Below are positions 1 through 61,665 of a stretch of 61,665 nt of DNA, in pieces. Positions within the stretch are counted from its first letter, which is position 1. Every line of letters begins with the position of its first letter. The stretch is taken from assembly GCF_902859645.1 (NCBI RefSeq), contig NZ_CADIJR010000038.1:1-61665 (forward strand), written 5' to 3'. Under the pieces are notes generated by a model, which saw only the letters and a list, made by a program, of their open reading frames with translations, ran no database searches and was not told the DNA's origin. The DNA is from Achromobacter insuavis (lineage in GTDB: Bacteria > Pseudomonadota > Gammaproteobacteria > Burkholderiales > Burkholderiaceae_B). Both the position numbers and the translations under genes were made by a program.

Positions 1-1
1 G

Positions 2-268
2 GTCGCCGCGTGGCTGGCGCCCGGTCCGGCCAGGCTCGATGTGCAGGTGGCGGGCGTGCTGGCCGGCGGCGGCCGCGGCGCGGCGGTGCTGTCGGTCAAC
101 GGCGGCCCGCCGCAGGCCTACGCGATCGGCGACAAGCTCACCCGTTCGGCGCGCCTGGTCGGCATCGACGCGCAGGCGCTGATCGTCGAGCATGGCGGGC
201 GCGAGGTCCGGTTGCCGCTGCCGACGCAGGCCGGCGACGACGGCGAAGGCATCAAGCGGGTGCCGTAG
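2..268 (+). CDS. gspC: GspC-like type II secretion protein, C-terminal fragment (cut by window edge)
   Basis: The reading frame is open from base 2, so the 5' end lies outside the window; only about 88 residues are visible. They resemble the periplasmic homology region of GspC/PulC: a strand of the type VAGVLAGGGRGAAVLSVNG, then a Gly-Asp turn (AYAIGDKL) and a closing beta segment (LIVEHGGREVRLPLP). GspC links the inner-membrane platform of the type II secretion system to the GspD secretin. No other gsp gene is inside the window, so the assignment rests on this one domain. Another small periplasmic beta-domain protein remains possible. Confidence 0.55.
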   Translation, partial: VAAWLAPGPARLDVQVAGVLAGGGRGAAVLSVNGGPPQAYAIGDKLTRSARLVGIDAQALIVEHGGREVRLPLPTQAGDDGEGIKRVP

Positions 269-277
269 CGCCTCGGG

Positions 278-757
278 TCAGAGGCCGAGCTCGGACAGTC
301 CCGGATGATCGTCGGGGCGCCGGCCCAGGGGCCAGCGGAACTTGCGGTCGGCCTCCTGGATCGGCAGGTCGTTGATGCAGGCGTAGCGGCGCGTCATCAG
401 GCCGTCCTCGCCGAACTCCCAGTTCTCGTTGCCGTACGACCGGAACCAGTTGCCGGAATCGTCGTGCCACTCATAGGCATAGCGCACCGCGATGCGGTTG
501 CCGTCGTGGGCCCACAGTTCCTTGATGAGGCGGTAGTCCAGTTCCCTGGCCCATTTGCGGGCCAGGAAGGCGCGCGCTTCCTCGCGGCTGTTGACGAACT
601 CGGCGCGGTTGCGCCAGCGCGTATCCAGGCTGTAGGCCAGCGCCACCTTGTCGGGGTCGCGGCTGTTCCAGCCGTCTTCGGCCAGGCGCACTTTCTGTAT
701 CGCGCTGTCGCGGGTGAAGGGAGGAAGAGGAGGGCGGGTGGTGGGGGTCGATGTCAT
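278..757 (-). CDS. NTF2-like (DUF1348 / SnoaL-fold) protein
   Basis: A 159-residue protein rich in Trp and Tyr with the pattern of the DUF1348 nuclear-transport-factor-2-like family: an N-terminal helix ([23 protein letters not shown]), then [22 protein letters not shown] and [24 protein letters not shown]. Such proteins form a cone-shaped pocket; no specific reaction can be assigned. The start at 757 was chosen over an in-frame upstream Met at 805 because the extra 16 residues are not family-like. It lies 81 bp downstream of the TetR gene on the same strand and is probably co-transcribed and repressed with it. Confidence 0.75.
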
Positions 758-838
758 CGCGCAGGCCTCGCAGGCGGGTGGGAAAAACGGGAACGCCACG
801 GGCATGGCCGGGCGCTAGGGTCGGGCGGCGCCATCGCC

Positions 839-1417
839 TCAGTCGCCGGGACCCAGCAGCGTGGCGGCGGCGCGGCGCGCGCTGTCGGCGATGGCCGGAT
901 CGCGCGAGACCAGCGCCACGGCGATGGCGCCGTCGACCAGCACCAGCAGCTGCGCGGCGGCTTCGTCGGATTCGGGCAGCGCGGCCGCCCGGACCAGCGC
1001 GCGGATGTGATCGAGCAGCCGCGCCTTGTGTTCGCGCGCCACCGCCAGCACCGGGCTGGCCTCGTCGCCGATCTCGCCGGCGGCGTTCAGGAAGGCGCAG
1101 CCGCGGAAGTCCGCGCTGGCGAACCATTCGCGCAAGGCGTCGAACATGGACAGCAGCCGCGCCCTGGGCGTGGCCGCCCGCGATGTGGCGTCGATGAACC
1201 AGCGCATCCAGCGTTCGTCGCGCGCCCGCAGCGCCGCGGCCACCAGCGCGTCCTTGTTCGGGTAGTACTGGTACACGCGCTTGCGCGCCACGCCGGAGGT
1301 CTTGACGATGAGATCCATGCCGGTGGCGTGGATGCCGCCGGCGTAGACCAGCCGTTCGGTCGCCTGCAGCAGGCGTTGACGGGCGTCGTCGGCGGGGAGG
1401 TCGGGCGTGTCGGACAT
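839..1417 (-). CDS. TetR-family transcriptional repressor
   Basis: A 192-residue regulator with an N-terminal TetR helix-turn-helix (ARQRLLQATERLVYAGG, then MDLIVKTSGVARKRVYQYYPNKDALVAAAL) and an all-helical ligand domain. The second half (FRGCAFLNAAGEIGD) is typical of repressors beside small oxidoreductase or NTF2-like genes. The start at 1417 is preferred; an upstream in-frame start at 1453 would translate through an operator-like palindrome. Two copies of a 14-bp palindrome just upstream suggest autorepression together with the downstream DUF1348 gene. Confidence 0.85.
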   Translation of the reverse strand: MSDTPDLPADDARQRLLQATERLVYAGGIHATGMDLIVKTSGVARKRVYQYYPNKDALVAAALRARDERWMRWFIDATSRAATPRARLLSMFDALREWFASADFRGCAFLNAAGEIGDEASPVLAVAREHKARLLDHIRALVRAAALPESDEAAAQLLVLVDGAIAVALVSRDPAIADSARRAAATLLGPGD

Positions 1418-1422
1418 GATTG

Positions 1423-1471
1423 AGAATGATCGTTCTATCTGGATTGAGGGCAATCGTAGAACGATCGTTCT
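1423..1471. promoter_or_regulatory. Tandem TetR-type operators
   Basis: AGAATGATCGTTCT (1423-1436) and the perfect palindrome AGAACGATCGTTCT (1458-1471) differ at one base and are exactly 35 bp apart start to start. The first abuts the TetR start codon. Their position and symmetry fit autoregulation by the adjacent repressor; binding is inferred. Confidence 0.65.
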
Positions 1472-1870
1472 CCGCAGTCAAGCGGGTGTGTGGCGCAGGC
1501 AGCATCTCCGCACCATTCAGATACATAAGCAAAACTCAAGATGCTTGCTTTATCTGTTAATTAATACTAAAATCATTAGATCGTCACGCAAAGATCCGGA
1601 AACTATTTCGGATGCCTGCCAAGGCGTTGGCCGCCAAGCCAACCCAGTCCGCCAGGACCAAGACCGCTCTGGTCCTGGCCTTCCCCCAGGCGGTTCCATT
1701 GAAGCTCCATGCTTGGCCGCCGGCTTTTACCCGTCGACGACCCCAGGGCCATGCCCTGGCGCCCGTTCCTGATGCCTCCCTCGCATTGCCACCAGAGCAT
1801 CCCGGGCGCGCTGGATATCCGAGTCGTTCCCTGCGCAGGGCAGGCCGACATCGCACACAGGAGTACGCAC
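1472..1870 (+). other. Gene-free region: putative promoter and long structured leader
   Basis: About 400 bases without a convincing protein gene. A plausible plus-strand sigma70 promoter is TTGCTT (1545-1550), a 17-bp spacer, then TAAAAT (1568-1573), in a locally AT-rich patch. Further down, GCCAGGACCA (1651-1660) and TGGTCCTGGC (1670-1679) form a perfect 10-bp hairpin with a 9-nt loop. Overlapping ORFs here have shadow-like composition. The stretch could be a roughly 290-nt leader of the small ORF at 1871, or a small RNA gene. Confidence 0.4.
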
Positions 1871-2020
1871 ATGTCCCAACTGATCGCCAAGAAACCGCGC
1901 TTTGAAGTTCCGCCGCTGAACTGGAAGGCGCCAGGCTCGCGCCCGGACCCCGAAACCTCCTCCCGCCCGGAAACCACCGAGGCCACCCAGGACAAGAACG
2001 CGACCCGCGTCCCTGACTGA
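1871..2020 (+). CDS. Small protein of 49 residues, unknown function
   Basis: It begins MSQLIAKKPRFEVPPLNWKA and continues with a hydrophilic, Pro/Thr/Asp/Glu-rich tail that looks disordered. A good ribosome site (CAGGAG, 1858-1863) sits 7 bases before the ATG, and a strong intrinsic terminator follows the stop by 13 bases. RBS, ORF and terminator in register make it more likely real than a chance ORF. There is no signal peptide or membrane segment, and I do not recognise the family. Confidence 0.55.
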   Translation: MSQLIAKKPRFEVPPLNWKAPGSRPDPETSSRPETTEATQDKNATRVPD

Positions 2021-2033
2021 CCCGCTTCAAGGC

Positions 2034-2070
2034 AAAAACGCCGCGTCGAATCCGACGCGGCGTTTTTTTT
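2034..2070 (+). terminator. Rho-independent terminator after the small ORF
   Basis: A perfect 10-bp stem (CGCCGCGTCG 2039-2048, CGACGCGGCG 2053-2062) with a 4-nt loop, followed by eight T and preceded by five A. It can therefore also stop minus-strand transcription leaving the diguanylate cyclase gene. Confidence 0.9.
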
Positions 2071-2097
2071 GGGCGGCGCGAAGGCGGCTGTCCGCCG

Positions 2098-3861
2098 TCA
2101 GCCGGTGTCTCCGGGCACCACCCGGTTCTTGCCATCCATCTTGGCGCGATAAAGCAGTTCGTCGGCGCGGCGGAACAAGGTGTCGGCCGTGCCGGCTTCG
2201 GGCCCGCGCGCCAGGGCCACGCCGAAGCTGGCGGTCAGCCCGAACACCGTGCCGTTCTCCGCCGTCACCCGGGCCTGGGCGATGCGCTGGCGCATGCGTT
2301 CGGCCATTTCCACCGCCTGGTCGGCCGTGCCGACGTGGCACAGCACGGCGAATTCCTCGCCGCCCACCCGCGCCACCACGTCCGCCTGCCGCAAGGTCTG
2401 CCGGCACAGCTCGGCGACCGTTTTCAGGGCTTCGTCGCCGCTGGCATGGCCGTAGGTGTCGTTGATGCCCTTGAAATCGTCGATGTCGAACAGGATGAAG
2501 GCCAGCGCCGCGCCGGCGCCGCGCCATTGCGACAGGGCCTGATCCAGGCGGCTCTCGAAGGCGCGGCGGTTGAGCAGGCCAGTCAGGAAGTCGGTCTCGG
2601 CCATGACCGCCAGGTCGACGATCAGGCGGTCGCGTTCCAGTTCGGCGCGCTTGCGCGCGGCGGCGTTGTCCTTGAGCACGCTCAGCGCCTCGAACATGCC
2701 GTCGACCTCGCCGCGGTACTTGCCCACCGGAATCGCGGCGGCTGGCGTGCCGTTGGCGATGGCGCCGATGATGCGGGTGGCCTGCACGAACGGCCGGATC
2801 ACGCGCAGGCGGAATTGCCGCAGCGACAGCATCAGCGCCACCGCCAGCGCGGCGGCGGCCACCAGGGTGATGACCAGCAGCCGGATCGCATGGCGCCGAT
2901 GCTCGCGCATGCTCGCCTCCATCTGGTCCAGCATCAGGTCGCGGAACTGGCTGATGGCATGCATCAGCGGCACGTAGGTCGCGGCCAGCTCGCGCGCGCT
3001 GATGGTGGCGCCGCCGGGTTGCAGCGCCGCCATGTCGCGCACCTCCGCCAGATAGCGCATGCCCTCGCCGAAATAGAAGTGCCGCAGGTCGCCATAGGCC
3101 AGCGACGCGCGCAGGTCCGGCCGCGCCGCCAGCCGCATTTCCAGCAGGTCGTGCAACTGGTCGATGCGCCCCAACACCCGCTCCATGCGGTATTCGTCGG
3201 ATTCGGTCAGTTGGCGGTGCTTGGCCAGCGCCGGCGTGAAGGTCGAACCCAGCAGGCCCGCCTGTTCGCGCAGCTCGCTCGCCAGCAGCGCCAGGGTCAG
3301 CAGATTGGGCGCGTCGGCCTCGTTCTGCATCACCACGCCGGCGCTCTCGGCCATCGCCGCCTGCAGCTCGGGCACCAGCGCCACCATGCCGTTCACCGCC
3401 GCCAGCACGCGCTGGCCCGAGATGTCGGCGCGCGGCGTGGCGATCAGCGCGTCGGCGTTGTCGCGGGCCTTGATCAGCGCGTAGCGGATGCGCTGGATGT
3501 TGGTGAATTCCCGCGCGCTGTTCGGATTGAGCGGGGCGCGGTAAAGCGCCAGCAGGTCGGCGATGCGGGTATCGCTGCGCTCGCGCGCCGCCCGCAGCTC
3601 ATCCAGCAGCGATTCGGCGACCGGGTAGTCGGCGCCCAGGGCGGCATTCATGGGGCCGCGCTCGGCGGACACCGTTTCCATGGCCGTGATGGTGGTGCGG
3701 ACGATGGCGAAGGCGCGCAGCGCGTCGCCGGTGGCGAGATAGGCGGCGCGGCTCTGGAGCAGCAGGATCCCCGTCAGCACCGACATCGGCAGCAGCACGC
3801 CCGCCGCCAATATCAGGAAATAGCGTTCCAGTGACTTGATCGAGAATCTACTGCGCAGCAT
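2098..3861 (-). CDS. Membrane-bound diguanylate cyclase (GGDEF)
   Basis: A 587-residue protein that should make cyclic di-GMP from two GTP. An N-terminal membrane helix (about residues 16-37) precedes a long helical periplasmic sensor region of about 280 residues. A second membrane helix (LLVITLVAAAALAVALMLSL) and a HAMP-like linker lead to a C-terminal GGDEF domain. The active-site motif GGEEF is near residues 500-504, and an RQAD inhibitory-site motif lies five residues before it, so product inhibition is expected. The start at 3861 (MLRSRFSIKSLERYF) puts the first helix at the N-terminus; an upstream start at 3942 adds non-family sequence. The signal sensed is unknown. Confidence 0.9.
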   Translation of the reverse strand: MLRSRFSIKSLERYFLILAAGVLLPMSVLTGILLLQSRAAYLATGDALRAFAIVRTTITAMETVSAERGPMNAALGADYPVAESLLDELRAARERSDTRIADLLALYRAPLNPNSAREFTNIQRIRYALIKARDNADALIATPRADISGQRVLAAVNGMVALVPELQAAMAESAGVVMQNEADAPNLLTLALLASELREQAGLLGSTFTPALAKHRQLTESDEYRMERVLGRIDQLHDLLEMRLAARPDLRASLAYGDLRHFYFGEGMRYLAEVRDMAALQPGGATISARELAATYVPLMHAISQFRDLMLDQMEASMREHRRHAIRLLVITLVAAAALAVALMLSLRQFRLRVIRPFVQATRIIGAIANGTPAAAIPVGKYRGEVDGMFEALSVLKDNAAARKRAELERDRLIVDLAVMAETDFLTGLLNRRAFESRLDQALSQWRGAGAALAFILFDIDDFKGINDTYGHASGDEALKTVAELCRQTLRQADVVARVGGEEFAVLCHVGTADQAVEMAERMRQRIAQARVTAENGTVFGLTASFGVALARGPEAGTADTLFRRADELLYRAKMDGKNRVVPGDTG

Positions 3862-4074
3862 ACGGGTGGGCCGGCCTGATGCGATGTGACTGTGCGCGCA
3901 GGATACTGTAATTGCGCGGCCCCCAGGCCCGCCGCGATACATGGCATTGCGTTATCGCCGCTGCCGGCGCAACAGTCTTGCAATTGAATGCAGCCGATTA
4001 CGCCATGGCGCGAAATTCACGCAATCCGGCTGCCCGCGCGGGTAAAACACGCGCTCGGCGGCCCGCCCGACGGT

Positions 4075-4539
4075 TCATGGCCGTTCGAGGATGCGCGGCC
4101 CCGGTCCGTCGCGGCCCAGCACGTCGTCCGGATTGCGCAGCGGACAGTCCGTGAGCGACAGGCAGCCGCAGCCGATGCAGCTGTCCAGCTCGTCGCGCAG
4201 CCGGGTCAGCTTGCGGATGCGTTCATCCAGGTTGGCCCGCCATTGCGACGACAGCGCTTTCCATTGTGCTGGCGTCAGCTTGTTGCCGTCCTGCGGGAAG
4301 CGCGACATGGCCTCGCGGATTTCCTCCAGCGGAATGCCGGTGCGTTGTGCCACCTTGATGATGGCGATGTAGCGCAGCACGATGCCGGGAAAGCGGCGCT
4401 GGTTGCCGCCGCTGCGCGAGCTCTGGATCAAGCCCTTGGCTTCGTAGAAGTGGATCGTCGAGACCGGCACGCCGCTGCGCCGGGCGACTTCGCCCACCGT
4501 CATGAGCCGCGTGATGTCGATCGGCTTGTCGCCCGCCAT
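4075..4539 (-). CDS. soxR: Redox-sensitive [2Fe-2S] regulator SoxR
   Basis: A 154-residue MerR-family regulator. The N-terminal winged helix ([27 protein letters not shown]) is followed by a dimerisation helix and the SoxR cluster motif [12 protein letters not shown], giving Cys121, Cys124, Cys126 and Cys132 in the diagnostic C-x2-C-x-C-x5-C spacing. SoxR is activated by oxidation of its 2Fe-2S cluster by redox-cycling compounds. The divergent DoxX gene lies behind a canonical sox box and is the visible target. The start at 4539 is chosen because the longer form would run through the sox box. Confidence 0.95.
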
Positions 4540-4544
4540 GGAAG

Positions 4545-4575
4545 TTGACCTCAAGTTAGGTTGAGGTCTTATAGT
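4545..4575 (+). promoter_or_regulatory. Sox box within a MerR-type promoter (19-bp spacer)
   Basis: CCTCAAGTTAGGTTGAGG (4549-4566) closely matches the known SoxR site upstream of soxS. It sits between TTGACC (-35, 4545-4550) and TATAGT (-10, 4570-4575), which are 19 bp apart, the overlong spacer that MerR-family activators correct by twisting DNA. The promoter points to the DoxX gene at 4663. Confidence 0.9.
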
Positions 4576-4662
4576 CCGTCGCGCCGGATTTGGCAACCCG
4601 CCGGATCCGCATGCCGCCCCGTCCGCCGGGCGGGGCAGCGCCGACCATCAGGAACAGGACCC

Positions 4663-5078
4663 ATGCAGACGCCGCAGTACATCGAATCCCTGCTTCAGAG
4701 CTCTTGGCTCTGGTTCATCGCCCGGCTGTGCCTGGCGGTGGTGTTCATCGCCTCGGGCGCCGCCAAGCTGATCGACTTTCCGGGCGGGGTGGCGGAAATG
4801 CGCGGCGCCGGGCTGGAGCCGGCGCGGCTGTTCAATATCGCGGTGGCGGCGCTGATGCTGGCCGGTTCGATCCTGATCCTGGCGGACCGCGCGGTCTGGC
4901 TGGCCGCCGCCGCGCTGGCGGTGTTCCTGGCGCTGACGATCTTCATCGTGCACGCCTTCTGGCGCCTGCCCGAACCGCAGGCCAAGCTGGCCCTGTTTTT
5001 CGCGCTGGAGCACGTGTCGGTCATCGGCGGCCTGTTCGCGGCCGCCATCGCCAGCCACTACCGGGCGCTGGCGGCGGC

Positions 5079-5082
<4 letters not shown>
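4663..5082 (+). CDS. DoxX-family membrane protein (SoxR target)
   Basis: A 139-residue integral membrane protein with four hydrophobic segments. The DoxX-like opening WFIARLCLAVVFIASGAAKLIDFPGG is followed by LFNIAVAALMLAGSILILADR and two further helices. Family members are linked to quinone or oxidant handling; the exact reaction is not known here. The sox box directly upstream indicates induction by redox-cycling agents. The start at 4663 follows a Shine-Dalgarno-like CAGGA. Its stop codon overlaps that of the convergent diguanylate cyclase gene within CTAG (5079-5082). Confidence 0.85.
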
Positions 5083-6650
<1,568 letters not shown>

Positions 6651-6750
6651 GGGTCTCGTTATGGGCGCGGCGCTGCGGTGTGCCGGCAGGCGCCATTGTA
6701 TGCAAGCGCGCGCCGGGTCTCCCCGGGATCGAGCGGGTGTGGCTGGCGCG

Positions 6751-7833
6751 CTACGGTGTTTCGTCCCCGGATGGCGTGTCCAGCAGGCGCGCCGCGCGCG
6801 ACCGGGGCGCGGCGCCGGCCCGGAAATACCCCATGACGGTGGCCACGCTGGCATGGCCGGTCATGGCCATGGCGTCGCCCAGCGGCACATTCTGGCGTCC
6901 GGCCTCGGTCACGAAGCCCGAGCGCAGGCTGTGGGCCGAGAAATCGCCCTCGATACCCGCCAGCCGGCAGCGCTCCTGGACGATGGCGCGCACCGCGGCG
7001 GCGGCCAGCGGCTCGCCGATCACGTCGCCGCGGCGGATGCGGCGGAACAGCGCGCCCTGGCGGATGCCGCTGGCGGCCAGCCAGGCGTCCAGGGCCCGCG
7101 CCGCCGCGCCGGCGATCGGCTTGCGGTCCTGGGCGCGGTCGGCGCCGGACTGGTTGGTCTTGGAGTGCGACAGCAGATAGAGGTAGTCCTCGCCCACCTT
7201 GCGGGTGTTCTCGACGGTGGCCCCGACCACCTCGGAGCGCCGCCGGCCGCCGCTGGACCAGGCGAACAGCAGCAACGCCCGGTCGCGCTGGCCGCGCAGG
7301 GAGTCGTCGCAGGTGTCCAGCAGGGCCTGCAGCGGCTCGCGCGTCAGGGCGTCCTTGCGGGCCGGCGTCGCGCCGCGGCGGGCGTAGGCGCGGCGGGTAC
7401 GGGCCAGCAGCTCGCGCACGGCGGCGGCGCGGCAGGGGTTGGGCAGCCCGGCCAGTTCATGGGCCTTGGACAGCACCGACAGCCGCTGCAGCAGCGTGTT
7501 CAGGCTGGGCGGCCCGAGCCGGCCCTTGGCCTTGAGCCGCACCAGCTCGCTGTCCAGCGCCGGCGGCAGTTCCGAGGTCAGCCCGTGGGCGCCGGTGCGC
7601 TGGGCGTGGTCCACCACGAACTGGATCACCGCCGCCTCGGACAGGGGCAGGGCCAGCGGCTGGCCATAGCGCAGGCCGAACCAGGCCGACCAGTAGCGGA
7701 TCGCGGCGCGATAGCTGGCGGCCGTATTGGGCGAACTGCCTTCGCGCAGCAGGTCGCGCATGGCGGCGTCGGCCTGGCGGTCGAGCGCGCGGGGGTCCAG
7801 CAGGGGCAGCGGGGCCGGGGAGGAGGGCAGCAT
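6751..7833 (-). CDS. Tyrosine recombinase / integrase-family protein
   Basis: A 360-residue protein with an N-terminal SAM-like core-binding domain (about 20-130) and a C-terminal catalytic domain. The visible catalytic residues are an Arg in SSGGRRRSEV (about 197-199), His301 and Arg304 in HSLRSGF, His327 in TGHAS and Tyr336 in MGYF. The full set suggests an active strand-exchange enzyme. No phage genes, tRNA, att repeats or integron cassettes lie nearby, so this appears to be a resident recombinase or a remnant of an old element. Substrate sites are unknown. Confidence 0.85.
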   Translation of the reverse strand: MLPSSPAPLPLLDPRALDRQADAAMRDLLREGSSPNTAASYRAAIRYWSAWFGLRYGQPLALPLSEAAVIQFVVDHAQRTGAHGLTSELPPALDSELVRLKAKGRLGPPSLNTLLQRLSVLSKAHELAGLPNPCRAAAVRELLARTRRAYARRGATPARKDALTREPLQALLDTCDDSLRGQRDRALLLFAWSSGGRRRSEVVGATVENTRKVGEDYLYLLSHSKTNQSGADRAQDRKPIAGAAARALDAWLAASGIRQGALFRRIRRGDVIGEPLAAAAVRAIVQERCRLAGIEGDFSAHSLRSGFVTEAGRQNVPLGDAMAMTGHASVATVMGYFRAGAAPRSRAARLLDTPSGDETP

Positions 7834-7933
7834 GCGGGGCGGGAAATGACCGGGATCGCGGAGCCTGGCGTGGCAACGCCCGTGGATACTATCATTCCGC
7901 TACGTCGCTACCCGCCCCGAAGGTGCTGCCCGG

Positions 7934-8962
7934 ATGCATGATTCCACCTACCGCATGATCGCCGCGCTGCGGATGCGCCAGTTCGAATTGCTGACGGTGC
8001 TGGCGGACACCGGCAGCATGCGCGCCGCGGGCGAGAAGCTCTGCGTGAGCACCGCCGCGGTCAGCAAGGGCCTGGGAGAAATCGAGACGCTGCTGGGCAT
8101 CACCGTGTTCGAGCGCCATGGCCGCGGCGTGAGCCTGACGCGCGACGGCGACATCCTGGTGCACCGCGCCCGCCTGCTGCTGTCCGAGGTGGCCAATCTG
8201 GCCGATGACCTGCGCGACCGCAAGCTGGGACACGATGCGGTCCTGCGCATCGGCGCGCCGCCCTTCATCGCCTGGTCGCTGCTGCCCGACGTGCTGCGCG
8301 GCATGGCGGGCGACGCGGGATTGCCGCCGGTGCAGATCGTCGAAGGCCGCCTGGACGACACGCAGCGCAAGCTCGAAAGCGGCGAGATCGACGTCCTGCT
8401 GACCATGAACACCTCGTCCGAGCTTGGCGGGCTGTGCCAGGAGGGGCTGATGATCCGGCCGGTGGGCCGGGAACAGTGGATCGTGGTGTGCGCCGGCGAT
8501 CACCCGCTGGCCCTGGCGCCGCGCGCGGCGCCGTGGACCTGGCGCGAACTGAAACAGCAGGCCTGGGTATTGCCGGCCCGGCCGACGCAGGCCCGGCTGA
8601 TGATCGAGCAGTTGCTGCTGGACCACAACCTGCCGCCCATCGCGCCCGCCATCGAGTCCATGAACGCCATCACCAATCTCAAGCTGGTCGAACGCCGGCT
8701 GGGCCTGAGCCTGCTGGCCCGGCGCACGGTGGAGGAGCGCCTGGCCCGCGGCAGCCTGGTGGCGCTACCGGTCGAGGCGCTGCCGGAGCCGATCCCGATC
8801 GTGATGGTGTACCGGACGCCGTGGCACCAGGACGACATCATCGAGCGCTTTCACGATGCCGCGCACGCGCTCCTGCAGGCCGCCACCAGCGCCTCGGCCG
8901 ACATGCCGTCGGGCAGCAGCGCGGCCAGCAGGTCATTGCGGTCGCGGAACGATTCGGCGTAG
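7934..8962 (+). CDS. LysR-family transcriptional regulator
   Basis: A 342-residue regulator with an N-terminal winged helix (MRQFELLTVLADTGSMRAAGEKLCVSTAAVSKGLGEIETLLG) and a C-terminal substrate-binding fold. The last ~35 residues (after HALLQAATSA) extend beyond the usual LysR length and run antisense through the end of the opine dehydrogenase gene, a 112-bp convergent overlap. The gene closes the region holding the opine-dehydrogenase operon and may regulate it, although a second LysR gene (12121) is better placed. Confidence 0.88.
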   Translation: MHDSTYRMIAALRMRQFELLTVLADTGSMRAAGEKLCVSTAAVSKGLGEIETLLGITVFERHGRGVSLTRDGDILVHRARLLLSEVANLADDLRDRKLGHDAVLRIGAPPFIAWSLLPDVLRGMAGDAGLPPVQIVEGRLDDTQRKLESGEIDVLLTMNTSSELGGLCQEGLMIRPVGREQWIVVCAGDHPLALAPRAAPWTWRELKQQAWVLPARPTQARLMIEQLLLDHNLPPIAPAIESMNAITNLKLVERRLGLSLLARRTVEERLARGSLVALPVEALPEPIPIVMVYRTPWHQDDIIERFHDAAHALLQAATSASADMPSGSSAASRSLRSRNDSA

Positions 8963-9951
8963 ACCGCCTCCAGCAGGGTGATGCAGGCGGACAGCAGCGG
9001 GCAATCGATGCCCAAGAGGCGCGCCAGCCGTTCCTGGAACACCAGGCCGAACGGCACGTCCTCCAGCACGTAGCGATGCGCCAGCCGGGCCGGGCCGAGC
9101 GGGCCGGCGCCGCGTGCGTCGATGGCCCGCGCGATGTCCTCCAACGGGCCCAGCGGCACGTGGTACGAGCGCGAGTAATGCTGCGCCAGGGTCGGCAGCG
9201 TGAATCCCAGCGCCCCGGCCAGCGCCAGCCGTTCCCCATCCAGCGCCTGCGCCATGTTGGCGACCACGCCGGTGAAGTGGCCGAACAGCGGCCAGGCCTC
9301 GCCGCGGTCCATCCGGGTGAGGTTGGGGATCACCTCCGCCGCATGCGCGATCGGGTTGATGTTGGCCAGGGTGCTGGCCAGCAGGTTGTCGACCGGCGTG
9401 AACCGGTCGCCGAACAGGGTCCGGCAATCGGCCAGCGCGTCGCCGCCGCCCTCGGACGGGGCCAGCCAGGCCATGCCGATCTGGCCGCGCGGCGCGTTCA
9501 GGTGCAGGCGGCCGTCAGGCAGGAAGTGGGCGGTGGTGAGGGTCGTGCTCCAGCCGACCGCGGTGACGTCGGCGCCATGCGCCGCCGCCGTCCGCCGCAG
9601 CCACAGAGGCAGCAGCGACAGGGCGCCGCTGACGATCAGGGTCTGGCCGTCGCGCCAGTAGGGCGCCGCGTCTTGCAGGACCTGCCGGTACTGGGACGCG
9701 GGCAGGCAGATGAAGACATGGCTGTAGTCCGACAGGTCGGCCAGCCGCGCCAGCCGTTCCACCGCCACGGCGCCCTCCAGCGCGCCGACGCAGTCGAAGC
9801 GCGCCCGGCCGGGCTCGGCATGCGGCCGCAGGCGCCGCCCGGTGGGCGACCACATCGCCACCGGCAGGCCGCTGGCCCGCAGATAGGCCGCCGTGGCGCA
9901 GCCGATGCCGCCGGCCCCGACGATCGCGATACGGAAATCGTTGCGCGGCAT
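8851..9951 (-). CDS. Opine / octopine-type NAD(P) dehydrogenase
   Basis: A 366-residue protein with an N-terminal Rossmann motif (IAIVGAGGIGCATAAYLRASG) and a C-terminal helical domain carrying NINPIAHAAEVIPNLTRMDRGE, like the octopine/nopaline dehydrogenase C-terminal domain. Such enzymes reversibly join an amino acid and a 2-oxo acid by reductive amination. Here it starts one base after the stop of a Bug-type binding-protein gene and shares an operon with a 2-hydroxyacid dehydrogenase, which suggests breakdown of an imported opine- or hydroxyacid-like compound. The ketopantoate reductase superfamily is related and cannot be fully excluded. Confidence 0.72.
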   Translation of the reverse strand: MPRNDFRIAIVGAGGIGCATAAYLRASGLPVAMWSPTGRRLRPHAEPGRARFDCVGALEGAVAVERLARLADLSDYSHVFICLPASQYRQVLQDAAPYWRDGQTLIVSGALSLLPLWLRRTAAAHGADVTAVGWSTTLTTAHFLPDGRLHLNAPRGQIGMAWLAPSEGGGDALADCRTLFGDRFTPVDNLLASTLANINPIAHAAEVIPNLTRMDRGEAWPLFGHFTGVVANMAQALDGERLALAGALGFTLPTLAQHYSRSYHVPLGPLEDIARAIDARGAGPLGPARLAHRYVLEDVPFGLVFQERLARLLGIDCPLLSACITLLEAVYAESFRDRNDLLAALLPDGMSAEALVAACRSACAAS

Positions 9952-9952
9952 G

Positions 9953-10951
9953 TCATTTCACCGAGATGTGGCGGTCGCTGATGATCTTGCCCCAGCGCTG
10001 GTTTTCACGCGTGGTGTAGTCGCGCAGCTCGGCCGGACTGGTGCCCATCACGATCACGCCCTGGTGGATCAGCTTCTGCCGCAGGTCGGCGTCGCCGAGC
10101 GCCTTGACCAGGGCGCCGTGGAGCCGGTCGATCACCGGGGCGGGAGTGCGCGCCGGCACGAACAGGGCGAAGGCGGTGGCGATCTCGAAGTCCTTGACGC
10201 CGGATTCGGCCACGGTCGGCGCCTCGGGCAGCAATGGCGAGCGCTGATCGCTGGAGACGGCCAGGGGCAGCAGCCGGCCCGACTTCAGGAACGGCAGCGA
10301 GACGCCCAGGTCCAGGAAGGCCATGTCGACTTCGCCGCTCATCACCGCCGTGGCGGCCGGCCCGCCGCCCTGGTAGGGAATGTGGGTCATCTCGATGCCG
10401 GTCAGGGCCATCAGCTGTTCGGCCGCCAGGTGGCTGGTGGACCCCTGGCCGCCCGAGGCGAAGGTCAGCCGGCCCGGCTTTTCGCGCGCCAGCGCCAGCA
10501 GTTGCGCCAGGGTCTTGACCTTCAGCGCGGGGTTGACGGTCAGCACCAGCGGGCTGGCGCCCAGCAGCGACACCGGCGCCAGGTCGCGTTCATGCTGGTA
10601 CGGCAGCTGCTTGTACAGGTGCGGGCCGATCACGAAGGTGCTGTTGGTGGCGAGCAGGGTGGTGTAGCCGTCCGGCGCCGCGCGCACCGCCTGGGCGTGG
10701 CCGATCGAGCCGTTGGCGCCCGATTTGTTCTCGATCACGATGGGCTGGCCCAGCTCCTTGGCCAGGACGGTGCCCAGCTGGCGCGCCAGCAGATCCACCG
10801 CGCCGCCCGGCGGCCACGGCACGATCAGGTTGACGGGCCGTTGCGGGTAGGCGCCCGCGGCCGTGGCGGACTGGGCGCCGGCGTTGCCGCCCCATAGCAG
10901 GCAGAACGGAAGCAGCAAGGTTGCCAGGCGGATACTGCGCGGGAGGATCAT
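9953..10951 (-). CDS. Bug/TctC-family periplasmic solute-binding protein
   Basis: A 332-residue exported protein. A signal peptide (LATLLLPFCLLWGGNAGAQS) precedes the Bug fold, with PVNLIVPWPPGGAVDLLARQL, a VIENKSGANGSIG loop and HIPYQGGGPAATAVMSGEVDMAF. Bug proteins bind carboxylates, amides or similar anions and are expanded in Bordetella relatives. No TctAB transporter is adjacent. The start at 10951 is chosen because GGAG directly abuts the upstream ATG (10957) and is correctly spaced for 10951. It is probably co-transcribed with the flanking dehydrogenases. Confidence 0.9.
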   Translation of the reverse strand: MILPRSIRLATLLLPFCLLWGGNAGAQSATAAGAYPQRPVNLIVPWPPGGAVDLLARQLGTVLAKELGQPIVIENKSGANGSIGHAQAVRAAPDGYTTLLATNSTFVIGPHLYKQLPYQHERDLAPVSLLGASPLVLTVNPALKVKTLAQLLALAREKPGRLTFASGGQGSTSHLAAEQLMALTGIEMTHIPYQGGGPAATAVMSGEVDMAFLDLGVSLPFLKSGRLLPLAVSSDQRSPLLPEAPTVAESGVKDFEIATAFALFVPARTPAPVIDRLHGALVKALGDADLRQKLIHQGVIVMGTSPAELRDYTTRENQRWGKIISDRHISVK

Positions 10952-11058
10952 GGCCATCTCCAGGGATTGACGGCCACAGTGTAGGAAGGCGGCGCGGGGC
11001 CGGCCATCGACAAATGGTCAACGCGCCTTAACGGGACGTTGAGCGTGCGGCGACGACG

Positions 11059-11991
11059 CTATACCGGGGTGACCGGCCCCCGTCCGAAGAACACGCCCTC
11101 CAGATTCAGCATGAAGATCCCGAACTGGGCGTCGATCGCCTCCGGCGACCAGCCGCCCACGTGCGGGGTCAGCAGCAGGCGGTCCTGCGCGATCAGTGCC
11201 GGGGGCGGGGCGGGTTCGCTTTCATAGACATCCAGCGCCGCCCCGGCGATGCCGCCGGACGCCAGCGCGGCGGCCAGGGCCTGCGTATCCACGATGCTGC
11301 CCCGGCCGACATTGACCAGATAGCCGCCCGGGCCGAGCTCCCGCAGCACGGCCGCATTGACCATGTGCCGCGTCGCCGCGCCGCCGGGCATGGCGCAGAC
11401 CAGCACGTCGCACCAGTGCGCCAGCGCCAGCGCGTCATCGAAGTACTGATAGTCGAATTCCCGCCGCGCGCGGCGGTTGTGGTAGCCGACCGCCATCCTG
11501 AAAGCCTGGGCGCGGCCGGCGATGCGTTCGCCCACCGAGCCCAGGCCCAGGATGCCGAGGCGCTTGCCCGAGACGTTGGTGGGCAGGGCGATGGCCGTGC
11601 GCCAGACGCCTGCGCGGCACAGCCGGTCCAGGGTGCGGAAATCGCGCATCGCCGCGATTACCATGCCCATGGCGTGGTCCGCGACGCATTCGTCGTTGGC
11701 GCCGCGCCCGTTGGTCACCCAGATGCCGCGGGCCTGGGCCGCCGCCACATCGATGTTCTCGTAGCCGGCGCCCATGCTGGCGACCAGCCTGAGGCGGGGC
11801 AGCCGGTCCATTTCATCGGCGCGCAGCCCCAGCAGGCCGATGGTCAGCACCGCCTCGAATTCGGCGCCGCGGGTCTGCACGACGCGGGCCCGCTCTTCGG
11901 GCGTCAGCGCGAAGGTGGGTTGATGGCGCTGCCGCAGGGCCGCCTCTTGCGCGGGACCCAGCTCGCAGAGCACCAGAACGGAAATGCTCAT
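11059..11991 (-). CDS. D-2-hydroxyacid dehydrogenase (NAD-dependent)
   Basis: A 310-residue enzyme of the D-isomer-specific 2-hydroxyacid dehydrogenase family, interconverting 2-oxo and D-2-hydroxy acids. It has the nucleotide-binding motif LGILGLGSVGERIA, the catalytic Arg in NVGRGSIVD, the Glu in LDVYESEP and the His in LLTPHVGGWS. The start at 11991 (MSISVLVLCELG) is preferred over 12081. It is first in a minus-strand set with the Bug protein (108-bp gap) and the opine dehydrogenase, facing a LysR gene 129 bp away that is its likely activator. The substrate is unknown. Confidence 0.88.
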   Translation of the reverse strand: MSISVLVLCELGPAQEAALRQRHQPTFALTPEERARVVQTRGAEFEAVLTIGLLGLRADEMDRLPRLRLVASMGAGYENIDVAAAQARGIWVTNGRGANDECVADHAMGMVIAAMRDFRTLDRLCRAGVWRTAIALPTNVSGKRLGILGLGSVGERIAGRAQAFRMAVGYHNRRARREFDYQYFDDALALAHWCDVLVCAMPGGAATRHMVNAAVLRELGPGGYLVNVGRGSIVDTQALAAALASGGIAGAALDVYESEPAPPPALIAQDRLLLTPHVGGWSPEAIDAQFGIFMLNLEGVFFGRGPVTPV

Positions 11992-12120
11992 AGACGGATT
12001 GCTCTCTCTGAAACTGCCACGATCTGCTCCTTGCTGTGCGTGTCGGGGTGCGACTGTAGTGGCCCGCTCAATGAAGAACAATCGCTAAAATCAACCGGAA
12101 TTATTCAAAAAAACTGATCA

Positions 12121-13023
12121 ATGACTTCCGACATCAATTTCAATCTGCTCCGCGCCTTTCTCCTGATCGCGGAGACCAGGAGCTTTCGCGGCGCGTCGGA
12201 ACAGGCGCATCGCTCGCAGTCGGCGATCAGCGCGCAGATCAAATTGCTCGAGGCGCAGGTGGGCGCCGAGCTGTTCCACCGCACCACGCGCAGCGTCCAG
12301 CTGACGGCGGCCGGCAAGCAGCTGTTCGACGCCGCCCGGCGCGGCGTGCGCGAGGTCGAGGCGGGGGTGAGGGAGGTGCGGGAGACGCTGGCCCTGCAGG
12401 CCGGCCACGTGGCGGTCGCGGCCACGCCGATTGCCGCCGCCGCGTTGCTGCCGCCCGTGCTGGCCCGCTTCGAGACCCTGTATCCCGGCGTCCGGATGTC
12501 GGTGCGCGAGCGGCAGTCGGCGGACGTGCAGGCCCAGGTGCTGCAGGGCGAGGTGGATTTCGGCGTGGTGCCCGGTCCGATGGGCGCCGAATGCGAGTTC
12601 GAGCCGCTGGTGACCGAAGAGATCTGCGCGCTGATGGCGCCCCGTCTGTGCCCGGACGCGGCGGACCCGATGCCGTTGAAGGACGTCGCCCGCTTGCCCT
12701 TGCTGCTGCTCAGCGACGCCACGTCGCTGCGCATCCTGCTGGACCAGGCGGCGGCGCGGGCGCGCATCCGCCTGACGCCGAAGTACGAATGCATACAGGC
12801 CCATACCTTGATCGCGATGGCCGCGGCCGGGCTGGGCGTGGCCATTCTTCCGCGGCTGGCTTTGCCCGCCAGGCCCCCCAAGGGGCTGCGGATCTGCCGG
12901 TTGTCGCCATCGCTGACGCGCCAGATGGGGCTCCTGACCCTGCGGGGGCGCCGGCTGGCGCCCGCCGCCGACAAGCTGGCCGCCCTGGTTCGGGAGGCCG
13001 CGGCGAAGGTGGTCGCGCGCTAG
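12121..13023 (+). CDS. LysR-family transcriptional regulator
   Basis: A 300-residue protein with a standard LysR winged helix (LLRAFLLIAETRSFRGASEQAHRSQSAISAQIKLLEAQVG) and an effector domain ending near VREAAAKVVAR, the usual family length. It is divergent from the hydroxyacid dehydrogenase operon, the classic arrangement for an autoregulated LysR activator. The 129-bp AT-rich gap (11992-12120) should hold both promoters, but I could not fix a single T-N11-A site with confidence. Confidence 0.92.
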   Translation: MTSDINFNLLRAFLLIAETRSFRGASEQAHRSQSAISAQIKLLEAQVGAELFHRTTRSVQLTAAGKQLFDAARRGVREVEAGVREVRETLALQAGHVAVAATPIAAAALLPPVLARFETLYPGVRMSVRERQSADVQAQVLQGEVDFGVVPGPMGAECEFEPLVTEEICALMAPRLCPDAADPMPLKDVARLPLLLLSDATSLRILLDQAAARARIRLTPKYECIQAHTLIAMAAAGLGVAILPRLALPARPPKGLRICRLSPSLTRQMGLLTLRGRRLAPAADKLAALVREAAAKVVAR

Positions 13024-13169
13024 GGTTGCCGCCGGGTCGTCGCCGCGCCGCGATGCTCGTCTCGCAACCGATGATTGCTTCCCCAAGGCCGCCATCGTCG
13101 CATCGTGGGGCGGCGACAACGGATCGCCTTTAAACTGTGTCTCTTTGCCAGATGCCGGAATCGTTGCCC

Positions 13170-13820
13170 ATGAAAGTCCCCCGAGTCGATGACAAGCCGC
13201 CGCGCCCGCCGCGTACCAAACCCGCGGAGGTCCGGCTGGAGGAATTGATGGCCGCCGCCGAAAAGCTGTTCCTGGCCAACGGGGTCGAAGCCACCACCAT
13301 CAATGCGATCGTGGAAGAGGCCCAGGTCGCCAAGGGCACGTTCTACCACTACTTCTCCGCCAAGACCGACATGCTGGCGGCGTTGGCCCAGCGTTACACG
13401 CGCCAGTACCTGGAAGCGCTCGAACGCGCCGTCGATGCCTGTGCCGCGGATGACTGGGTGGGCAAACTGGGGGCGTGGGTGCATGCCAGCGTCCAGACCT
13501 ACGCCGACACCTACCGCACGCACGACATCGTCTACAGCAATCACCACCACCACGACCGCCAGAACCGCGACAAGAATGCCATCCTGGACCAGCTGCTCGG
13601 CATCCTGGAAGGGGGCAGGGCCGCCGGGGTGTGGGCGCTGCCCCGACCCCGGATCACGGCGCTGCTGATCTATTCGGGCGTGCATGGCGTGACGGACGAC
13701 GCCATCGCGGCACGCCTGGAGGATTGCTCGGAATTCGCCCGTGACGTTGCCGCGGACTGCCTGTGCATGCTGGGCGTGCCGCCGCCAGCCATGTCTATGC
13801 GCTCCCCGCCAGCGCGTTGA
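13170..13820 (+). CDS. TetR-family transcriptional regulator
   Basis: A 216-residue regulator. The helix-turn-helix is EELMAAAEKLFLANGVEATTINAIVEEAQVAKGTFYHYFSAKTDMLAAL; the ligand domain contains an unusual THDIVYSNHHHHDRQNRDKN stretch with four consecutive His that could bind a metal. The start at 13170 (MKVPRV) has GGAA ten bases upstream; ATG 13152 and GTG 13137 are in-frame alternatives. It is convergent with, and overlaps by 26 bp, the last gene of the TonB/ABC operon. It is a candidate repressor for the TetR-type palindrome at that operon's promoter. Confidence 0.85.
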   Translation: MKVPRVDDKPPRPPRTKPAEVRLEELMAAAEKLFLANGVEATTINAIVEEAQVAKGTFYHYFSAKTDMLAALAQRYTRQYLEALERAVDACAADDWVGKLGAWVHASVQTYADTYRTHDIVYSNHHHHDRQNRDKNAILDQLLGILEGGRAAGVWALPRPRITALLIYSGVHGVTDDAIAARLEDCSEFARDVAADCLCMLGVPPPAMSMRSPPAR

Positions 13821-15174
13821 CCAGCGGGGCGACGCAGGGCGCCTGCGCCAGATCGTTGATCCGCGCGGCGACAAGGGGGGCGGCGCGGCGCATGGCGGCG
13901 CTGGCGGACAGGCTGCAGCACAGCATGAATTTGCGTTCGAGCGCGGCCTGGTCGAGCGGGTTTTCCGGCCATCCCCGTCCATACGCGGCCGCCACCACGA
14001 CCGGCGCGGCATCGGCAGGCCGGATCTCCAGGCGGCAGGCATCGAAGCGCGCCAGCGAGGGATCTTCGATGATCTCCACCCGTTGCGCCAACGCCTGCAC
14101 GGCCGGTTCCCGGGCCGCCCTGGCGGTGAACTGCGCCGGGGTGGCGGCGCCGCGCAGCAGGGCATTGGCCACGATATAGCGGGCGCTGAACTGCGCATCG
14201 ATTTCGGCGGTTTCCGCCGGGGCATAGGGCGCGCCGCACACCATGCGCATGGTGGGCGACACATGCAGCCGCAAGGTGCTGCCAGCCAGCCGCGGTCGCG
14301 GCAGTTCATGGCGACGCGCCAGCAATGCGTCCGTCAGCGCCAGCAGGATGCTGCAATGCGGGTAGGGCTTGAAGCAAGTCGCCTCGCGCCCCAGGTAGCG
14401 GTGCCCCAGATCGGCCGTCAAGGCGCTCAAGTCCGGCTCACCCGGCGCGTAGAGTCGGAAAAAGCCATTTTCGCCGCCCAGGATGCGGCGGGGGCCGGTC
14501 AGGCCGGCCTGCGCCATTTGCGCGGCTTCGATCGCGTGGCGCGCCACCATGGCCTGGCCGATGCGGACCGCAAGGACCTTGTCCTGATAGTGCTGGAAGG
14601 TGCCGATGCCGGAATCGAACGCCAGCCCCACCGCCGACGTGAAGGATTCGCGCGGCAGGCGCAACAGCCTGGCCGCGATGACGGCGCCGGAGAACAGGCC
14701 CAGGACATTGGAATCGAAGCCGCGGTAGAAGAAACCGTGGGCCTGCGCGGCCAGATTGATACGCTGGCCGACATCCTGGCCGATGGCCAGCGCCGCGAGC
14801 AATTCGCGCCCGGAGGCGCCGCAGTGCTCCGCCATGGCCAGCGCGACCGGAATATCCGAGGAGCTTGGATGCCAGCCCGGAGAGATCACGTCGCAGAAAT
14901 CCAGCGCCCGCGCGCGCACGGCATTGACGAAGGCCGCCTGGCCCGCGGCCAGGCGGGTGTCGGTGCCCAGCACGGTGGCTTCCTCGGCGCCGCTCCAGCG
15001 CCGCGCCAGCGACAGGGCGGCGTCGACCCCGGAGGCGTCGTAACCCGCGGCCAGGCAGGCCAGGTGGTCGAGCAGGCGCAGACGCTGGAACGCCAGGGTG
15101 GCAGGCGGGATATGGTCGCTGTGGACCGCGTGGGCGGCGTCGAGCAAGGGTGAGATCGGATCCTGGGCGTACAT
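13795..15174 (-). CDS. MmgE/PrpD-family enzyme
   Basis: A 459-residue protein of the MmgE/PrpD family, which includes 2-methylcitrate dehydratase, cis-aconitate decarboxylase and iminodisuccinate epimerase. Visible family features are RALDFCDVISPGWHPSSSDIPVALAMAE, GQDVGQRINLAAQ, and FKPYPHCS before the smaller lid domain. It is the last gene of a six-gene operon headed by a TonB receptor, 14 bp after the C-type-lectin-like gene, with its own RBS (GGGAGA). No prp or citrate genes are nearby, so it is not the propionate-pathway enzyme by context. I infer that it acts on a polycarboxylate brought in by the transporter. Confidence 0.82.
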   Translation of the reverse strand: MYAQDPISPLLDAAHAVHSDHIPPATLAFQRLRLLDHLACLAAGYDASGVDAALSLARRWSGAEEATVLGTDTRLAAGQAAFVNAVRARALDFCDVISPGWHPSSSDIPVALAMAEHCGASGRELLAALAIGQDVGQRINLAAQAHGFFYRGFDSNVLGLFSGAVIAARLLRLPRESFTSAVGLAFDSGIGTFQHYQDKVLAVRIGQAMVARHAIEAAQMAQAGLTGPRRILGGENGFFRLYAPGEPDLSALTADLGHRYLGREATCFKPYPHCSILLALTDALLARRHELPRPRLAGSTLRLHVSPTMRMVCGAPYAPAETAEIDAQFSARYIVANALLRGAATPAQFTARAAREPAVQALAQRVEIIEDPSLARFDACRLEIRPADAAPVVVAAAYGRGWPENPLDQAALERKFMLCCSLSASAAMRRAAPLVAARINDLAQAPCVAPLVNALAGSA

Positions 15175-15188
15175 GGGGTTCTCCCGGT

Positions 15189-16271
15189 TCAAGGCATGAA
15201 GGCTGGGCGCGCGCCGACGGTGGCGCTGGCGTGGTCGTGGGCATGGCTCAGGCACAACGCATTCAGTCCGGCGTCCAGGCCCGAGTACCAGGCGCCGCCC
15301 GCCAGCATCATGCGTTCGCCGTAGTTGCGCAGATAGGCCTGCGCGCGCTCGGCGGCATGGCCAACGGGATAAAGCGCCAAGGTCTTGAGCAAGGCCGGCG
15401 CCTGGACGCCGGCCGCCGGGCGGATGGCGCCGAACGGCGCGTCCATGAGCCCGGCCGTGTTGGCGTTGCTGCCCGCCTGGCCGGCAAAGCAGTGGATGAC
15501 CGCGCAGAGCAGCGGCGCGCCCGCGTTACCCTCGGGCGCGTGGCGCGGGCAATCGAACTTGGCCGTCCCGGCGGCGCCCGGCGGCACCAGCGCCCCGTCC
15601 GCCAGCCGGATCGCCCGCCAGGCGCCGGCGCGCGCGGACAGGTCGGCCTGCACGGCGTCGTTGTCGGGGATGATCTGGATTTCACCGTCCAGCAGCCGCA
15701 GGCCGGCGGTCCATTCCCACAGGTTGCCGCACAGGTCGGCAATGCCGTGCGCCGTGCCGTCGTGCCGCCAGCGGTCGGGCCCGGAGCCGGTCAGGGTGGC
15801 GGGGTTGCCCTGGGCGCAGCCGGGCGCGCGGCCATCGACCCGCACGCCATGCTGCCCGGGCGCCACGGCGTCCCGGCCTTGGTCGGTATTGCCGCGCGGG
15901 AGGTGGCCGCGTTCGCGGCACCATTGCGCCAGCGCGGCCCGTTCGGCATTGGTGGCCAGGTGCCAGCCGGGGCCGCAGGCCCGCGCGGCCCGATGGGCTT
16001 GATCGAAATCCATGCCGCTGCCGGGCGCCTGGCCGGGCAGGCTGAGCAGTTCGCCGGCGCGTATCACGCCGCCATAGGTGCCGTAGAAGAACACCTGCTG
16101 CTGCCGTCCGGCCAGAACGAATGCGGGGTGTTCGCCGCCGGGAAAATCCTGCCGCAGGATCAGGTTCATGTAGCTGGCCTGTCCGCGGCGGGTATACAGC
16201 ACGGTGCGCCGTCCGCCCGAGGCGCGTTCCACGCGGGCGCGCAGCGCGTCCTGTTTCCAGTAGGTGATCAT
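15189..16271 (-). CDS. C-type-lectin / FGE-fold protein of the DGR-target type
   Basis: A 360-residue protein without signal peptide or membrane helix. It reads end to end like SUMF1-type variable proteins of phages and diversity-generating retroelements. Key segments are HPAFVLAGRQQQVFFYGTYG (48-67), LSLPGQAPG, GPGWHLATNAERAALAQWC (100-118), LPRGNTDQG, HGIADLCGNLWEWTAGLRL (175-193) and DGEIQIIPDNDA. The C-terminal segment GERMMLAGGAWYSGLDAGLN..VGARPAF (318-358) corresponds to the usual variable region. No reverse transcriptase or template repeat was seen in the window. The start overlaps the ABC ATPase stop by four bases (ATGA), so the protein is translationally coupled to a metal-uptake operon. 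A true sulfatase-modifying role is unlikely, as no sulfatase is present. Confidence 0.8.
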   Translation of the reverse strand: MITYWKQDALRARVERASGGRRTVLYTRRGQASYMNLILRQDFPGGEHPAFVLAGRQQQVFFYGTYGGVIRAGELLSLPGQAPGSGMDFDQAHRAARACGPGWHLATNAERAALAQWCRERGHLPRGNTDQGRDAVAPGQHGVRVDGRAPGCAQGNPATLTGSGPDRWRHDGTAHGIADLCGNLWEWTAGLRLLDGEIQIIPDNDAVQADLSARAGAWRAIRLADGALVPPGAAGTAKFDCPRHAPEGNAGAPLLCAVIHCFAGQAGSNANTAGLMDAPFGAIRPAAGVQAPALLKTLALYPVGHAAERAQAYLRNYGERMMLAGGAWYSGLDAGLNALCLSHAHDHASATVGARPAFMP

Positions 16272-17071
16272 GGCGATGGCTCCGGTGAATTCTGGCGTAG
16301 CGAACCGTCGACAATGACCTGCCAGTGCCCTTGGGAGCAGGGCTCGACCCGCGCGTCGACGCCATAGACCCGCGCGAGCAAGGCCGGGGTGATGACCTGT
16401 CGCGGCGCGCCCTGGGCGAACACGCCTGTCTGGTGCAGCACCACGGCATGGTCGGCAAAGCGCAGCGCGTGATTGAGGTCATGGATCGCCATGACGATGC
16501 ATAGCGACCGCTGGCGCGACAGCCCGCGCAGCAGGGCCAGCACCTCGTATTGGCGTTGCAGGTCGAGCGCGCTGGTGGGCTCGTCCAGCAGCAGGATGCG
16601 GGGCGATCGGATCAACGCCTGGGCGATCGACACCAGCTGGCGCTGCCCGCCGCTCAACGCCGCCAGTTCACGCCCGGCCAGGTCGCCGATCCGCAGGGCT
16701 TTCAGCAGATGCGTCACGGCGTCGAGTTCGGTCTCATCGACCGACCAGCCCGCCCCTTGCTTGGCCGCGAGCAGTACGGCCTCGAACACCCGCAGCGACG
16801 ATCCGCTGGAGATGTCCTGCGGCACGTGGGCGGGGCGATTGGGGTGCTGCGGCGGCCACGACACGACCGACCGGCCCGCCACCGCGACCGCCCCCGGACC
16901 GGACAACTCCCCCGCGATGCGGCGCAACAGCGTCGACTTGCCCGCCGCGTTCGACCCCAGCAAGGCGGTCACGCTGCCCGGCATCAACCCGGGCAGGTCG
17001 ATCCCGTGCAGCACGCGTCGGGCGCCGTATGACGCGCCCACGCCGCGCACGTCGAGCAGGGGCGCGCTCAT
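16268..17071 (-). CDS. ABC transporter ATPase, iron-chelate type (FecE/FhuC-like)
   Basis: A 267-residue nucleotide-binding subunit that powers uptake through the FecCD permease. Walker A is GSNAAGKST (39-47), the signature LSGGQRQL (139-146), Walker B ILLLDEP (159-165) and the switch His197 is in AIHDLNH. The family-typical C-terminal part (GVFAQGAPRQVITPALLARVYGVDARVE) marks it as a siderophore/haem/B12-type importer. Its start overlaps the permease stop by four bases, and its stop overlaps the next gene by four. Confidence 0.95.
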   Translation of the reverse strand: MSAPLLDVRGVGASYGARRVLHGIDLPGLMPGSVTALLGSNAAGKSTLLRRIAGELSGPGAVAVAGRSVVSWPPQHPNRPAHVPQDISSGSSLRVFEAVLLAAKQGAGWSVDETELDAVTHLLKALRIGDLAGRELAALSGGQRQLVSIAQALIRSPRILLLDEPTSALDLQRQYEVLALLRGLSRQRSLCIVMAIHDLNHALRFADHAVVLHQTGVFAQGAPRQVITPALLARVYGVDARVEPCSQGHWQVIVDGSLRQNSPEPSP

Positions 17072-18156
17072 GGCCGCCTCCGGCGCAGGATCAGGGTGAA
17101 GAACAGCGGCACTCCCACCAGCGAGGTGACAATGCCGATCGGCAAGGTCTGGCCGGGCAGCACCGACTTGCTGAGCACCGAGGCGGCGGACAGCAGCAGC
17201 GCGCCGCACAGCGCGGCGGCCGGCAGCAGGAAGCGCTGGTCTTCGCCCACCACCATCCGCGCGATATGCGGTCCCACCAGCCCGATGAACCCGATGGTGC
17301 CGACAAACGACACGCAGACCGAGGCCAGCAGGCTGCCCAGCAGGATGCTGCTCAGGCGCAGCCGGGCGACGGGAATGCCCAGGCTGGCCGCGCGCGCCTC
17401 GCCCAGCCGCAGCGCCGTCAGGGCCCATGCCTGGCGCGCAAAGACCAGCCAGACCCCGGCAAGCACGCCGCCCATGATGGCCAGCTTGAGCCAGTTCGCG
17501 CGCGACAGGCTGCCCATGGTCCAGAACACGACGGCCGATAACGCCTGGTCCGGCGCGACATACTGCAGGGCTTCGAGCAGGGCGGTAAACGAGAACACGA
17601 GTGTCGTGCCCAGCAGCACGATCATCTCGCTGCTGATGCCCGGTTTGCGGCTCAGGCGGTGGATGAACAGCGCGGCGCCCATGGAAACGAGAAAGGCATT
17701 GGCCGGGATGGCATACGCCACGGCCGCAGCGGGCAACAGCGTCACGCCCAGCACCAGGCCGATGGCGGCGCCGAAACTGGCGGCGGCGGACAGGCCCAGC
17801 GTAAAGGGGCTGGCCAGCGGATTGTTCAGCACGGTCTGCATCTGCACGCCGGCCACCGCCAGGCTGGCGCCGACCACCAGCGCGGACAGGGCGACCGGCA
17901 GGCGCAATTCCCAGAAAATGACCTGCACCGCCAAGGGCGCATCCGGCCGCCACAAGGCGGCCAGGATTTGCCCGGGCGGATAGACCGCCTGGCCGGTCGA
18001 GAGATCCAGGCCCAGGCAAGCCAGCGTCAACAGGGCGATGCCGAGCAGGATCAGGCGCCGGCGCCGGACCAGTCGCCGGTAGGCCCGCCGGCCTTGTTCG
18101 CGTTCGGCCGGCGAGGCGGGGTGCGGGGCGGACAGCGCAGAGCGTTCGTGTGTCAT
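17068..18156 (-). CDS. ABC transporter permease, FecCD family
   Basis: A 362-residue polytopic protein with about ten membrane segments. Family motifs include LRLPVALSALVVGASLAVAG, VLNNPLASPFTLGLSAAASFGA near the N-terminal third, and GTIGFIGLVGPHIARMVVGEDQR before the last helices (the loop that contacts the ATPase). It moves a chelated metal or corrinoid-like ligand from the periplasm to the cytoplasm. Start 18156 (MTHERSALSAPH) overlaps the binding-protein stop by four bases. Confidence 0.95.
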   Translation of the reverse strand: MTHERSALSAPHPASPAEREQGRRAYRRLVRRRRLILLGIALLTLACLGLDLSTGQAVYPPGQILAALWRPDAPLAVQVIFWELRLPVALSALVVGASLAVAGVQMQTVLNNPLASPFTLGLSAAASFGAAIGLVLGVTLLPAAAVAYAIPANAFLVSMGAALFIHRLSRKPGISSEMIVLLGTTLVFSFTALLEALQYVAPDQALSAVVFWTMGSLSRANWLKLAIMGGVLAGVWLVFARQAWALTALRLGEARAASLGIPVARLRLSSILLGSLLASVCVSFVGTIGFIGLVGPHIARMVVGEDQRFLLPAAALCGALLLSAASVLSKSVLPGQTLPIGIVTSLVGVPLFFTLILRRRRP

Positions 18157-19307
18157 GAGTCGGTGTTCAGGCTGAGCCAGTAGCCCGGTTGATAGGCAAC
18201 GGGCAGGAATCGCGCATGCAGTTCGCGAAAGGTGGCGTCGGGATCGAGCGTGGCGAAACGCTCGGGATGCAGCCACTTGGCGACCTTCTGCAAGGCGACG
18301 AAGTAGTAGGGGTTGTCATAGAAGGGGTGCCAGATGGCGTGTACCCGCCCCCGCCGCACGGCGGCGAGCGTGCGATAGGCCGGCCGCTGCATCAGGCGCC
18401 GCAGGCGCGCGTGGCCTTCGGACGGATCGGCGCCCGGGCCGAGATTGACCCAGTCGCCCGTCGGCGAATACAGCCTCCAGTCGGCCCCGGTCACCAGAAT
18501 GACTTCCGGATCGGCGGCGATCACCTGCTCGGGGTGCAACGTGCCAAAGGTGCCGTGCAACCAGTGCGATCCCAGGTTGTCGCCGCCGGCGGCCGTGACC
18601 AGTTCGCCGAAATTGCCATCGCCATAGGAAAGGCAGCAATCGTCATACAGGCCGGCCGCCCGCTCGACCATGACGCTGGGGCGATGGCCGAGGTCCCGCA
18701 ACGGCGCCATGACACGGTCGATCTGTCGCTGGCGAAACCGCAGGAAGGACTGGGCGCGGACAGGCTCGCCCAGCACCTCGCCCATGATTTCGATGCTGCG
18801 TCGGGTGTTCTCGAACATGCGCGTGCGGAAGTCGACGTAGGCCAGGGGCACGCCGGCCCGCGCCAGCCGCGCCGCCAGGCCGGACGATTCGGCGGCGGCG
18901 CGCGAGCTCAGGTTCAACACCACCACGTCCGGTTCCAGCGAAATCGCCAGTTCGATGTCGATGGCGCCCACATTGGAGCCGCGAAACGTGGGAATGCGGT
19001 CGATCGTGGGAAAACGCTGGCGATAAGCCTGGTAGCCCCCCAGGTCGGCGGAACGGAAGTTGTCGCCCCAGCCCACGATGGGCGTGAATGGATCGTCCGG
19101 ACGCAGTAGCGCGACCACGTAGGCCAGCGGGCCGTCGCCCAGCACGATACGGCGGGCCGGCAGGCGCGCCCGCACCGGGCGGCCGGCGATATCGGTCAGC
19201 GTGGCGGTGCCCTGCGCGGTGCCGCCCGCCGTGGCCAGAGGCAGCAGCGCGGCGCCGGCCATGCCGCGCAGGATCGCCCGGCGGGGGCGGGAGGGTGTCA
19301 CGGGCAC
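18153..19307 (-). CDS. Periplasmic iron-chelate-type binding protein
   Basis: A 384-residue protein of the helical-backbone metal receptor class (FepB/FecB-like). The N-terminus SRPRRAILRGMAGAALLPLA has a twin-arginine pair before a hydrophobic stretch, so export by Tat is plausible. Core features include PARRIVLGDGPLAYVVALLRPDD, LEPDVVVLNLSS and VIAADPEVILVTGA. It starts at GTG (19307), four bases after the receptor stop; a second GTG at 19301 is possible. It should bind the ligand delivered by the TonB receptor and pass it to the permease. Confidence 0.9.
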   Translation of the reverse strand: MPVTPSRPRRAILRGMAGAALLPLATAGGTAQGTATLTDIAGRPVRARLPARRIVLGDGPLAYVVALLRPDDPFTPIVGWGDNFRSADLGGYQAYRQRFPTIDRIPTFRGSNVGAIDIELAISLEPDVVVLNLSSRAAAESSGLAARLARAGVPLAYVDFRTRMFENTRRSIEIMGEVLGEPVRAQSFLRFRQRQIDRVMAPLRDLGHRPSVMVERAAGLYDDCCLSYGDGNFGELVTAAGGDNLGSHWLHGTFGTLHPEQVIAADPEVILVTGADWRLYSPTGDWVNLGPGADPSEGHARLRRLMQRPAYRTLAAVRRGRVHAIWHPFYDNPYYFVALQKVAKWLHPERFATLDPDATFRELHARFLPVAYQPGYWLSLNTDS

Positions 19308-19311
19308 GGCG

Positions 19312-21591
19312 TCACCAGCGGTAGCTCAGGGTCGCGACGGCGCTGCGGTCCTGGCCAATGAAGCAGTACATCGCCGATACGCAACTGGCGACGTAATGCT
19401 TGTTGGTCAGGTTGCTGACGTTCAGCCCCAGGCTGGCGCCGCGCAGGCCGGGCGAGAGCCGGGCCAGGTCATAGCTGACGGCCATGTCCAGCAGCGTGAC
19501 GGCGGGCACCTTGAAGGTGTTGGCCGGGTCGCCGTAGGTCGAGCCCAGGTAGCGCACGCCGACGCCAGCCAGCAGGCCCGCCAGCGGGCCGCCGCCGACG
19601 CGGTAGTCCACCCAGGCCGAGGCGCTGTGGCGCGGGGTCTGGGCCAGGCTCTTGCCGCGATACGCCGCATCCTTGACCAATTGATTGTCCAGGTAGGCAT
19701 AGCTGGCGATCAGGTTCAGGCCGGGAGCCAGCCGGGTGTTGGCCTGCAGTTCGACGCCTCGCGAGCGCACTTCGCCCGATTGCGTCCAATAGCCCAGATG
19801 CCGGGTATCCGATGTCTTGACGTTGGTCTGGTTCAGCTGGAACACGGCCGCGCTCAGCATCGTGCTCGAATTCGCGGGTTGGAACTTCACGCCCGCTTCG
19901 TACTGGGTCGCCTCGGTCGGCTTGAAGGCGCTGCCGCCGTAATCGTTGCCCAACACCGGGTCGAACGAGGTGGCATAGCTGAAGTAGGGCGAGAGGCCGT
20001 TATCGAAGACATAGCCCAGGCCCGCGCGCGTGCTCCATTTGCGGTCTTTCTGTTCGCTGCGCTTCCAGACGGGCGAATAGCTGCGCGATTCATCCTCGGT
20101 TCTGGAGGAGTCGTGCCGCGCGCTCAACGTCAGGCGCCAGCCTGCGTAGGCCACCTGGTCCTGGGCGTAGACGCCCACGCGGTCAAAGCGCTGGCGCACG
20201 TTGTAGGGCCAACGGGTCCTGCTGTCGGTGAAATCCGGTGTGGCGACAGGGCGATAGTGGTCGGGATCGTAAGGGTCGAACGCCACCGGATCCATGCGAT
20301 ACGAGTCGTTGCGCAACGTGCCCTTGGCGTAGTCAACGCCCAGCAGAAGGGTGTGCCGGGTCGGGCCGAGGTCGAAGCTGCCAGTGAGGTTGTTGTCGGC
20401 CGAGAAGGTGTTGGAACTGGCCGGGGCCAGGCCGTAGGTGCCTTCGAGCCACAGGTGGCCGGCCCGGTTCTGATAGCCGTAGATCGAGGTGCGCTGGATG
20501 TCGGAGTCGACGTACATGTAGCGCATGTTGCTGTTGAAGGACCAGCCATTGCCGAAATCATGGCTGAACAACGAGCTGATCGAATCCTGCTTGCGGCTCG
20601 ATCCCTGGAAATCCATGTCGGTGTAATTGCGTCGGCGGTCCACCCGCGGATACGGGCTGCCATTCAGGCCCAGGGCGACCGCCGGCAGGCTGTTGTAGTC
20701 GGGAATCTCGGGCTCGCGCGAATGCGTGGCCAGCAGCGTCCACGAAGTCGAGGCCGTGGGCCGCCAGGTCAGGGCGGGCGCCAGATAGACGCGCTGGTGC
20801 CTGACGTCCTCGACCTGGCCCTTGGCGTCCAGGCCGATCGCGGTCAGCCGATAGAGCCATTGGCCGTCCTGGTCGAGCGGGCCGGTGGTGTCGATCGCGA
20901 TCTGCCGGCGGCCGAAATTGCCCATCTGCAGATTGATCTCGTGGGCGGATTCCGCCTGCGGCCGGCGGCTGACCTGGTTGACGATGCCGCCGCCCGTGCC
21001 CTGGCCGTACACCGCCGAAGCCGGCCCCCGCAGCACTTCCACGCGCTCCAACGCGAACGGATCCACCTGCGTGGTCCAGGTCGATACGTTGGTGATCATG
21101 CGCAGGCCGTCCAGGTAGTAGTCCGCGTCCACGCCCCGGATCCGGGTCAGGTCCAGCTGGCCGCCGAATCCGCCGTACTTCTCGCTGTAGGCGCCAGCGG
21201 TATAGCGCAACGCCTGGCTGGCGCTGGCCGGCTGCTGCACGTCCATCTGCCCGCGCGTGATGACGGAGATCGACTGCGGCGTCTCCAGGATGGGGGTTGC
21301 GGTCTTGGTGCCGGCGCGGGATTGCTCCGCCACGTATCCGTGGACCGGCCCTTCGGCGCCCGCGTCGCTGTCGCCGCTGACCGTGACGCCGGCAAGGGTG
21401 GGTACTTCGGCGGCGGCGTCGCCAGGGTTGCCTTGCGGGGGCGCGGCCAGGCCGGGCGAGGGCAGGGCCAGCAGGGACGCCAGCAGCAGCCCGGCGCGGG
21501 CGGCAACGCCGCGAATTGCCTGGGCAGGGGGCGCGCAAAGGGGGCAAGCAGAGGCGGGGCGAGCCTCGAATCGGCAGGTCATCGTGTACAT
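19312..21591 (-). CDS. TonB-dependent siderophore-type receptor
   Basis: About 759 residues with an N-terminal signal region (AARAGLLLASLLALPSPGLA). The plug domain carries ILETPQSISVITRGQM, RIRGVDADYYLDGLR and ERVEVLRGPASAVYGQGTGGGIVNQVSRRP, and the 22-strand barrel ends in the aromatic SYRW. It imports a ferric or similar complex using TonB energy. The start at 21591 is inferred: a TTGACC-N17-TATACT promoter (21642-21614) puts transcription start near 21607, downstream of the in-frame TTG 21642 and ATG 21624. ATG 21582 is the alternative. None has a strong Shine-Dalgarno. It is first gene of the operon reaching 13795. Confidence 0.93.
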   Translation of the reverse strand: MYTMTCRFEARPASACPLCAPPAQAIRGVAARAGLLLASLLALPSPGLAAPPQGNPGDAAAEVPTLAGVTVSGDSDAGAEGPVHGYVAEQSRAGTKTATPILETPQSISVITRGQMDVQQPASASQALRYTAGAYSEKYGGFGGQLDLTRIRGVDADYYLDGLRMITNVSTWTTQVDPFALERVEVLRGPASAVYGQGTGGGIVNQVSRRPQAESAHEINLQMGNFGRRQIAIDTTGPLDQDGQWLYRLTAIGLDAKGQVEDVRHQRVYLAPALTWRPTASTSWTLLATHSREPEIPDYNSLPAVALGLNGSPYPRVDRRRNYTDMDFQGSSRKQDSISSLFSHDFGNGWSFNSNMRYMYVDSDIQRTSIYGYQNRAGHLWLEGTYGLAPASSNTFSADNNLTGSFDLGPTRHTLLLGVDYAKGTLRNDSYRMDPVAFDPYDPDHYRPVATPDFTDSRTRWPYNVRQRFDRVGVYAQDQVAYAGWRLTLSARHDSSRTEDESRSYSPVWKRSEQKDRKWSTRAGLGYVFDNGLSPYFSYATSFDPVLGNDYGGSAFKPTEATQYEAGVKFQPANSSTMLSAAVFQLNQTNVKTSDTRHLGYWTQSGEVRSRGVELQANTRLAPGLNLIASYAYLDNQLVKDAAYRGKSLAQTPRHSASAWVDYRVGGGPLAGLLAGVGVRYLGSTYGDPANTFKVPAVTLLDMAVSYDLARLSPGLRGASLGLNVSNLTNKHYVASCVSAMYCFIGQDRSAVATLSYRW

Positions 21592-21613
21592 CCGTGTGGG
21601 CAGAAAGCGGTGC

Positions 21614-21642
21614 AGTATATTCATCGACCGACCGTCGGTCAA
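21614..21642 (-). promoter_or_regulatory. Sigma70-like promoter with overlapping TetR-type operator
   Basis: On the minus strand TTGACC (21642-21637) and TATACT (21619-21614) are separated by exactly 17 bases. The palindrome GACCGAC-C-GTCGGTC (21626-21640, 7-bp perfect arms) covers part of the -35 and most of the spacer, the usual place for a TetR-family repressor. No convincing Fur box was seen here. Confidence 0.7.
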
Positions 21643-21774
21643 TGTAAATAAATCGCATTTGCGCTTCGATGGGCGATGCCGCAGGAACGGGGCGAGCGGG
21701 TGGAGGAGGGGCGGATTTCGTGTACGAGAGGCAAATTCCCTCGAATACCGCCTCTGTCATGCTGAATATATAAA

Positions 21775-21795
21775 ATCATACATATGCTGTATGAT
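21775..21795. promoter_or_regulatory. Perfect inverted repeat upstream of the kfrA-like gene (site 1)
   Basis: ATCATACA (21775-21782) and TGTATGAT (21788-21795) form perfect 8-bp arms around TATGC, in an AT-rich patch (about 21760-21815) that stands out from its surroundings. It lies about 80 bp before the KfrA-like start. KfrA proteins are known autoregulators that bind operators at their own promoters, so this is a candidate operator. Confidence 0.55.
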
Positions 21796-21818
21796 ATAAA
21801 ACGTATATATGAAATTAA

Positions 21819-21843
21819 TCACGATAAGATTCCATTATCGTGA
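21819..21843. promoter_or_regulatory. Perfect inverted repeat upstream of the kfrA-like gene (site 2)
   Basis: TCACGATAA (21819-21827) and TTATCGTGA (21835-21843), 9-bp perfect arms with a 7-base spacer, 33 bp before the KfrA-like start codon. The sequence differs from site 1, so the two may bind different proteins, or one may be the promoter-proximal operator. Confidence 0.55.
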
Positions 21844-21876
21844 GTAAATAACCGACTTGAACCGGGAAATCGAGCC

Positions 21877-22932
21877 ATGGCCACGGGAATTACGGAATTG
21901 GATGTCTGGCGCGCCTCCGACGCCTTGCTGCTGGAGGGCGCGCGGCCCACCATCGAGCGGGTGCGCCAGAAGATCGGGCGTGGCTCGCCCAATACGGTCA
22001 GTCCGCACCTGGAATCCTGGTTCCGATCGCTGGGCGCGCGCATCCAGGATCCGGGCGCGTTCGCGGCGCCCGCCGCGGTGCCCGAGCCGGTGGCCCAGGC
22101 CGCCGCGCATTTCTGGGAATCGGCGCTGGCCGCCGCCCGCGCCGAGCAGGCCGAGGCCAACCGACAGCGCTGGGCGGAACTACATGAAGAGGGCGAGCGG
22201 CTGGATGCGCTCACCGAACAGCTGCGCCAGCGCGAAGCCAATCTGGAACACCGCGAACGCGACCTGGAGGCCGGCCTGAAGGTCGCCACCGGCCAACTGG
22301 CCGCCACCGAGGAACGCCTGCGGGCGGCCGAGGCCCAGTTGCGCCAGCGCGACGAAGCCGTGGCGGTGGAGCAACGGCAGTTGGCGGACGCCCGCGGCGC
22401 CTTGCTGGCTCACGTGGCCGATGCCGAGCGCGCCCGGGGCGAGCAGGCCGAGGCCCTGGCCGCCACCCAGGAGCGTCATGCCGCCCATGAGCGCCGCTGG
22501 CTCAACGAGCTGGACGCCGAGCGCGGCCAGGTCAAGCGCCTGCAGGCCCGGCTGGACGAATTGCAGGCCGCCCAGCAGCAACAGGCCGAACAATCGCGCC
22601 AGGCCCTGGCGCAGGCGGCCGAGCGCCAGCGCGGCGCCGAGTCAGAGGCCGCCGAGCGCCTGCGGGCGGCCCAGGCCGAGGTCCTGGCCGCGCGCGGGGA
22701 AGCCCAGGCGCAGCTGAGCCGGCAACTGGCCGATGTGGCCGTCGCGCAGGAAGCGCTGCAGGCCTCGCGCCGCCGCGAGCAGGACCTGACCCAGCGCCTG
22801 GCGGCCAGCGATGCCCAGCAGGCGGACCTGCTGGGCCAGTTGCGGACCCGCGACGGGCAGTTGCTGGAACTGACGCGGCACCTGATTGCCGCCCGGGTCG
22901 CCGTGCGGCCCACGCCGGGCGGGACGAAATAG
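21877..22932 (+). CDS. KfrA-like DNA-binding coiled-coil protein
   Basis: A 351-residue protein. The first ~70 residues (ITELDVWRASDALLLEGARPTIERVRQKIGRGSPNTVSPHLESWF) match the KfrA N-terminal helix-turn-helix. From about 80 to 335 it is an almost unbroken Ala/Gln/Glu/Arg-rich heptad coiled coil. KfrA on IncP and related plasmids is an autoregulated, filament-forming protein linked to plasmid maintenance. Here it is chromosomal by context, with no replication or partition genes visible. Two perfect palindromes precede it. A nucleoid-structuring or local repressor role is an inference. Confidence 0.85.
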   Translation: MATGITELDVWRASDALLLEGARPTIERVRQKIGRGSPNTVSPHLESWFRSLGARIQDPGAFAAPAAVPEPVAQAAAHFWESALAAARAEQAEANRQRWAELHEEGERLDALTEQLRQREANLEHRERDLEAGLKVATGQLAATEERLRAAEAQLRQRDEAVAVEQRQLADARGALLAHVADAERARGEQAEALAATQERHAAHERRWLNELDAERGQVKRLQARLDELQAAQQQQAEQSRQALAQAAERQRGAESEAAERLRAAQAEVLAARGEAQAQLSRQLADVAVAQEALQASRRREQDLTQRLAASDAQQADLLGQLRTRDGQLLELTRHLIAARVAVRPTPGGTK

Positions 22933-23005
22933 GGGGTACCGGCGGGGTTTTCGGATAAATTCGTACACGGCCCGATCCTTGCGCGGCCGTTGCCTGGAGC
23001 ACCGC

Positions 23006-24112
23006 TTGAACCCGAACCCACGCCCGAACGCGGACCTTGCCCGCAACCTGCTCGTCATCGTCATCCTGTCGGCCTTGATGATCGGCAGCCTGTATGTGCT
23101 GAAACCCTTCCTGTTCGGGCTGATCTGGGCCACCACCATCGTGGTGGCGACCTGGCCGGTGATGCTGGCGGTGCAGAAGCGCTGCGGCGGCCGGCGCTGG
23201 ATGGCGACGGTGGCCATGCTGATCGTGCTGCTGGTGGTGATCGTGCTGCCGCTGTACCAGGCCATCTCCACCCTGGCGCTGCATGGCGGCGCCATCATGA
23301 CCGCCATCAAGAGCTTGCCCGACTACGCCCTGATGGCGCCGCCGGGCTGGGTGCAGGGCATCCCGCTGGGCGGGCCGCGCATCGCCCAGGAATGGCAGGC
23401 GCTGGCCGATGCCGGCGCGGGCGGACTGCTGGCGCGCCTGGAGCCCTATGTGACCATGGCGGCCAAGTGGCTGCTGAGCAATGCGGCCATCGTCGGCGTG
23501 TTCGTGATGCACATGTTGATCACCATCGTCATCGCCGGCATTCTCTATAGCCAGGGCGATGTCGCCGCCAATTTCGTGCAGCGCTTCGCCAATCGCCTGG
23601 CTGGCCATCGCGGCGTGTCGGCGATCCGCCTGGCGGGCCTGTCGATCCGCGCGGTGGCGCTGGGCATCGTGGTGACGGCGGTGGTGCAGTCGGCGCTGGG
23701 CGGGCTGGGCCTGTGGATCGCCGGGGTGCCGGCGGCCGGGATCATCACCGCACTGATGCTGATGCTGTGCCTGGCCCAGCTGGGGCCGTTCCTGCCGTTG
23801 CTGGGCGGCGTGGTCTGGCTGTTCCAGAACGACATGAAGGTGGCCGCGGTCCTGCTGCTGGTGTGGGCGGTGCTGGTGACCATGCTCGACAACCTGCTGC
23901 GGCCGATGCTGATCAAGCGCGGCGTGAATCTGTCGATGCTGCTGATCCTGGCGGGAGTGCTGGGCGGCATGTTCGCCTTCGGCATCGTCGGCCTGTTCAT
24001 CGGCCCGGTGATCCTGGCGGTGACCTCGACGCTGCTCAAGGCCTGGGTCGACGAGGTGCCGCCGCCCGAGGCCAACGCGCCGGCCGTGGCCCGTCAGCCC
24101 ACCGATCTCTGA
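23006..24112 (+). CDS. AI-2E family transporter (PerM/YdiK-like)
   Basis: A 368-residue membrane protein with about eight hydrophobic segments and the family layout: an N-terminal helix pair (LLVIVILSALMIGSLYVLKPFLFGLIWATTIVVATWPV), a loop, then GLFIGPVILAVTSTLLKAWVDE at the C-terminus. Despite the family name most members have other or unknown cargo. The likely start is TTG at 23006, six bases after TGGAG (22995-22999); the in-frame ATG at 22886 would overlap the end of the kfrA-like gene and add Arg-rich noise. Confidence 0.88.
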   Translation: MNPNPRPNADLARNLLVIVILSALMIGSLYVLKPFLFGLIWATTIVVATWPVMLAVQKRCGGRRWMATVAMLIVLLVVIVLPLYQAISTLALHGGAIMTAIKSLPDYALMAPPGWVQGIPLGGPRIAQEWQALADAGAGGLLARLEPYVTMAAKWLLSNAAIVGVFVMHMLITIVIAGILYSQGDVAANFVQRFANRLAGHRGVSAIRLAGLSIRAVALGIVVTAVVQSALGGLGLWIAGVPAAGIITALMLMLCLAQLGPFLPLLGGVVWLFQNDMKVAAVLLLVWAVLVTMLDNLLRPMLIKRGVNLSMLLILAGVLGGMFAFGIVGLFIGPVILAVTSTLLKAWVDEVPPPEANAPAVARQPTDL

Positions 24113-24268
24113 GGCGTCGCGGGCCGGGCATCGGCCCGCGCCTGCCTGGCCGCCTAGGCGTCCGGCGAGACCGCAAGCTGGTGCAATTTTTATTGCCGCC
24201 AGGTCCGTATCCTTGGCGGGTGCGCCGCGATCCGCGGCGCGTCGCCCGCCCGCAACCAGGAGACCTCC

Positions 24269-25447
24269 GTGACGACCGACTCCCCGCAACCCTTCGATTG
24301 GCGCCTCGCCGTGGTCGATCCGACGCCACGGGCGCCCGCGGGCTTCCGCTCGCTGGTCACGCCGACCAGTCGCGGCTCGACCACGCTGTTCGAGCGCGCC
24401 GCCGACCTGCGCGACGATTGGGACGCGGAAAAGGCGCCGTATACCTATGGCCTGCACGGCACCCCCACCGTGCTGGAGCTGGGCGCGCGCATCGCGCAAC
24501 TGGAGCAGGGGCGCCACTGCTTCATCACGCCGGGCGGGCAGGCCGCCATCGCCTTGATCTACCTGGCTTTCTGCGGCGCCGGCGACCACGCGCTGCTGCC
24601 GGATACCGCCTACGGTCCCAACCAGGGGCTGGCCGGCGGCCTGCTCAAGCGGCTGGGCATCGAGGTGCAAACCTACGATCCGCTGATCGGCGCGGGCATC
24701 GCCGCGCTGCTGCGGCCCAATACCCGGCTGGTCTGGTGCGAGAGCCCGGGCTCGGCCACCATGGAAATCCAGGACGTGCCGGCGATCGCGGCGGCCGCGC
24801 ACCGGGCCGGCGCGGTGGTGGCGCTGGACAATACCTACGCCGCCGGCGTGCTGTTCGATGCCTTCGCCCACGGCGCGGACGTCACCATGCAGGCGCTGAC
24901 CAAGTACATCGGCGGCCACAGCGACCTGCTGCTGGGCTCGGTGACCTGCCGCGACGAGGCGCACTACCGGGCGCTGGGCGAGGCGCGCAATTTCCTCGGC
25001 ATGGCGGCCTCGCCGGACGATTGCAGCCTGGCGCTGCGCGGACTGCAGACTCTGGGGGTGCGGCTGGCGCAACTGGAGCGCGGCACGCTGGAGGTGGCGC
25101 AATGGCTGGCGCGCCGGCCCGAGGTGCGGACGGTGCTGCACCCGGCCTTGCCATCGTGCCCGGGCCACGAGATCTGGAGGCGCGATTTCACCGGCTCGGC
25201 CAGCGTGTTTTCGATCGTGTTGCGGGACGGCCCCAGCCGTGCGCAAATCGAGGCCTTCGTCGACCGGCTGGCGCTGTTCAAGATCGGCTACAGCTGGGGC
25301 GGCGTGACCAGCCTGGCGGCGCCATACTTCAACCTGCGCCGCACGCTGCGTCCGTATGGCGACCGGCTGGTGCGCCTGAATGTGGGGCTGGAGCCGCCCG
25401 CCGCGCTGATCGCGGACCTGGAACAGGCGTTCGCGGCGCTGGCCTAG
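24269..25447 (+). CDS. metC: Cystathionine beta-lyase (PLP enzyme)
   Basis: A 392-residue enzyme of the Cys/Met metabolism PLP family. The pyridoxal lysine is in MQALTKYIGGHSDLLLGSV; other family features are TYGLHGTPTVLELGARIAQLE near the N-terminus and the substrate-side SWGGVTSLAAPYFNLRRTLRPYG, a region typical of MetC-type beta-lyases. It cleaves cystathionine to homocysteine, pyruvate and ammonia in methionine synthesis. It stands alone, with a GC-rich gap on each side. A related gamma-lyase or cysteine desulfhydrase activity is possible. Confidence 0.88.
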   Translation: MTTDSPQPFDWRLAVVDPTPRAPAGFRSLVTPTSRGSTTLFERAADLRDDWDAEKAPYTYGLHGTPTVLELGARIAQLEQGRHCFITPGGQAAIALIYLAFCGAGDHALLPDTAYGPNQGLAGGLLKRLGIEVQTYDPLIGAGIAALLRPNTRLVWCESPGSATMEIQDVPAIAAAAHRAGAVVALDNTYAAGVLFDAFAHGADVTMQALTKYIGGHSDLLLGSVTCRDEAHYRALGEARNFLGMAASPDDCSLALRGLQTLGVRLAQLERGTLEVAQWLARRPEVRTVLHPALPSCPGHEIWRRDFTGSASVFSIVLRDGPSRAQIEAFVDRLALFKIGYSWGGVTSLAAPYFNLRRTLRPYGDRLVRLNVGLEPPAALIADLEQAFAALA

Positions 25448-25692
25448 GGCCTGTTCACGCGACCAGGAGCCGTGCATTGGCCCTGGCGCGGGAACGGCCG
25501 TCGCGGCGCCCGCTCGCGGCGGCGGCCGCCGGAAAGGGCGTAACATCTCGAGCCAGGCGCTGCCGCCGCGTTCGCGCGATGCCTCGCGGCGCCGGCCTTT
25601 CCCGTTTTTGACGCAGTTTCCAAGATGACGACGTACCCGCCGATTGCTTTCCCCTCCCGTTCCCTGGCCTCCCTCCGACAGGCGGACCGGCC

Positions 25693-26418
25693 ATGAGCGA
25701 CAGCGTCCGCCTGGCCAAGCGCCTGGCCACCGAACAATCCTGTTCGCGCGGCGACGCCGAACGCTATATCGAGGGCGGCTGGGTCGCCGTGGACGGCAAG
25801 GTGGTCGAGGAACCCGGCTATCGCGTCCAGCCCGGGCAGGCCGTCAGCCTGTTGCCCGGCGCCCGCCTCGAAGAGATGCGCCCGGTCAGCGTGCTGGTGC
25901 ACAAGCCGGCCGGCCTGTCGGCCTCGGATCCGGCCGAATCGGCGCTGGACCTGGTCGTGCCCGCCAACCTGATGCCGGGCGACCGCTCGGGCCAGCGCTA
26001 TCTCAAGCGCATGTTCAATGGCCTGAAGCTGGCCACGCCGCTGGAACGCGCGGCCAGCGGGCTGGTGGTCTACACCCAGGAATTCGCGGTGGCGCGCAAG
26101 CTCATCGAAGAGGGGCGCCACGTCGAGCAGGAATACATCGCGCAGGTGCGCGGCACGCTCGATGCGGCCGCGCTGGCGCGCCTGCAGCGCGGCCTGGCCT
26201 ATGAGGGCCGGCCGGCCACGCCGATGAAGGTCAGCTGGCAGAATGAGAGCCACCTGCGCTTCGCGCTGAAGACGCCCGCCCTGGGATTCATCGAGTACGC
26301 CTGCGACAGCGTCGGGCTGCAACTGCAAGCCCTGCGCCGCATCCGTATCGGCCGTCTGCCGATGGCCGGACTGGCCGCGGGGCAGTGGCGCTACCGGCTG
26401 GAATACGAGCGCTTCTAG
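25693..26418 (+). CDS. RluF/RsuA-like pseudouridine synthase homologue with altered catalytic motif
   Basis: A 241-residue protein with an N-terminal S4 RNA-binding domain (VRLAKRLATEQSCSRGDAERYIEGGWVAVDGKVVEEPG) and a pseudouridine-synthase-like domain (SVLVHKPAGLSASD, VEQEYIAQVRG, GLQLQALRRIRIGRL). In RsuA/RluB/E/F enzymes the catalytic Asp lies in a GRLD-x-x-[TS]-x-GL motif; here it reads TPLERAASGL, with Glu in its place and the preceding Gly-Arg changed. It may be inactive and act only as an RNA-binding protein. About 245 bp of GC-rich DNA precede it with nothing recognisable. Confidence 0.82.
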   Translation: MSDSVRLAKRLATEQSCSRGDAERYIEGGWVAVDGKVVEEPGYRVQPGQAVSLLPGARLEEMRPVSVLVHKPAGLSASDPAESALDLVVPANLMPGDRSGQRYLKRMFNGLKLATPLERAASGLVVYTQEFAVARKLIEEGRHVEQEYIAQVRGTLDAAALARLQRGLAYEGRPATPMKVSWQNESHLRFALKTPALGFIEYACDSVGLQLQALRRIRIGRLPMAGLAAGQWRYRLEYERF

Positions 26419-26500
26419 CGCCGCGGCGCGGGCGTGGCCACGGGACGGGGCGTTCGAGACGGCATTCGCCCGCCGCATGCGCTGTTACGGACTTAAAGTA

Positions 26501-26546
26501 GATTCTGGAATAAGTTGAAGTGGATTCTGGAATCATGCGATTCCAG
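26501..26546. repeat. Repeated and inverted GATTCTGGAAT elements in the LD-carboxypeptidase control region
   Basis: GATTCTGGAAT occurs at 26501-26511 and 26523-26533, 22 bp apart (about two helical turns). CTGGAATC-ATGC-GATTCCAG (26527-26546) adds an inverted half with 8-bp perfect arms. The following AT-rich DNA (26555-26620) should contain the promoter. The layout fits a regulatory protein binding as two dimers. Confidence 0.55.
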
Positions 26547-26624
26547 ACTTCATCCTGATTCTCCGTTTGTTATTTAATTTATTGATAAATAAGAATAATA
26601 AAAATGATCTGAAAGGGATGGCAT

Positions 26625-27773
26625 ATGCCGGCAAGGCAGCACGAGCGACACGCTCCGCAGGATCCGGCACGGCGCGGCCTGCTCAAGGCCGCCGGCGCGC
26701 TGGGCCTGTCCAGCCTGGCGCTGGCCGGTTGCGCGAGCCGCGTGGCCGCGCCGGCGGACCGTGGCGAGGCGGCGCCATCTTCCGGGCCGTCTTCGGCGGC
26801 GCCGCGGCGCGATGCGCCCGTGCCGGCCTTGCGTCCGGGCGGCCGTGTCGCCATCGTGGCGCCGGCCTCGGCGGCCGATGGCGCGGCCTTCGAGGCGGCG
26901 GAATGGCTGCAGGCGCGCGGTTACGACCCGCGCATCATGCCGGCCGCGCTGACGCGCAGCGATCCGCCCTATGACTACCTGGCCGGTGACGACGACGCCC
27001 GGCTGAACGACCTGCACGCGGCCTTTGCCGACCCGGCCATCGACGCCATCTGGTGCCTGCAAGGCGGTTTCGGCTCGTGGCGGCTGGCGGACCGGCTCGA
27101 CATCGGCCTGCTGCGCCAGCACCCCAAGCCCTTCATCGGCTACAGCGACATCACCGCGCTGCACCTGGCGATCCAGCGCCATGCCGGCTTCGTGACGTTC
27201 CACGGGCCGATGCTGGCGCAGGACCTGGTGGCGGGCAAGCAGGAGCCCACCGCCAGCCACGTGCTGGCGATGGTCGGCGGCCAGTTCGGGCAGGGCGCCT
27301 GGATCGACGCCCCGCCGGAATCCAACCCGGTGGTGCTGGCGCCCGGCGTGGCCAGCGGCCGGCTGGTGGGCGGCAACCTGGCGCTGATCGCCGCCATGAT
27401 CGGCTCGCGCCACGAGATCGCCACGCGCGACGCCATCCTGTTCATCGAGGACGTCAACGAGGCGCTGCCGCGCATCGACCGCTTGCTGTCGCAATTGCGC
27501 GCGGCCGGCAAGTTCGATCGCATCAAGGGCGTGCTGGCCGGCAATTTCACCCGCCTGGGGCTGCCGGGGGGTGACGCGGTCGGCCAGAGCCTGTTGTTCC
27601 CGCTGCTGCTGGAGCAATTCCAGGCGCGCGGCATCCCGGTGCTGGCGGCCTGGCCCAGCGGCCATGGCGACCCCAACCTGACGCTGCCGCTCGGCGCCCT
27701 GGTGACGCTGGACACCCAGCGGCGCGGCTTGCGGCTGGAACAGGCCGTGGCGGTCCAGGCCGCGCCGCTGTAG
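26625..27773 (+). CDS. LD-carboxypeptidase, S66 family, lipoprotein
   Basis: A 382-residue peptidase. The N-terminus PARRGLLKAAGALGLSSLALAGC combines a twin-arginine pair with a lipobox (Cys36), so it is probably an envelope lipoprotein exported by Tat. The S66 fold shows PGGRVAIVAPAS, the nucleophile Ser in GYSDIT, the Glu in FIEDVNE and the His in PSGHGDPN. It should remove the terminal D-Ala from peptidoglycan tetrapeptides. Classic LdcA is cytoplasmic, so a lipoprotein form is a noteworthy variation. AAAGGG precedes the ATG. The next gene follows by 16 bp. Confidence 0.9.
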   Translation: MPARQHERHAPQDPARRGLLKAAGALGLSSLALAGCASRVAAPADRGEAAPSSGPSSAAPRRDAPVPALRPGGRVAIVAPASAADGAAFEAAEWLQARGYDPRIMPAALTRSDPPYDYLAGDDDARLNDLHAAFADPAIDAIWCLQGGFGSWRLADRLDIGLLRQHPKPFIGYSDITALHLAIQRHAGFVTFHGPMLAQDLVAGKQEPTASHVLAMVGGQFGQGAWIDAPPESNPVVLAPGVASGRLVGGNLALIAAMIGSRHEIATRDAILFIEDVNEALPRIDRLLSQLRAAGKFDRIKGVLAGNFTRLGLPGGDAVGQSLLFPLLLEQFQARGIPVLAAWPSGHGDPNLTLPLGALVTLDTQRRGLRLEQAVAVQAAPL

Positions 27774-27789
27774 CCCGGAGACCCGCCGC

Positions 27790-28938
27790 ATGAATCCTTT
27801 CTTCGATACCCTGAGCCGCCGGTTGAACGCGCCCGAACGCCAGCGCCCGCGGCAGCGGCATGCCCGCGCCAAGGCGTTCCATTGCGTTTGCGGCCAGCGG
27901 GTGTTCTTCAACAACACCGAATGCCTGAACTGCCATCGGCAACTGGGCTTCGATCCGCGCCACGGCCACATCGTGGCGCTGGACCCGGGCAAGACAGATG
28001 GTTCCTGGATCGAGGCCGGGCGGGTGCGCGGCAGGACCTTCAAGCGCTGCGTCAATTTCTCGTCGCCGGCCGCCTGCAATTGGCTGCTGCCGGCCGCGCG
28101 CGCGGATCATCTCTGCATCGCCTGCAGCCTCAATCGCACCATCCCCGACCTGTCGGTGCCGGGCAATGGCGCGCTGTGGCGCAAGGTCGAGAGCGCCAAG
28201 CGCCAGTTGATCGCCCAGTTGCTGACGCTGGGGCTGCCGATTCCGCGGGCGCGCACGCCGGGCGACGGCGGGCTGGCGTTCGACCTGCTGGCGCCCTCTG
28301 ACGACGGCGCGCCGCTCCTGACCGGCCATGGCCATGGGCTGATCACGCTCAATATCCACGAGGCCGACGACGCCTACCGGGTCCAGGTGCGCGAGGCGAT
28401 GCACGAGCCGTACCGCACCCTGGTGGGCCATTTCCGCCACGAGATCGGCCATTTCTATTGGGACCGGCTGGTGGCCGGCAGCTCCTGGCTGGCGCCATTC
28501 CGTCAGGTGTTCGGCGATGAGCGCGAAGACTACGCGCAGGCGTTGCGACGCCATTACGAGCAGGGCGCGCCGGCCGACTGGGCGCAACGCTTCATCAGCG
28601 CCTACGCCTCGTCGCATCCCTGGGAAGACTGGGCCGAGACCTGGGCCCATTACCTGCACATGATGGACGCGCTGGACACCGCTTTCAGCTTTGGCGTGGC
28701 GCGGGTGCCGCTAGAGCAGGCCAGCGATCCATTCACCCGGGCGTCGCTGTACGACCCGGACGATCCCGAGGGCCAGGGCTTTCTCGACCTGGTCAATGGC
28801 TGGGTGGCGCTGACCGGCGTGCTCAACGAGCTGTCACGCAGCATGGGTCAGCGCGACTTCTATCCCTTCGTGCTGCCCGCCGCGGTGGTGGGCAAGCTGC
28901 AGTTCGTGCATCGGGTGATCCGGGCCGCGGCGCGCTGA
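27790..28938 (+). CDS. Zinc-ribbon putative metallopeptidase
   Basis: A 382-residue protein with an N-terminal zinc ribbon (Cys32, Cys34, Cys45, Cys48), a second Cys set (Cys96, Cys109, Cys112) and the metalloprotease motif HEIGH (217-221). A downstream Glu in EDWAETWAHYLH probably serves as third zinc ligand. It matches the bacterial family of putative zinc-binding metallopeptidases with a zinc-ribbon head. No signal peptide is visible, so it should be cytoplasmic. Substrate unknown. It is probably co-transcribed with the LD-carboxypeptidase. Confidence 0.82.
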   Translation: MNPFFDTLSRRLNAPERQRPRQRHARAKAFHCVCGQRVFFNNTECLNCHRQLGFDPRHGHIVALDPGKTDGSWIEAGRVRGRTFKRCVNFSSPAACNWLLPAARADHLCIACSLNRTIPDLSVPGNGALWRKVESAKRQLIAQLLTLGLPIPRARTPGDGGLAFDLLAPSDDGAPLLTGHGHGLITLNIHEADDAYRVQVREAMHEPYRTLVGHFRHEIGHFYWDRLVAGSSWLAPFRQVFGDEREDYAQALRRHYEQGAPADWAQRFISAYASSHPWEDWAETWAHYLHMMDALDTAFSFGVARVPLEQASDPFTRASLYDPDDPEGQGFLDLVNGWVALTGVLNELSRSMGQRDFYPFVLPAAVVGKLQFVHRVIRAAAR

Positions 28939-28968
28939 TGCCGCGGCCGGTTGCGGCGCGGTGCGCGC

Positions 28969-29832
28969 TCAGATGCGCCGCGCCGACCATTCGCCCTTGC
29001 CGGCGGCGCTGCCCTGGATGGTGGTGCCGTTGACTTCCCCGGTGTAGCGCACGCCGTCGGCGGTGAACGAGATGGTGCGGCCGTCCATGCGCGCGTCCGA
29101 GATCTCGCTGGAGCCGAGCTTGCCCGACAGCATCTGGTACTGCTGTTCCAGTTGCAGCGTGCGGCCGCCCACCTGCCAGCGGCCGTCGACCTTGGCCGGC
29201 ACCACCCACAACAGCGCGTTGCAGTAGGTCTGGCAGGCCTCGGTCACGGTCTCGGAGGCATCCGGCTCCCAGTCGCCCATGCGGAAGGTGTTGGACACGA
29301 TGCGGGTGCCCGGCGGCAATTCCAGCAGCTTGGGCCGCAGCTTCTCGTTGATGGTCGACAGCAGGAACATGGTGATCACATCGGCCTGCGACAGGTCGGT
29401 CTCGAACAGGTCCGCGACCTCGAACGTGGCGCGGCGGGACATGCCGGCCTTGGCCGCGTTGCTGCGCGACAGCGCCACCAGGTCGGGGTTGTACTCGATG
29501 CCCTTGGCGGTCAGGCCGCGCTGGGCGGCGGTGATGACGGTGCGGCCGTCGCCCGAGCCCAGGTCCATCAGCCGGTCCTGCGGCGTGACCTGGGCCATGT
29601 CGAGCATCTTGTCCACCAGCGTCTGCGGGGTCGGCACCCAGATGACGTCCTTGCCGTCCTGGCCGACGTCGGGCACGTAGCCTTCGGCCGCGGCGGCCTG
29701 GGGCGCGGCGGGAGTGCCTGCGCCGGCGGCGCGGGCCTCGGCCAGGATCGACAGGGACAAGGCCAGCGCCAGCGCCGATGCCATGATGGTCCAGCGGCGG
29801 GCGGGCGAGAGGGACGAATGGGCACGTTGCAT
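28969..29832 (-). CDS. Exported SAM-dependent methyltransferase-like protein
   Basis: A 287-residue protein. An apparent signal peptide (WTIMASALALALSLSILAEARA) precedes a class I methyltransferase core: VPTPQTLVDKMLDMA, motif I DLGSGDGR (90-97), GIEYNPDLVALSR and the acidic ADLFETDLSQAD. A C-terminal ~85-residue beta-rich domain follows (VDGRWQVGGRTLQLEQQYQML and onward). The core resembles FAM173/ANTKMT-type lysine methyltransferases. A periplasmic location would be odd because S-adenosylmethionine is cytoplasmic; the N-terminal helix may instead anchor the protein. It is convergent with the metallopeptidase gene. Confidence 0.78.
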   Translation of the reverse strand: MQRAHSSLSPARRWTIMASALALALSLSILAEARAAGAGTPAAPQAAAAEGYVPDVGQDGKDVIWVPTPQTLVDKMLDMAQVTPQDRLMDLGSGDGRTVITAAQRGLTAKGIEYNPDLVALSRSNAAKAGMSRRATFEVADLFETDLSQADVITMFLLSTINEKLRPKLLELPPGTRIVSNTFRMGDWEPDASETVTEACQTYCNALLWVVPAKVDGRWQVGGRTLQLEQQYQMLSGKLGSSEISDARMDGRTISFTADGVRYTGEVNGTTIQGSAAGKGEWSARRI

Positions 29833-29872
29833 GATGAAGACTCCTAGGGCGAAGAAAAGCGGGAGGGGCGGC

Positions 29873-31279
29873 TCATTGCAGGTCGCGCCTGTCCGGGGCG
29901 CGCGTCTCGGCGGGGCGCAGCAGCCGCAGCATCGGCACCCCCAGCACCAGCACGCCCAGGCCGATCAGGGCCCCGGCGCCAGCGTAGGCGGCGCTGGAAT
30001 AGACCAGGCCGGCGCAGGTCAGCGCCAGCAGGGCCGGGGTCAGCGGATACAGGGGCACGCGGAACGGCCGCGGGCGCGCCGGGTCACGCTGGCGCAGGCG
30101 CCATACCGACGCGGCCACCAGCAGCATGAACAGCCAGAACACCGGCGCGGTGTAGGCCACCATGGTCTGCACCGCGTTGTGGCTGAAGGCGCCCACCGCC
30201 AACAGGGCCAGGGTGATGACGCCCTGCGCCAGCAAGGCGCTGACCGGGGTCTCCTTGCGTTCGTTCCAGCCGGCCAGCGCACGCAGCCGCGGCACGTCGC
30301 GGCCCAGCGCGTAATAGACGCGGGCGCCGGTGATGATGGTGCCGTTGATGGTGCTGAGCGCGGTGGCGCAGATCACCAGGCTCAGCAGGGCGGCGGCATA
30401 GGGGCCGGCGGCCAGCTGCATCACCGCCGCGCCCAGCGCCGGCGTGTCGCGCAGGCCCTGCAGGCCGAACAGTTCCAGCAGGGCGAGATTGGTCAGGAGA
30501 TAGGCGCCGGTCACCACCACGGTGCCGATCAGCAGCACCCGCGCCATGTTGCGGCCGGGATTGCGCAGCTCGCCGCTGAGATAGGCGGCCTCGTTCCAGC
30601 CGCCGTAGGTCAGCAGCACGAACACCATGCCCATGCCCATCAGTCCGGCCGGGTTGCCGCCCAGCGGCGCCGGCGCGGGCGCGGCGGGCGAGGCGGTGAA
30701 CAGGGCGGCGCCCAGCACCGCCGTCAGCGCCACCAGCGTCAGGATCGTGAACAGCCATTGCAGGCGCTTGGAGTGGCGGGTGCCGGCCACGTTCAGCGCG
30801 GTCAGGCCGATCACCGACAGCGCCGCGTGCACGGTGGCCCCATGCGTGCCGAGCGGCAGCAGCTGCTGCGCGTAGTCGCCATAGATGAAGGCCACCACGG
30901 CGATCGCGCCGGTCTGGATCACGGTGCAGCGCGCCCAGGCGAACAGCAGGCCGACCCGCGGCCCCCAGGCGCGCGACAGATACAGGTATTCCCCGCCAGC
31001 GCCGGGATAGGCCGCGCCCAGCTCGGCATAGCAGAGCGCGCCCACCAGCATCACCAGCCCGCCCGCGGCCCAGTAGGCCAGGTACATCGCCTCGGACGTG
31101 GCGTGCTGCGCCACCAGCGGTGGGAAGCCGAAGATGCCGATGCCGATCACCACGCCCACCAGCACCACGGTCGCATCCATCACCGACAGACCGGGCGGGC
31201 CGAGCGCGTGCGCGCCCGCGCCGCTCCCCGCGCCGGCTGCACTGGGGCTGGGGCGCAAGGAACGGGGCAAAGGCGGCAT
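29873..31279 (-). CDS. APC-superfamily amino acid permease
   Basis: A 468-residue transporter with about 12 membrane helices. It opens with VMDATVVLVGVVIGIGIFGFPPLVA, the APC helix I with its unwound Gly motif, and has the family GGEYLYLSRAWGPRVG loop after helix II. It probably imports an amino acid or exchanges amino acids with proton coupling. Start 31279 has GGGAGA upstream. It lies downstream of the XRE-cupin regulator; a palindrome at 31384-31401 lies between them. The neighbouring D-amino-acid genes suggest, but do not prove, a related cargo. Confidence 0.9.
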   Translation of the reverse strand: MPPLPRSLRPSPSAAGAGSGAGAHALGPPGLSVMDATVVLVGVVIGIGIFGFPPLVAQHATSEAMYLAYWAAGGLVMLVGALCYAELGAAYPGAGGEYLYLSRAWGPRVGLLFAWARCTVIQTGAIAVVAFIYGDYAQQLLPLGTHGATVHAALSVIGLTALNVAGTRHSKRLQWLFTILTLVALTAVLGAALFTASPAAPAPAPLGGNPAGLMGMGMVFVLLTYGGWNEAAYLSGELRNPGRNMARVLLIGTVVVTGAYLLTNLALLELFGLQGLRDTPALGAAVMQLAAGPYAAALLSLVICATALSTINGTIITGARVYYALGRDVPRLRALAGWNERKETPVSALLAQGVITLALLAVGAFSHNAVQTMVAYTAPVFWLFMLLVAASVWRLRQRDPARPRPFRVPLYPLTPALLALTCAGLVYSSAAYAGAGALIGLGVLVLGVPMLRLLRPAETRAPDRRDLQ

Positions 31280-31383
31280 CGAAGTCTCCCGGGGATCGCC
31301 AGCGCACGGGCGTGCGGCGTGCCAGGCATTCATCCTGACAATAGGCTGAATAAAGAGTGACCCCGGGCGGGGAAGGAAAGTTT

Positions 31384-31401
31384 CTACGGGATTTCCCGTA
31401 G
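31384..31401. promoter_or_regulatory. 18-bp palindrome between XRE-cupin regulator and APC permease
   Basis: CTACGGGATTTCCCGTAG has 8-bp perfect arms around TT, about 105 bases upstream of the permease start. There is no T-run, so it is more likely an operator than a terminator. The binding protein could be the neighbouring regulator. Confidence 0.5.
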
Positions 31402-31464
31402 CCGATGCGGGCCGCGGTCAGGCGCGGGACGAGCCCCCGCCGGGAGGCGGGCCCGCGAAAGGGC

Positions 31465-32109
31465 TTACTGCTTGGGCGAAACCGGCTTCAGGCGCGACGG
31501 CACTTCGTCCAGATCGCTGCAGACGGCCAGCACTTCGGCCGGCTTCTTGCTCAGCGACAGGTAGACGTGGCCGATGCCGCTGTCGAAATAGGCGGACTCC
31601 AGCCGGTTGAGCACCACGCTGTCGCCGTTCTCGAACTGGATGCGCACCTTGCCCGACAGCACCAGCGCGAACTCCTGGCCGGGGTGGCGGATGTAGTCCT
31701 CGAACTCGACCACCTTGCGCGAATCGATCAGCGCCAGCATGGGCATCATCTTCTTGCCCGGGTATTCGCCCATCAACAGCCGGTAGTGGTAGTTGTCGGT
31801 GGCGTAGTCGCGGGCGTCGCTGAGCTTGTTCTTGACGTAGGTGGGCGCGACCTCGGCCTGGGGCGCGTCGCCCAGCATGAACATGCGCGTCATGTCGATG
31901 TCCAGCGCCCGGGCCAGCGCGGCGAACTTCTCGTAGCTCAGGGCGATCTGGCCCAGTTCGGCCTTGGACAGCGTCGATACCGCGATGCCGCTGGCCTGCG
32001 ACAGTGCCTGCAGCGTCATTTTCCGGGCCTTGCGCTCGGCGCGCAGGCGGGCGCCCATTACTTCCTTGCCCACGATGTCGGGTGGGGCCGTCTTGCGGGT
32101 AGGGGCCAT
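31465..32109 (-). CDS. XRE-family regulator with C-terminal cupin domain
   Basis: A 214-residue regulator. The helix-turn-helix (GARLRAERKARKMTLQALSQASGIAVSTLSKAELGQ, about 19-55) is joined to a cupin sensor (HPGQEFALVLSGKVRIQFENGDSVVLNRLESAYFDSGIGHVYL). This architecture often controls amino acid or polyamine catabolism. It lies 94 bp downstream of the D-aminoacylase gene, on the same strand. The start at 32109 (MAPTRKTAPP) is preferred; the longer ORF overlaps the upstream gene. Likely targets are the D-amino-acid operon and the permease gene. Confidence 0.9.
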   Translation of the reverse strand: MAPTRKTAPPDIVGKEVMGARLRAERKARKMTLQALSQASGIAVSTLSKAELGQIALSYEKFAALARALDIDMTRMFMLGDAPQAEVAPTYVKNKLSDARDYATDNYHYRLLMGEYPGKKMMPMLALIDSRKVVEFEDYIRHPGQEFALVLSGKVRIQFENGDSVVLNRLESAYFDSGIGHVYLSLSKKPAEVLAVCSDLDEVPSRLKPVSPKQ

Positions 32110-32203
32110 GTAGCGGTCTGGGCGTCTAGGGGTTTGGGAGGGAAAGCGGACGGGGCCCGCAAGCCCCGCCGCGCATACGCCGGATTGTATAAGGCGGCGC
32201 CGG

Positions 32204-33658
32204 TCAGGCGGGCGTGCGCGCCAGCACCCGGCCGGCATGCTCGCCGGTGAAGGCCTGCTCGCGCCAGACGGGCACGCCGTTGACATAGACCGAATGGATG
32301 CCGGCGGCGCGTTCGGTCGGCCGCTCGAAGGTGGCGGTGTCGGCCACGGTGGCCGGATCGAACACCACCAGGTCGGCGAAGTAGCCCGGCCGCAGCTGCC
32401 CGCGCTCGGCCAGGCCGAAGCGCTGGGCGGTCAGGCCGGTCATTTTCCAGACCGCCGTTTCCAGCGGGAACAGGCCCAGGTCGCGCGCGTAGTGGCCCAG
32501 CACCCGCGGGAAGGTGCCCCACAGCCGCGGATGGGGGCGTTCGTCGTGCGGCAAGCCGTCCGAGCCGATCATGGTGGGGCCGAACGCCAGGATGCGCTGC
32601 ACGTCGGGCTCGTCCATCATGAAATAGATCGCGCCGGCCGGCTGCAGCTCGGGCACCACGTCGTACTTGGACTTGCCGCGCTCGGCCGCGACCTCTTCCA
32701 GGTCGCGCCCGCTCAGTTCGGGGAAGGGCTTGCACCAGGTGATGATGGTGCGGCCGGCCAGCAGCACGCGGTCCTGCTTGAGCATGGTGGAGCCGGCCAC
32801 GTAGGGATAGGCGTCCAGCGACACGTCCTGGCGCGCCATGGCCGCTTCGATCAGCGGCAGGGTTTCGCGCGAACGGCCGAAGTTGGGCTGGCCCATGACC
32901 TTGTGGTGCGAGATCACCACCGGCACGTCCAGCTCGCGGCCGATGCGGAAGGTTTCCTCCAGCGCCGCCACGATGTGCTCGCCCTCGTCGCGCATGTGGG
33001 TGGCATAGATGCCGCCATGCGTGCTCAGGGGGCGGCAGACCTCGATGATCTCCTCGGTGGTGGCGCGCGCCGCGGGCGGGTAGAAGGCGCCGGTCGAAAT
33101 GCCGATGGCGCCGCTGGCCATGGCTTCCTCGGCCAGCGCGCGCATGGCGTCGATCTCGGCGTCGGTGGCTTCGCGCTGCAGGTCGGGCATGACGGCGGCG
33201 CGCAGCGTCGAGTGGCCCACCATGCAGGCGGCATTGACCGCCGCGGGCGTGGCGCGCAGGGCGTCCAGGTAGTCGGCGAAGCGGGCGAATTGATAGGAGC
33301 CGCCTTCGTCCAGCAGGTCCAGCGGCGCCGGCGGGTTGGCGTGCGCCAGCGGCGCCAGGCTGATGCCGCAGTTGCCCGTGACCACCGTGGTGACGCCCTG
33401 CGAGATCTTGGGCGTCATGTCGCGGCGCTTGAGCAGGTAGTTGTCGTCGTGGGTGTGCGAGTCGATGAAGCCCGGCGCCAGCACCTGGCCGGCGACGTCG
33501 ATCCGGTGGCGCGCGGGGGCGTCCGACAGGTCGCCGATGGCGGCAATGCGGTCGCCGCGCACGCCGACGTCGGCGCGCTGTCCGGGGGTGTTGGCGCCGT
33601 CGATGACGGTGCCGCCGACGAACAGGTAGTCAAAGGGCTGCGATTCGGATGAAGTCAT
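32204..33658 (-). CDS. N-acyl-D-amino-acid deacylase (D-aminoacylase)
   Basis: A 484-residue amidohydrolase that should release D-amino acids from N-acyl forms. Diagnostic features are the metal-binding HTHDD (68-72), GVTTVVTGNCGISLAP (89-104), GHSTLR, GISTGAFYPP, THMRDEGEH and SDGLPHDERPHPR, and the C-terminal RGQLRPGYFADLVVFDP typical of the superfamily. It ends the dadA-ridA-M81-dpp operon, 27 bp after dppF. D-Glu versus D-Asp versus general specificity cannot be decided. Confidence 0.92.
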   Translation of the reverse strand: MTSSESQPFDYLFVGGTVIDGANTPGQRADVGVRGDRIAAIGDLSDAPARHRIDVAGQVLAPGFIDSHTHDDNYLLKRRDMTPKISQGVTTVVTGNCGISLAPLAHANPPAPLDLLDEGGSYQFARFADYLDALRATPAAVNAACMVGHSTLRAAVMPDLQREATDAEIDAMRALAEEAMASGAIGISTGAFYPPAARATTEEIIEVCRPLSTHGGIYATHMRDEGEHIVAALEETFRIGRELDVPVVISHHKVMGQPNFGRSRETLPLIEAAMARQDVSLDAYPYVAGSTMLKQDRVLLAGRTIITWCKPFPELSGRDLEEVAAERGKSKYDVVPELQPAGAIYFMMDEPDVQRILAFGPTMIGSDGLPHDERPHPRLWGTFPRVLGHYARDLGLFPLETAVWKMTGLTAQRFGLAERGQLRPGYFADLVVFDPATVADTATFERPTERAAGIHSVYVNGVPVWREQAFTGEHAGRVLARTPA

Positions 33659-33685
33659 GGGATCTCCGGTGAATGTCGAGGCGGC

Positions 33686-34678
33686 TCAGGCGAAATGGCA
33701 GGCGACCAGCTGGCCGGCGCCGACCGGGCGCGCCACGGGCGTTTCCTGGGCGCAACGCGCCTGGGCCTGCGGACAGCGGGTGCGGAAGGCGCAGCCGGAC
33801 GGCGGCGCCAGCGGGCTGGGAATCTCGCCCTTGAGCACCGCCACCGGGGCGCGTTCGCCGCGGCGGGCCGAGGGCACCGCGGCCAGCAGGGCGCGGGTGT
33901 AGGGGTGGGCCGGGTGGTTGAAGACCGCGTCGCGGGTGCCGGTCTCGACGATCCTGCCCAGGTACATCACCGCCACGTGGTGGCTGATGTGGCGCACCAC
34001 GCTCAGGTCGTGCGAGATGAACACATAGGTCAGGCCCAGGTCGCGCTGCAGGTCCATCAGTAGATTGATGACCTGTGCCTGCACCGACACGTCCAGCGCC
34101 GAGACCGGTTCGTCGCAGACGATCAGGCCCGGCTCCGGCGCCAGGGCGCGCGCGATGACGATGCGCTGGCGCTGGCCGCCGGAGAATTCGTGCGGATAGC
34201 GGTCGGCCGCGTCCGGCCGCAGGCTGACCCGCGCCAGCAGTTGCGCCACGCGCTCGCGGATGGCCTCGCGGCCATAGCCGAAATTGCGCAGCGGTTCGCC
34301 GATGATGTCGCGCACCCGCATGCGCGGGTTCATCGACGAAAACGGATCCTGGAAGATGAACTGCATCCGGCGCCGCATGGCGCGCAGCTGGTTGCTGTTC
34401 ATGCCCGCCAGGTCGGCGCCTTCGAGCAGAATGCGGCCCTCGGTGGGGTCGGTCAGCCGGATCAGGCATTTGCCGGTGGTCGACTTGCCGCAGCCGGACT
34501 CGCCCACCAGGCTCAGGGTCTGGCCGCGCGCGACCGACAGCGACACGCCGTCGACCGCGCGCAGCACCTTGCCGCCGTCCACGGGGAAATGCTTTTTCAG
34601 GCCGACCACCTCCAGCAGGGGGGCGGACGGGGCGGATGCCGCGGCGGCGGCGGGGAAAGGCGCATCGTGCAGGTTCAT
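33686..34678 (-). CDS. Dipeptide/oligopeptide ABC transporter ATPase, DppF-type
   Basis: A 330-residue ATPase with Walker [10 protein letters not shown], signature FSGGQRQRI and Walker B GLIVCDEPVSALDVSVQAQ. The C-terminal oligopeptide-family extension has the Cys-rich PSGCAFRTRCPQAQARCAQE. Its start overlaps the DppD stop by four bases. It pairs with DppD to energise the DppBC channel. Confidence 0.94.
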   Translation of the reverse strand: MNLHDAPFPAAAAASAPSAPLLEVVGLKKHFPVDGGKVLRAVDGVSLSVARGQTLSLVGESGCGKSTTGKCLIRLTDPTEGRILLEGADLAGMNSNQLRAMRRRMQFIFQDPFSSMNPRMRVRDIIGEPLRNFGYGREAIRERVAQLLARVSLRPDAADRYPHEFSGGQRQRIVIARALAPEPGLIVCDEPVSALDVSVQAQVINLLMDLQRDLGLTYVFISHDLSVVRHISHHVAVMYLGRIVETGTRDAVFNHPAHPYTRALLAAVPSARRGERAPVAVLKGEIPSPLAPPSGCAFRTRCPQAQARCAQETPVARPVGAGQLVACHFA

Positions 34679-35688
34679 CGCGGGGCTTGCTCCATCGTGG
34701 CGGCCGGCGCGGCCTGGCGCGCCCAGCACCAGACGCGGTGGCGGTCGCCGCTGGCGACCTCGGGCGGCGTCTCGTCGGCGCAGCGCGGCAGGGCCTCGCG
34801 ACAGCGCGCGGCGAAGGCGCAGCCGCGCGATTCGGGCGTCACCACCGGCACGATGCCGGGCAGCTCGGCCAGGCGGGCGGTATGGTCCTGGCCGTCGACG
34901 AAGTCGGGCAGCGAGCGGATCAGCGCCTGGGTATAGGGATGGGCGGCATGGTCCAGCACGTCGTCGACGCTGCCTTCCTCGACCTTGCGGCCGGCGTACA
35001 TGACGATGACCCGCTGGCACATCTGCGCCACCACGCCCAGATCGTGGGTGATCAGCACGATGGCGGTGCCCAGCCGCGCCTGGATGTCGCGCAGCAGGTG
35101 CAGGATCTGCGCCTGGATGGTGACGTCCAGCGCGGTGGTCGGCTCGTCGGCGATCAGCACCTTGGGCTGGCACGCCAGCGCCATGGCGATCATGGCGCGC
35201 TGGCGCATGCCGCCGGACAGCTGGTAGGGGTATTCGTGCACGCGCCGCGCCGGGTCGGAGATCTGCACCAGTTCCAGCAGTGCCTCGGCCTGCTTCATGG
35301 CCTCGCGCCGCGACAGGCCCTGGTGCAGCATCAGCGGCTCGCTGATCTGGCGGCCGATCGTGAACACCGGGTTGAGCGAGGTCATCGGCTCCTGGAAGAT
35401 CATCGACAGCTGGTTGCCGCGCACGGCCCGCATGGCCTTCTCGGGCAGGGCCAGCAGGTCGCGGCCGTCGAATTCGACGCTGCCGCGCGCCACGCGCCCG
35501 GGCGTGCGCAGCAGCCGCATGATGGACAGCGACGTGACGCTCTTGCCGCAGCCGGATTCGCCGACCAGGCCGAGGGTCTCGCCCGGCATCAGGTCGAACG
35601 ACAGGCCGTCCACGGCCAGCACCGTGGTCTCGTCGCCGTCGAAACAGGTGGTCAGGTCATTCACTTGCAGGACAGGTTGGGATGGCAT
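34675..35688 (-). CDS. Dipeptide/oligopeptide ABC transporter ATPase, DppD-type
   Basis: A 337-residue ATPase: Walker [10 protein letters not shown], signature [15 protein letters not shown], Walker [19 protein letters not shown], and the Cys-containing tail [17 protein letters not shown]. Start 35688 is preceded by GTAGGAG, a strong ribosome site. It lies 8 bp after dppC and overlaps dppF by four bases. Confidence 0.94.
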
Positions 35689-35696
35689 GCGCGCTC

Positions 35697-36572
35697 CTAC
35701 AGCTTTTTCGCCAGGCGCGGATCGAGCATGTCGCGCAGCCCGTCGCCCACCAGATTGACGGCCAGCACGGCCACGCCCAGGAACAGGCCCGGATACAGGA
35801 TGATGTGGAACGCCACCGCGACGAAGTTGCGGCCCTCGGCCATGATGTTGCCCCAGCTCGGGGTCTGCGGCGGGATGCCCACGCCCAGGAAGCTCAGCAC
35901 GGCCTCGGTCAGGATGGCCGAGGCGGCGATGAAGGTGGCCTGCACCATCAGCGGCGCGAACAGGTTGGGCAGGATGTGGCGCAGCAGGATGGCCGGCACG
36001 CGGGTGCCGGCGGCCACGGCCGCCTCGATATAGGGCTGTTCGCGGATGGTCAGCACCAGGGCGCGCACCAGCCGCACCACGCGCGGCACCTCGGGCACCA
36101 CGATGGCCACGATCACGGTGCCCAGGCCGCCCTTGAGCGTGGCCATCAGCGCGATCGCCAGCAGCACGCCGGGAATCGCCATCAGGCCGTCCATGATGCG
36201 CATGATCAGGGCATCCAGGCGGCGGAAGTAGCCGGCCAGCATGCCCAGCAGGACGCCGCCCGCGGTCGACACCAGCGCGACCACGACGCCGACCAGCAGC
36301 GACACCCGCGCGCCCCACAGGGTGCGCGCATAGACGTCGCGGCCCAGCGCGTCGGTGCCGAAGAAGTGTTCGGCCGACGGCGGCTTCATGCGCGCCATCG
36401 GGTTGATGTCCTGCGGATCGACCGCGGTCAGCCAGGGCGCGGCCAGCGCGATCACCGCGAGCGCCAGCAGGATGGCGCAGCCGATGTACAGCATCGGATG
36501 GCGCCGCAGCGAGCGGGCGGCGCGGCGCCAGCGCGGGCGCGGCACGGCCAGGGGCAGGGTGGTGGTGGTCAT
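35697..36572 (-). CDS. Dipeptide ABC transporter permease, DppC-type
   Basis: A 291-residue membrane subunit with the OppC/DppC N-terminal domain (HPMLYIGCAILLALAVIALAAPWLTAVDP, HFFGTDALGRDVYARTLWGAR) and the permease EAA-like loop EAAVAAGTRVPAILLRHILPN that contacts the ATPases. About six transmembrane helices. It forms the channel with DppB, whose gene is 13 bp upstream. Confidence 0.94.
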   Translation of the reverse strand: MTTTTLPLAVPRPRWRRAARSLRRHPMLYIGCAILLALAVIALAAPWLTAVDPQDINPMARMKPPSAEHFFGTDALGRDVYARTLWGARVSLLVGVVVALVSTAGGVLLGMLAGYFRRLDALIMRIMDGLMAIPGVLLAIALMATLKGGLGTVIVAIVVPEVPRVVRLVRALVLTIREQPYIEAAVAAGTRVPAILLRHILPNLFAPLMVQATFIAASAILTEAVLSFLGVGIPPQTPSWGNIMAEGRNFVAVAFHIILYPGLFLGVAVLAVNLVGDGLRDMLDPRLAKKL

Positions 36573-36585
36573 GGATCGCCCCTCT

Positions 36586-37521
36586 TCAATAGCGGATGCG
36601 CGGGTCGAACAGGCGGTAGCTCAGGTCGACCAGCAGGTTGATCAGCACGTAGATGCCCGAGGCCACCAGCAGCACGCCCTGGATCACGGGGTAGTCGTGG
36701 CGCAGCACGGCGTCGATGGTCAGGCGGCCCAGGCCGGGAATGGCGAACACGGTTTCGGTGACCACCACGCCGCCGATCAGCAGCGCCACGCCCACGCCGA
36801 TGGTGGTGACGATGGGATTGGCGGCGTTCTTGAGCGCGTGCCAGACGATCGGGCCGGCCGCCAGGCCCTTGGCGCGGGCGGTGCGGATGTAGTCTTCCGA
36901 CAGCGCCTCCAGCATGGTGGCGCGGGTCATGCGGGTCAGCAGGGCCATGTACACCAGCCCCAGCGACAGACAGGGCAGCACCAGGTGCCGCAGATACGGC
37001 GCCAGGCCGTCGGCCAGCGGCTTGTAGCCCTGCACCGGCAGCCAGCCCAGCTTGATGGAAAAGCCGTACACCAGGCTGTAGCCGATCAGGAACACCGGCA
37101 CCGAGAACGCGCAGACCGCGCCGACCATCACCAGCCGGTCGAGCCACTTGCCGGCGTTCCAGGCCGCCAGCACGCCCAGCGGCAGCGCCGCCAGCACCGC
37201 GAACAGCATGGTGAAGATGGCGATCGACAGCGTCGGGCCCATGCGCTGGCCGATCAGTTGCGCCACCGGCATCTGGGTGGCGATCGAGGTGCCCAGGTCG
37301 CCCGTGGCGAGATGGCCGACCCAGATGCCGAACTGCAGCAGCAGCGGCTTGTCCAGGCCCAGGTTCTGGCGGATTTTCTCGACGTCCTCGGTGGTGGCGT
37401 TGTCGCCCGCGATCACCGCCGCCGGGTCGCCCGGCGACAGGTGGATCAAGAGGAACACCACGACCGCGACCACGGCCATGACGGGTATGATGGCCGCGAT
37501 GCGGCGCAGAATGGTTTTCAC
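36586..37521 (-). CDS. Dipeptide ABC transporter permease, DppB-type
   Basis: A 311-residue membrane subunit. The N-terminal helix is followed by HLSPGDPAAVIAGDNATTEDVEKIRQNLGLDKPLLLQF, the DppB family signature; RMTRATMLEALSEDYIRTARAKGL and the EAA-type loop come later, ending DLSYRLFDPRIRY. About six membrane helices. The 106-bp gap to dppA upstream is GC-rich and may hold an attenuating structure, but none was clear. Confidence 0.94.
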   Translation of the reverse strand: MKTILRRIAAIIPVMAVVAVVVFLLIHLSPGDPAAVIAGDNATTEDVEKIRQNLGLDKPLLLQFGIWVGHLATGDLGTSIATQMPVAQLIGQRMGPTLSIAIFTMLFAVLAALPLGVLAAWNAGKWLDRLVMVGAVCAFSVPVFLIGYSLVYGFSIKLGWLPVQGYKPLADGLAPYLRHLVLPCLSLGLVYMALLTRMTRATMLEALSEDYIRTARAKGLAAGPIVWHALKNAANPIVTTIGVGVALLIGGVVVTETVFAIPGLGRLTIDAVLRHDYPVIQGVLLVASGIYVLINLLVDLSYRLFDPRIRY

Positions 37522-37627
37522 GCTGGGTTTCCCCCCGGCCTGACGCGGCGCGCACGGGGCGCTGGGCGGCGGCCTGATTGTCCAGGGGCGGGGCGCGCGT
37601 GGCGATCACGCGCGGCCCCGCGCCGCG

Positions 37628-39205
37628 TTATGGTTTTTCCACGTTCCACATCACGGGGATGCCGGTCTTCATCAGCTCCGTGTGCGACAGCCCGCGGATC
37701 GCCGACACCGGCTTGAATTCGCCCCACATGACGTACGGCACCGACTCGTAGGCGCGCGCCTGCAGCCTGGCCGCGATGTCCTTGCGCTTGGCGGCGTCGG
37801 GTTCCTGGATCCACTGCGTGCGCAGCGCGTCCAGTTCCTTGTCGCAGGGCCAGCCCGGCAGGCTGTTGCCGCAGGCGGCCGACAGCCAGGGGTTGGTCAG
37901 CGGCGTGCTGGCGTCGTAGTAGCCGCCCCAGGTCAGGAACAGGCTCCAGCCGCCTTGCTCGGGCGGGTCCTTCTTCAGGCGGCGCGCCGCCAGCGAGGCC
38001 CAGTCCATGGATTGCAGGTCGACCTTGAGGCCGGCCTTCTTCATGTTCTGCGTCAGCACCATGACGGCGGGCGCGCTGATGTGGTCGGTCGGGTACAGCA
38101 CCACGATCTTCTCGCCTTTGTAGCCGGCCTCCTGCAGCAGCTGCTTGGCGCGCGCCAGGTCGGGCTTGGCATAGGGCGCGGCGCCGGCGTCGGTGGCCAG
38201 CGGCGAGCCGCAGATGTAGAGCGTGGCGCAATAGTCGACGCGGTACTTCTCCGGGTAGCCGATGGCCGCCAGCATTTCCTTCTGGCTGAACAGGTAATAC
38301 AGGGCCTGGCGCGCCTGCGGCTTGTCGAACGGCGGATGCAGCGCGTTGACGATGGCCATGCCCTGGGTGGCGACGGAGGTGTTCAGGGTGATGGCGGGGT
38401 TGGTCTCCAGCACCGGCAGGAAGTCGGGCGTGGTCTGCTCGATCATGTCGACTTCGCCGTTCATCAGCGCGGCGGTGGCGGTATTGCCGTCGGGGATGTA
38501 GATCCACTCGATGCGGTCGACCTTGGCGACCTTGCCGCCGGCCAGGCCGTCGGCCGGTTCGTTGCGCGGCACGTAGGCCGGGTTCTTGACGTAGACCACC
38601 TTGTTGCCCGGCACCCACTCATCGCGCTTGAACAGGAACGGGCCGGAGCCGACCATTTCCGTCACGGGCGTGTTCGGGTCGGTCTGCGCCAGGCGCTTGG
38701 GCATGATGAACGGCGGCATGCCCGACGGCTTGGCGAGCGCGTCCAGCACCAGGCCGAACGGCTGCTTGAGCGTCAGCGAGAAGCTGTCGGGGCCGGTGGC
38801 TGCCATTTCGGCGCCCGCGGCCATCAGGGCCTGGCCCATCGTGTCCTTCTTGGCCCAGCGCTGCAGCGAGGCGATGCAGTCCTCGGCGGTCACCGGGGTG
38901 CCGTCGTTGAACTTCAGCCCCGGGCGCAGCTTGAAGGTCCAGGCCTTGCCGTCGGGCGAGGCGGTCCAGCTTTCCACCATCTGCGGCTTGGGCTGGCCCT
39001 GGCTGTCCTGCGCGAACAGCGTGTCGAACACCATGTAGCCGTGGTTGCGGGTGATATAGGCGGTATTGAACAGCGGGTCCAGCGTCTTCAGGTCCGCGTG
39101 CGGCACCATCCGCAGCGTCTTGGTCTGGGCCTGGGCCGGCTGGCCCGCGGCCAGGCCGCAGGCCAGCAGGGCGGCGGCGCCCAGCAGGCTGAATCGTTTC
39201 ATCAT
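37628..39205 (-). CDS. Peptide ABC transporter substrate-binding protein, DppA-type
   Basis: A 525-residue periplasmic protein of the family 5 extracellular solute-binding class. A signal peptide (KRFSLLGAAALLACGLAAGQPAQAQ) precedes TLRMVPHADLKTLDPLFNTAYITRNHGYMVFDTLF and FKLRPGLKFNDGTPVTAEDCIASLQRW. Start 39205 (MMKRF) is chosen because AAGGGG abuts the upstream ATG 39211 and is six bases from 39205. It should bind short peptides or acyl-amino acids; the neighbours suggest D-residue-containing ligands. Confidence 0.92.
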   Translation of the reverse strand: MMKRFSLLGAAALLACGLAAGQPAQAQTKTLRMVPHADLKTLDPLFNTAYITRNHGYMVFDTLFAQDSQGQPKPQMVESWTASPDGKAWTFKLRPGLKFNDGTPVTAEDCIASLQRWAKKDTMGQALMAAGAEMAATGPDSFSLTLKQPFGLVLDALAKPSGMPPFIMPKRLAQTDPNTPVTEMVGSGPFLFKRDEWVPGNKVVYVKNPAYVPRNEPADGLAGGKVAKVDRIEWIYIPDGNTATAALMNGEVDMIEQTTPDFLPVLETNPAITLNTSVATQGMAIVNALHPPFDKPQARQALYYLFSQKEMLAAIGYPEKYRVDYCATLYICGSPLATDAGAAPYAKPDLARAKQLLQEAGYKGEKIVVLYPTDHISAPAVMVLTQNMKKAGLKVDLQSMDWASLAARRLKKDPPEQGGWSLFLTWGGYYDASTPLTNPWLSAACGNSLPGWPCDKELDALRTQWIQEPDAAKRKDIAARLQARAYESVPYVMWGEFKPVSAIRGLSHTELMKTGIPVMWNVEKP

Positions 39206-39254
39206 GGTCATCCCCTTGTTTTGTCCGGTTGCCTGCGTGGGCAATGGTTGGATA

Positions 39255-40700
39255 TCAGCCCTTGAAGGGCCATTTCGGCAACTTGCGCTTGGTGAACGGC
39301 AGCGCGTTGTAGTCCTGCGTGATGGCGCCGGGCGTCTCGACGTAGATGACGTGGCGGCCGAGCTTCGAGTACGAGGCGTAGAAGTGCTGCGACGACTTCG
39401 GGATGACCAGCTTCATCGCGCCCAGATCGACGCCGAACTGCGTGAACAGGTCGGTGTCCATGGCCTGGGTGCGGTTGGTGGTCATGACGATGGTCACGCC
39501 CTGGCTGCGCACCACGGCCACGTCGCCCAGCAGCGCGGGCGTGCCGGCCAGCCCGGTCATGATGGCGTCGCGCTTGAGCGCGACGATCTCACAGGCCAGG
39601 TCCAGCGGCTGGCCCGACACCGGCGCCACCTTGCCGCCGATGCGCAGCGAGATCTGCGCGCCGTCGCCGGCCTCGAAACAGAGCTGCACCGCCACCGGGT
39701 CCCAGAACGGGCCGGTCGCCACGTCCTGGATGCCGCGCGCCAGCACGCGTTCCAGGATGAAGGTGGCGTCGCTGGGCGCGCCGCCGCCGGCGTTGTCGGC
39801 CGAGTCGGCCAGCACCACGGGGAAATCGGCCAGCGCCAGCGCCTGGTCCAGCGCGTCGTCGGCGCCGGGGTAGGGCGGCGCCAGCTGGTCGCGGAAACCG
39901 ATGATCTCCTCGCCCAGCGCGCGCGCCAGCCGCTCGGCCTGGCCGGCGTCGCCGTCGGTGTAGACCAGCACCTTGGAGCCCATGTCGGGCGTGTCGCCCC
40001 ACGGGAAGCCGTGCGCGATCGACACCGACAGCACGCCTTCCTTGCCTTCCATCGCCAGCAGGCGGTCGACGAAGCCGCGCATCGGTTCGCGGCTGGTGTG
40101 CATGATGGAGATCATTTCGCAGTCATAGACCGCGCGGGCCGGCTTGATGCGGCCCTCGGCGCGCGCCACGCACAGGTCGACCAGGTCGTAGGCACGGTCG
40201 AGGATGTCGGTGTGCGGATATTCCTTGAAGCACACCAGGAAATCGGCGCTGTTCACCATGGCGTCGGTCAGGTGGCAGTGCGGATCCAGCTCGGCGCCGA
40301 TCACCGTGTCCGGGCCGACGATCTCGCGCGCCCGCCGCAGCAGGTCGCCTTCGCAATCGTCATAGCCGTCGGCCACCATGGCGCCATGCAGGCCGAACAG
40401 CGCGATGTCGACCTTGCCGGCGCGGCGCAGGTCTTCCAGCAGTTCGTCGCGCAGGGTTTCGTAGGCGTGGCGGGTGGTCAGGCCGGCCGGGGTCGCGCCC
40501 GCCGTCATGCCCTCGATCAGCGTCCAGTCCTTGCCCTGGGCGCGCTGGCGCGCGGCCCACAGGGGACCGGAGAACATCTGCATGCGGTCCGGGTGCTGGC
40601 CGGCCGGGTAGTAGCCGCGCGACCGATAGGCCGACAGGCCGGTCGGAATGGGGGAGAAGGTGTTGGTCTCGGTCGCCAGGGACCCGGAAAAAATCTTCAT
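39255..40700 (-). CDS. M81-family metallopeptidase (MlrC-like)
   Basis: A 481-residue protein of the MlrC/M81 family: MKIFSGSLATETNTFSPIPT at the N-terminus, metal-site-like GAELDPHCHLTDAMV and SIMHTSREPMRGFVD, DSADNAGGGAPSDATFILE, and the C-terminal SSQHFYASYSKLGRHVIYVETPG. MlrC (microcystinase) hydrolyses linear microcystin peptides that contain D-amino acids. Together with the peptide importer and D-aminoacylase, a role in hydrolysing D-residue peptides is reasonable; the actual substrate is unknown. 49 bp upstream of dppA. Confidence 0.9.
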   Translation of the reverse strand: MKIFSGSLATETNTFSPIPTGLSAYRSRGYYPAGQHPDRMQMFSGPLWAARQRAQGKDWTLIEGMTAGATPAGLTTRHAYETLRDELLEDLRRAGKVDIALFGLHGAMVADGYDDCEGDLLRRAREIVGPDTVIGAELDPHCHLTDAMVNSADFLVCFKEYPHTDILDRAYDLVDLCVARAEGRIKPARAVYDCEMISIMHTSREPMRGFVDRLLAMEGKEGVLSVSIAHGFPWGDTPDMGSKVLVYTDGDAGQAERLARALGEEIIGFRDQLAPPYPGADDALDQALALADFPVVLADSADNAGGGAPSDATFILERVLARGIQDVATGPFWDPVAVQLCFEAGDGAQISLRIGGKVAPVSGQPLDLACEIVALKRDAIMTGLAGTPALLGDVAVVRSQGVTIVMTTNRTQAMDTDLFTQFGVDLGAMKLVIPKSSQHFYASYSKLGRHVIYVETPGAITQDYNALPFTKRKLPKWPFKG

Positions 40701-40739
40701 GCGATCGCTCCGTTCTGGATGGTTGTCGGTCTGTACGCT

Positions 40740-41117
40740 TCAGTCCTGCCCGATATACGCCTGCACTTCGATTTCCACGTCGACGTTCAGGGCCAGCGCC
40801 GACGCCACCGTCGAACGCACCGGCAGCGCCGCGCCGAAGAATTCCTTGTAGACCTCGTTGAAGCCCGCGAAATGGCCCATGTCCGACAGCCACACGGTGG
40901 CCTTGACCACCTGGTCCAGGCGCGCGCCGCCGGCCGCCAGGCTTTCGACAATGCGCTCGCAGGCGGCGCGGGTCTGGGTCTGGATGTCGCCGCGCACCAC
41001 CTCGCCGGCGGCGCTCATCGGCACCTGGCCGGACAGGAACAGGAAGCCGCCGGCCTTCACGGCCCGCGAGAACGGGAAGGGCAGGCTGCTGGGCAGGCGC
41101 TGGATGGCTTGGCTCAT
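40740..41117 (-). CDS. RidA-family enamine/imine deaminase
   Basis: A 125-residue YjgF/YER057c/UK114 protein. Family motifs are FSRAVKAGGFLFLSGQVPMSAAGE and the conserved Arg in LPVRSTVASALALNVDVEIEVQAYI, needed for imine hydrolysis. RidA proteins speed release of ammonia from 2-imino acids, exactly the product of the amino acid oxidase encoded just upstream (14-bp gap). AGGAG precedes the start. Confidence 0.93.
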   Translation of the reverse strand: MSQAIQRLPSSLPFPFSRAVKAGGFLFLSGQVPMSAAGEVVRGDIQTQTRAACERIVESLAAGGARLDQVVKATVWLSDMGHFAGFNEVYKEFFGAALPVRSTVASALALNVDVEIEVQAYIGQD

Positions 41118-41131
41118 GGAACGGGCTCCTA

Positions 41132-42274
41132 TCAGGATGGGGAAAAACGGGCCGGCGACAGGCGCGCGGGGTCGACGCCCTGCGCGGTCAGGCTGGCATT
41201 CAAGGGCAGGTCGAGCAGCAGGTCGGCGGCCAGGCGCGAGACGCCGGCGGCGGACTGGATGCCGTAGCCGCCCTGGGCCGCCAGCCAGAAGAAGGCGGGC
41301 GTGGCGCTGTCCCAGCCGATCACGAAATCGCCGTCGGCCACGAACGAGCGCAGGCCGGCCCAGGTGTGGCGCGGGCGGCGGATGGTCAGCGAGGTGGCCG
41401 ATTCGATGCGGTAGATGCCCGTGGCCACGTCCAGTTCCTCGGGCACCACGTCGTGCGCCGGCACCGGATCGGCATTGGCGGGCGAGCCCAGCAGCTGGCC
41501 GGCGTCGGGCTTGAAATAGAAGCTCTCGTCCACGCCGACCACCGCCGGCCAGTGCGCGAAGTCGACATCGTCCGGCCCGGTGAAGGTGAAGGCGGTGCGG
41601 CGGCACGGCTGCAGGCCCACCGGCCGCACGCCGCACAGCGTGGCGGCATGGTCGGCCCAGGCGCCGGCCGCGTTCACCAGCACCCGCGCCCGCAGCGATT
41701 CGCCGCCCGCCAGCGTCAGGGTCCAGGCGCCGTCCGCGTAAGCGGCCGCCATCAGTTCGGCGTGGTTGCGCAGCACCGCGCCCTGGCGCGTCATGCCGCG
41801 CAGGAAGCCCTGGTGCAGCGCATGCACGTCGATGTCGCGGGCGTCCGGTTCCTCGATGGCGCCGCACAGCTGGTCCGGGCGCAGGCACGGCACCCGCGCC
41901 ATGGCCTGTTCGGCGTCGATCAGCGTGACGTTGGGCGACTGGCTGCGGAAATCGTCGTAGACCTCCTGCAGCAGGTCCTGCTGGCCGGGCGCGGCGATGT
42001 ACAGCACGCCGCGTGGGCTCAGCAGGGGATGCTCGCAGAAGCCCTGCGGCGGATGTTCGTAGAAATCGCGGCTGGCGCGCGTCAGCGCCTTGATCTGGGC
42101 GGTGCCGTAGGTCTCCATGAACATGGCGGCCGAACGGCCGGTGGAGTGGTAGCCGGGCTGCGCCTCGCGCTCCAGCACCACCACGGAGGCGGCCGCGCTC
42201 AGGCGGTAGGCCACGGAGGCGCCGGCGATGCCGGCGCCGATGACGGCGTAATCGTAGGTTGTGTCTGCGGCCAT
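41132..42274 (-). CDS. FAD-dependent amino acid oxidase/dehydrogenase (DadA/DAO superfamily)
   Basis: A 380-residue flavoprotein with the N-terminal dinucleotide fold YDYAVIGAGIAGASVAYRLS, the DAO-family STGRSAAMF, VLVNAAGAWAD and the C-terminal FFWLAAQGGYGIQSAAGVSRLAADLLL. It should oxidise a D-amino acid or secondary amino acid to the imine, passing electrons to oxygen or the respiratory chain. First gene of a nine-gene minus-strand operon through 32204. A palindromic element lies just upstream of its start. Confidence 0.9.
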   Translation of the reverse strand: MAADTTYDYAVIGAGIAGASVAYRLSAAASVVVLEREAQPGYHSTGRSAAMFMETYGTAQIKALTRASRDFYEHPPQGFCEHPLLSPRGVLYIAAPGQQDLLQEVYDDFRSQSPNVTLIDAEQAMARVPCLRPDQLCGAIEEPDARDIDVHALHQGFLRGMTRQGAVLRNHAELMAAAYADGAWTLTLAGGESLRARVLVNAAGAWADHAATLCGVRPVGLQPCRRTAFTFTGPDDVDFAHWPAVVGVDESFYFKPDAGQLLGSPANADPVPAHDVVPEELDVATGIYRIESATSLTIRRPRHTWAGLRSFVADGDFVIGWDSATPAFFWLAAQGGYGIQSAAGVSRLAADLLLDLPLNASLTAQGVDPARLSPARFSPS

Positions 42275-42285
42275 TTTGTCGGAAG

Positions 42286-42313
42286 CGAGAATTCTCTTAT
42301 TTGATAATTCTCG
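42286..42313. promoter_or_regulatory. Palindromic operator-like element upstream of the D-amino-acid operon
   Basis: CGAGAATT (42286-42293) and AATTCTCG (42306-42313) are 8-bp perfect arms with a 12-bp spacer. The left arm is also part of the 10-bp palindrome GAGAATTCTC (42287-42296). It sits 11 bases upstream of the oxidase start codon, in an AT-rich patch. The rest of the 231-bp gap up to 42505 is GC-rich with nothing else recognised. Confidence 0.55.
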
Positions 42314-42505
42314 AATACGATAGTTGTTTGGGCGGGCGCGGGTAATAGGGGTTGTCCCGATGGCTCGCCGTGCGCGACGGGGCGCGGGCTGGTCTTGCTG
42401 CCGTCATCGCGCCGGGCGGGGGGATCCGCTATGATCCGGCCAGCCCGGGGCGCGTGGTTGCTCCGCCGCGCGTCCACTCCTGGCCCGCTGGGTCGTTTCC
42501 CCGCC

Positions 42506-43099
42506 ATGATTCTTCCGTCGCGTTCCCGCCGCCTGCAAAGGGCGGCCGTCCTGGCCCTCCCGCTGTTGGCCGCCTGTTCGACCCAGCCGAAAGCGCCCAA
42601 GGCGCCCGAACGCGTCACGGGCAATGGCGGCAGCATGGTGCGCTACAGCTCGAAGCAGACCGTGATCGACCTGACGGCGGACGAGCGCGCCGCCCTGGAC
42701 CGCATCCGCGTGCGGGCCTATCCCGCCGTGGCGCCGGCGCGGGCCCTGCGGGCTTGCGTCGAGGCCTTGACTGCCGCCGGCTACACGCAGGTGGCGGCCG
42801 ATTCCGCGACCGAGATCGTCAGCGGCGAACAGCACGAAGCCCTGGTCAGCAAGCGCCGCGAAATGCTGCGCGGCCTGCTCAAGTCGCAAGGCCTGGCGTA
42901 TGGCGCCAAGCCCGATCACAAGAGCACCTATGCCCAGCTGGTGCTGCGCGAGGAGGGCGGCACCACCCGCGTCTGGGCCAACCTGAACGAGACCGTCTGG
43001 GACAGCAATGGCGACGCCCGGACCCGCCAGGTGACCGATCCCGAGCGTTACGAGGCGTTCTTCAGGCGCCTGGACGCGCTGGTGTCCGGCACGCCGTAA
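42506..43099 (+). CDS. Putative lipoprotein, unknown function
   Basis: A 197-residue protein with a signal peptide and lipobox (RAAVLALPLLAACSTQP). The mature part has an alpha/beta mix with RALRACVEALTAAGYTQVAADSATEIVSGEQ and a C-terminal segment TRVWANLNETVWDSNGDARTR, resembling small envelope lipoproteins of unknown role. The start at 42506 places the signal peptide at the N-terminus. The next gene, a small membrane protein, follows after 10 bp, suggesting an envelope pair. Confidence 0.78.
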   Translation: MILPSRSRRLQRAAVLALPLLAACSTQPKAPKAPERVTGNGGSMVRYSSKQTVIDLTADERAALDRIRVRAYPAVAPARALRACVEALTAAGYTQVAADSATEIVSGEQHEALVSKRREMLRGLLKSQGLAYGAKPDHKSTYAQLVLREEGGTTRVWANLNETVWDSNGDARTRQVTDPERYEAFFRRLDALVSGTP

Positions 43100-43109
43100 A
43101 ATCGCGGGC

Positions 43110-43457
43110 ATGCTTCCCACTCAAGTCATCGTTGCGCTGCTCGTGCTGCAGCTTGCCCTGGTCGTTCCGCTGGTCGCCGTCGTGATCCAGCTGCTGCGTT
43201 GGTGTCACTGGTATTTCCGCGCCGATCCGCAGACCCGCGGCGAACGCCCGCATTTCACCGGCCCGGCGCTGGCGCTGCTGTTCAGCGCGCTGGCCGCCAG
43301 CGACTTCATCGGCTACGAGCCGTTCCCGACGCTGTCACGCCTGAATCCGGTGCCGCTCGAGGCGCGCGCCTATTTCACGGTGGCGATGCTGGCGCTGGCG
43401 GTGTGGTGCTGGGCCTATGCCGGCGCCATTCGCGAGCGCGTGCGCCGCTGGTTCTGA
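43110..43457 (+). CDS. Small integral membrane protein, unknown function
   Basis: 115 residues with three hydrophobic segments (VIVALLVLQLALVVPLVAVVI; ALALLFSALAASDFIGY; FTVAMLALAVWCWAYAGAI) and an Arg-rich C-terminus (RERVRRWF). I do not recognise the family. It is probably co-transcribed with the lipoprotein gene. An 8-bp hairpin without a T-run (43473-43491) follows the stop. Confidence 0.7.
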   Translation: MLPTQVIVALLVLQLALVVPLVAVVIQLLRWCHWYFRADPQTRGERPHFTGPALALLFSALAASDFIGYEPFPTLSRLNPVPLEARAYFTVAMLALAVWCWAYAGAIRERVRRWF

Positions 43458-43522
43458 CCGTCACGCAACCCGGCGGCTCAGCTTGAGCCGCGCCGTTCCC
43501 GCGCCGCCCGCCTGAGCAGGCG

Positions 43523-44257
43523 TCAGGCCGCCGCGCTGTCGGCCGGCTGCGCCAGCCCCGCCACGCCCCCCCGCAGGGATTCCAGCAGCACGCGCTTGTT
43601 CTCGCGGCTGCGATAGGCGTGCTCGCGCATCAGGTTCTCGGCGCGCGCGGCCTCGCGCCGCGTGATCGCCCGCAGCAGGTCCTCGTGATCCGATTGCGCC
43701 CGCAGCACGAAAGGCGTTTCCAGCTGCGATGGCGTGGACGGCAGCGTCAGCGCGGCCGGGCCGGCCAGCGGCGTCTTGTTGTTATGTTCCAGCGCCGACA
43801 GCAGGGCGCGGTTGCCGGCCGCTTCGCACAGGATCTCGTGGAAGCGGCGGTTGATCTGCCCCCAGGCGCGCGCATCCACCGTGGCCTTGGGGTCGCGCCG
43901 CGCCGGCGCCAGCAGGGCGCGGCCTTCCTCCACCGCTTGCGACAGCTGCTCCAGCACCTCGGCGCTGGCGCCGCGTTCGGCCAGCAGCCGCACCGCCATG
44001 CCTTCCAGCACCCCGCGCACTTCCACCGCGTCGCCGATCTCGTCGACGGTGAAAGCGCGCACGCGAAAGCCGCGCGAGGGCAGGCGCTCCAGCAGGCCTT
44101 CCTTTTCCAGCTCAGTCAGCGCGATGCGCAGCGGCGTGCGCGACACGCCCAGGCGCGCCGAGAACTGCAGTTCCACCACGCGTTCGCCGGGCTGCAGGGC
44201 GCCGGAAAGCACCATGTCCCTGAGTTCGGAAATCACTTTGTCGATCTGAGCGGCCAT
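43523..44257 (-). CDS. GntR-family regulator (FadR/FCD subfamily)
   Basis: A 244-residue repressor: N-terminal winged helix (LRDMVLSGALQPGERVVELQFSARLGVSRTPLRIALTELEKEGLLE) and an all-helical FCD effector domain with the metal-binding pattern RRFHEIL and, later, DHEDLLRAI and REHAYRS. It is divergent from the aromatic-catabolism operon, and four palindromic sites of the GntR type lie in the shared control region, so it very likely represses that operon and itself. Confidence 0.92.
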   Translation of the reverse strand: MAAQIDKVISELRDMVLSGALQPGERVVELQFSARLGVSRTPLRIALTELEKEGLLERLPSRGFRVRAFTVDEIGDAVEVRGVLEGMAVRLLAERGASAEVLEQLSQAVEEGRALLAPARRDPKATVDARAWGQINRRFHEILCEAAGNRALLSALEHNNKTPLAGPAALTLPSTPSQLETPFVLRAQSDHEDLLRAITRREAARAENLMREHAYRSRENKRVLLESLRGGVAGLAQPADSAAA

Positions 44258-44309
44258 AGCGGGGCGTCGGCGGGAGCGTGTCTGAAAGGACCTCCAGTGT
44301 ACCTACAAA

Positions 44310-44447
44310 ATTGCATGCAATCGCTCAAGAAAAAAACAATTCAGCCTTGCGATTTATCAAAATTGCATGCAATAATTCGGAAAAACAGCGGTCAAGGCAC
44401 TTAAAAGCCACTGAATGCATGCAATGCGTCACTCAATTGCATGCCAG
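44310..44447. promoter_or_regulatory. Four GntR-type operators (ATTGCATGCAAT)
   Basis: Two perfect 12-bp palindromes ATTGCATGCAAT at 44310-44321 and 44362-44373, a one-mismatch copy (AATGCATGCAAT, 44414-44425) and a two-mismatch copy (ATTGCATGCCAG, 44436-44447). The first three centres are exactly 52 bp apart, close to five helical turns; the fourth is 22 bp further, about two turns. All sit between the GntR gene and the operon's first start codon. Confidence 0.85.
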
Positions 44448-44475
44448 GAGCGCCGCCCACAGGACAGGAGACAAG

Positions 44476-45327
44476 ATGAAGCTGATCAGCTTCGAACACG
44501 CGGGCCAACCGGCCTGGGGCGTGCTGCGCGACGCCGAGGTCGTGCCGTTGACGCGGTACTGGCCCGACCTGGCCACGGCCCTGGCGGCGGGCATCGAGGC
44601 CATCGCGCAAGCGGCGGCCGGCCATGACGGCCCCGGCATTGCGCTGGCCGGCCTGCAATGGCTGCCGCCGGTGCCGGCGCCGTGCAAGATCCTCTGCGTC
44701 GGCCTGAACTACGGCCGCCACGTGGCCGAGGCCGGCCGCGAGCTGCCGCGCCATCCCTCGCTGTTCGCCCGCTATCCCGACAGTTTCGTCGGCCACGGCG
44801 CGCCGGTCTGGAAGCCGCGGGCCTCCGACCGCTTCGACTACGAGGGCGAACTGGCCGTGGTGATCGGGCGGGCAGGGCGCCACATCGCGGCGCGCGACGC
44901 CCTGGCCCACGTGGCCGGCTACACCTGTATGGCCGAAAACTCGGTGCGCGACTTCCAGAAGCACAACGCCCAGGTCACGCCCGGCAAGAACTTCGAGCGC
45001 AGCGGCGCGATCGGCCCCTGGCTGGTCAGCGCCGACGAGATCGGCGACCCGGCGGGCCTGCGCATCCAGACGCGCCTGAACGGCGAGACCGTGCAGCAGG
45101 GCGAACTGGCCGATCTGATCTTCCCGATTCCCGAACTGATCGCCTACATCAGCGCCTTCACGCCGCTGGCGCCCGGCGACGTGATCGCCACCGGCACGCC
45201 GGAAGGCGTCGGTTCCAGTCGCCAGCCGCCGCGCTTCCTGGCGGCCGGCGACACGCTGGAGATCGAGGTGCCGGGCGTCGGCACGCTGCGCAACACGGTG
45301 GCGGACGAACCCGCCCACCCCCACTGA
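44476..45327 (+). CDS. Fumarylacetoacetate-hydrolase-family enzyme
   Basis: A 283-residue FAH-fold enzyme. The metal-binding EGE appears in RFDYEGELAVVIGRAGRHI; other features are CVGLNYGRHVAEAGRELPRHPSLFARYPDSFVG and the C-terminal LAPGDVIATGTPEGVG. Family members hydrolyse or decarboxylate acylpyruvates late in aromatic degradation (fumarylpyruvate hydrolase, HpaG-type). It is the first gene of the operon, with AGGAG before the ATG. The chosen start excludes an upstream extension that would translate the operator region. Confidence 0.9.
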   Translation: MKLISFEHAGQPAWGVLRDAEVVPLTRYWPDLATALAAGIEAIAQAAAGHDGPGIALAGLQWLPPVPAPCKILCVGLNYGRHVAEAGRELPRHPSLFARYPDSFVGHGAPVWKPRASDRFDYEGELAVVIGRAGRHIAARDALAHVAGYTCMAENSVRDFQKHNAQVTPGKNFERSGAIGPWLVSADEIGDPAGLRIQTRLNGETVQQGELADLIFPIPELIAYISAFTPLAPGDVIATGTPEGVGSSRQPPRFLAAGDTLEIEVPGVGTLRNTVADEPAHPH

Positions 45328-45343
45328 CACGAAGGACACAGGC

Positions 45344-46342
45344 ATGACCGAGGCATTGCGGTATCTCACCGAAAAAGACGTGGTGGCGGCGCTGACCATC
45401 CCGCGCGCCATCGACGCGCTGCAGCGCATGCTGGTGGCGCAGGCGAAGGAGGGCGCGCGCAACGTGCCCAAGGCGCTGGCCACCTGGGGCGACGGCAGCT
45501 CGATGCATGCATTGGGCTCGGTGCAGCCCGGCCCCGGCGGCTATGCCGGTTTCAAGACCTGGGTCCACACCAAGGCGGGCGGCGGGTCGCTGTTCAGCCT
45601 GTTCGACGCCGACACCGGCCTGTTGCGGGCGGTGATCGAGGCGCGCGCGCTGGGCATGCTGCGCACGGCCGCCATCAGCGGCGTGGCGACCCGCGCCCTG
45701 GCGCCCGAGGGCGCGACGCAGGCCGCGCTGATCGGCACCGGGCCGCAGGCCGTGACGCAACTGGCGGCGCTGGCCGCGGTGCGCCCGCTGCAGCGCGTGC
45801 GGATCCACAGCCCGACCCCGGAAAAACGCCGCGCCTTTGTCGAGGCGGTGGCCGGCAAGTACGCCTTCGCCATCGAGGAATCGCCCACCCTGGAACACGC
45901 GCTGGACGGCGCCGAGATCGTGACGCTGATCACCCGCGCCGTCGAGCCTTTCGTCGACGCGGCCCGGCTGGCCGACTGCCGCCACCTGAACGCGGTGGGC
46001 GCGATCCTGCCGGCCAAGGCCGAATTCAGCCAGGACGTGTTCGAGCGCGCCGACCGCGTGGTGGTGGACGACCTGGAAAACGCCCGGCGCGGCTCGCGCG
46101 AATTGCGCGAACGCTATGGCGCGGACGGCGCGCCATGGGATGGCGTGGCGGTGCTGGGCGACCTGCTGGCGCGCGGCGAGACCCGCGCGCCGGATGCGCG
46201 GCTGACGCTGTTCAAGGGCATGGGCATGGGCCTGTCGGACCTGGCGATGGCGCGGGTGGCGTACGAGCACGCCCGCGATAACGGGCTGGGCGTCGCCTTG
46301 CCGCCCCAGACCCGCGAGAACCTGCTGCTGGCGCAACCCTGA
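45344..46342 (+). CDS. Ornithine cyclodeaminase / mu-crystallin family enzyme
   Basis: A 332-residue NAD(P)-binding protein: LRAVIEARALGMLRTAAISGVATRALAPE followed by the Rossmann motif AALIGTGPQAVTQL and the C-terminal LFKGMGMGLSDLAMARVAYE are typical of OCD/mu-crystallin. Members include ornithine cyclodeaminase, alanine dehydrogenase and ketimine reductases. In an aromatic operon it could act on a nitrogen-bearing intermediate (imine reduction or deamination), which hints that the substrate carries an amino group. 16 bp after the FAH gene. Confidence 0.88.
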   Translation: MTEALRYLTEKDVVAALTIPRAIDALQRMLVAQAKEGARNVPKALATWGDGSSMHALGSVQPGPGGYAGFKTWVHTKAGGGSLFSLFDADTGLLRAVIEARALGMLRTAAISGVATRALAPEGATQAALIGTGPQAVTQLAALAAVRPLQRVRIHSPTPEKRRAFVEAVAGKYAFAIEESPTLEHALDGAEIVTLITRAVEPFVDAARLADCRHLNAVGAILPAKAEFSQDVFERADRVVVDDLENARRGSRELRERYGADGAPWDGVAVLGDLLARGETRAPDARLTLFKGMGMGLSDLAMARVAYEHARDNGLGVALPPQTRENLLLAQP

Positions 46343-46408
46343 TTCCAATCACCCCCTTCAAATCATCATGACGCCGGCGCGAACCGCCGCCGGCCACAGG
46401 AGACAGAC

Positions 46409-47509
46409 ATGTTCATCGACGTCAGCGGGGCCGCGCCCCGCGAGCAGAACAAATGGCCATCGATCGTGATCCCCAAGGAGGAGATCGACCTGGAGATCGC
46501 CCGCCTGATCGACGCGCCGCGCCCCGACAACGGCCGCCGCGCTTCGCTCATCGCCCATCCGCTGGCGACCGCGCCGGGCCTGGGCCTGGCCCCCGGCACG
46601 GACGTCACCATCAACGTCGTCAACCCCGGCGAATGCACCTTCAACCTGCGCAAGAACTCCAACATGCTGGAGATCTGTATCAGCGGCGAGGGCGTGGCCA
46701 CGGTGGCCGGCCGCGATATCCCGGTGGGCCGCTGGGACGTGTGGAACACGCCGGCGATGCAGGTGCATTCGTACCGCAATGACGGCCAGACGCCCTGGGT
46801 GCGGCTGTCGTACTCCAACGCGCCGCTGCTGGAAAAGCTCGAGATTCACTACGTCGAGGAGTTCGAGGGCGACGTGCCGCCGGCCGACGCCAACACCCGC
46901 CCGGCGCCGGCCCGCTCGCCCGAGGCGGCGCGCGCCCGCGACCTGGCGCTGCGCGAGCAGATCACGCCGGAAGGCGCCTGGCTGATGGGCTACGAGTGGC
47001 TGATCGACATCGACGTGCTGGAATCGAAGGCGCTGCACTGGCCCTGGGCGGCGGTCTCGCGCCACCTGCCCAGCGTCGAGGACATGGCGCGCGGCTACAA
47101 CGGCCGCCGCCTGTTCGTGCTGTACAACCCGGCCACCGAGCGCCGCATCGGCACCACCCACAGCTTCTTCGCCACGATCTCGTCGTCGCCGCCGGACAAC
47201 CACCACGTGCCGCACCGCCACAGCTCGTCGGCCATCAACTACTACCTGCGCGGCAACGGCTACAGCAAGGTCAACGGCGTGCGGCTGGACTGGAAGGCCG
47301 GCGACCTGATCCTGTCGGCGCCCGGGTGGGCCATGCATTCGCACCACTCGGGCACCGAGACCACCTCGGCCCTGACGGTGCAGGACCATCCCCTGCAGAT
47401 CGCCATGGAATCGCTGATCTGGCAGGAGCGCATGCAGGAACCGATCCTGGCGCTCGGCAGCCAGGGCGGTTTCGAAAGCAACCTGGCGCAACTGGCCGCC
47501 GCGTCCTGA
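46409..47509 (+). CDS. Bicupin protein, gentisate-dioxygenase-like
   Basis: A 366-residue two-cupin protein of about the size of gentisate 1,2-dioxygenase. The C-terminal cupin carries the likely metal site, NHHVPHRHSSSAINYYLRGNG with a later PGWAMHSHHSG. The N-terminal cupin (PGECTFNLRKNSNMLEICISG) lacks the His-x-His pair and keeps only an isolated His in MQVHSY. Gentisate and related dioxygenases open hydroxylated rings with one iron. Placed between hydrolase and Rieske genes it is the only visible ring-cleavage candidate. A non-enzymatic cupin is the alternative. Confidence 0.78.
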   Translation: MFIDVSGAAPREQNKWPSIVIPKEEIDLEIARLIDAPRPDNGRRASLIAHPLATAPGLGLAPGTDVTINVVNPGECTFNLRKNSNMLEICISGEGVATVAGRDIPVGRWDVWNTPAMQVHSYRNDGQTPWVRLSYSNAPLLEKLEIHYVEEFEGDVPPADANTRPAPARSPEAARARDLALREQITPEGAWLMGYEWLIDIDVLESKALHWPWAAVSRHLPSVEDMARGYNGRRLFVLYNPATERRIGTTHSFFATISSSPPDNHHVPHRHSSSAINYYLRGNGYSKVNGVRLDWKAGDLILSAPGWAMHSHHSGTETTSALTVQDHPLQIAMESLIWQERMQEPILALGSQGGFESNLAQLAAAS

Positions 47510-47537
47510 GCGCGCCGCTCGCATCCCGGAAATTCCC

Positions 47538-48029
47538 ATGACCCAGATCCAACTGCCCGACGACACCTCGCTGCGCGCCCGCCTGCGCGACTTCTACGAC
47601 GACTACGCCTACTGCCTGGACGAAGACCGGCTGGAGGAATGGCCGGACTTCTTCACCGAGGACTGCCACTACCGCGTGCTGTCGCGCGAGAACCACGACG
47701 CCGGCCTGCCGCTCGGCCTGATCTATTGCATGAACAAGAACATGCTGCGCGACCGCGTCACCGCGCTGCGCGAAACCACCATGTTCGAGCCGCGTTCGTT
47801 GCGCCACTTCATCAGCGGCGTGCGCGTCATCGAGGCGCAGGGCGAGCGCATCGTGGCCCAGGCCAATTTCGCCGTAATGGAGTCGCTGTCCGACCGCGAA
47901 CCCACGCTGAACATGGTGGGCCGCTACCTGGACGAGCTGCGCCTGACGCCGCAAGGCCTGGCGCTGACCCGCCGCGACTGCGTCTACGACAACTACCGCG
48001 TGCGCACCTCGCTCATCGTTCCCCTCTGA
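47538..48029 (+). CDS. Aromatic-ring-hydroxylating dioxygenase, beta subunit
   Basis: A 163-residue small subunit with the NTF2-like fold: LRDFYDDYAYCLDEDRLEEWPDFFTEDCHYRVLSRENHDAG, then RHFISGVRVIE and DNYRVRTSLIVPL. It packs with the alpha subunit as an alpha3beta3 oxygenase. Both the order (beta before alpha) and the separate ferredoxin and reductase genes fit a multi-component Rieske oxygenase. 28 bp after the bicupin gene. Confidence 0.92.
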   Translation: MTQIQLPDDTSLRARLRDFYDDYAYCLDEDRLEEWPDFFTEDCHYRVLSRENHDAGLPLGLIYCMNKNMLRDRVTALRETTMFEPRSLRHFISGVRVIEAQGERIVAQANFAVMESLSDREPTLNMVGRYLDELRLTPQGLALTRRDCVYDNYRVRTSLIVPL

Positions 48030-48051
48030 TCCCGCTGCCAGGAAACCCGCC

Positions 48052-49320
48052 ATGACCTGTTCCGATTCCGCCGTGCTGGACGCGCCCGCCGCGGCCCCCA
48101 TCCATATCGAGCGCCGCTGGCCCAAGGAGGGCTACACGCGCATCCCCAACTGGGTCTACACCGATCCGGCCATCTTCCAGAAGGAAATGGACGTGTTCTT
48201 CGGCGGCCGCACCTGGAACTACGTCGGCCTGGAGTGCGAGGTGCCCGAGACCGGCTGCTACAAGCGCAACTGGATCGGCAACCGTCCGGTCATCATGGTG
48301 CGCACCGAAAGCGGCGAGATCAACGTGCTGGAGAACCGCTGCGCCCACCGCGGCGCCCAGATCTGCTGGCAGAACACCGGCCAGGTGACCGACTTCACCT
48401 GCCCGTACCACCAGTGGAACTACGACCTGGACGGCAACCTGCAGGGCGTGCCGTTCCGCCGCGGCGCCATGGGCAAGGGCGGCATGCCGCGCGACTTCGA
48501 TCCCAGGCAGAACGGCATCCGCAAGCTGCGCAGCGTCAATCGCGGCGGCTCGATCTGGGCGACGTTCGCCGACGATGCGCCCAGCTTCGAGGAATACTGC
48601 GGCGCCGAGGTGCTGGCCGAGATCGACCACATGCTGCCGGGCAAGAAGCTCAAGCTGCTGGGCTACAGCCGCCAACTGATCCCCAGCAACTGGAAGATGT
48701 ACCTGGAGAACCTGAAGGACCCGTACCACGCCACCTTGCTGCACACCTTCTACATCACCTTCGGCCTGTGGCGCGCGGATTCCAAGTCCGAGTGCATTCC
48801 CACCGGCGGCGGCGCGCACAGCGTGATGGTGTCGCACAACGAGGGCAAGAAGAAGACCGAGGCCACCAGCGAGATGAGCCGCTTCCGCGACGACCTGGAG
48901 CTGCTCGACCTGGAAACGGTTACCCCGCGCGCGGAATTCAACCGCGGCCGCGTCGGCGGCGCCTGGGTCTTTCCGGCCGCCCAGTTCGGCATCCAGGCCA
49001 ATTCGCTCAAGACCCGCCACGTGATCCCGCGCAGCCCGACCGAGCACGAGCTGGTGTTCACCTACTACGGCTACGAGGACGACGACGAGGAAATGACCCG
49101 CCTGCGCCTGAAGCACGCCAACCTGCTGGGCCCGGCCGGTTTCGTCTCGATGGACGACAGCGAGATGCTGAACCAGGTGCAGATCGGCGTCACCGGCTAC
49201 CCGGAGGCGCGCGGCATCGTCGAGATGGGCGGCCGCGACACCGAGCCGGCCGACTACATGGTGACCGAGGTGCTGATCCGCTCGTTCTACGACTATTACC
49301 GCAACGCGATGGGGCTGTGA
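48052..49320 (+). CDS. Rieske aromatic-ring oxygenase, alpha (catalytic) subunit
   Basis: A 422-residue oxygenase. The Rieske cluster ligands are Cys97, His99, Cys117 and His120 (CAHRGAQ ... CPYHQWNY). The mononuclear iron site is in NLKDPYHATLLHTF, with Asp223 as the bridging residue and His226 and His231 as ligands in NDO-type spacing. The segment after it (HTFYITFGLWRADSK) resembles salicylate 5-hydroxylase-type large subunits (NagG), which suggests hydroxylation of a substituted benzoate; the true substrate is unknown. The ferredoxin gene follows after two bases. Confidence 0.94.
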   Translation: MTCSDSAVLDAPAAAPIHIERRWPKEGYTRIPNWVYTDPAIFQKEMDVFFGGRTWNYVGLECEVPETGCYKRNWIGNRPVIMVRTESGEINVLENRCAHRGAQICWQNTGQVTDFTCPYHQWNYDLDGNLQGVPFRRGAMGKGGMPRDFDPRQNGIRKLRSVNRGGSIWATFADDAPSFEEYCGAEVLAEIDHMLPGKKLKLLGYSRQLIPSNWKMYLENLKDPYHATLLHTFYITFGLWRADSKSECIPTGGGAHSVMVSHNEGKKKTEATSEMSRFRDDLELLDLETVTPRAEFNRGRVGGAWVFPAAQFGIQANSLKTRHVIPRSPTEHELVFTYYGYEDDDEEMTRLRLKHANLLGPAGFVSMDDSEMLNQVQIGVTGYPEARGIVEMGGRDTEPADYMVTEVLIRSFYDYYRNAMGL

Positions 49321-49322
49321 CC

Positions 49323-49643
49323 ATGGCGACCTGGACTCCGGTCGCCCAGGTGGGCGACATTTCCCCCGACACCGGCACGCTGCGCGTCGCGCTGGAGGGC
49401 GAGGCGGTCTGCCTCTATGACCTGCAGGGCGAGATCTGCGCCACCCAGGACCGCTGCCCGCACGGCAACGCCAGCCTGGCCGACGGCTATATGGAAGACG
49501 GCACCATCGAATGTCCCTTGCATCAGGGCGTGTTCGACATCCGCAGCGGCAAGCCGCAATGCCCGCCCGTCACCACCGACCTGCGGCGCTATGCGGTGCG
49601 GGTCGAGGCCGGCACCATCTACCTGAGCCCGGAGGCGGCGTGA
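49323..49643 (+). CDS. Rieske-type ferredoxin
   Basis: A 106-residue electron carrier with the Rieske motifs CPHGNASL and CPLHQGVFDI (C-x-H ... C-x2-H), similar to NagAb/BphA3 ferredoxins. It passes electrons from the FAD reductase encoded next to the oxygenase. Its stop overlaps the reductase GTG start by four bases (GTGA), implying coupled translation. Confidence 0.94.
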   Translation: MATWTPVAQVGDISPDTGTLRVALEGEAVCLYDLQGEICATQDRCPHGNASLADGYMEDGTIECPLHQGVFDIRSGKPQCPPVTTDLRRYAVRVEAGTIYLSPEAA

Positions 49644-50866
49644 GCGCGGGCGCCATCGTCATCGTCGGCGCGGGGCAGGCCGGCGGCTGGGCCGCGGCGA
49701 CGCTGCGCGGTCACGGCTACGCCGGCCGCATCGTGCTGCTGGGCGACGAGCCGCACGCGCCGTATGAGCGTCCTCCCTTGAGCAAGGCGGTGCTGGGCGG
49801 CCAGGCCGCGCCGGAAAGCACCGAGCTGTTCTCGCGCGAAAAGCTGGCCGAGCTGGACATCGCGTTCCGGCCCGGCGTCGCGGCGACCCGGCTGCGGCCC
49901 GAGCGCCATCAGGTCGAGACCTCCGAGGGCGCCGTGATCGACTACGACAAGCTGATCCTGTGCACCGGCGGCCGGCCCATCGTGCCGGCCTTGCCAGGCG
50001 CCGAAAGCCGCGCCGTCCACGTGCTGCGAACCCGCGACGATGCCTTGCGCCTGCGCGCCCGGCTGGGGCCGGGCCGGCGCATCGTCATCGCGGGCGGCGG
50101 CTGGATCGGCCTGGAAGTGGCCGCCACCGCGCGCCAGGCGGGCTGCGCCACCACGGTGCTGGAGCAGGCGCCGCGCCTGTGCGCCCGCAGCGTGCCGCCC
50201 GGCGTGTCGGCGCATCTGGCCGCATTGCACACCGGGCAGGGCGTGGCCCTGCGCCTGAACAGCAGTCTGCGCGCGGTGCATGCGCGGCCCGAGGGCGGCT
50301 GCGTGGCCGAACTGGCCGATGGCAGCCGCCTGGAAGCGGACGCCGTGGTGCTCGGGGTCGGCATGCAGGCCAACGACGCCCTGGCGCGCGAAGCCGGCAT
50401 CGCCTGCGAGCGCGGCGTGCTGGTGGACGAATACTGCCGCACGTCGGCGCCCGATGTGCTGGCGGCCGGCGACGTGGCGGTGGCGGCGCCCGCCGGCGGC
50501 GGCCCCATCCGCCTGGAATCCTGGCAGAACGCCCAGGACCAGGGCGCGGCGGCGGCGCTGTCGGCGCTGGATGCCGGCCAGCCTTACCTGCCCAGCGGCG
50601 CGGTCTGGTCGGAGCAATACGACGCCATGGTGCAGATCGCCGGTTTTCCGGCGCGGGCCGAATGTGAAGTGCTGCGGCCCCAGGCGGATGCGCGGGCGCT
50701 GCTGTCGGTGGCGCTGGACGAGGGCGGCCGCGTCGTCGGCGCCGTGGCGGTGAACGCGGCGCGCGATCTGCGCCAGCTGCGCCAGTGGATCGCCCAGGGC
50801 GTCCAGGTGGACCCCGCGCAACTGGCGCGCGCCGACGCGCCGCTGTCCAGCGCCCGGATCGGCTGA
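49640..50866 (+). CDS. FAD-dependent ferredoxin reductase (BphA4 type)
   Basis: A 408-residue flavoprotein with FAD-binding IVIVGAGQAGGWAAATLRGHGY, the PYERPPLSKAVL motif, the NAD-binding IVIAGGGWIGLEVAATARQAG and the C-terminal DVLAAGDVAVA. It takes electrons from NADH to the Rieske ferredoxin. The start is GTG at 49640 with GGAGG at 49631-49635. It completes the three-component oxygenase. Confidence 0.94.
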   Translation: MSAGAIVIVGAGQAGGWAAATLRGHGYAGRIVLLGDEPHAPYERPPLSKAVLGGQAAPESTELFSREKLAELDIAFRPGVAATRLRPERHQVETSEGAVIDYDKLILCTGGRPIVPALPGAESRAVHVLRTRDDALRLRARLGPGRRIVIAGGGWIGLEVAATARQAGCATTVLEQAPRLCARSVPPGVSAHLAALHTGQGVALRLNSSLRAVHARPEGGCVAELADGSRLEADAVVLGVGMQANDALAREAGIACERGVLVDEYCRTSAPDVLAAGDVAVAAPAGGGPIRLESWQNAQDQGAAAALSALDAGQPYLPSGAVWSEQYDAMVQIAGFPARAECEVLRPQADARALLSVALDEGGRVVGAVAVNAARDLRQLRQWIAQGVQVDPAQLARADAPLSSARIG

Positions 50867-50883
50867 ATCTGATGGAGAACCGA

Positions 50884-51291
50884 ATGCAGACCGAACGCGT
50901 CAAGGCCGCCTGCGAGGCGGTGGTGCTGGCCTTCTTCCATGCGCTGGATACGCGGCGCCACGAGGCCGCCGCCGCGCTCATGGCGCCGGACGGCACCTGG
51001 CTGCGCCAGGGCCAGTTGCTGACGGGGCCGGCCGACGTGCTGGCGGCCCTGGAGGCGCGCCCGCCGCAGCGCACCACCTGCCACGTCATCACCAACCTGC
51101 GCCTGCTCGAACACAGCGGCTCGCAGGCCACGCTGGGCTATTTCCTGACCGCCTACGACAGCGACCCGCAGGCGCAGGGCGGGGCGCCGCGCCTGGTCGC
51201 CATCCGCGACTGCCAGGACCGGCTGGTCGCCAGCGGCCAGGATTGGCTATTGGCGGAAAAGCGCAGCCGGCGCCACCTGCCGCCCGAATGA
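50884..51291 (+). CDS. SnoaL/NTF2-like protein
   Basis: A 135-residue cone-fold protein ([49 protein letters not shown]), related in fold to dioxygenase beta subunits and SnoaL cyclases. In a catabolic operon it could isomerise or bind an intermediate; no catalytic residue can be pointed out. The start at 50884 has TGGAGA five bases upstream; the ATG at 50872 overlaps that site and is less likely. Confidence 0.8.
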
Positions 51292-51340
51292 CATTCCCGA
51301 AACCCTGCCGGAAAATCCCATGACACCCCAAGGAGCCCCC

Positions 51341-52141
51341 ATGGATGCCGCCACCATCAAGGCGCTGGCCCAACGCCTGGACCAGGCCGAACGCAGCCGA
51401 ACCCAGGTGCGCCAGCTGTCGCTGGAGCATCCCGACATCACCATCGCCGACGCCTACGCCATCCAGCGCGAATGGGTGGCGGCCAAGATCGCCGGCGGCC
51501 GCCGGCTGGTCGGCCACAAGATCGGCCTGACCTCGCGCGCCATGCAGCTGTCCTCGCAGATCGACGAGCCTGACTACGGCGCCTTGCTGGACGACATGCT
51601 GTTCGACGACGGCGCCGAGATCCCTCGTGACCGCTTCATCGTGCCGCGGGTGGAGGTCGAGCTTGCCTTCATCCTGGACCGGCGGCTCAAGGGCCCCGGC
51701 GTGACGCTGTTCGACGTGCTGGACGCGGTGCGCTACGTGATCCCCGCGCTCGAGATCATCGACGCGCGCTCGCACCAGATCGACCCCGACAGCAAGCGGC
51801 CGCGCAAGGTCTTCGACACCATCGCCGACAACGCCGCCAATGCCGGCGTGGTGATGGGCGGACGGCCGGTGCGCGTCGACGCGGTCGACCTGCGCTGGGT
51901 CGGCGCGATGATGTCGCGCAACGCGGTGATCGAGGAAACCGGCCTGGCGGCGGGCGTGCTCAACCATCCCGCCAACGGCGTGGTGTGGCTGGCCAACAAG
52001 CTGGCCGGCTACGACGTCGCGCTCGAACCCGGCCAGATCATTTTGAGCGGCTCGTTCACGCGGCCCGTGTTCGCCCAGCAGGGCGACACGTTCCACGTGG
52101 ACTATGGCGCGCTGGGCGCGGTCAGCTGCCGCTTCGTGTGA
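51341..52141 (+). CDS. 2-oxo-alkene-dioate hydratase (HpaH/MhpD family)
   Basis: A 266-residue enzyme of the HpaH/MhpD/DmpE family: [34 protein letters not shown], metal-site-like [20 protein letters not shown], and DIMD-like [35 protein letters not shown]. It hydrates a 2-hydroxy-diene or 2-oxo-ene acid formed after ring opening, or decarboxylates the 4-oxalocrotonate type. Start 51341 has AAGGAG five bases before; the ATG at 51320 would place the RBS inside the gene. It implies a meta-cleavage-like lower pathway. Confidence 0.9.
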
Positions 52142-52241
52142 GCCGGCCGCCCGGAGACCGCCCCGAACCTGTTTTTCATTCCGCGCGCCCGATACACCAA
52201 AACCAGCGGACGCGCGCCCCGCACCCCCAAGGAGACAAACC

Positions 52242-53222
52242 ATGACCCCCTTCAAGACCTCGATCCGCCTGGCGGCCGCCTGCCTGGCGCTGGCGGCCGG
52301 CCCGACCCTGGCGCAGACCGCCAACTGGCCCACCCATGCCATCACGCTGGTCGTCCCGTTCGCCGCCGGCGGCGGCGGCGACACGCTGGCGCGACTGGTG
52401 GCCGAACCGCTGGCGCGCGAACTCGGCCAATCCATCATCGTCGAGAACCGCCCGGGCGCCGGCGGCAACATCGGCACCTCCATCGCCGCGCGCGCCAACC
52501 CCGACGGCTACACGCTGTCCTATGGCACCAACGGCACCCAGGCCACCAACCACTGGCTGTACAAATCGCCCGGCTATGCGCCGGGCGACTTCGAGCCGAT
52601 CTCGCGCTTCACGGTGATCGCCGCCGCGCTGGTGGTCAACGCCACCGACGACCGCTTCAAATCGCTGGCGCAGCTGCTGGACTACGCCAAGTCGCACCCG
52701 GGCGAGCTGACCTGTGGCTCGGCCGGCAACGGCACCTCGTCGCACCTGGCCTGTGAACTGCTGAACCAGATGGCCGGCGTCAAGATCATGCACATTCCCT
52801 ACAAGGGCGGCAGCGCGGCGATGACGGACCTGCTGGGCGGCCGCATCTCGCTGCTGATCGACGTGATGCCGAACGTGTCGGGCCAGATCGCGGCGGGCAA
52901 GCTGCGGGCCCTGGGCGTGACCACGCCGGAACGGGTGCGCTCGAATCCGGATATCCCGACCATGAGCGAGGCCGGGGTCAAGGGCTACGAGTTCTTCGCC
53001 TGGGACGGGCTCTATGCGCCCAAGGGCACGCCGACCGCCATCCTCGACAAGCTCAACGCCGCCGTGGGCCGAGCCCTGGCGCGCCCCGAGGTCAAGCAGG
53101 CGCTGGAATCGCGCGGGGCCATCCCGTCGCCGACCACGCGCCAGTCGCTGGCCGAGTTCGGCGCCGAGGAATACACGCGCCTGGGCAAGGTGGTGAAGAC
53201 CGCCGGCGCGGCGATCGACTGA
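52242..53222 (+). CDS. Bug/TctC-family periplasmic solute-binding protein
   Basis: A 326-residue exported protein with signal peptide (IRLAAACLALAAGPTLAQT) and Bug motifs ITLVVPFAAGGGGDTLARLV, VENRPGAGGNIGTSIAA, MHIPYKGGSAAMTDLLGG. AAGGAG precedes the start. As the last gene of the catabolic operon it probably captures the aromatic acid or a related carboxylate; no membrane partner is encoded here. Confidence 0.92.
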   Translation: MTPFKTSIRLAAACLALAAGPTLAQTANWPTHAITLVVPFAAGGGGDTLARLVAEPLARELGQSIIVENRPGAGGNIGTSIAARANPDGYTLSYGTNGTQATNHWLYKSPGYAPGDFEPISRFTVIAAALVVNATDDRFKSLAQLLDYAKSHPGELTCGSAGNGTSSHLACELLNQMAGVKIMHIPYKGGSAAMTDLLGGRISLLIDVMPNVSGQIAAGKLRALGVTTPERVRSNPDIPTMSEAGVKGYEFFAWDGLYAPKGTPTAILDKLNAAVGRALARPEVKQALESRGAIPSPTTRQSLAEFGAEEYTRLGKVVKTAGAAID

Positions 53223-53294
53223 GCGGCCAAGCCAGCGTGGCGATCCGGGTTGCCCCGAGCCTGGACCGCCGCGCCGGTTGCCGCGGCCGCGCCG

Positions 53295-53768
53295 CTACAG
53301 CGCCGGCTTGGCCACCATCAGGTAGTAGACGACCACCATCGCGATGAACGCCGGATAGCCCAGCCATTCCCACCAGCGCGCGAATCGCCAGTAGCGCGGC
53401 GGCAGCGCCGTGGCGCCGTCGGCCTGGGCGCTGGCGGCCATCCTGGCCATCTCGTACTGCAGCCACACCACCGGCAGCCAGCAGGCGCCCGCCAGCAGAT
53501 ACAGGCCGATCGACAGGCCGATCCACGGCGTGCTCCAGTGCCAGCCGGCGGCATGCGCCAGCCACAATCCGGACAGCGGCTGGACCACCACGGCCGGCGT
53601 GGTGAACCACAGGTCGGCCCGCACCACCAGCTTCGAGACCGCCGCGATGGCCGGCACCGAGCCGGTGCGGTTGGCGAAGAACAGGTAGAACGCCGTGCCG
53701 AAGCCGGTTCCCACCAGCAGGACGGACGACAGGATGTGCAGGGTCTTGATCGTGAGATAGGTATTCAT
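53295..53768 (-). CDS. DUF2269-family integral membrane protein
   Basis: A 157-residue protein with four hydrophobic segments: YLTIKTLHILSSVLLVGTGFGTAFYLFFANR, then LWFTTPAVVVQPLSGLWLAHAAGW, IGLYLLAGACWLPVVWLQYEMARMA and LGYPAFIAMVVVYYLMVAKPAL. This matches the DUF2269 pattern with conserved His in helix I. Function unknown. The start overlaps the preceding SDR-DoxX gene by four bases, so the two are translationally coupled. Confidence 0.85.
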   Translation of the reverse strand: MNTYLTIKTLHILSSVLLVGTGFGTAFYLFFANRTGSVPAIAAVSKLVVRADLWFTTPAVVVQPLSGLWLAHAAGWHWSTPWIGLSIGLYLLAGACWLPVVWLQYEMARMAASAQADGATALPPRYWRFARWWEWLGYPAFIAMVVVYYLMVAKPAL

Positions 53769-55021
53769 GGCTGGGTTTCCTCGCAGAGCAGGATGAACAG
53801 GAGCGCGATGACGGCGGCGTTTTTCAGCAGCGGGCCGAAGGGATGCCACAGGAATTCCGGCAGCGCGATGGCGATCACCGCGGAATACGCCAGCACCAGC
53901 GCGAGTTGCGCGGCCCATAGCCGCCGCCCCGGCCGCCACAGCGTGGCCAGGCCCAGCGCGGCGTCCAGCGCCGCGGCCAGGTAGAGGGCCGCCAGGGCCG
54001 CCGATCCGTGCAGGCCGACCGGCGCCAGCAGCGCCAGGCTGCCCGCGACCGGATAGACGAAGGCGCTGCACACGGCGGTCCAGAGCCAGATCAGCGCCAG
54101 CGCGCCGCGCAGCAGCGCGGGCCGCCAGGCCGCCAGGGCCTGCTGGCGCAACGCGGGCGCCTCGGCGGCGGGGATGAAGGTCTCCAGCCCCGCCGGCATC
54201 CGCCCCAGCGCCCGCGCCGTGGCGGACGGGTCGGCGCTGTTGCCCGCGCGCAGCATGCGCCAGGTGTCGCGCGTCAGCAGCGAACCGGGCACGCGATCGA
54301 GCAGCACGGCGCCGGCGCTGATCAGCGCGCCGGGCACGGCGAGGGTCCACGCGGCGGGGAACCCCAGCAATTGCCGGTAGGTCGCCAGCATGCGCTTGAA
54401 GCTGACTTCGGCGCCGCCCACCAGGTCCAGCACCGCCGGGGCGTCCGCCGCGCCGCGCACCAGCCGGACAACGACCTCGGCCAGTTCGTCGACGTGGATC
54501 GGCCGCAGCGCCTGCCGTCCGCCGGCGGGCAGCAGATGCAGCGGCAACGACGCCACGGCGCGGAAAAAGCGCGCCGACGCGCCGTGCGCGCCATAGACCA
54601 GCGCCGGCCGCAGGATGTGGTGCGCGATCGGCAAGGCGCGCAGATGGTCGTCGGCCGCGCGCTTGCTCTGGAAGTAGGGGGTATCGCCGCGCTGCGCGCC
54701 CAGCGCCGACAGTTGCAGCACCTGCCTGACGCCGGCCTGTGTCGCGGCCTGGAACAGCGCGATCGGCGCGCGGCGGTGGATGCGGTCGAAATCGCGGCCG
54801 CCGCCTTCGACCAGAATGCCGACCGCGTTGATGACGACGTGGATGCCGCGCAGGCGGTCCATCCAGTCGGCGGGGGCCGTGTCCGCCAGATAATCCACCG
54901 CGATCTCGTCCTGCCGCCGGGGCTGGCGCACGCCCCTGAGCACCCGGTGGCCATCGCGCGCCAGGGCCTCGCACAACGCCCGGCCGATGAAGCCGTTCGC
55001 GCCGCATACCAGGATGTTCAT
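53765..55021 (-). CDS. NAD(P)-binding SDR fused to a DoxX-like membrane domain
   Basis: A 418-residue two-part protein. Residues about 1-290 are an atypical short-chain dehydrogenase/epimerase fold (NILVCGANGFIGRALCEALARDGHRVLRGVR, VVINAVGILVEGGG, HHILRPALVYG). The C-terminal ~125 residues hold four hydrophobic helices of DoxX type (ALALIWLWTAVCSAFVYPVAGSLALLAPVG and onward). The fusion with DUF2269 next door suggests a membrane redox pair. ATTTCTG half-sites upstream link it to the GbsR-like regulator. Start 55021 follows a GGAGG. Confidence 0.87.
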   Translation of the reverse strand: MNILVCGANGFIGRALCEALARDGHRVLRGVRQPRRQDEIAVDYLADTAPADWMDRLRGIHVVINAVGILVEGGGRDFDRIHRRAPIALFQAATQAGVRQVLQLSALGAQRGDTPYFQSKRAADDHLRALPIAHHILRPALVYGAHGASARFFRAVASLPLHLLPAGGRQALRPIHVDELAEVVVRLVRGAADAPAVLDLVGGAEVSFKRMLATYRQLLGFPAAWTLAVPGALISAGAVLLDRVPGSLLTRDTWRMLRAGNSADPSATARALGRMPAGLETFIPAAEAPALRQQALAAWRPALLRGALALIWLWTAVCSAFVYPVAGSLALLAPVGLHGSAALAALYLAAALDAALGLATLWRPGRRLWAAQLALVLAYSAVIAIALPEFLWHPFGPLLKNAAVIALLFILLCEETQP

Positions 55022-55060
55022 GGATTCCGCCCTCCGTGAGTGTTCATCATCGATTCTTTT

Positions 55061-55089
55061 ATTTCTGATATTTCTGTACAGGCAGAAAT
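55061..55089. promoter_or_regulatory. GbsR-type operator upstream of the SDR-DoxX operon
   Basis: Half-sites ATTTCTG at 55061-55067 and 55070-55076 and the inverted CAGAAAT at 55083-55089 repeat the half-site found in the long palindrome before the regulator gene. The element lies 40-68 bases upstream of the SDR start. Confidence 0.7.
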
Positions 55090-55097
55090 TCGTGGAT

Positions 55098-55124
55098 AAA
55101 AAAAGGCGGGATCGAGGTCCCGCC
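55098..55124 (-). terminator. Rho-independent terminator of the GbsR-like gene
   Basis: On the minus strand GGCGGGA (55124-55118), a 6-base loop and TCCCGCC (55111-55105) are followed by seven T (55104-55098), starting six bases after the regulator's stop codon. It separates the regulator transcript from the SDR-DoxX operon downstream. Confidence 0.9.
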
Positions 55125-55130
55125 ATGTCG

Positions 55131-55661
55131 TCAGCCCTTGGTGCGGCGCATCGTCTTGCTGATCTTCGCGCCCATGCCGAGCGTCTTCATCAGGGTGTCG
55201 GGCTTCATGCGCAGCATCTCGTCCGACCAGGTGGTGAGGATCTCGAGGAAATCCAGTGTCTCGCGCACGCGCTGCGCCGTGAGCGGGGTTTCGTCGGCCA
55301 TCTCGGGGCTGGCCAGCGTATCGCGCAGCATGGTCAGCGTGGGATCGATCTCGCGTTGGCGCCGGCCCTCGACGATCAGCTTGAACAGCTCCCAGATGTC
55401 GGTGGAGGTTTCGAAGTGGTCGCGCCGGTCGTCCATGACGTGCACCACCTTGGCCAGGCGCCAGGCCTGCAATTCCTTGAGGCTGTTGCTGACGTTCGAG
55501 CGCGCCACGCCCAGGGTCTCGGCGATTTCCTCGGCCGGCGCGGGGCGGCCCAGCAGGTAGAGCAGGGCGTGGATCTGCGCCACGGTGCGGTTCACGCCCC
55601 AGCGCGAGCCCATTTCGCCCCAGTGCAGGATGAAGCGTTCGGCGATCGGTGTCAGTGTCAT
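55131..55661 (-). CDS. GbsR/MarR-like transcriptional regulator
   Basis: A 176-residue winged-helix protein of the GbsR type: IAERFILHWGEMGSRWGVNRTVAQIHALLYLLGRPAPAEEIAETLGVARSNVSNSLKELQAWRLAKVVHVMDDRRDHFET. The GWGVNRT-like lead and the SNVSNSLKEL recognition helix are family-typical. A perfect 38-bp palindrome just upstream and the same half-sites before the SDR-DoxX operon suggest autoregulation and control of that operon. The start at 55661 avoids translating the palindrome. Confidence 0.9.
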   Translation of the reverse strand: MTLTPIAERFILHWGEMGSRWGVNRTVAQIHALLYLLGRPAPAEEIAETLGVARSNVSNSLKELQAWRLAKVVHVMDDRRDHFETSTDIWELFKLIVEGRRQREIDPTLTMLRDTLASPEMADETPLTAQRVRETLDFLEILTTWSDEMLRMKPDTLMKTLGMGAKISKTMRRTKG

Positions 55662-55676
55662 GCGGCCACTGTAGGT

Positions 55677-55714
55677 ATTTCTGTTATTTCTGTCAAGACA
55701 GAAATAACAGAAAT
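55677..55714. promoter_or_regulatory. 38-bp perfect palindrome (autoregulatory operator)
   Basis: ATTTCTGTTATTTCTGTC (55677-55694), AA, then its exact reverse complement (55697-55714). Each arm contains ATTTCTG twice, ten bases apart, giving four half-sites. It lies between the divergent GbsR-like gene (start 55661) and the gene at 55740, so it can control both. Confidence 0.85.
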
Positions 55715-55739
55715 GAATTCGATCCGCTAAGCTGGCGCC

Positions 55740-56198
55740 ATGAACCAACAAGACTACCAGGCAGCGCTGCGGCGCGTGCTCGATGCCCACACCGACCGCG
55801 CGCTGCGCACCCTTCAAGGCCTGTTTCCGCGCCTGCCCGAGAAGGCGCGCGAGATCCAGTTCGGCATCTTTCCGGACCAGGACGGCGAAGGGACTTTCTC
55901 CATCGTCATCTGCCTGGATGGCCCCGACCTGTACGTGCTGAACAAGGCCATCGAAGGCCATCGGCACCTGTTCGACGTGGTGCACAAGGCAAGCGGCGTA
56001 TCGCCCAAGGTGCCGCTGTTCGCGCGCGAGCCGGGCTTCTGCGTGCAGGACGCCATCGCCGACACTGCGGCCGATTGGCTCGAAGCGCTGTGGGAGCAGG
56101 GCGGCCGCGCCGTGTCGCCGCTGCCGGCCTGCATCTATGCGGACGAGGATTACGGCGCCACCACGCCGCGCAGCCTGGCGGCGGACGCGGCGCGCTGA
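55740..56198 (+). CDS. Conserved-looking cytoplasmic protein, unknown function
   Basis: 152 residues, no signal peptide or membrane segment. An N-terminal helix (MNQQDYQAALRRVLDAHTDRALRTLQGLF) is followed by a beta-rich middle (REIQFGIFPDQDGEGTFSIVICLDGPDLYVLNKAI) and a helical end. I do not recognise the family with confidence. It is divergent from the GbsR-like gene across the long palindrome and ends three bases before the convergent GST stop. Confidence 0.72.
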   Translation: MNQQDYQAALRRVLDAHTDRALRTLQGLFPRLPEKAREIQFGIFPDQDGEGTFSIVICLDGPDLYVLNKAIEGHRHLFDVVHKASGVSPKVPLFAREPGFCVQDAIADTAADWLEALWEQGGRAVSPLPACIYADEDYGATTPRSLAADAAR

Positions 56199-56201
56199 AC
56201 C

Positions 56202-56825
56202 TTACTGGCTGGCGTCGGCCAGCGCGCGCTGCACCGCCGGCCGCGCCGCGACCCGCGCCAGGTAGGCGCCCAGCTTGGGGAACCGCGCCAGGTCGACGCC
56301 GTCGCCTTCCAGCCAGCTGCCGATGGTGTAGAGATAGGCGTCGGCCACGCTGAACTGTTCGCCCAGCGCCCACGGGCCGGCGATCTGCGATTCCAGGTAG
56401 GCGGCGCAGGCCGTCATAGTCTCGGGCACCTTGGCGCGCATGGCTTCGTGCGCGGCCGGGTCGTCGGCCCAGCGCGCGCCGCGCCGCTTGTGCGCGTGCG
56501 CCACGTGGGCGGTGGAGGCCAGATAGCTGTTCAGTTCCTGCAGGCGCGCGAAGGCGTAGGCGTCGCCCAGCGGCGCCAGGCTCGCCTGGGGAAAGGACTG
56601 CGCGACGAAGGCCAGCAGGGCCGGCGTCTCGGTCAGGACGCCATGCTCGGTGGCCAGCGCCGGCACCCGGCCCTTGGGATTGACGCGCAGGTATTCGGGG
56701 CTTTGCTGCTGTCCGGCGCTGAAGTCCAGCTTGACGACCTCGAAGTCGGCGCCGGCTTCATGCAGGGCGATATGGGTGGCCAGGGCGCAGGTGCCCGGCG
56801 CGGTGTAGAAGGTCCAGCGAGACAT
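56202..56825 (-). CDS. Beta-class glutathione S-transferase
   Basis: A 207-residue enzyme. The thioredoxin-like N-terminal half (TFYTAPGTCALATHIALHEAGADFEVVKLDF) has the beta-class catalytic Cys (Cys13), then NPKGRVPAL and ETPALLAFVAQSFP for glutathione binding. The helical half contains WALGEQFSVADAYLYTIGSWLEGDGVDL. It conjugates or reduces electrophiles with glutathione in the cytoplasm. Start 56825 has GAGGA upstream. Confidence 0.92.
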   Translation of the reverse strand: MSRWTFYTAPGTCALATHIALHEAGADFEVVKLDFSAGQQQSPEYLRVNPKGRVPALATEHGVLTETPALLAFVAQSFPQASLAPLGDAYAFARLQELNSYLASTAHVAHAHKRRGARWADDPAAHEAMRAKVPETMTACAAYLESQIAGPWALGEQFSVADAYLYTIGSWLEGDGVDLARFPKLGAYLARVAARPAVQRALADASQ

Positions 56826-56934
56826 GGGTGTCCTCAGGTGGCGAAGCGAAAGGGGAACAGCCATTATCGCCAGAACCGGCGCCGTTGGGCGGCGTTATCT
56901 TGCCGGCGGCCGGCCGGCCCGAGGCGCGGCGGCC

Positions 56935-57906
56935 TCAGCGCGCGCGAGCGGCCAGCGGCGTGCGCGCCAGGAAACGCTCGAACGCGGCCAGGTAGGCCAT
57001 TTCGACCGCGCTCAGCTTGCGCTGCCGGTGCCAGGCCAGGAACACGTCGATCTCGGCCACGCTCTCGTTGGGCGGCAGGCGCCGCAGCTCGCCGTTGACC
57101 ACGTCCTGCACGATCAGGTGCTCGGGCAGGAAGCTCAGGCCGATGCCGGCCACCACCATGCGCCGCACTTCCTCGATATGCGGCGAGGTGCCGACGATGC
57201 GCCCGGTGAAGCCCTGCTGGTCGCGGAAGATGGTCAGCGGCGACAGTGTGTCGCCGATCTGGTCGCTGGCGAAACAGACGAAATTCTGGTCCATCAGGTC
57301 TTCGATGCCGACGCGCGGCCGCGAGAACAGCGGATGACGGCGGCCGCACACCACCGCGTAGTGGTGGCGCAGGAACAGCCGGCGCTCCAGCGCCTCGACC
57401 GGCTTGCGGCACAGGCACAGCCCCAGGGCCGGCACGCGCTTGGAGAGCGCGTCGAGGATGTCGGCGCTGGGCAGCACCTCGATATGGAACTCGATCTTGG
57501 GATGGCGCTGGTGGAAGTCCGCCAGGAAATCGTCGTAGGCCGCGCTCTGGATGCGGCTCATGACCAGCAGCCGCAGCGTGCCCGCGACCTCGTCGCGTTC
57601 CTGCGAGGCGGCGGTCTCGATGCGCGCCATGGTGCCGTACATGTCGCGGGCGACGGCGTAGATCTCTTCGCCCAGGCCGGTCAGGCGGAATTCGCCGTTG
57701 CGGCGATGCAGCAGCATGCCGCCGACCGCGTCCTCGAGCCGCTTGAGCGCCTGGCTGACCGCCGGCTGGCTCAGGTGCAGGGCCTGCGCCGCCCGGCCCA
57801 CGCCGCGCGCCTGCACCACGAACATGAAGGTGCGCAGCAGGTTCCAGTCCATGCGCTCGGGCGCGAGCGAGAGGGTATTGGCGGGTCGGGCGGGGGCAGA
57901 GGACAT
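56935..57906 (-). CDS. LysR-family transcriptional regulator
   Basis: A 323-residue regulator; the winged helix is MDWNLLRTFMFVVQARGVGRAAQALHLSQPAVSQALKRLEDAVGG, preceded by an 18-residue extension, so an internal start at MDWNLL is possible. It lies 67 bp downstream of the deacetylase gene on the same strand and may be part of the transporter-deacetylase operon that it regulates. Confidence 0.92.
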   Translation of the reverse strand: MSSAPARPANTLSLAPERMDWNLLRTFMFVVQARGVGRAAQALHLSQPAVSQALKRLEDAVGGMLLHRRNGEFRLTGLGEEIYAVARDMYGTMARIETAASQERDEVAGTLRLLVMSRIQSAAYDDFLADFHQRHPKIEFHIEVLPSADILDALSKRVPALGLCLCRKPVEALERRLFLRHHYAVVCGRRHPLFSRPRVGIEDLMDQNFVCFASDQIGDTLSPLTIFRDQQGFTGRIVGTSPHIEEVRRMVVAGIGLSFLPEHLIVQDVVNGELRRLPPNESVAEIDVFLAWHRQRKLSAVEMAYLAAFERFLARTPLAARAR

Positions 57907-57973
57907 GGGTGGCCGGGGCGATGGCTGCGAAAGGGGCGGGCCGGCGCCCGCCGCCGCGGCCCCGCGCCTGGAT

Positions 57974-58993
57974 TCAGGCGCCGGCCAGCCCCGCGAAGAA
58001 ACGCGCTGCGTTGGATTCCAAGCCCTCGATATAGTAGCCGCCTTCCTGCACGATCAAGGTCGGCAGCTTCAGGCCGGCGACCTCGCGGCCGAGCCGCTCG
58101 AAGCCGTCTTCCGTGACCGCCACCATGGCCTGCGGGTCCTTCTCGAAGATGTCGAAGCCGAGCGACAGCACCAGCGCATCAGGCTGGAATTGCTCGATCG
58201 CGGCGCGCGCCTCGCGCAGGCGGTCGAAGAACACCGACTCGGGCGAACCGTGCGGCATCGGCAGGTTGAGGTTGTAGCCGTAGCCTTCGCCCGCGCCGCG
58301 CTCGTCCTCGAAACCGGCCACCACGGGATAGAAATTCTCGGGGTCGCCGTGGATCGACACGTACAGCACGTCGCTGCGCTCGTAGAAGATGTCCTGGATG
58401 CCCTGGCCGTGGTGCATGTCGGTGTCCAGGATGGCGACGCGGCCGAAAGTGTCGCGCAGGCGTTGCGCGGCGATGGCGGCATTGTTCAGGTAACAGAAGC
58501 CGCCGGCCGCGTCGCGGCGCGCATGGTGGCCGGGCGGGCGGCAGATGGCGTAGGCGTGGCGGTCGCCGGCCGCGATGCGGTCGGCGCCGGCGATGGCGCA
58601 CTGCGCCGACCAGTAGGCCGAGTGCCAGGTGTGCGGCCCCACCGGGCAGCTGCCGTCGGCCAGGTAGCGCGCGGCCTGCGCCAGCACGCCGCGCAGCGCG
58701 TTGGGTTCGCGCACGAAGACGTTGGAGACGACCTCGTCGCCCCAATCCTCGGGCAGTTTCTTCCAGTCGGCGTGGGCGTTCTGCAGGAAGCGCAGGTAGG
58801 CGGGCGTGTGCACCGCCTCGAGCGCGGCGCTGCCGTGGTCGGCCGGCGCCTGCACGTCGAAGCCCAGGGCGCGCGCGGCATGCGCCAGCGCGTCCAGGCG
58901 CGACGGCACTTCCTGCGGCGTGCGCATCTTGCCGCGCGAGAAGTAGGTCTGCGGATGGTGCAGTTTCTGGTCGTCGTGGAAGTACGCCTTCAT
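57974..58993 (-). CDS. Acetylpolyamine amidohydrolase-like deacetylase (class II HDAC fold)
   Basis: A 339-residue zinc hydrolase. The His pair His156-His157 in RPPGHHARR, zinc ligands Asp192 and His194 in ILDTDMHHGQGIQDIF, Asp281 in LSLGFDIFEKDP, and GGYYIEGLESN near the end match bacterial acetylpolyamine amidohydrolase, including its full-length spacing. It removes acetyl groups from acetylated polyamines or similar amides, probably in the cytoplasm. Its start overlaps the MHS transporter stop by four bases, suggesting that the transporter brings in its substrate. Confidence 0.92.
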   Translation of the reverse strand: MKAYFHDDQKLHHPQTYFSRGKMRTPQEVPSRLDALAHAARALGFDVQAPADHGSAALEAVHTPAYLRFLQNAHADWKKLPEDWGDEVVSNVFVREPNALRGVLAQAARYLADGSCPVGPHTWHSAYWSAQCAIAGADRIAAGDRHAYAICRPPGHHARRDAAGGFCYLNNAAIAAQRLRDTFGRVAILDTDMHHGQGIQDIFYERSDVLYVSIHGDPENFYPVVAGFEDERGAGEGYGYNLNLPMPHGSPESVFFDRLREARAAIEQFQPDALVLSLGFDIFEKDPQAMVAVTEDGFERLGREVAGLKLPTLIVQEGGYYIEGLESNAARFFAGLAGA

Positions 58994-60315
58994 GCTTGTT
59001 GAACCTCGGGTTGGAGTTGGACATGGCGCTGGCGGTAGGCGCCCAGCGACAGCACGGATACCAGCGACAGCAGCGAGATCGCCGAGAACAGCAGCGCCAG
59101 CGGCCACCACTGGCCCTTGAAATTCTCGGCCAGCACCGTGCCCAGCATCGGCGTCAGGCCGCCGAAGATGGCGCCCGACAGCTGGTACGCCATGGAGATC
59201 CCGGTGTAGCGGATCGCCGTGGGGAAGCTGTCGCTGACGAAGCCGGCGATCACCGCATAATAGGCGCCCATGAACAGCACCGCCACGCCAATGCCCAGCG
59301 TGATCGCGCCGAGCGAGCCCAGGTCCACCAGGTTGAACATGGCGTAGGGCGTGAAGACCGAGATCAGCGCCGTGGCGCCCAGGAAGCGCAGGTTGCCGAC
59401 GCGGCTGGCGATATACGCCGCCAGCGGCGTGATGAAGAACTGCATGATCGACACCACCAGCAGGCAGTCCAGGATGACCGCGCGGTTCAGGCCCACGTAT
59501 TGGGTGGTGTAGGCGATCATGAAGGTGCTGGTGAAATAGAACCCGGCGATGCCCAGCACGTTGGCGCCCACGGCCAGCGCCAGCAGGCGCGGCGCGCCCG
59601 TCAGCACTTGCGCCAGCGGCGCCCGCGCCGGCTTGGCGCGCTTGGCCTGGGCCTGCTTTTCCTCCAGGAAGTCGGGCGACTCGTTGACGCTCAGGCGGAT
59701 CACGAAACCCACCAGCAGCAGCACCGCCGAGAACAGGAACGGCACGCGCCAGCCCCAGCTGAGGAAGGCGGCGTCGTCCAGGCCGGTCACCAGCTTGAAC
59801 ATCAGCATCGACAGGATCAGGCCCGCCGGACTGCCGAGCTGCGCGAACGAGGCGAAGAAGGTGCGTTTGCTCTTGTCGGGCGAATGCTCGCCCGCCATCA
59901 GCACCGCGCCGCCCCATTCGCCGCCCACCGCCACGCCCTGCACGATGCGCAACAGCACCAGCAGCACCGGCGCCCAGACGCCGATCGAGGCATAGGTCGG
60001 CAGCAGGCCGATCAGCACCGTCACGGTGCCCATCATCAACAGCGTGATGACCAGCGATTTCTTGCGGCCGATGCGGTCGCCGATGTGGCCGAACAGGGCG
60101 CCGCCCAGCGGCCGCGCGAAGAAGCCCACGGCGAAGGTGCCGAAGGCGGCCAGCGTGCCGTAGAAGCCGGTGGCCGACGGGAAGAACAGTTTGCCGAACA
60201 CCAGCGCGGCGGCGGTGGCGTAGATATAAAAGTCGTACCACTCGATCATCGTACCGATGAATGCGGCGGTCGACGCGCGCACCGGCTGGTGGCCCGTCTT
60301 GGTATTTCCCCTCAT
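58990..60315 (-). CDS. MFS transporter, metabolite:H+ symporter (MHS) type
   Basis: A 441-residue transporter with 12 membrane helices. MHS features are IGTMIEWYDFYIYATAAALVFGKLFFP in helix 1, the MFS motif GHIGDRIGRKKSLV, RIVQGVAVGGEWGGAVLMAGEHSP and the central loop NESPDFLEEKQAQAKRAKPA. Relatives (ProP, ShiA, KgtP) move zwitterions or organic acids. An AGAGAG precedes the start. The gene is first of a set with the deacetylase and LysR genes. Confidence 0.92.
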   Translation of the reverse strand: MRGNTKTGHQPVRASTAAFIGTMIEWYDFYIYATAAALVFGKLFFPSATGFYGTLAAFGTFAVGFFARPLGGALFGHIGDRIGRKKSLVITLLMMGTVTVLIGLLPTYASIGVWAPVLLVLLRIVQGVAVGGEWGGAVLMAGEHSPDKSKRTFFASFAQLGSPAGLILSMLMFKLVTGLDDAAFLSWGWRVPFLFSAVLLLVGFVIRLSVNESPDFLEEKQAQAKRAKPARAPLAQVLTGAPRLLALAVGANVLGIAGFYFTSTFMIAYTTQYVGLNRAVILDCLLVVSIMQFFITPLAAYIASRVGNLRFLGATALISVFTPYAMFNLVDLGSLGAITLGIGVAVLFMGAYYAVIAGFVSDSFPTAIRYTGISMAYQLSGAIFGGLTPMLGTVLAENFKGQWWPLALLFSAISLLSLVSVLSLGAYRQRHVQLQPEVQQA

Positions 60316-60377
60316 GAATTTTCTCTCTGTAGATGGATTGAGGTTGCTGCGTAGATCGTTATACGCGCGCCCCTGCT

Positions 60378-60414
60378 ATAAGAAAAATTCTGAATTCTTA
60401 TCCGCGAAATTCAG
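60378..60414. promoter_or_regulatory. AT-rich inverted repeats upstream of the MHS transporter
   Basis: ATAAGAA (60378-60384) and TTCTTAT (60395-60401) form a 7-bp inverted repeat with a 10-base spacer. It overlaps CTGAATT (60390-60396) and AATTCAG (60408-60414), spacer 11. They lie about 65-100 bases upstream of the transporter start, the range expected for a LysR-type or other operator. The remaining part of 60316-60476 holds nothing else recognised. Confidence 0.45.
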
Positions 60415-60476
60415 CGAATTTATGAGTGGAAACCCTAGTGTTGAGCGACGATGCGCGCACGGGGCCGTGCGGCGCG

Positions 60477-61436
60477 TCAGCGCGCCGGCCGCCAATCCGG
60501 CTGGCAGTTGGCCGCCGGACGCAGCTCGTTGGCCGTCGCCAGGCGCAACGACGGCTTGGCGCCGGCCGCATAGACCAGATTGCGCGCCCGCCACACGGCC
60601 AGTTCGGTGTAGGGCACCTGCGCCGACGAGGCGCCGCCGGTTCCCCAGAAGTCCATGCCGGGCGCGTCGAGGCAGACGTCGCGCGCGGCCACGCTGGCCA
60701 GTTCGCGGCCCGTGGCCAGGTCCACCGCGCGAAAGCGCAGCGCCGTGGGCCGCGCGCGCCGCTCGGCGGCGATCACCACCGGCGTGCCGTTGGCCGTCTG
60801 GCCCATGCTGGCCGGCTTGACCGTCTGCACTTCCTGGCCGCGCGGCACCAGCAGGAAGGCCACGCCATTGTCGATATCCAGGAGGCGGCCGGGGCCCAGC
60901 TTGACGACCTGGAAGGGCTCGTGGCGGATCAGGGTGGTTTCATACCAGGCGTTCTCGTAGCGGGTCCAGCCGGGCTCGCCGGCGTCCAGGAACACCAGGC
61001 CGCCCATGCTGTCGCCTTCCTTCTGCACCGGGATGTCGCGGATGCGCAGATCGCCGCCGCCGACGTCCAGGTACAGCAGGTTGCCGTGGCCGGCGGTGCG
61101 GGTGACGAAGGCCAGCACGCCATTGGGATTGATGGCCTTGGCGGGGCCGCAGAAATAGTCGCGCGCGCGGCGCGGATCGTCAGCGGGCAGGAAGCGTTCG
61201 CCCAGCTTGACGCCCTTGCCGCAAAGCGGCTGGCGCTGGTAGGTCAGGGTGTATTGGCTGGCGTTGCGCCGTCTGCCTTCCTGGTAGTCCTGGAAGCCGA
61301 TGTCGGTTTCCTCGACGCGCAGCCCTTTGTCGTTGTAGATGGTGCGGGCCGGCAGCGGCCCGGCCATGGCGGCCAGGGCCAGCGACAACAGGGCGGGGGC
61401 CAGGAACCACCGCGGGCGAGCCAGGGGATTGCGCAT
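60477..61436 (-). CDS. Exported protein of unknown function
   Basis: A 319-residue protein with a signal peptide (RPRWFLAPALLSLALAAMAGPLPARTI). The mature part is beta-rich with repeated strand-turn patterns (GNLLYLDVGGGDLRIRDIP, GRLLDIDNGVAFLLVPRG, GTPVVIAAERRARPTALRFRAVD), suggesting a beta-propeller-like or sheet fold, and has several Cys that could form disulfides. I do not recognise the family. Start 61436 (MRNPLARPRW) is chosen; ATG 61448 is possible. Neither has a strong RBS. Confidence 0.75.
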   Translation of the reverse strand: MRNPLARPRWFLAPALLSLALAAMAGPLPARTIYNDKGLRVEETDIGFQDYQEGRRRNASQYTLTYQRQPLCGKGVKLGERFLPADDPRRARDYFCGPAKAINPNGVLAFVTRTAGHGNLLYLDVGGGDLRIRDIPVQKEGDSMGGLVFLDAGEPGWTRYENAWYETTLIRHEPFQVVKLGPGRLLDIDNGVAFLLVPRGQEVQTVKPASMGQTANGTPVVIAAERRARPTALRFRAVDLATGRELASVAARDVCLDAPGMDFWGTGGASSAQVPYTELAVWRARNLVYAAGAKPSLRLATANELRPAANCQPDWRPAR

Positions 61437-61555
61437 GTTTCTTGTCATCATCCGATAGCCGATGGGGCACCTTAGCACAATGACGGAGGCGGCCGACCCG
61501 CGCCGGAAAGCGCGCGGCCGGGCGGCGGCGGGTGCGACCGCGCCGGCCGCCGCGC

Positions 61556-61582
61556 AAAAAAAACCCTCCCGGAGCGGGAGGG
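61556..61582 (-). terminator. Rho-independent terminator of the right-edge gene
   Basis: On the minus strand CCCTCCCG, loop CTC, CGGGAGGG (61582-61564), then eight T (61563-61556). It begins 12 bases after the stop codon of the gene cut by the right edge. Confidence 0.9.
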
Positions 61583-61594
61583 CGGGTCAGGCCG

Positions 61595-61665
61595 TTACAG
61601 CGCCTGCATTTCGGGATTGGCGTTGCGGGCCGGCGCCGGCTGGGCCGGCGCGGGCGTGGCCGGCG
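61595..61665 (-). CDS. C-terminal end of a gene cut by the right window edge
   Basis: Reading the minus strand inward from the edge gives PATPAPAQPAPARNANPEMQAL and a TAA stop at 61597-61595, followed by a strong terminator. The Pro/Ala-rich tail suggests a flexible C-terminus. Only 22 codons are visible, so the product cannot be named. Confidence 0.6.
   Translation of the reverse strand, partial: PATPAPAQPAPARNANPEMQAL

Follow-up and report, generated by a model that had tools for sequence, protein, structure and literature searches.

A gene of Achromobacter insuavis, found in a 61,665-nucleotide stretch of DNA (the window), encodes a protein that resembles the targets of diversity-generating retroelements (DGRs) yet sits in an operon for uptake. 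This raises the question of what such a protein does there and whether it is still diversified. The original prediction left two alternatives: either a ligand-binding lectin fold was recruited into metallophore handling, or a retroelement elsewhere in the genome diversifies a protein tied to uptake. The former is supported by homology of the DGR type, coupling to the operon that recurs in a second species, signs of purifying selection and, in two other genomes, an NtaA-type flavin monooxygenase in the same slot; the latter is not supported. The protein, termed CLec here, is on balance likely to be a domesticated DGR variable protein that was frozen and recruited into a siderophore-type or metal-chelate uptake operon.

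The lectin gene and its operon

The features of the locus are as follows. Gene starts within the operon are those of a simple gene caller, except for the binding protein.

13152..13820, plus strand: TetR-family regulator, convergent to the operon; the operons of genomes G011, G021 and G058 have a homolog at the equivalent position
13795..15174, minus strand: MmgE/PrpD-family protein, encoded 14 bp beyond the end of the CLec gene
15189..16271, minus strand: CLec gene, 360-aa protein of the TaqVP/phrog_2889 family without apparent signal peptide (read from the sequence)
15192..15314, minus strand: CLec codons 320-360, the counterpart of a DGR variable region by alignment with TaqVP
16268..17071, minus strand: ABC ATPase, its end overlapping the CLec start by 4 bp
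17068..18156, minus strand: FecCD-type permease (PF01032, E 3e-76)
18153..19262 (ORF to 19307), minus strand: periplasmic substrate-binding protein, YiuA-like (6b2x, E 1.8e-77; Peripla_BP_2)
19312..21591 (putative start), minus strand: TonB-dependent siderophore receptor of the FhuA/FoxA type (enantio-pyochelin receptor 3qlb, E 1e-144)
21626..21640, no strand: palindrome GACCGACCGTCGGTC (GACCGAC-N-GTCGGTC), by its look a TetR-type operator

CLec is a homolog, over its whole length and in fold, of DGR variable proteins of the TaqVP/phrog_2889 type, and the SUMF1-type, DGR-target likeness of the original prediction is thereby borne out. TaqVP (PDB 5vf4) matches CLec across residues 6-359 (E 1.4e-77), as do the phrog_2889 profile (E 1.2e-103) and a protein of phage Bise (E 3e-83); CLec matches occur in 52 of 50,697 phage records, 45 of them spanning at least 80% of the query. 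The motifs quoted earlier are present in the 360-aa ORF, including the GGAWYSGLDAG...VGARPAF block, which forms the CLec C-terminus at the low-coordinate end of the ORF. The N-terminal sequence MITYWKQDALRARVE..., judged by reading and not by a predictor, agrees with the earlier remark that a signal peptide is absent, and the ORF coordinates confirm that the CLec ATG shares four bases with the ABC ATPase ORF, which ends at 16268.

An ordinary FGE/SUMF1 enzyme, or an EgtB/PvdO-type enzyme of siderophore metabolism, is a very improbable identity for CLec and was rejected on profile, residues and structure. The Pfam FGE-sulfatase family PF03781 scores 18.9 bits on CLec, below its cut-off of 23.3, and no NCBIfam profile matches at E<=0.001. 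EgtB and OvoA sulfoxide synthases carry a DinB-like iron-binding domain ahead of the lectin domain, and the 360-aa CLec has no DinB match at E<=1. CLec was folded from an alignment with 58 of 67 viral homologs, and in structure comparison TaqVP is the nearer to CLec by 42 Z units. The Ser-Cys-Cys triad of FGE is likewise missing: Ser333 and Cys336 of FGE superpose on A327 and S330 of CLec, by way of the TaqVP equivalence, and the proximal third residue is D333. The best matches of CLec are thus not the sulfatase-modifying or ergothioneine enzymes that the original prediction held up as the contrary outcome.

The TonB receptor, binding protein, FecCD permease and ATPase lie in a row as in a siderophore-type ABC operon, which confirms the uptake genes originally noted. 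The receptor matches enantio-pyochelin, ferrichrome and ferrioxamine receptors; the structure 6b2x, matched by the binding protein, appears in a paper on YiuA (PMC5683015). The nearest solved structure to the MmgE/PrpD protein is cis-aconitate decarboxylase, followed by IDS-epimerase. Among the flanking genes scanned (nine, then eight that are partly the same) none matches a phage structural family, in keeping with the earlier observation that no phage gene is nearby. From its gene content the operon is of the siderophore type, and a ferric chelate may be its cargo.

Retroelements beside the relatives and in the source genome

Relatives of CLec are mostly retroelement targets. In the prophage-type loci of G119, G190 and G195, a homolog with 44-50% identity to CLec is followed by Avd and reverse transcriptase (RT) homologs and shares a repeat of 118-126 bases with its variable region; the differences fall at template A in 13, 11 and 13 positions, respectively, and at other bases in 2, 1 and 2. 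Phage Bise, an Ideonella plasmid, G314 and G596 also have the homolog with Avd, RT and template (template A accounts for 9, 14, 5 and 12 of the mismatches, other bases for 0, 2, 0 and 2). Tail or baseplate genes precede the homolog in phage Bise and G119, and baseplate and tape-measure genes of G119 lie in the same run as the homolog. In viral contigs, 80 of 97 loci were kept and 67 of these passed a full-length filter; the 67 homologs have 53 template repeats, 52 RTs and 53 Avds nearby, with 619 mismatches at template A versus 72 elsewhere (L132, which has an internal stop, is included in these counts and in the alignment and excluded from the tree). Absence of a DGR is not special by itself, because 8 of 39 phage homologs with at least 2.5 kb downstream, and a Klebsiella plasmid homolog, are likewise without template, RT or Avd.

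At the locus of CLec no such machinery is detected. RT and Avd homologs are absent from the 61.7-kb window and from the G011 locus (tblastn, E<=1e-3), and the locus search finds no template repeat, while its positive control did find a template. A whole-genome DNA search for a second copy of the last 175 bases of CLec, in which 40 of 306 first-look candidates were scored, returns only short matches besides CLec itself, the best of 38 bases (E 0.0019) and none listed on contig C2; by the same type of search the variable region of G190 finds its own template at 90% (E 2e-40). The adenine-specific template repeat sought on the strength of the original prediction is therefore not found for CLec, although an assembly in 199 contigs leaves some room for a missed one.

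The source genome (G000) has one RVT_1 match, in a prophage-like region on contig C2, and so an RT is present as proposed while its template fits genes other than CLec. A complete-looking DGR lies there at L047:4683-7468 (G000:C2, about 121682-124467), with an intact-looking RT that carries SQ and YVDD motifs, which we take as signs of a DGR-type RT, a template and two Lcl_C (DUF1566) targets. The region includes an integrase and the two adjacent Lcl_C genes bearing variable regions; no tail protein is seen among the proteins scanned. All mismatches of the 98-base template core to the Lcl_C targets (12/12 and 16/16) are at template A. The C2 DGR is aimed elsewhere than CLec, because its template matches the two Lcl_C genes beside it.

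Diversification of CLec in trans by a DGR elsewhere in the genome would have in its favor the intact-looking RT on C2, and its chance is close to negligible given that this DGR has its own template and pair of targets. The C-terminal DNA of CLec gives matches of only E 0.002 and E 0.006 to the 14-kb C2 DGR stretch, neither at the template; trans-diversification was rejected on these weak matches, on the genome search with its 40 scored candidates of 306 and on the fixation of the seven main variable positions in three diverged members (below). CLec is instead under purifying selection: between G000 and G011 its dN is 0.029, its dS 0.134 and its dN/dS 0.215, within the range of 0.06-0.27 of 11 neighboring genes, and its last 60 codons show no excess change, contrary to the excess variation that active diversification had been expected to leave. 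Its GC3 of 0.875 is like that of the operon.

A fixed variable site in a small clade

The proteins of the window, G011 and a Salmonella plasmid cluster together (100/100) on a stem of 0.71 within the phage proteins, in a midpoint-rooted tree that leaves out the last 45 residues and in which the window and G011 proteins are flagged for odd composition. Five weak family matches (E 1e-5 to 1e-3) and a partial G048 match were kept out of this tree; no RT or Avd is found near any of them (L013 and L014 are short loci). Three clade members were found, one of which is 5'-truncated and on a plasmid. G011 has the same gene order as the window, and the CLec gene overlaps the ATPase gene in both species. 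Conservation beside the transporter, the lack of which the original prediction would have counted against itself, is therefore seen, though the gene is present in only 2 of 43 genomes of the genus.

The wider distribution is sparse. In the family, CLec has a match at E<=1e-3 in 10 of 268 genomes, which in five cases (G000, G011, G119, G190 and G195) spans almost the full protein, and the operon binding protein is found at >70% identity in 4 of the 268. In the order, 2 of 399 genomes besides the source match at E<=1e-10 (G314 and G596, both DGR-linked); the class (369 genomes) and the phylum (398 genomes), which are overlapping samples, give no match at E<=1e-20 besides the source genome. A scan of the genome contigs collection yields one weak CLec fragment, and E. 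coli genomes yield no match.

The plasmid member (L141:12001-12957, CP048303.1) comes from a Salmonella plasmid of the IncHI2A type and is found in two plasmid records. The stretch around it is flanked by IS26 and includes tet(C), about 4.7 kb from the gene. Its similarity to CLec starts at codon 48, its protein is 60% identical to CLec, and it is followed by a convergent TetR gene (62% identity to that of the window) and an MFS gene. A TetR homolog is found in ten plasmid records; in each of three of these, apart from the Salmonella one, it adjoins an MFS gene and no lectin gene is seen.

The positions that a DGR would vary are fixed in this clade. The AAY-encoded positions of TaqVP are D348, N351, V354, Y361, N364, S368 and R370 (PMC6328139); their CLec equivalents, mapped by the TaqVP-CLec alignment together with the W349 and W371 numbering given there, are A327, S330, D333, C340, H343, H347 and S349. 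In the phage relatives these seven positions rank 4th to 17th in variability among 289. The residues A-S-D-C-H-H-S are nevertheless identical, 7/7, in the window CLec, G011 and the Salmonella plasmid homolog, and variation is not concentrated at the AAY-derived positions in this comparison of three members, with one genome per species. Of the other two variable positions of TaqVP, the equivalent T351 is fixed and 323 (L, L, K) is not.

This identity is set against considerable divergence. The window and plasmid proteins agree at 159 of 272 positions (58%) outside the variable region, whereas 901 phage pairs with 50-80% identity share a mean of about 0.9 of the seven sites and at most 4/7 (pairs without all seven sites filled being omitted); phage pairs that are at least 90% identical can share 7/7. 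The chance of 7/7 is 0.0023 if the remaining highly variable positions serve as the standard (20/53 are shared by window and plasmid) and 0.027 from overall identity alone; the stronger figures for freezing rest on the comparison with other variable sites. Codons of the window and plasmid genes differ synonymously at 4/7 sites, as selection on the residue predicts. The frozen A-S-D-C-H-H-S set is possibly a metal or catalytic site, which D333, C340, H343 and H347 may form.

Regulation, sister operons and a possible role

The palindrome upstream of the TonB gene overlaps a -35-like TTGACC (21642-21637, minus strand) and extends into a 17-base spacer; a -10-like TATACT (21619-21614) ends 22 bases ahead of the ATG at 21591, all as read by eye. 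Were the in-frame ATG at 21624 the start of the TonB gene, the -10-like element would fall inside the gene. A perfect copy is found upstream of the TonB gene in 4/4 operons (window, G011, G021 and G058) and in the TetR-MFS gap of the Salmonella plasmid CP048303, and a copy with one mismatch is found in the TetR-MFS gap of G021 and three other plasmid records. The window has one match at <=2 mismatches, which is perfect; this count is not unusual there because shuffles give 0.43, and the case for an operator rests on recurrence in place and not on the count. In L042, L141 and L189, shuffles give 0.08, 0.02 and 0.03, respectively. Since the palindrome recurs and overlaps a promoter-like pair, the CLec gene is probably part of a substrate-induced regulon controlled by TetR, which would bind there.

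Control by Fur was set aside as evidence: the best match to the 19-base Fur consensus upstream of the operon is 11/19, no better than background, since a match at least as good occurs 34 times on a single strand of the window; the best matches upstream in G021 and G058 are 12 and 13 of 19. In G021 and four plasmid records the palindrome lies between the TetR gene and a paired MFS efflux gene, and the window TetR (13152-13820) has no adjoining MFS gene. Separately, a perfect inverted repeat, CACGATAA-TGGAATC-TTATCGTG, at 21820-21842 is kept in G011; it sits between the TonB gene and a divergent gene at 21877, for which it is possibly an operator.

Two sister operons suggest what CLec might stand in for. 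G021 (same genus) and G058 (another genus) share all four transport genes with the window at 62-82% identity, as well as the convergent TetR, and the slot of the lectin gene is occupied by a flavin monooxygenase. That of G021 is of the NtaA/DmoA type (TIGR03860, 520.7 bits) and that of G058 is 78% identical to it; the G058 gene overlaps the ATPase by four bases, and in G021 the two are separated by a 28-base gap. The structures matched include 3sdo and EDTA monooxygenase 5dqp, and NtaA-type enzymes act on aminopolycarboxylates. The window holds no clear trace of the monooxygenase (tblastn, best E 0.55); paralogs of 58% identity and less occur elsewhere in G000 and G011. A search for literature linking NtaA with siderophore transport found nothing useful. 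On G011:C1 (about 5.185-5.216 Mb), a span of about 31 kb contains a paralog of the binding protein together with two further monooxygenases of the NtaA type, and G000:C48 has one of each, which suggests another region for chelate use.

It is unlikely that CLec is a phage-derived passenger (moron) with no role in uptake, kept by translational coupling or by chance. Its phage family and its rare, patchy occurrence (2/43 in the genus) fit such a gene; the constraint and operon-like GC3 noted above, the fixation of the site over a long divergence, and the homolog of the same regulator beside a plasmid copy as distant as 60% identity do not. The ancestor probably bound host surfaces, and from this it might be supposed that CLec binds the FhuA/FetA-like receptor of the operon, or incoming phage tips, and blocks infection: the operon has a TonB receptor, receptors of the FhuA type are phage receptors, and two of the matched FhuA entries are named transporter/phage receptor. 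This role is improbable for a protein in which no signal peptide is seen and whose counterpart in the sister operons is a metabolic flavin enzyme.

Under domestication, the favored reading, the capture of an ancestor from the phage TaqVP-like family would have left the retroelement behind, fixation of the hypervariable ligand site would have followed, and the gene would have become coupled to the ATPase of the uptake operon. The ligand is envisaged to enter via the TonB receptor and FecCD ABC transporter, and the imported chelate to relieve TetR. The frozen lectin-fold site would most likely bind or process the chelate in the cytosol, filling the role that the NtaA-type flavin monooxygenase would have in the sister operons, and the neighboring MmgE/PrpD protein would take this compound, or what is made from it, as its own substrate. 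Because the closest solved relatives of the MmgE/PrpD protein are cis-aconitate decarboxylase and, after it, IDS-epimerase, the substrate may be a carboxylate chelate. More tentatively, a phage receptor-binding protein may have become an intracellular enzyme of chelate metabolism, with D333, C340, H343 and H347 (and S330 and S349) as a new metal or catalytic site; if true, this conceivable outcome would be a natural counterpart of a catalytic antibody, replacing a flavin monooxygenase. The TaqVP authors raise enzymatic activity of such proteins only as a possibility (PMC6328139). The system is unusually testable, as it comprises a single small protein with seven named residues in a defined operon, for which the sister operons offer an NtaA-type stand-in.

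Discussion of DGRs usually centers on the diversity that they keep generating. CLec looks like the opposite end, a product of diversification held in one form inside a metabolic operon, and would show DGR variable proteins to be a source of new cellular binding or catalytic sites. The family itself is known; the novelty lies in a member that is separated from its retroelement, is frozen at the hypervariable site and belongs to a metabolic operon, and no such case was found in titles and abstract starts of the DGR literature on siderophores, iron and domestication or of that on domesticated phage-tail C-type lectin folds. Among known systems, PvdO of P. aeruginosa has in common with CLec the FGE-type fold and the siderophore context. 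The NtaA/DmoA monooxygenase has the same slot after the ATPase, the convergent TetR and the palindrome, but is unrelated in sequence, and is thus a positional replacement and not a homolog. Cellular DGR targets such as TvpA are diversified, unlike CLec, and TvpA has a predicted lipoprotein signal (PMC8867640), where none is seen in CLec. The phrog_2889 proteins of Bise and the prophages of G119, G190 and G195 are of similar length to CLec, and their genes are followed by Avd, template repeat and RT, which the CLec gene lacks nearby. TaqVP, from a Thermus aquaticus prophage, shares with CLec the FGE-subtype C-type lectin fold (5vf4; PMC6328139), homology over the whole length and a variable region equivalent at the extreme C terminus. 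By contrast with TaqVP, CLec has no template that could be found, no nearby RT or Avd and fixed main variable positions, and its gene resides in an uptake operon instead of a prophage.
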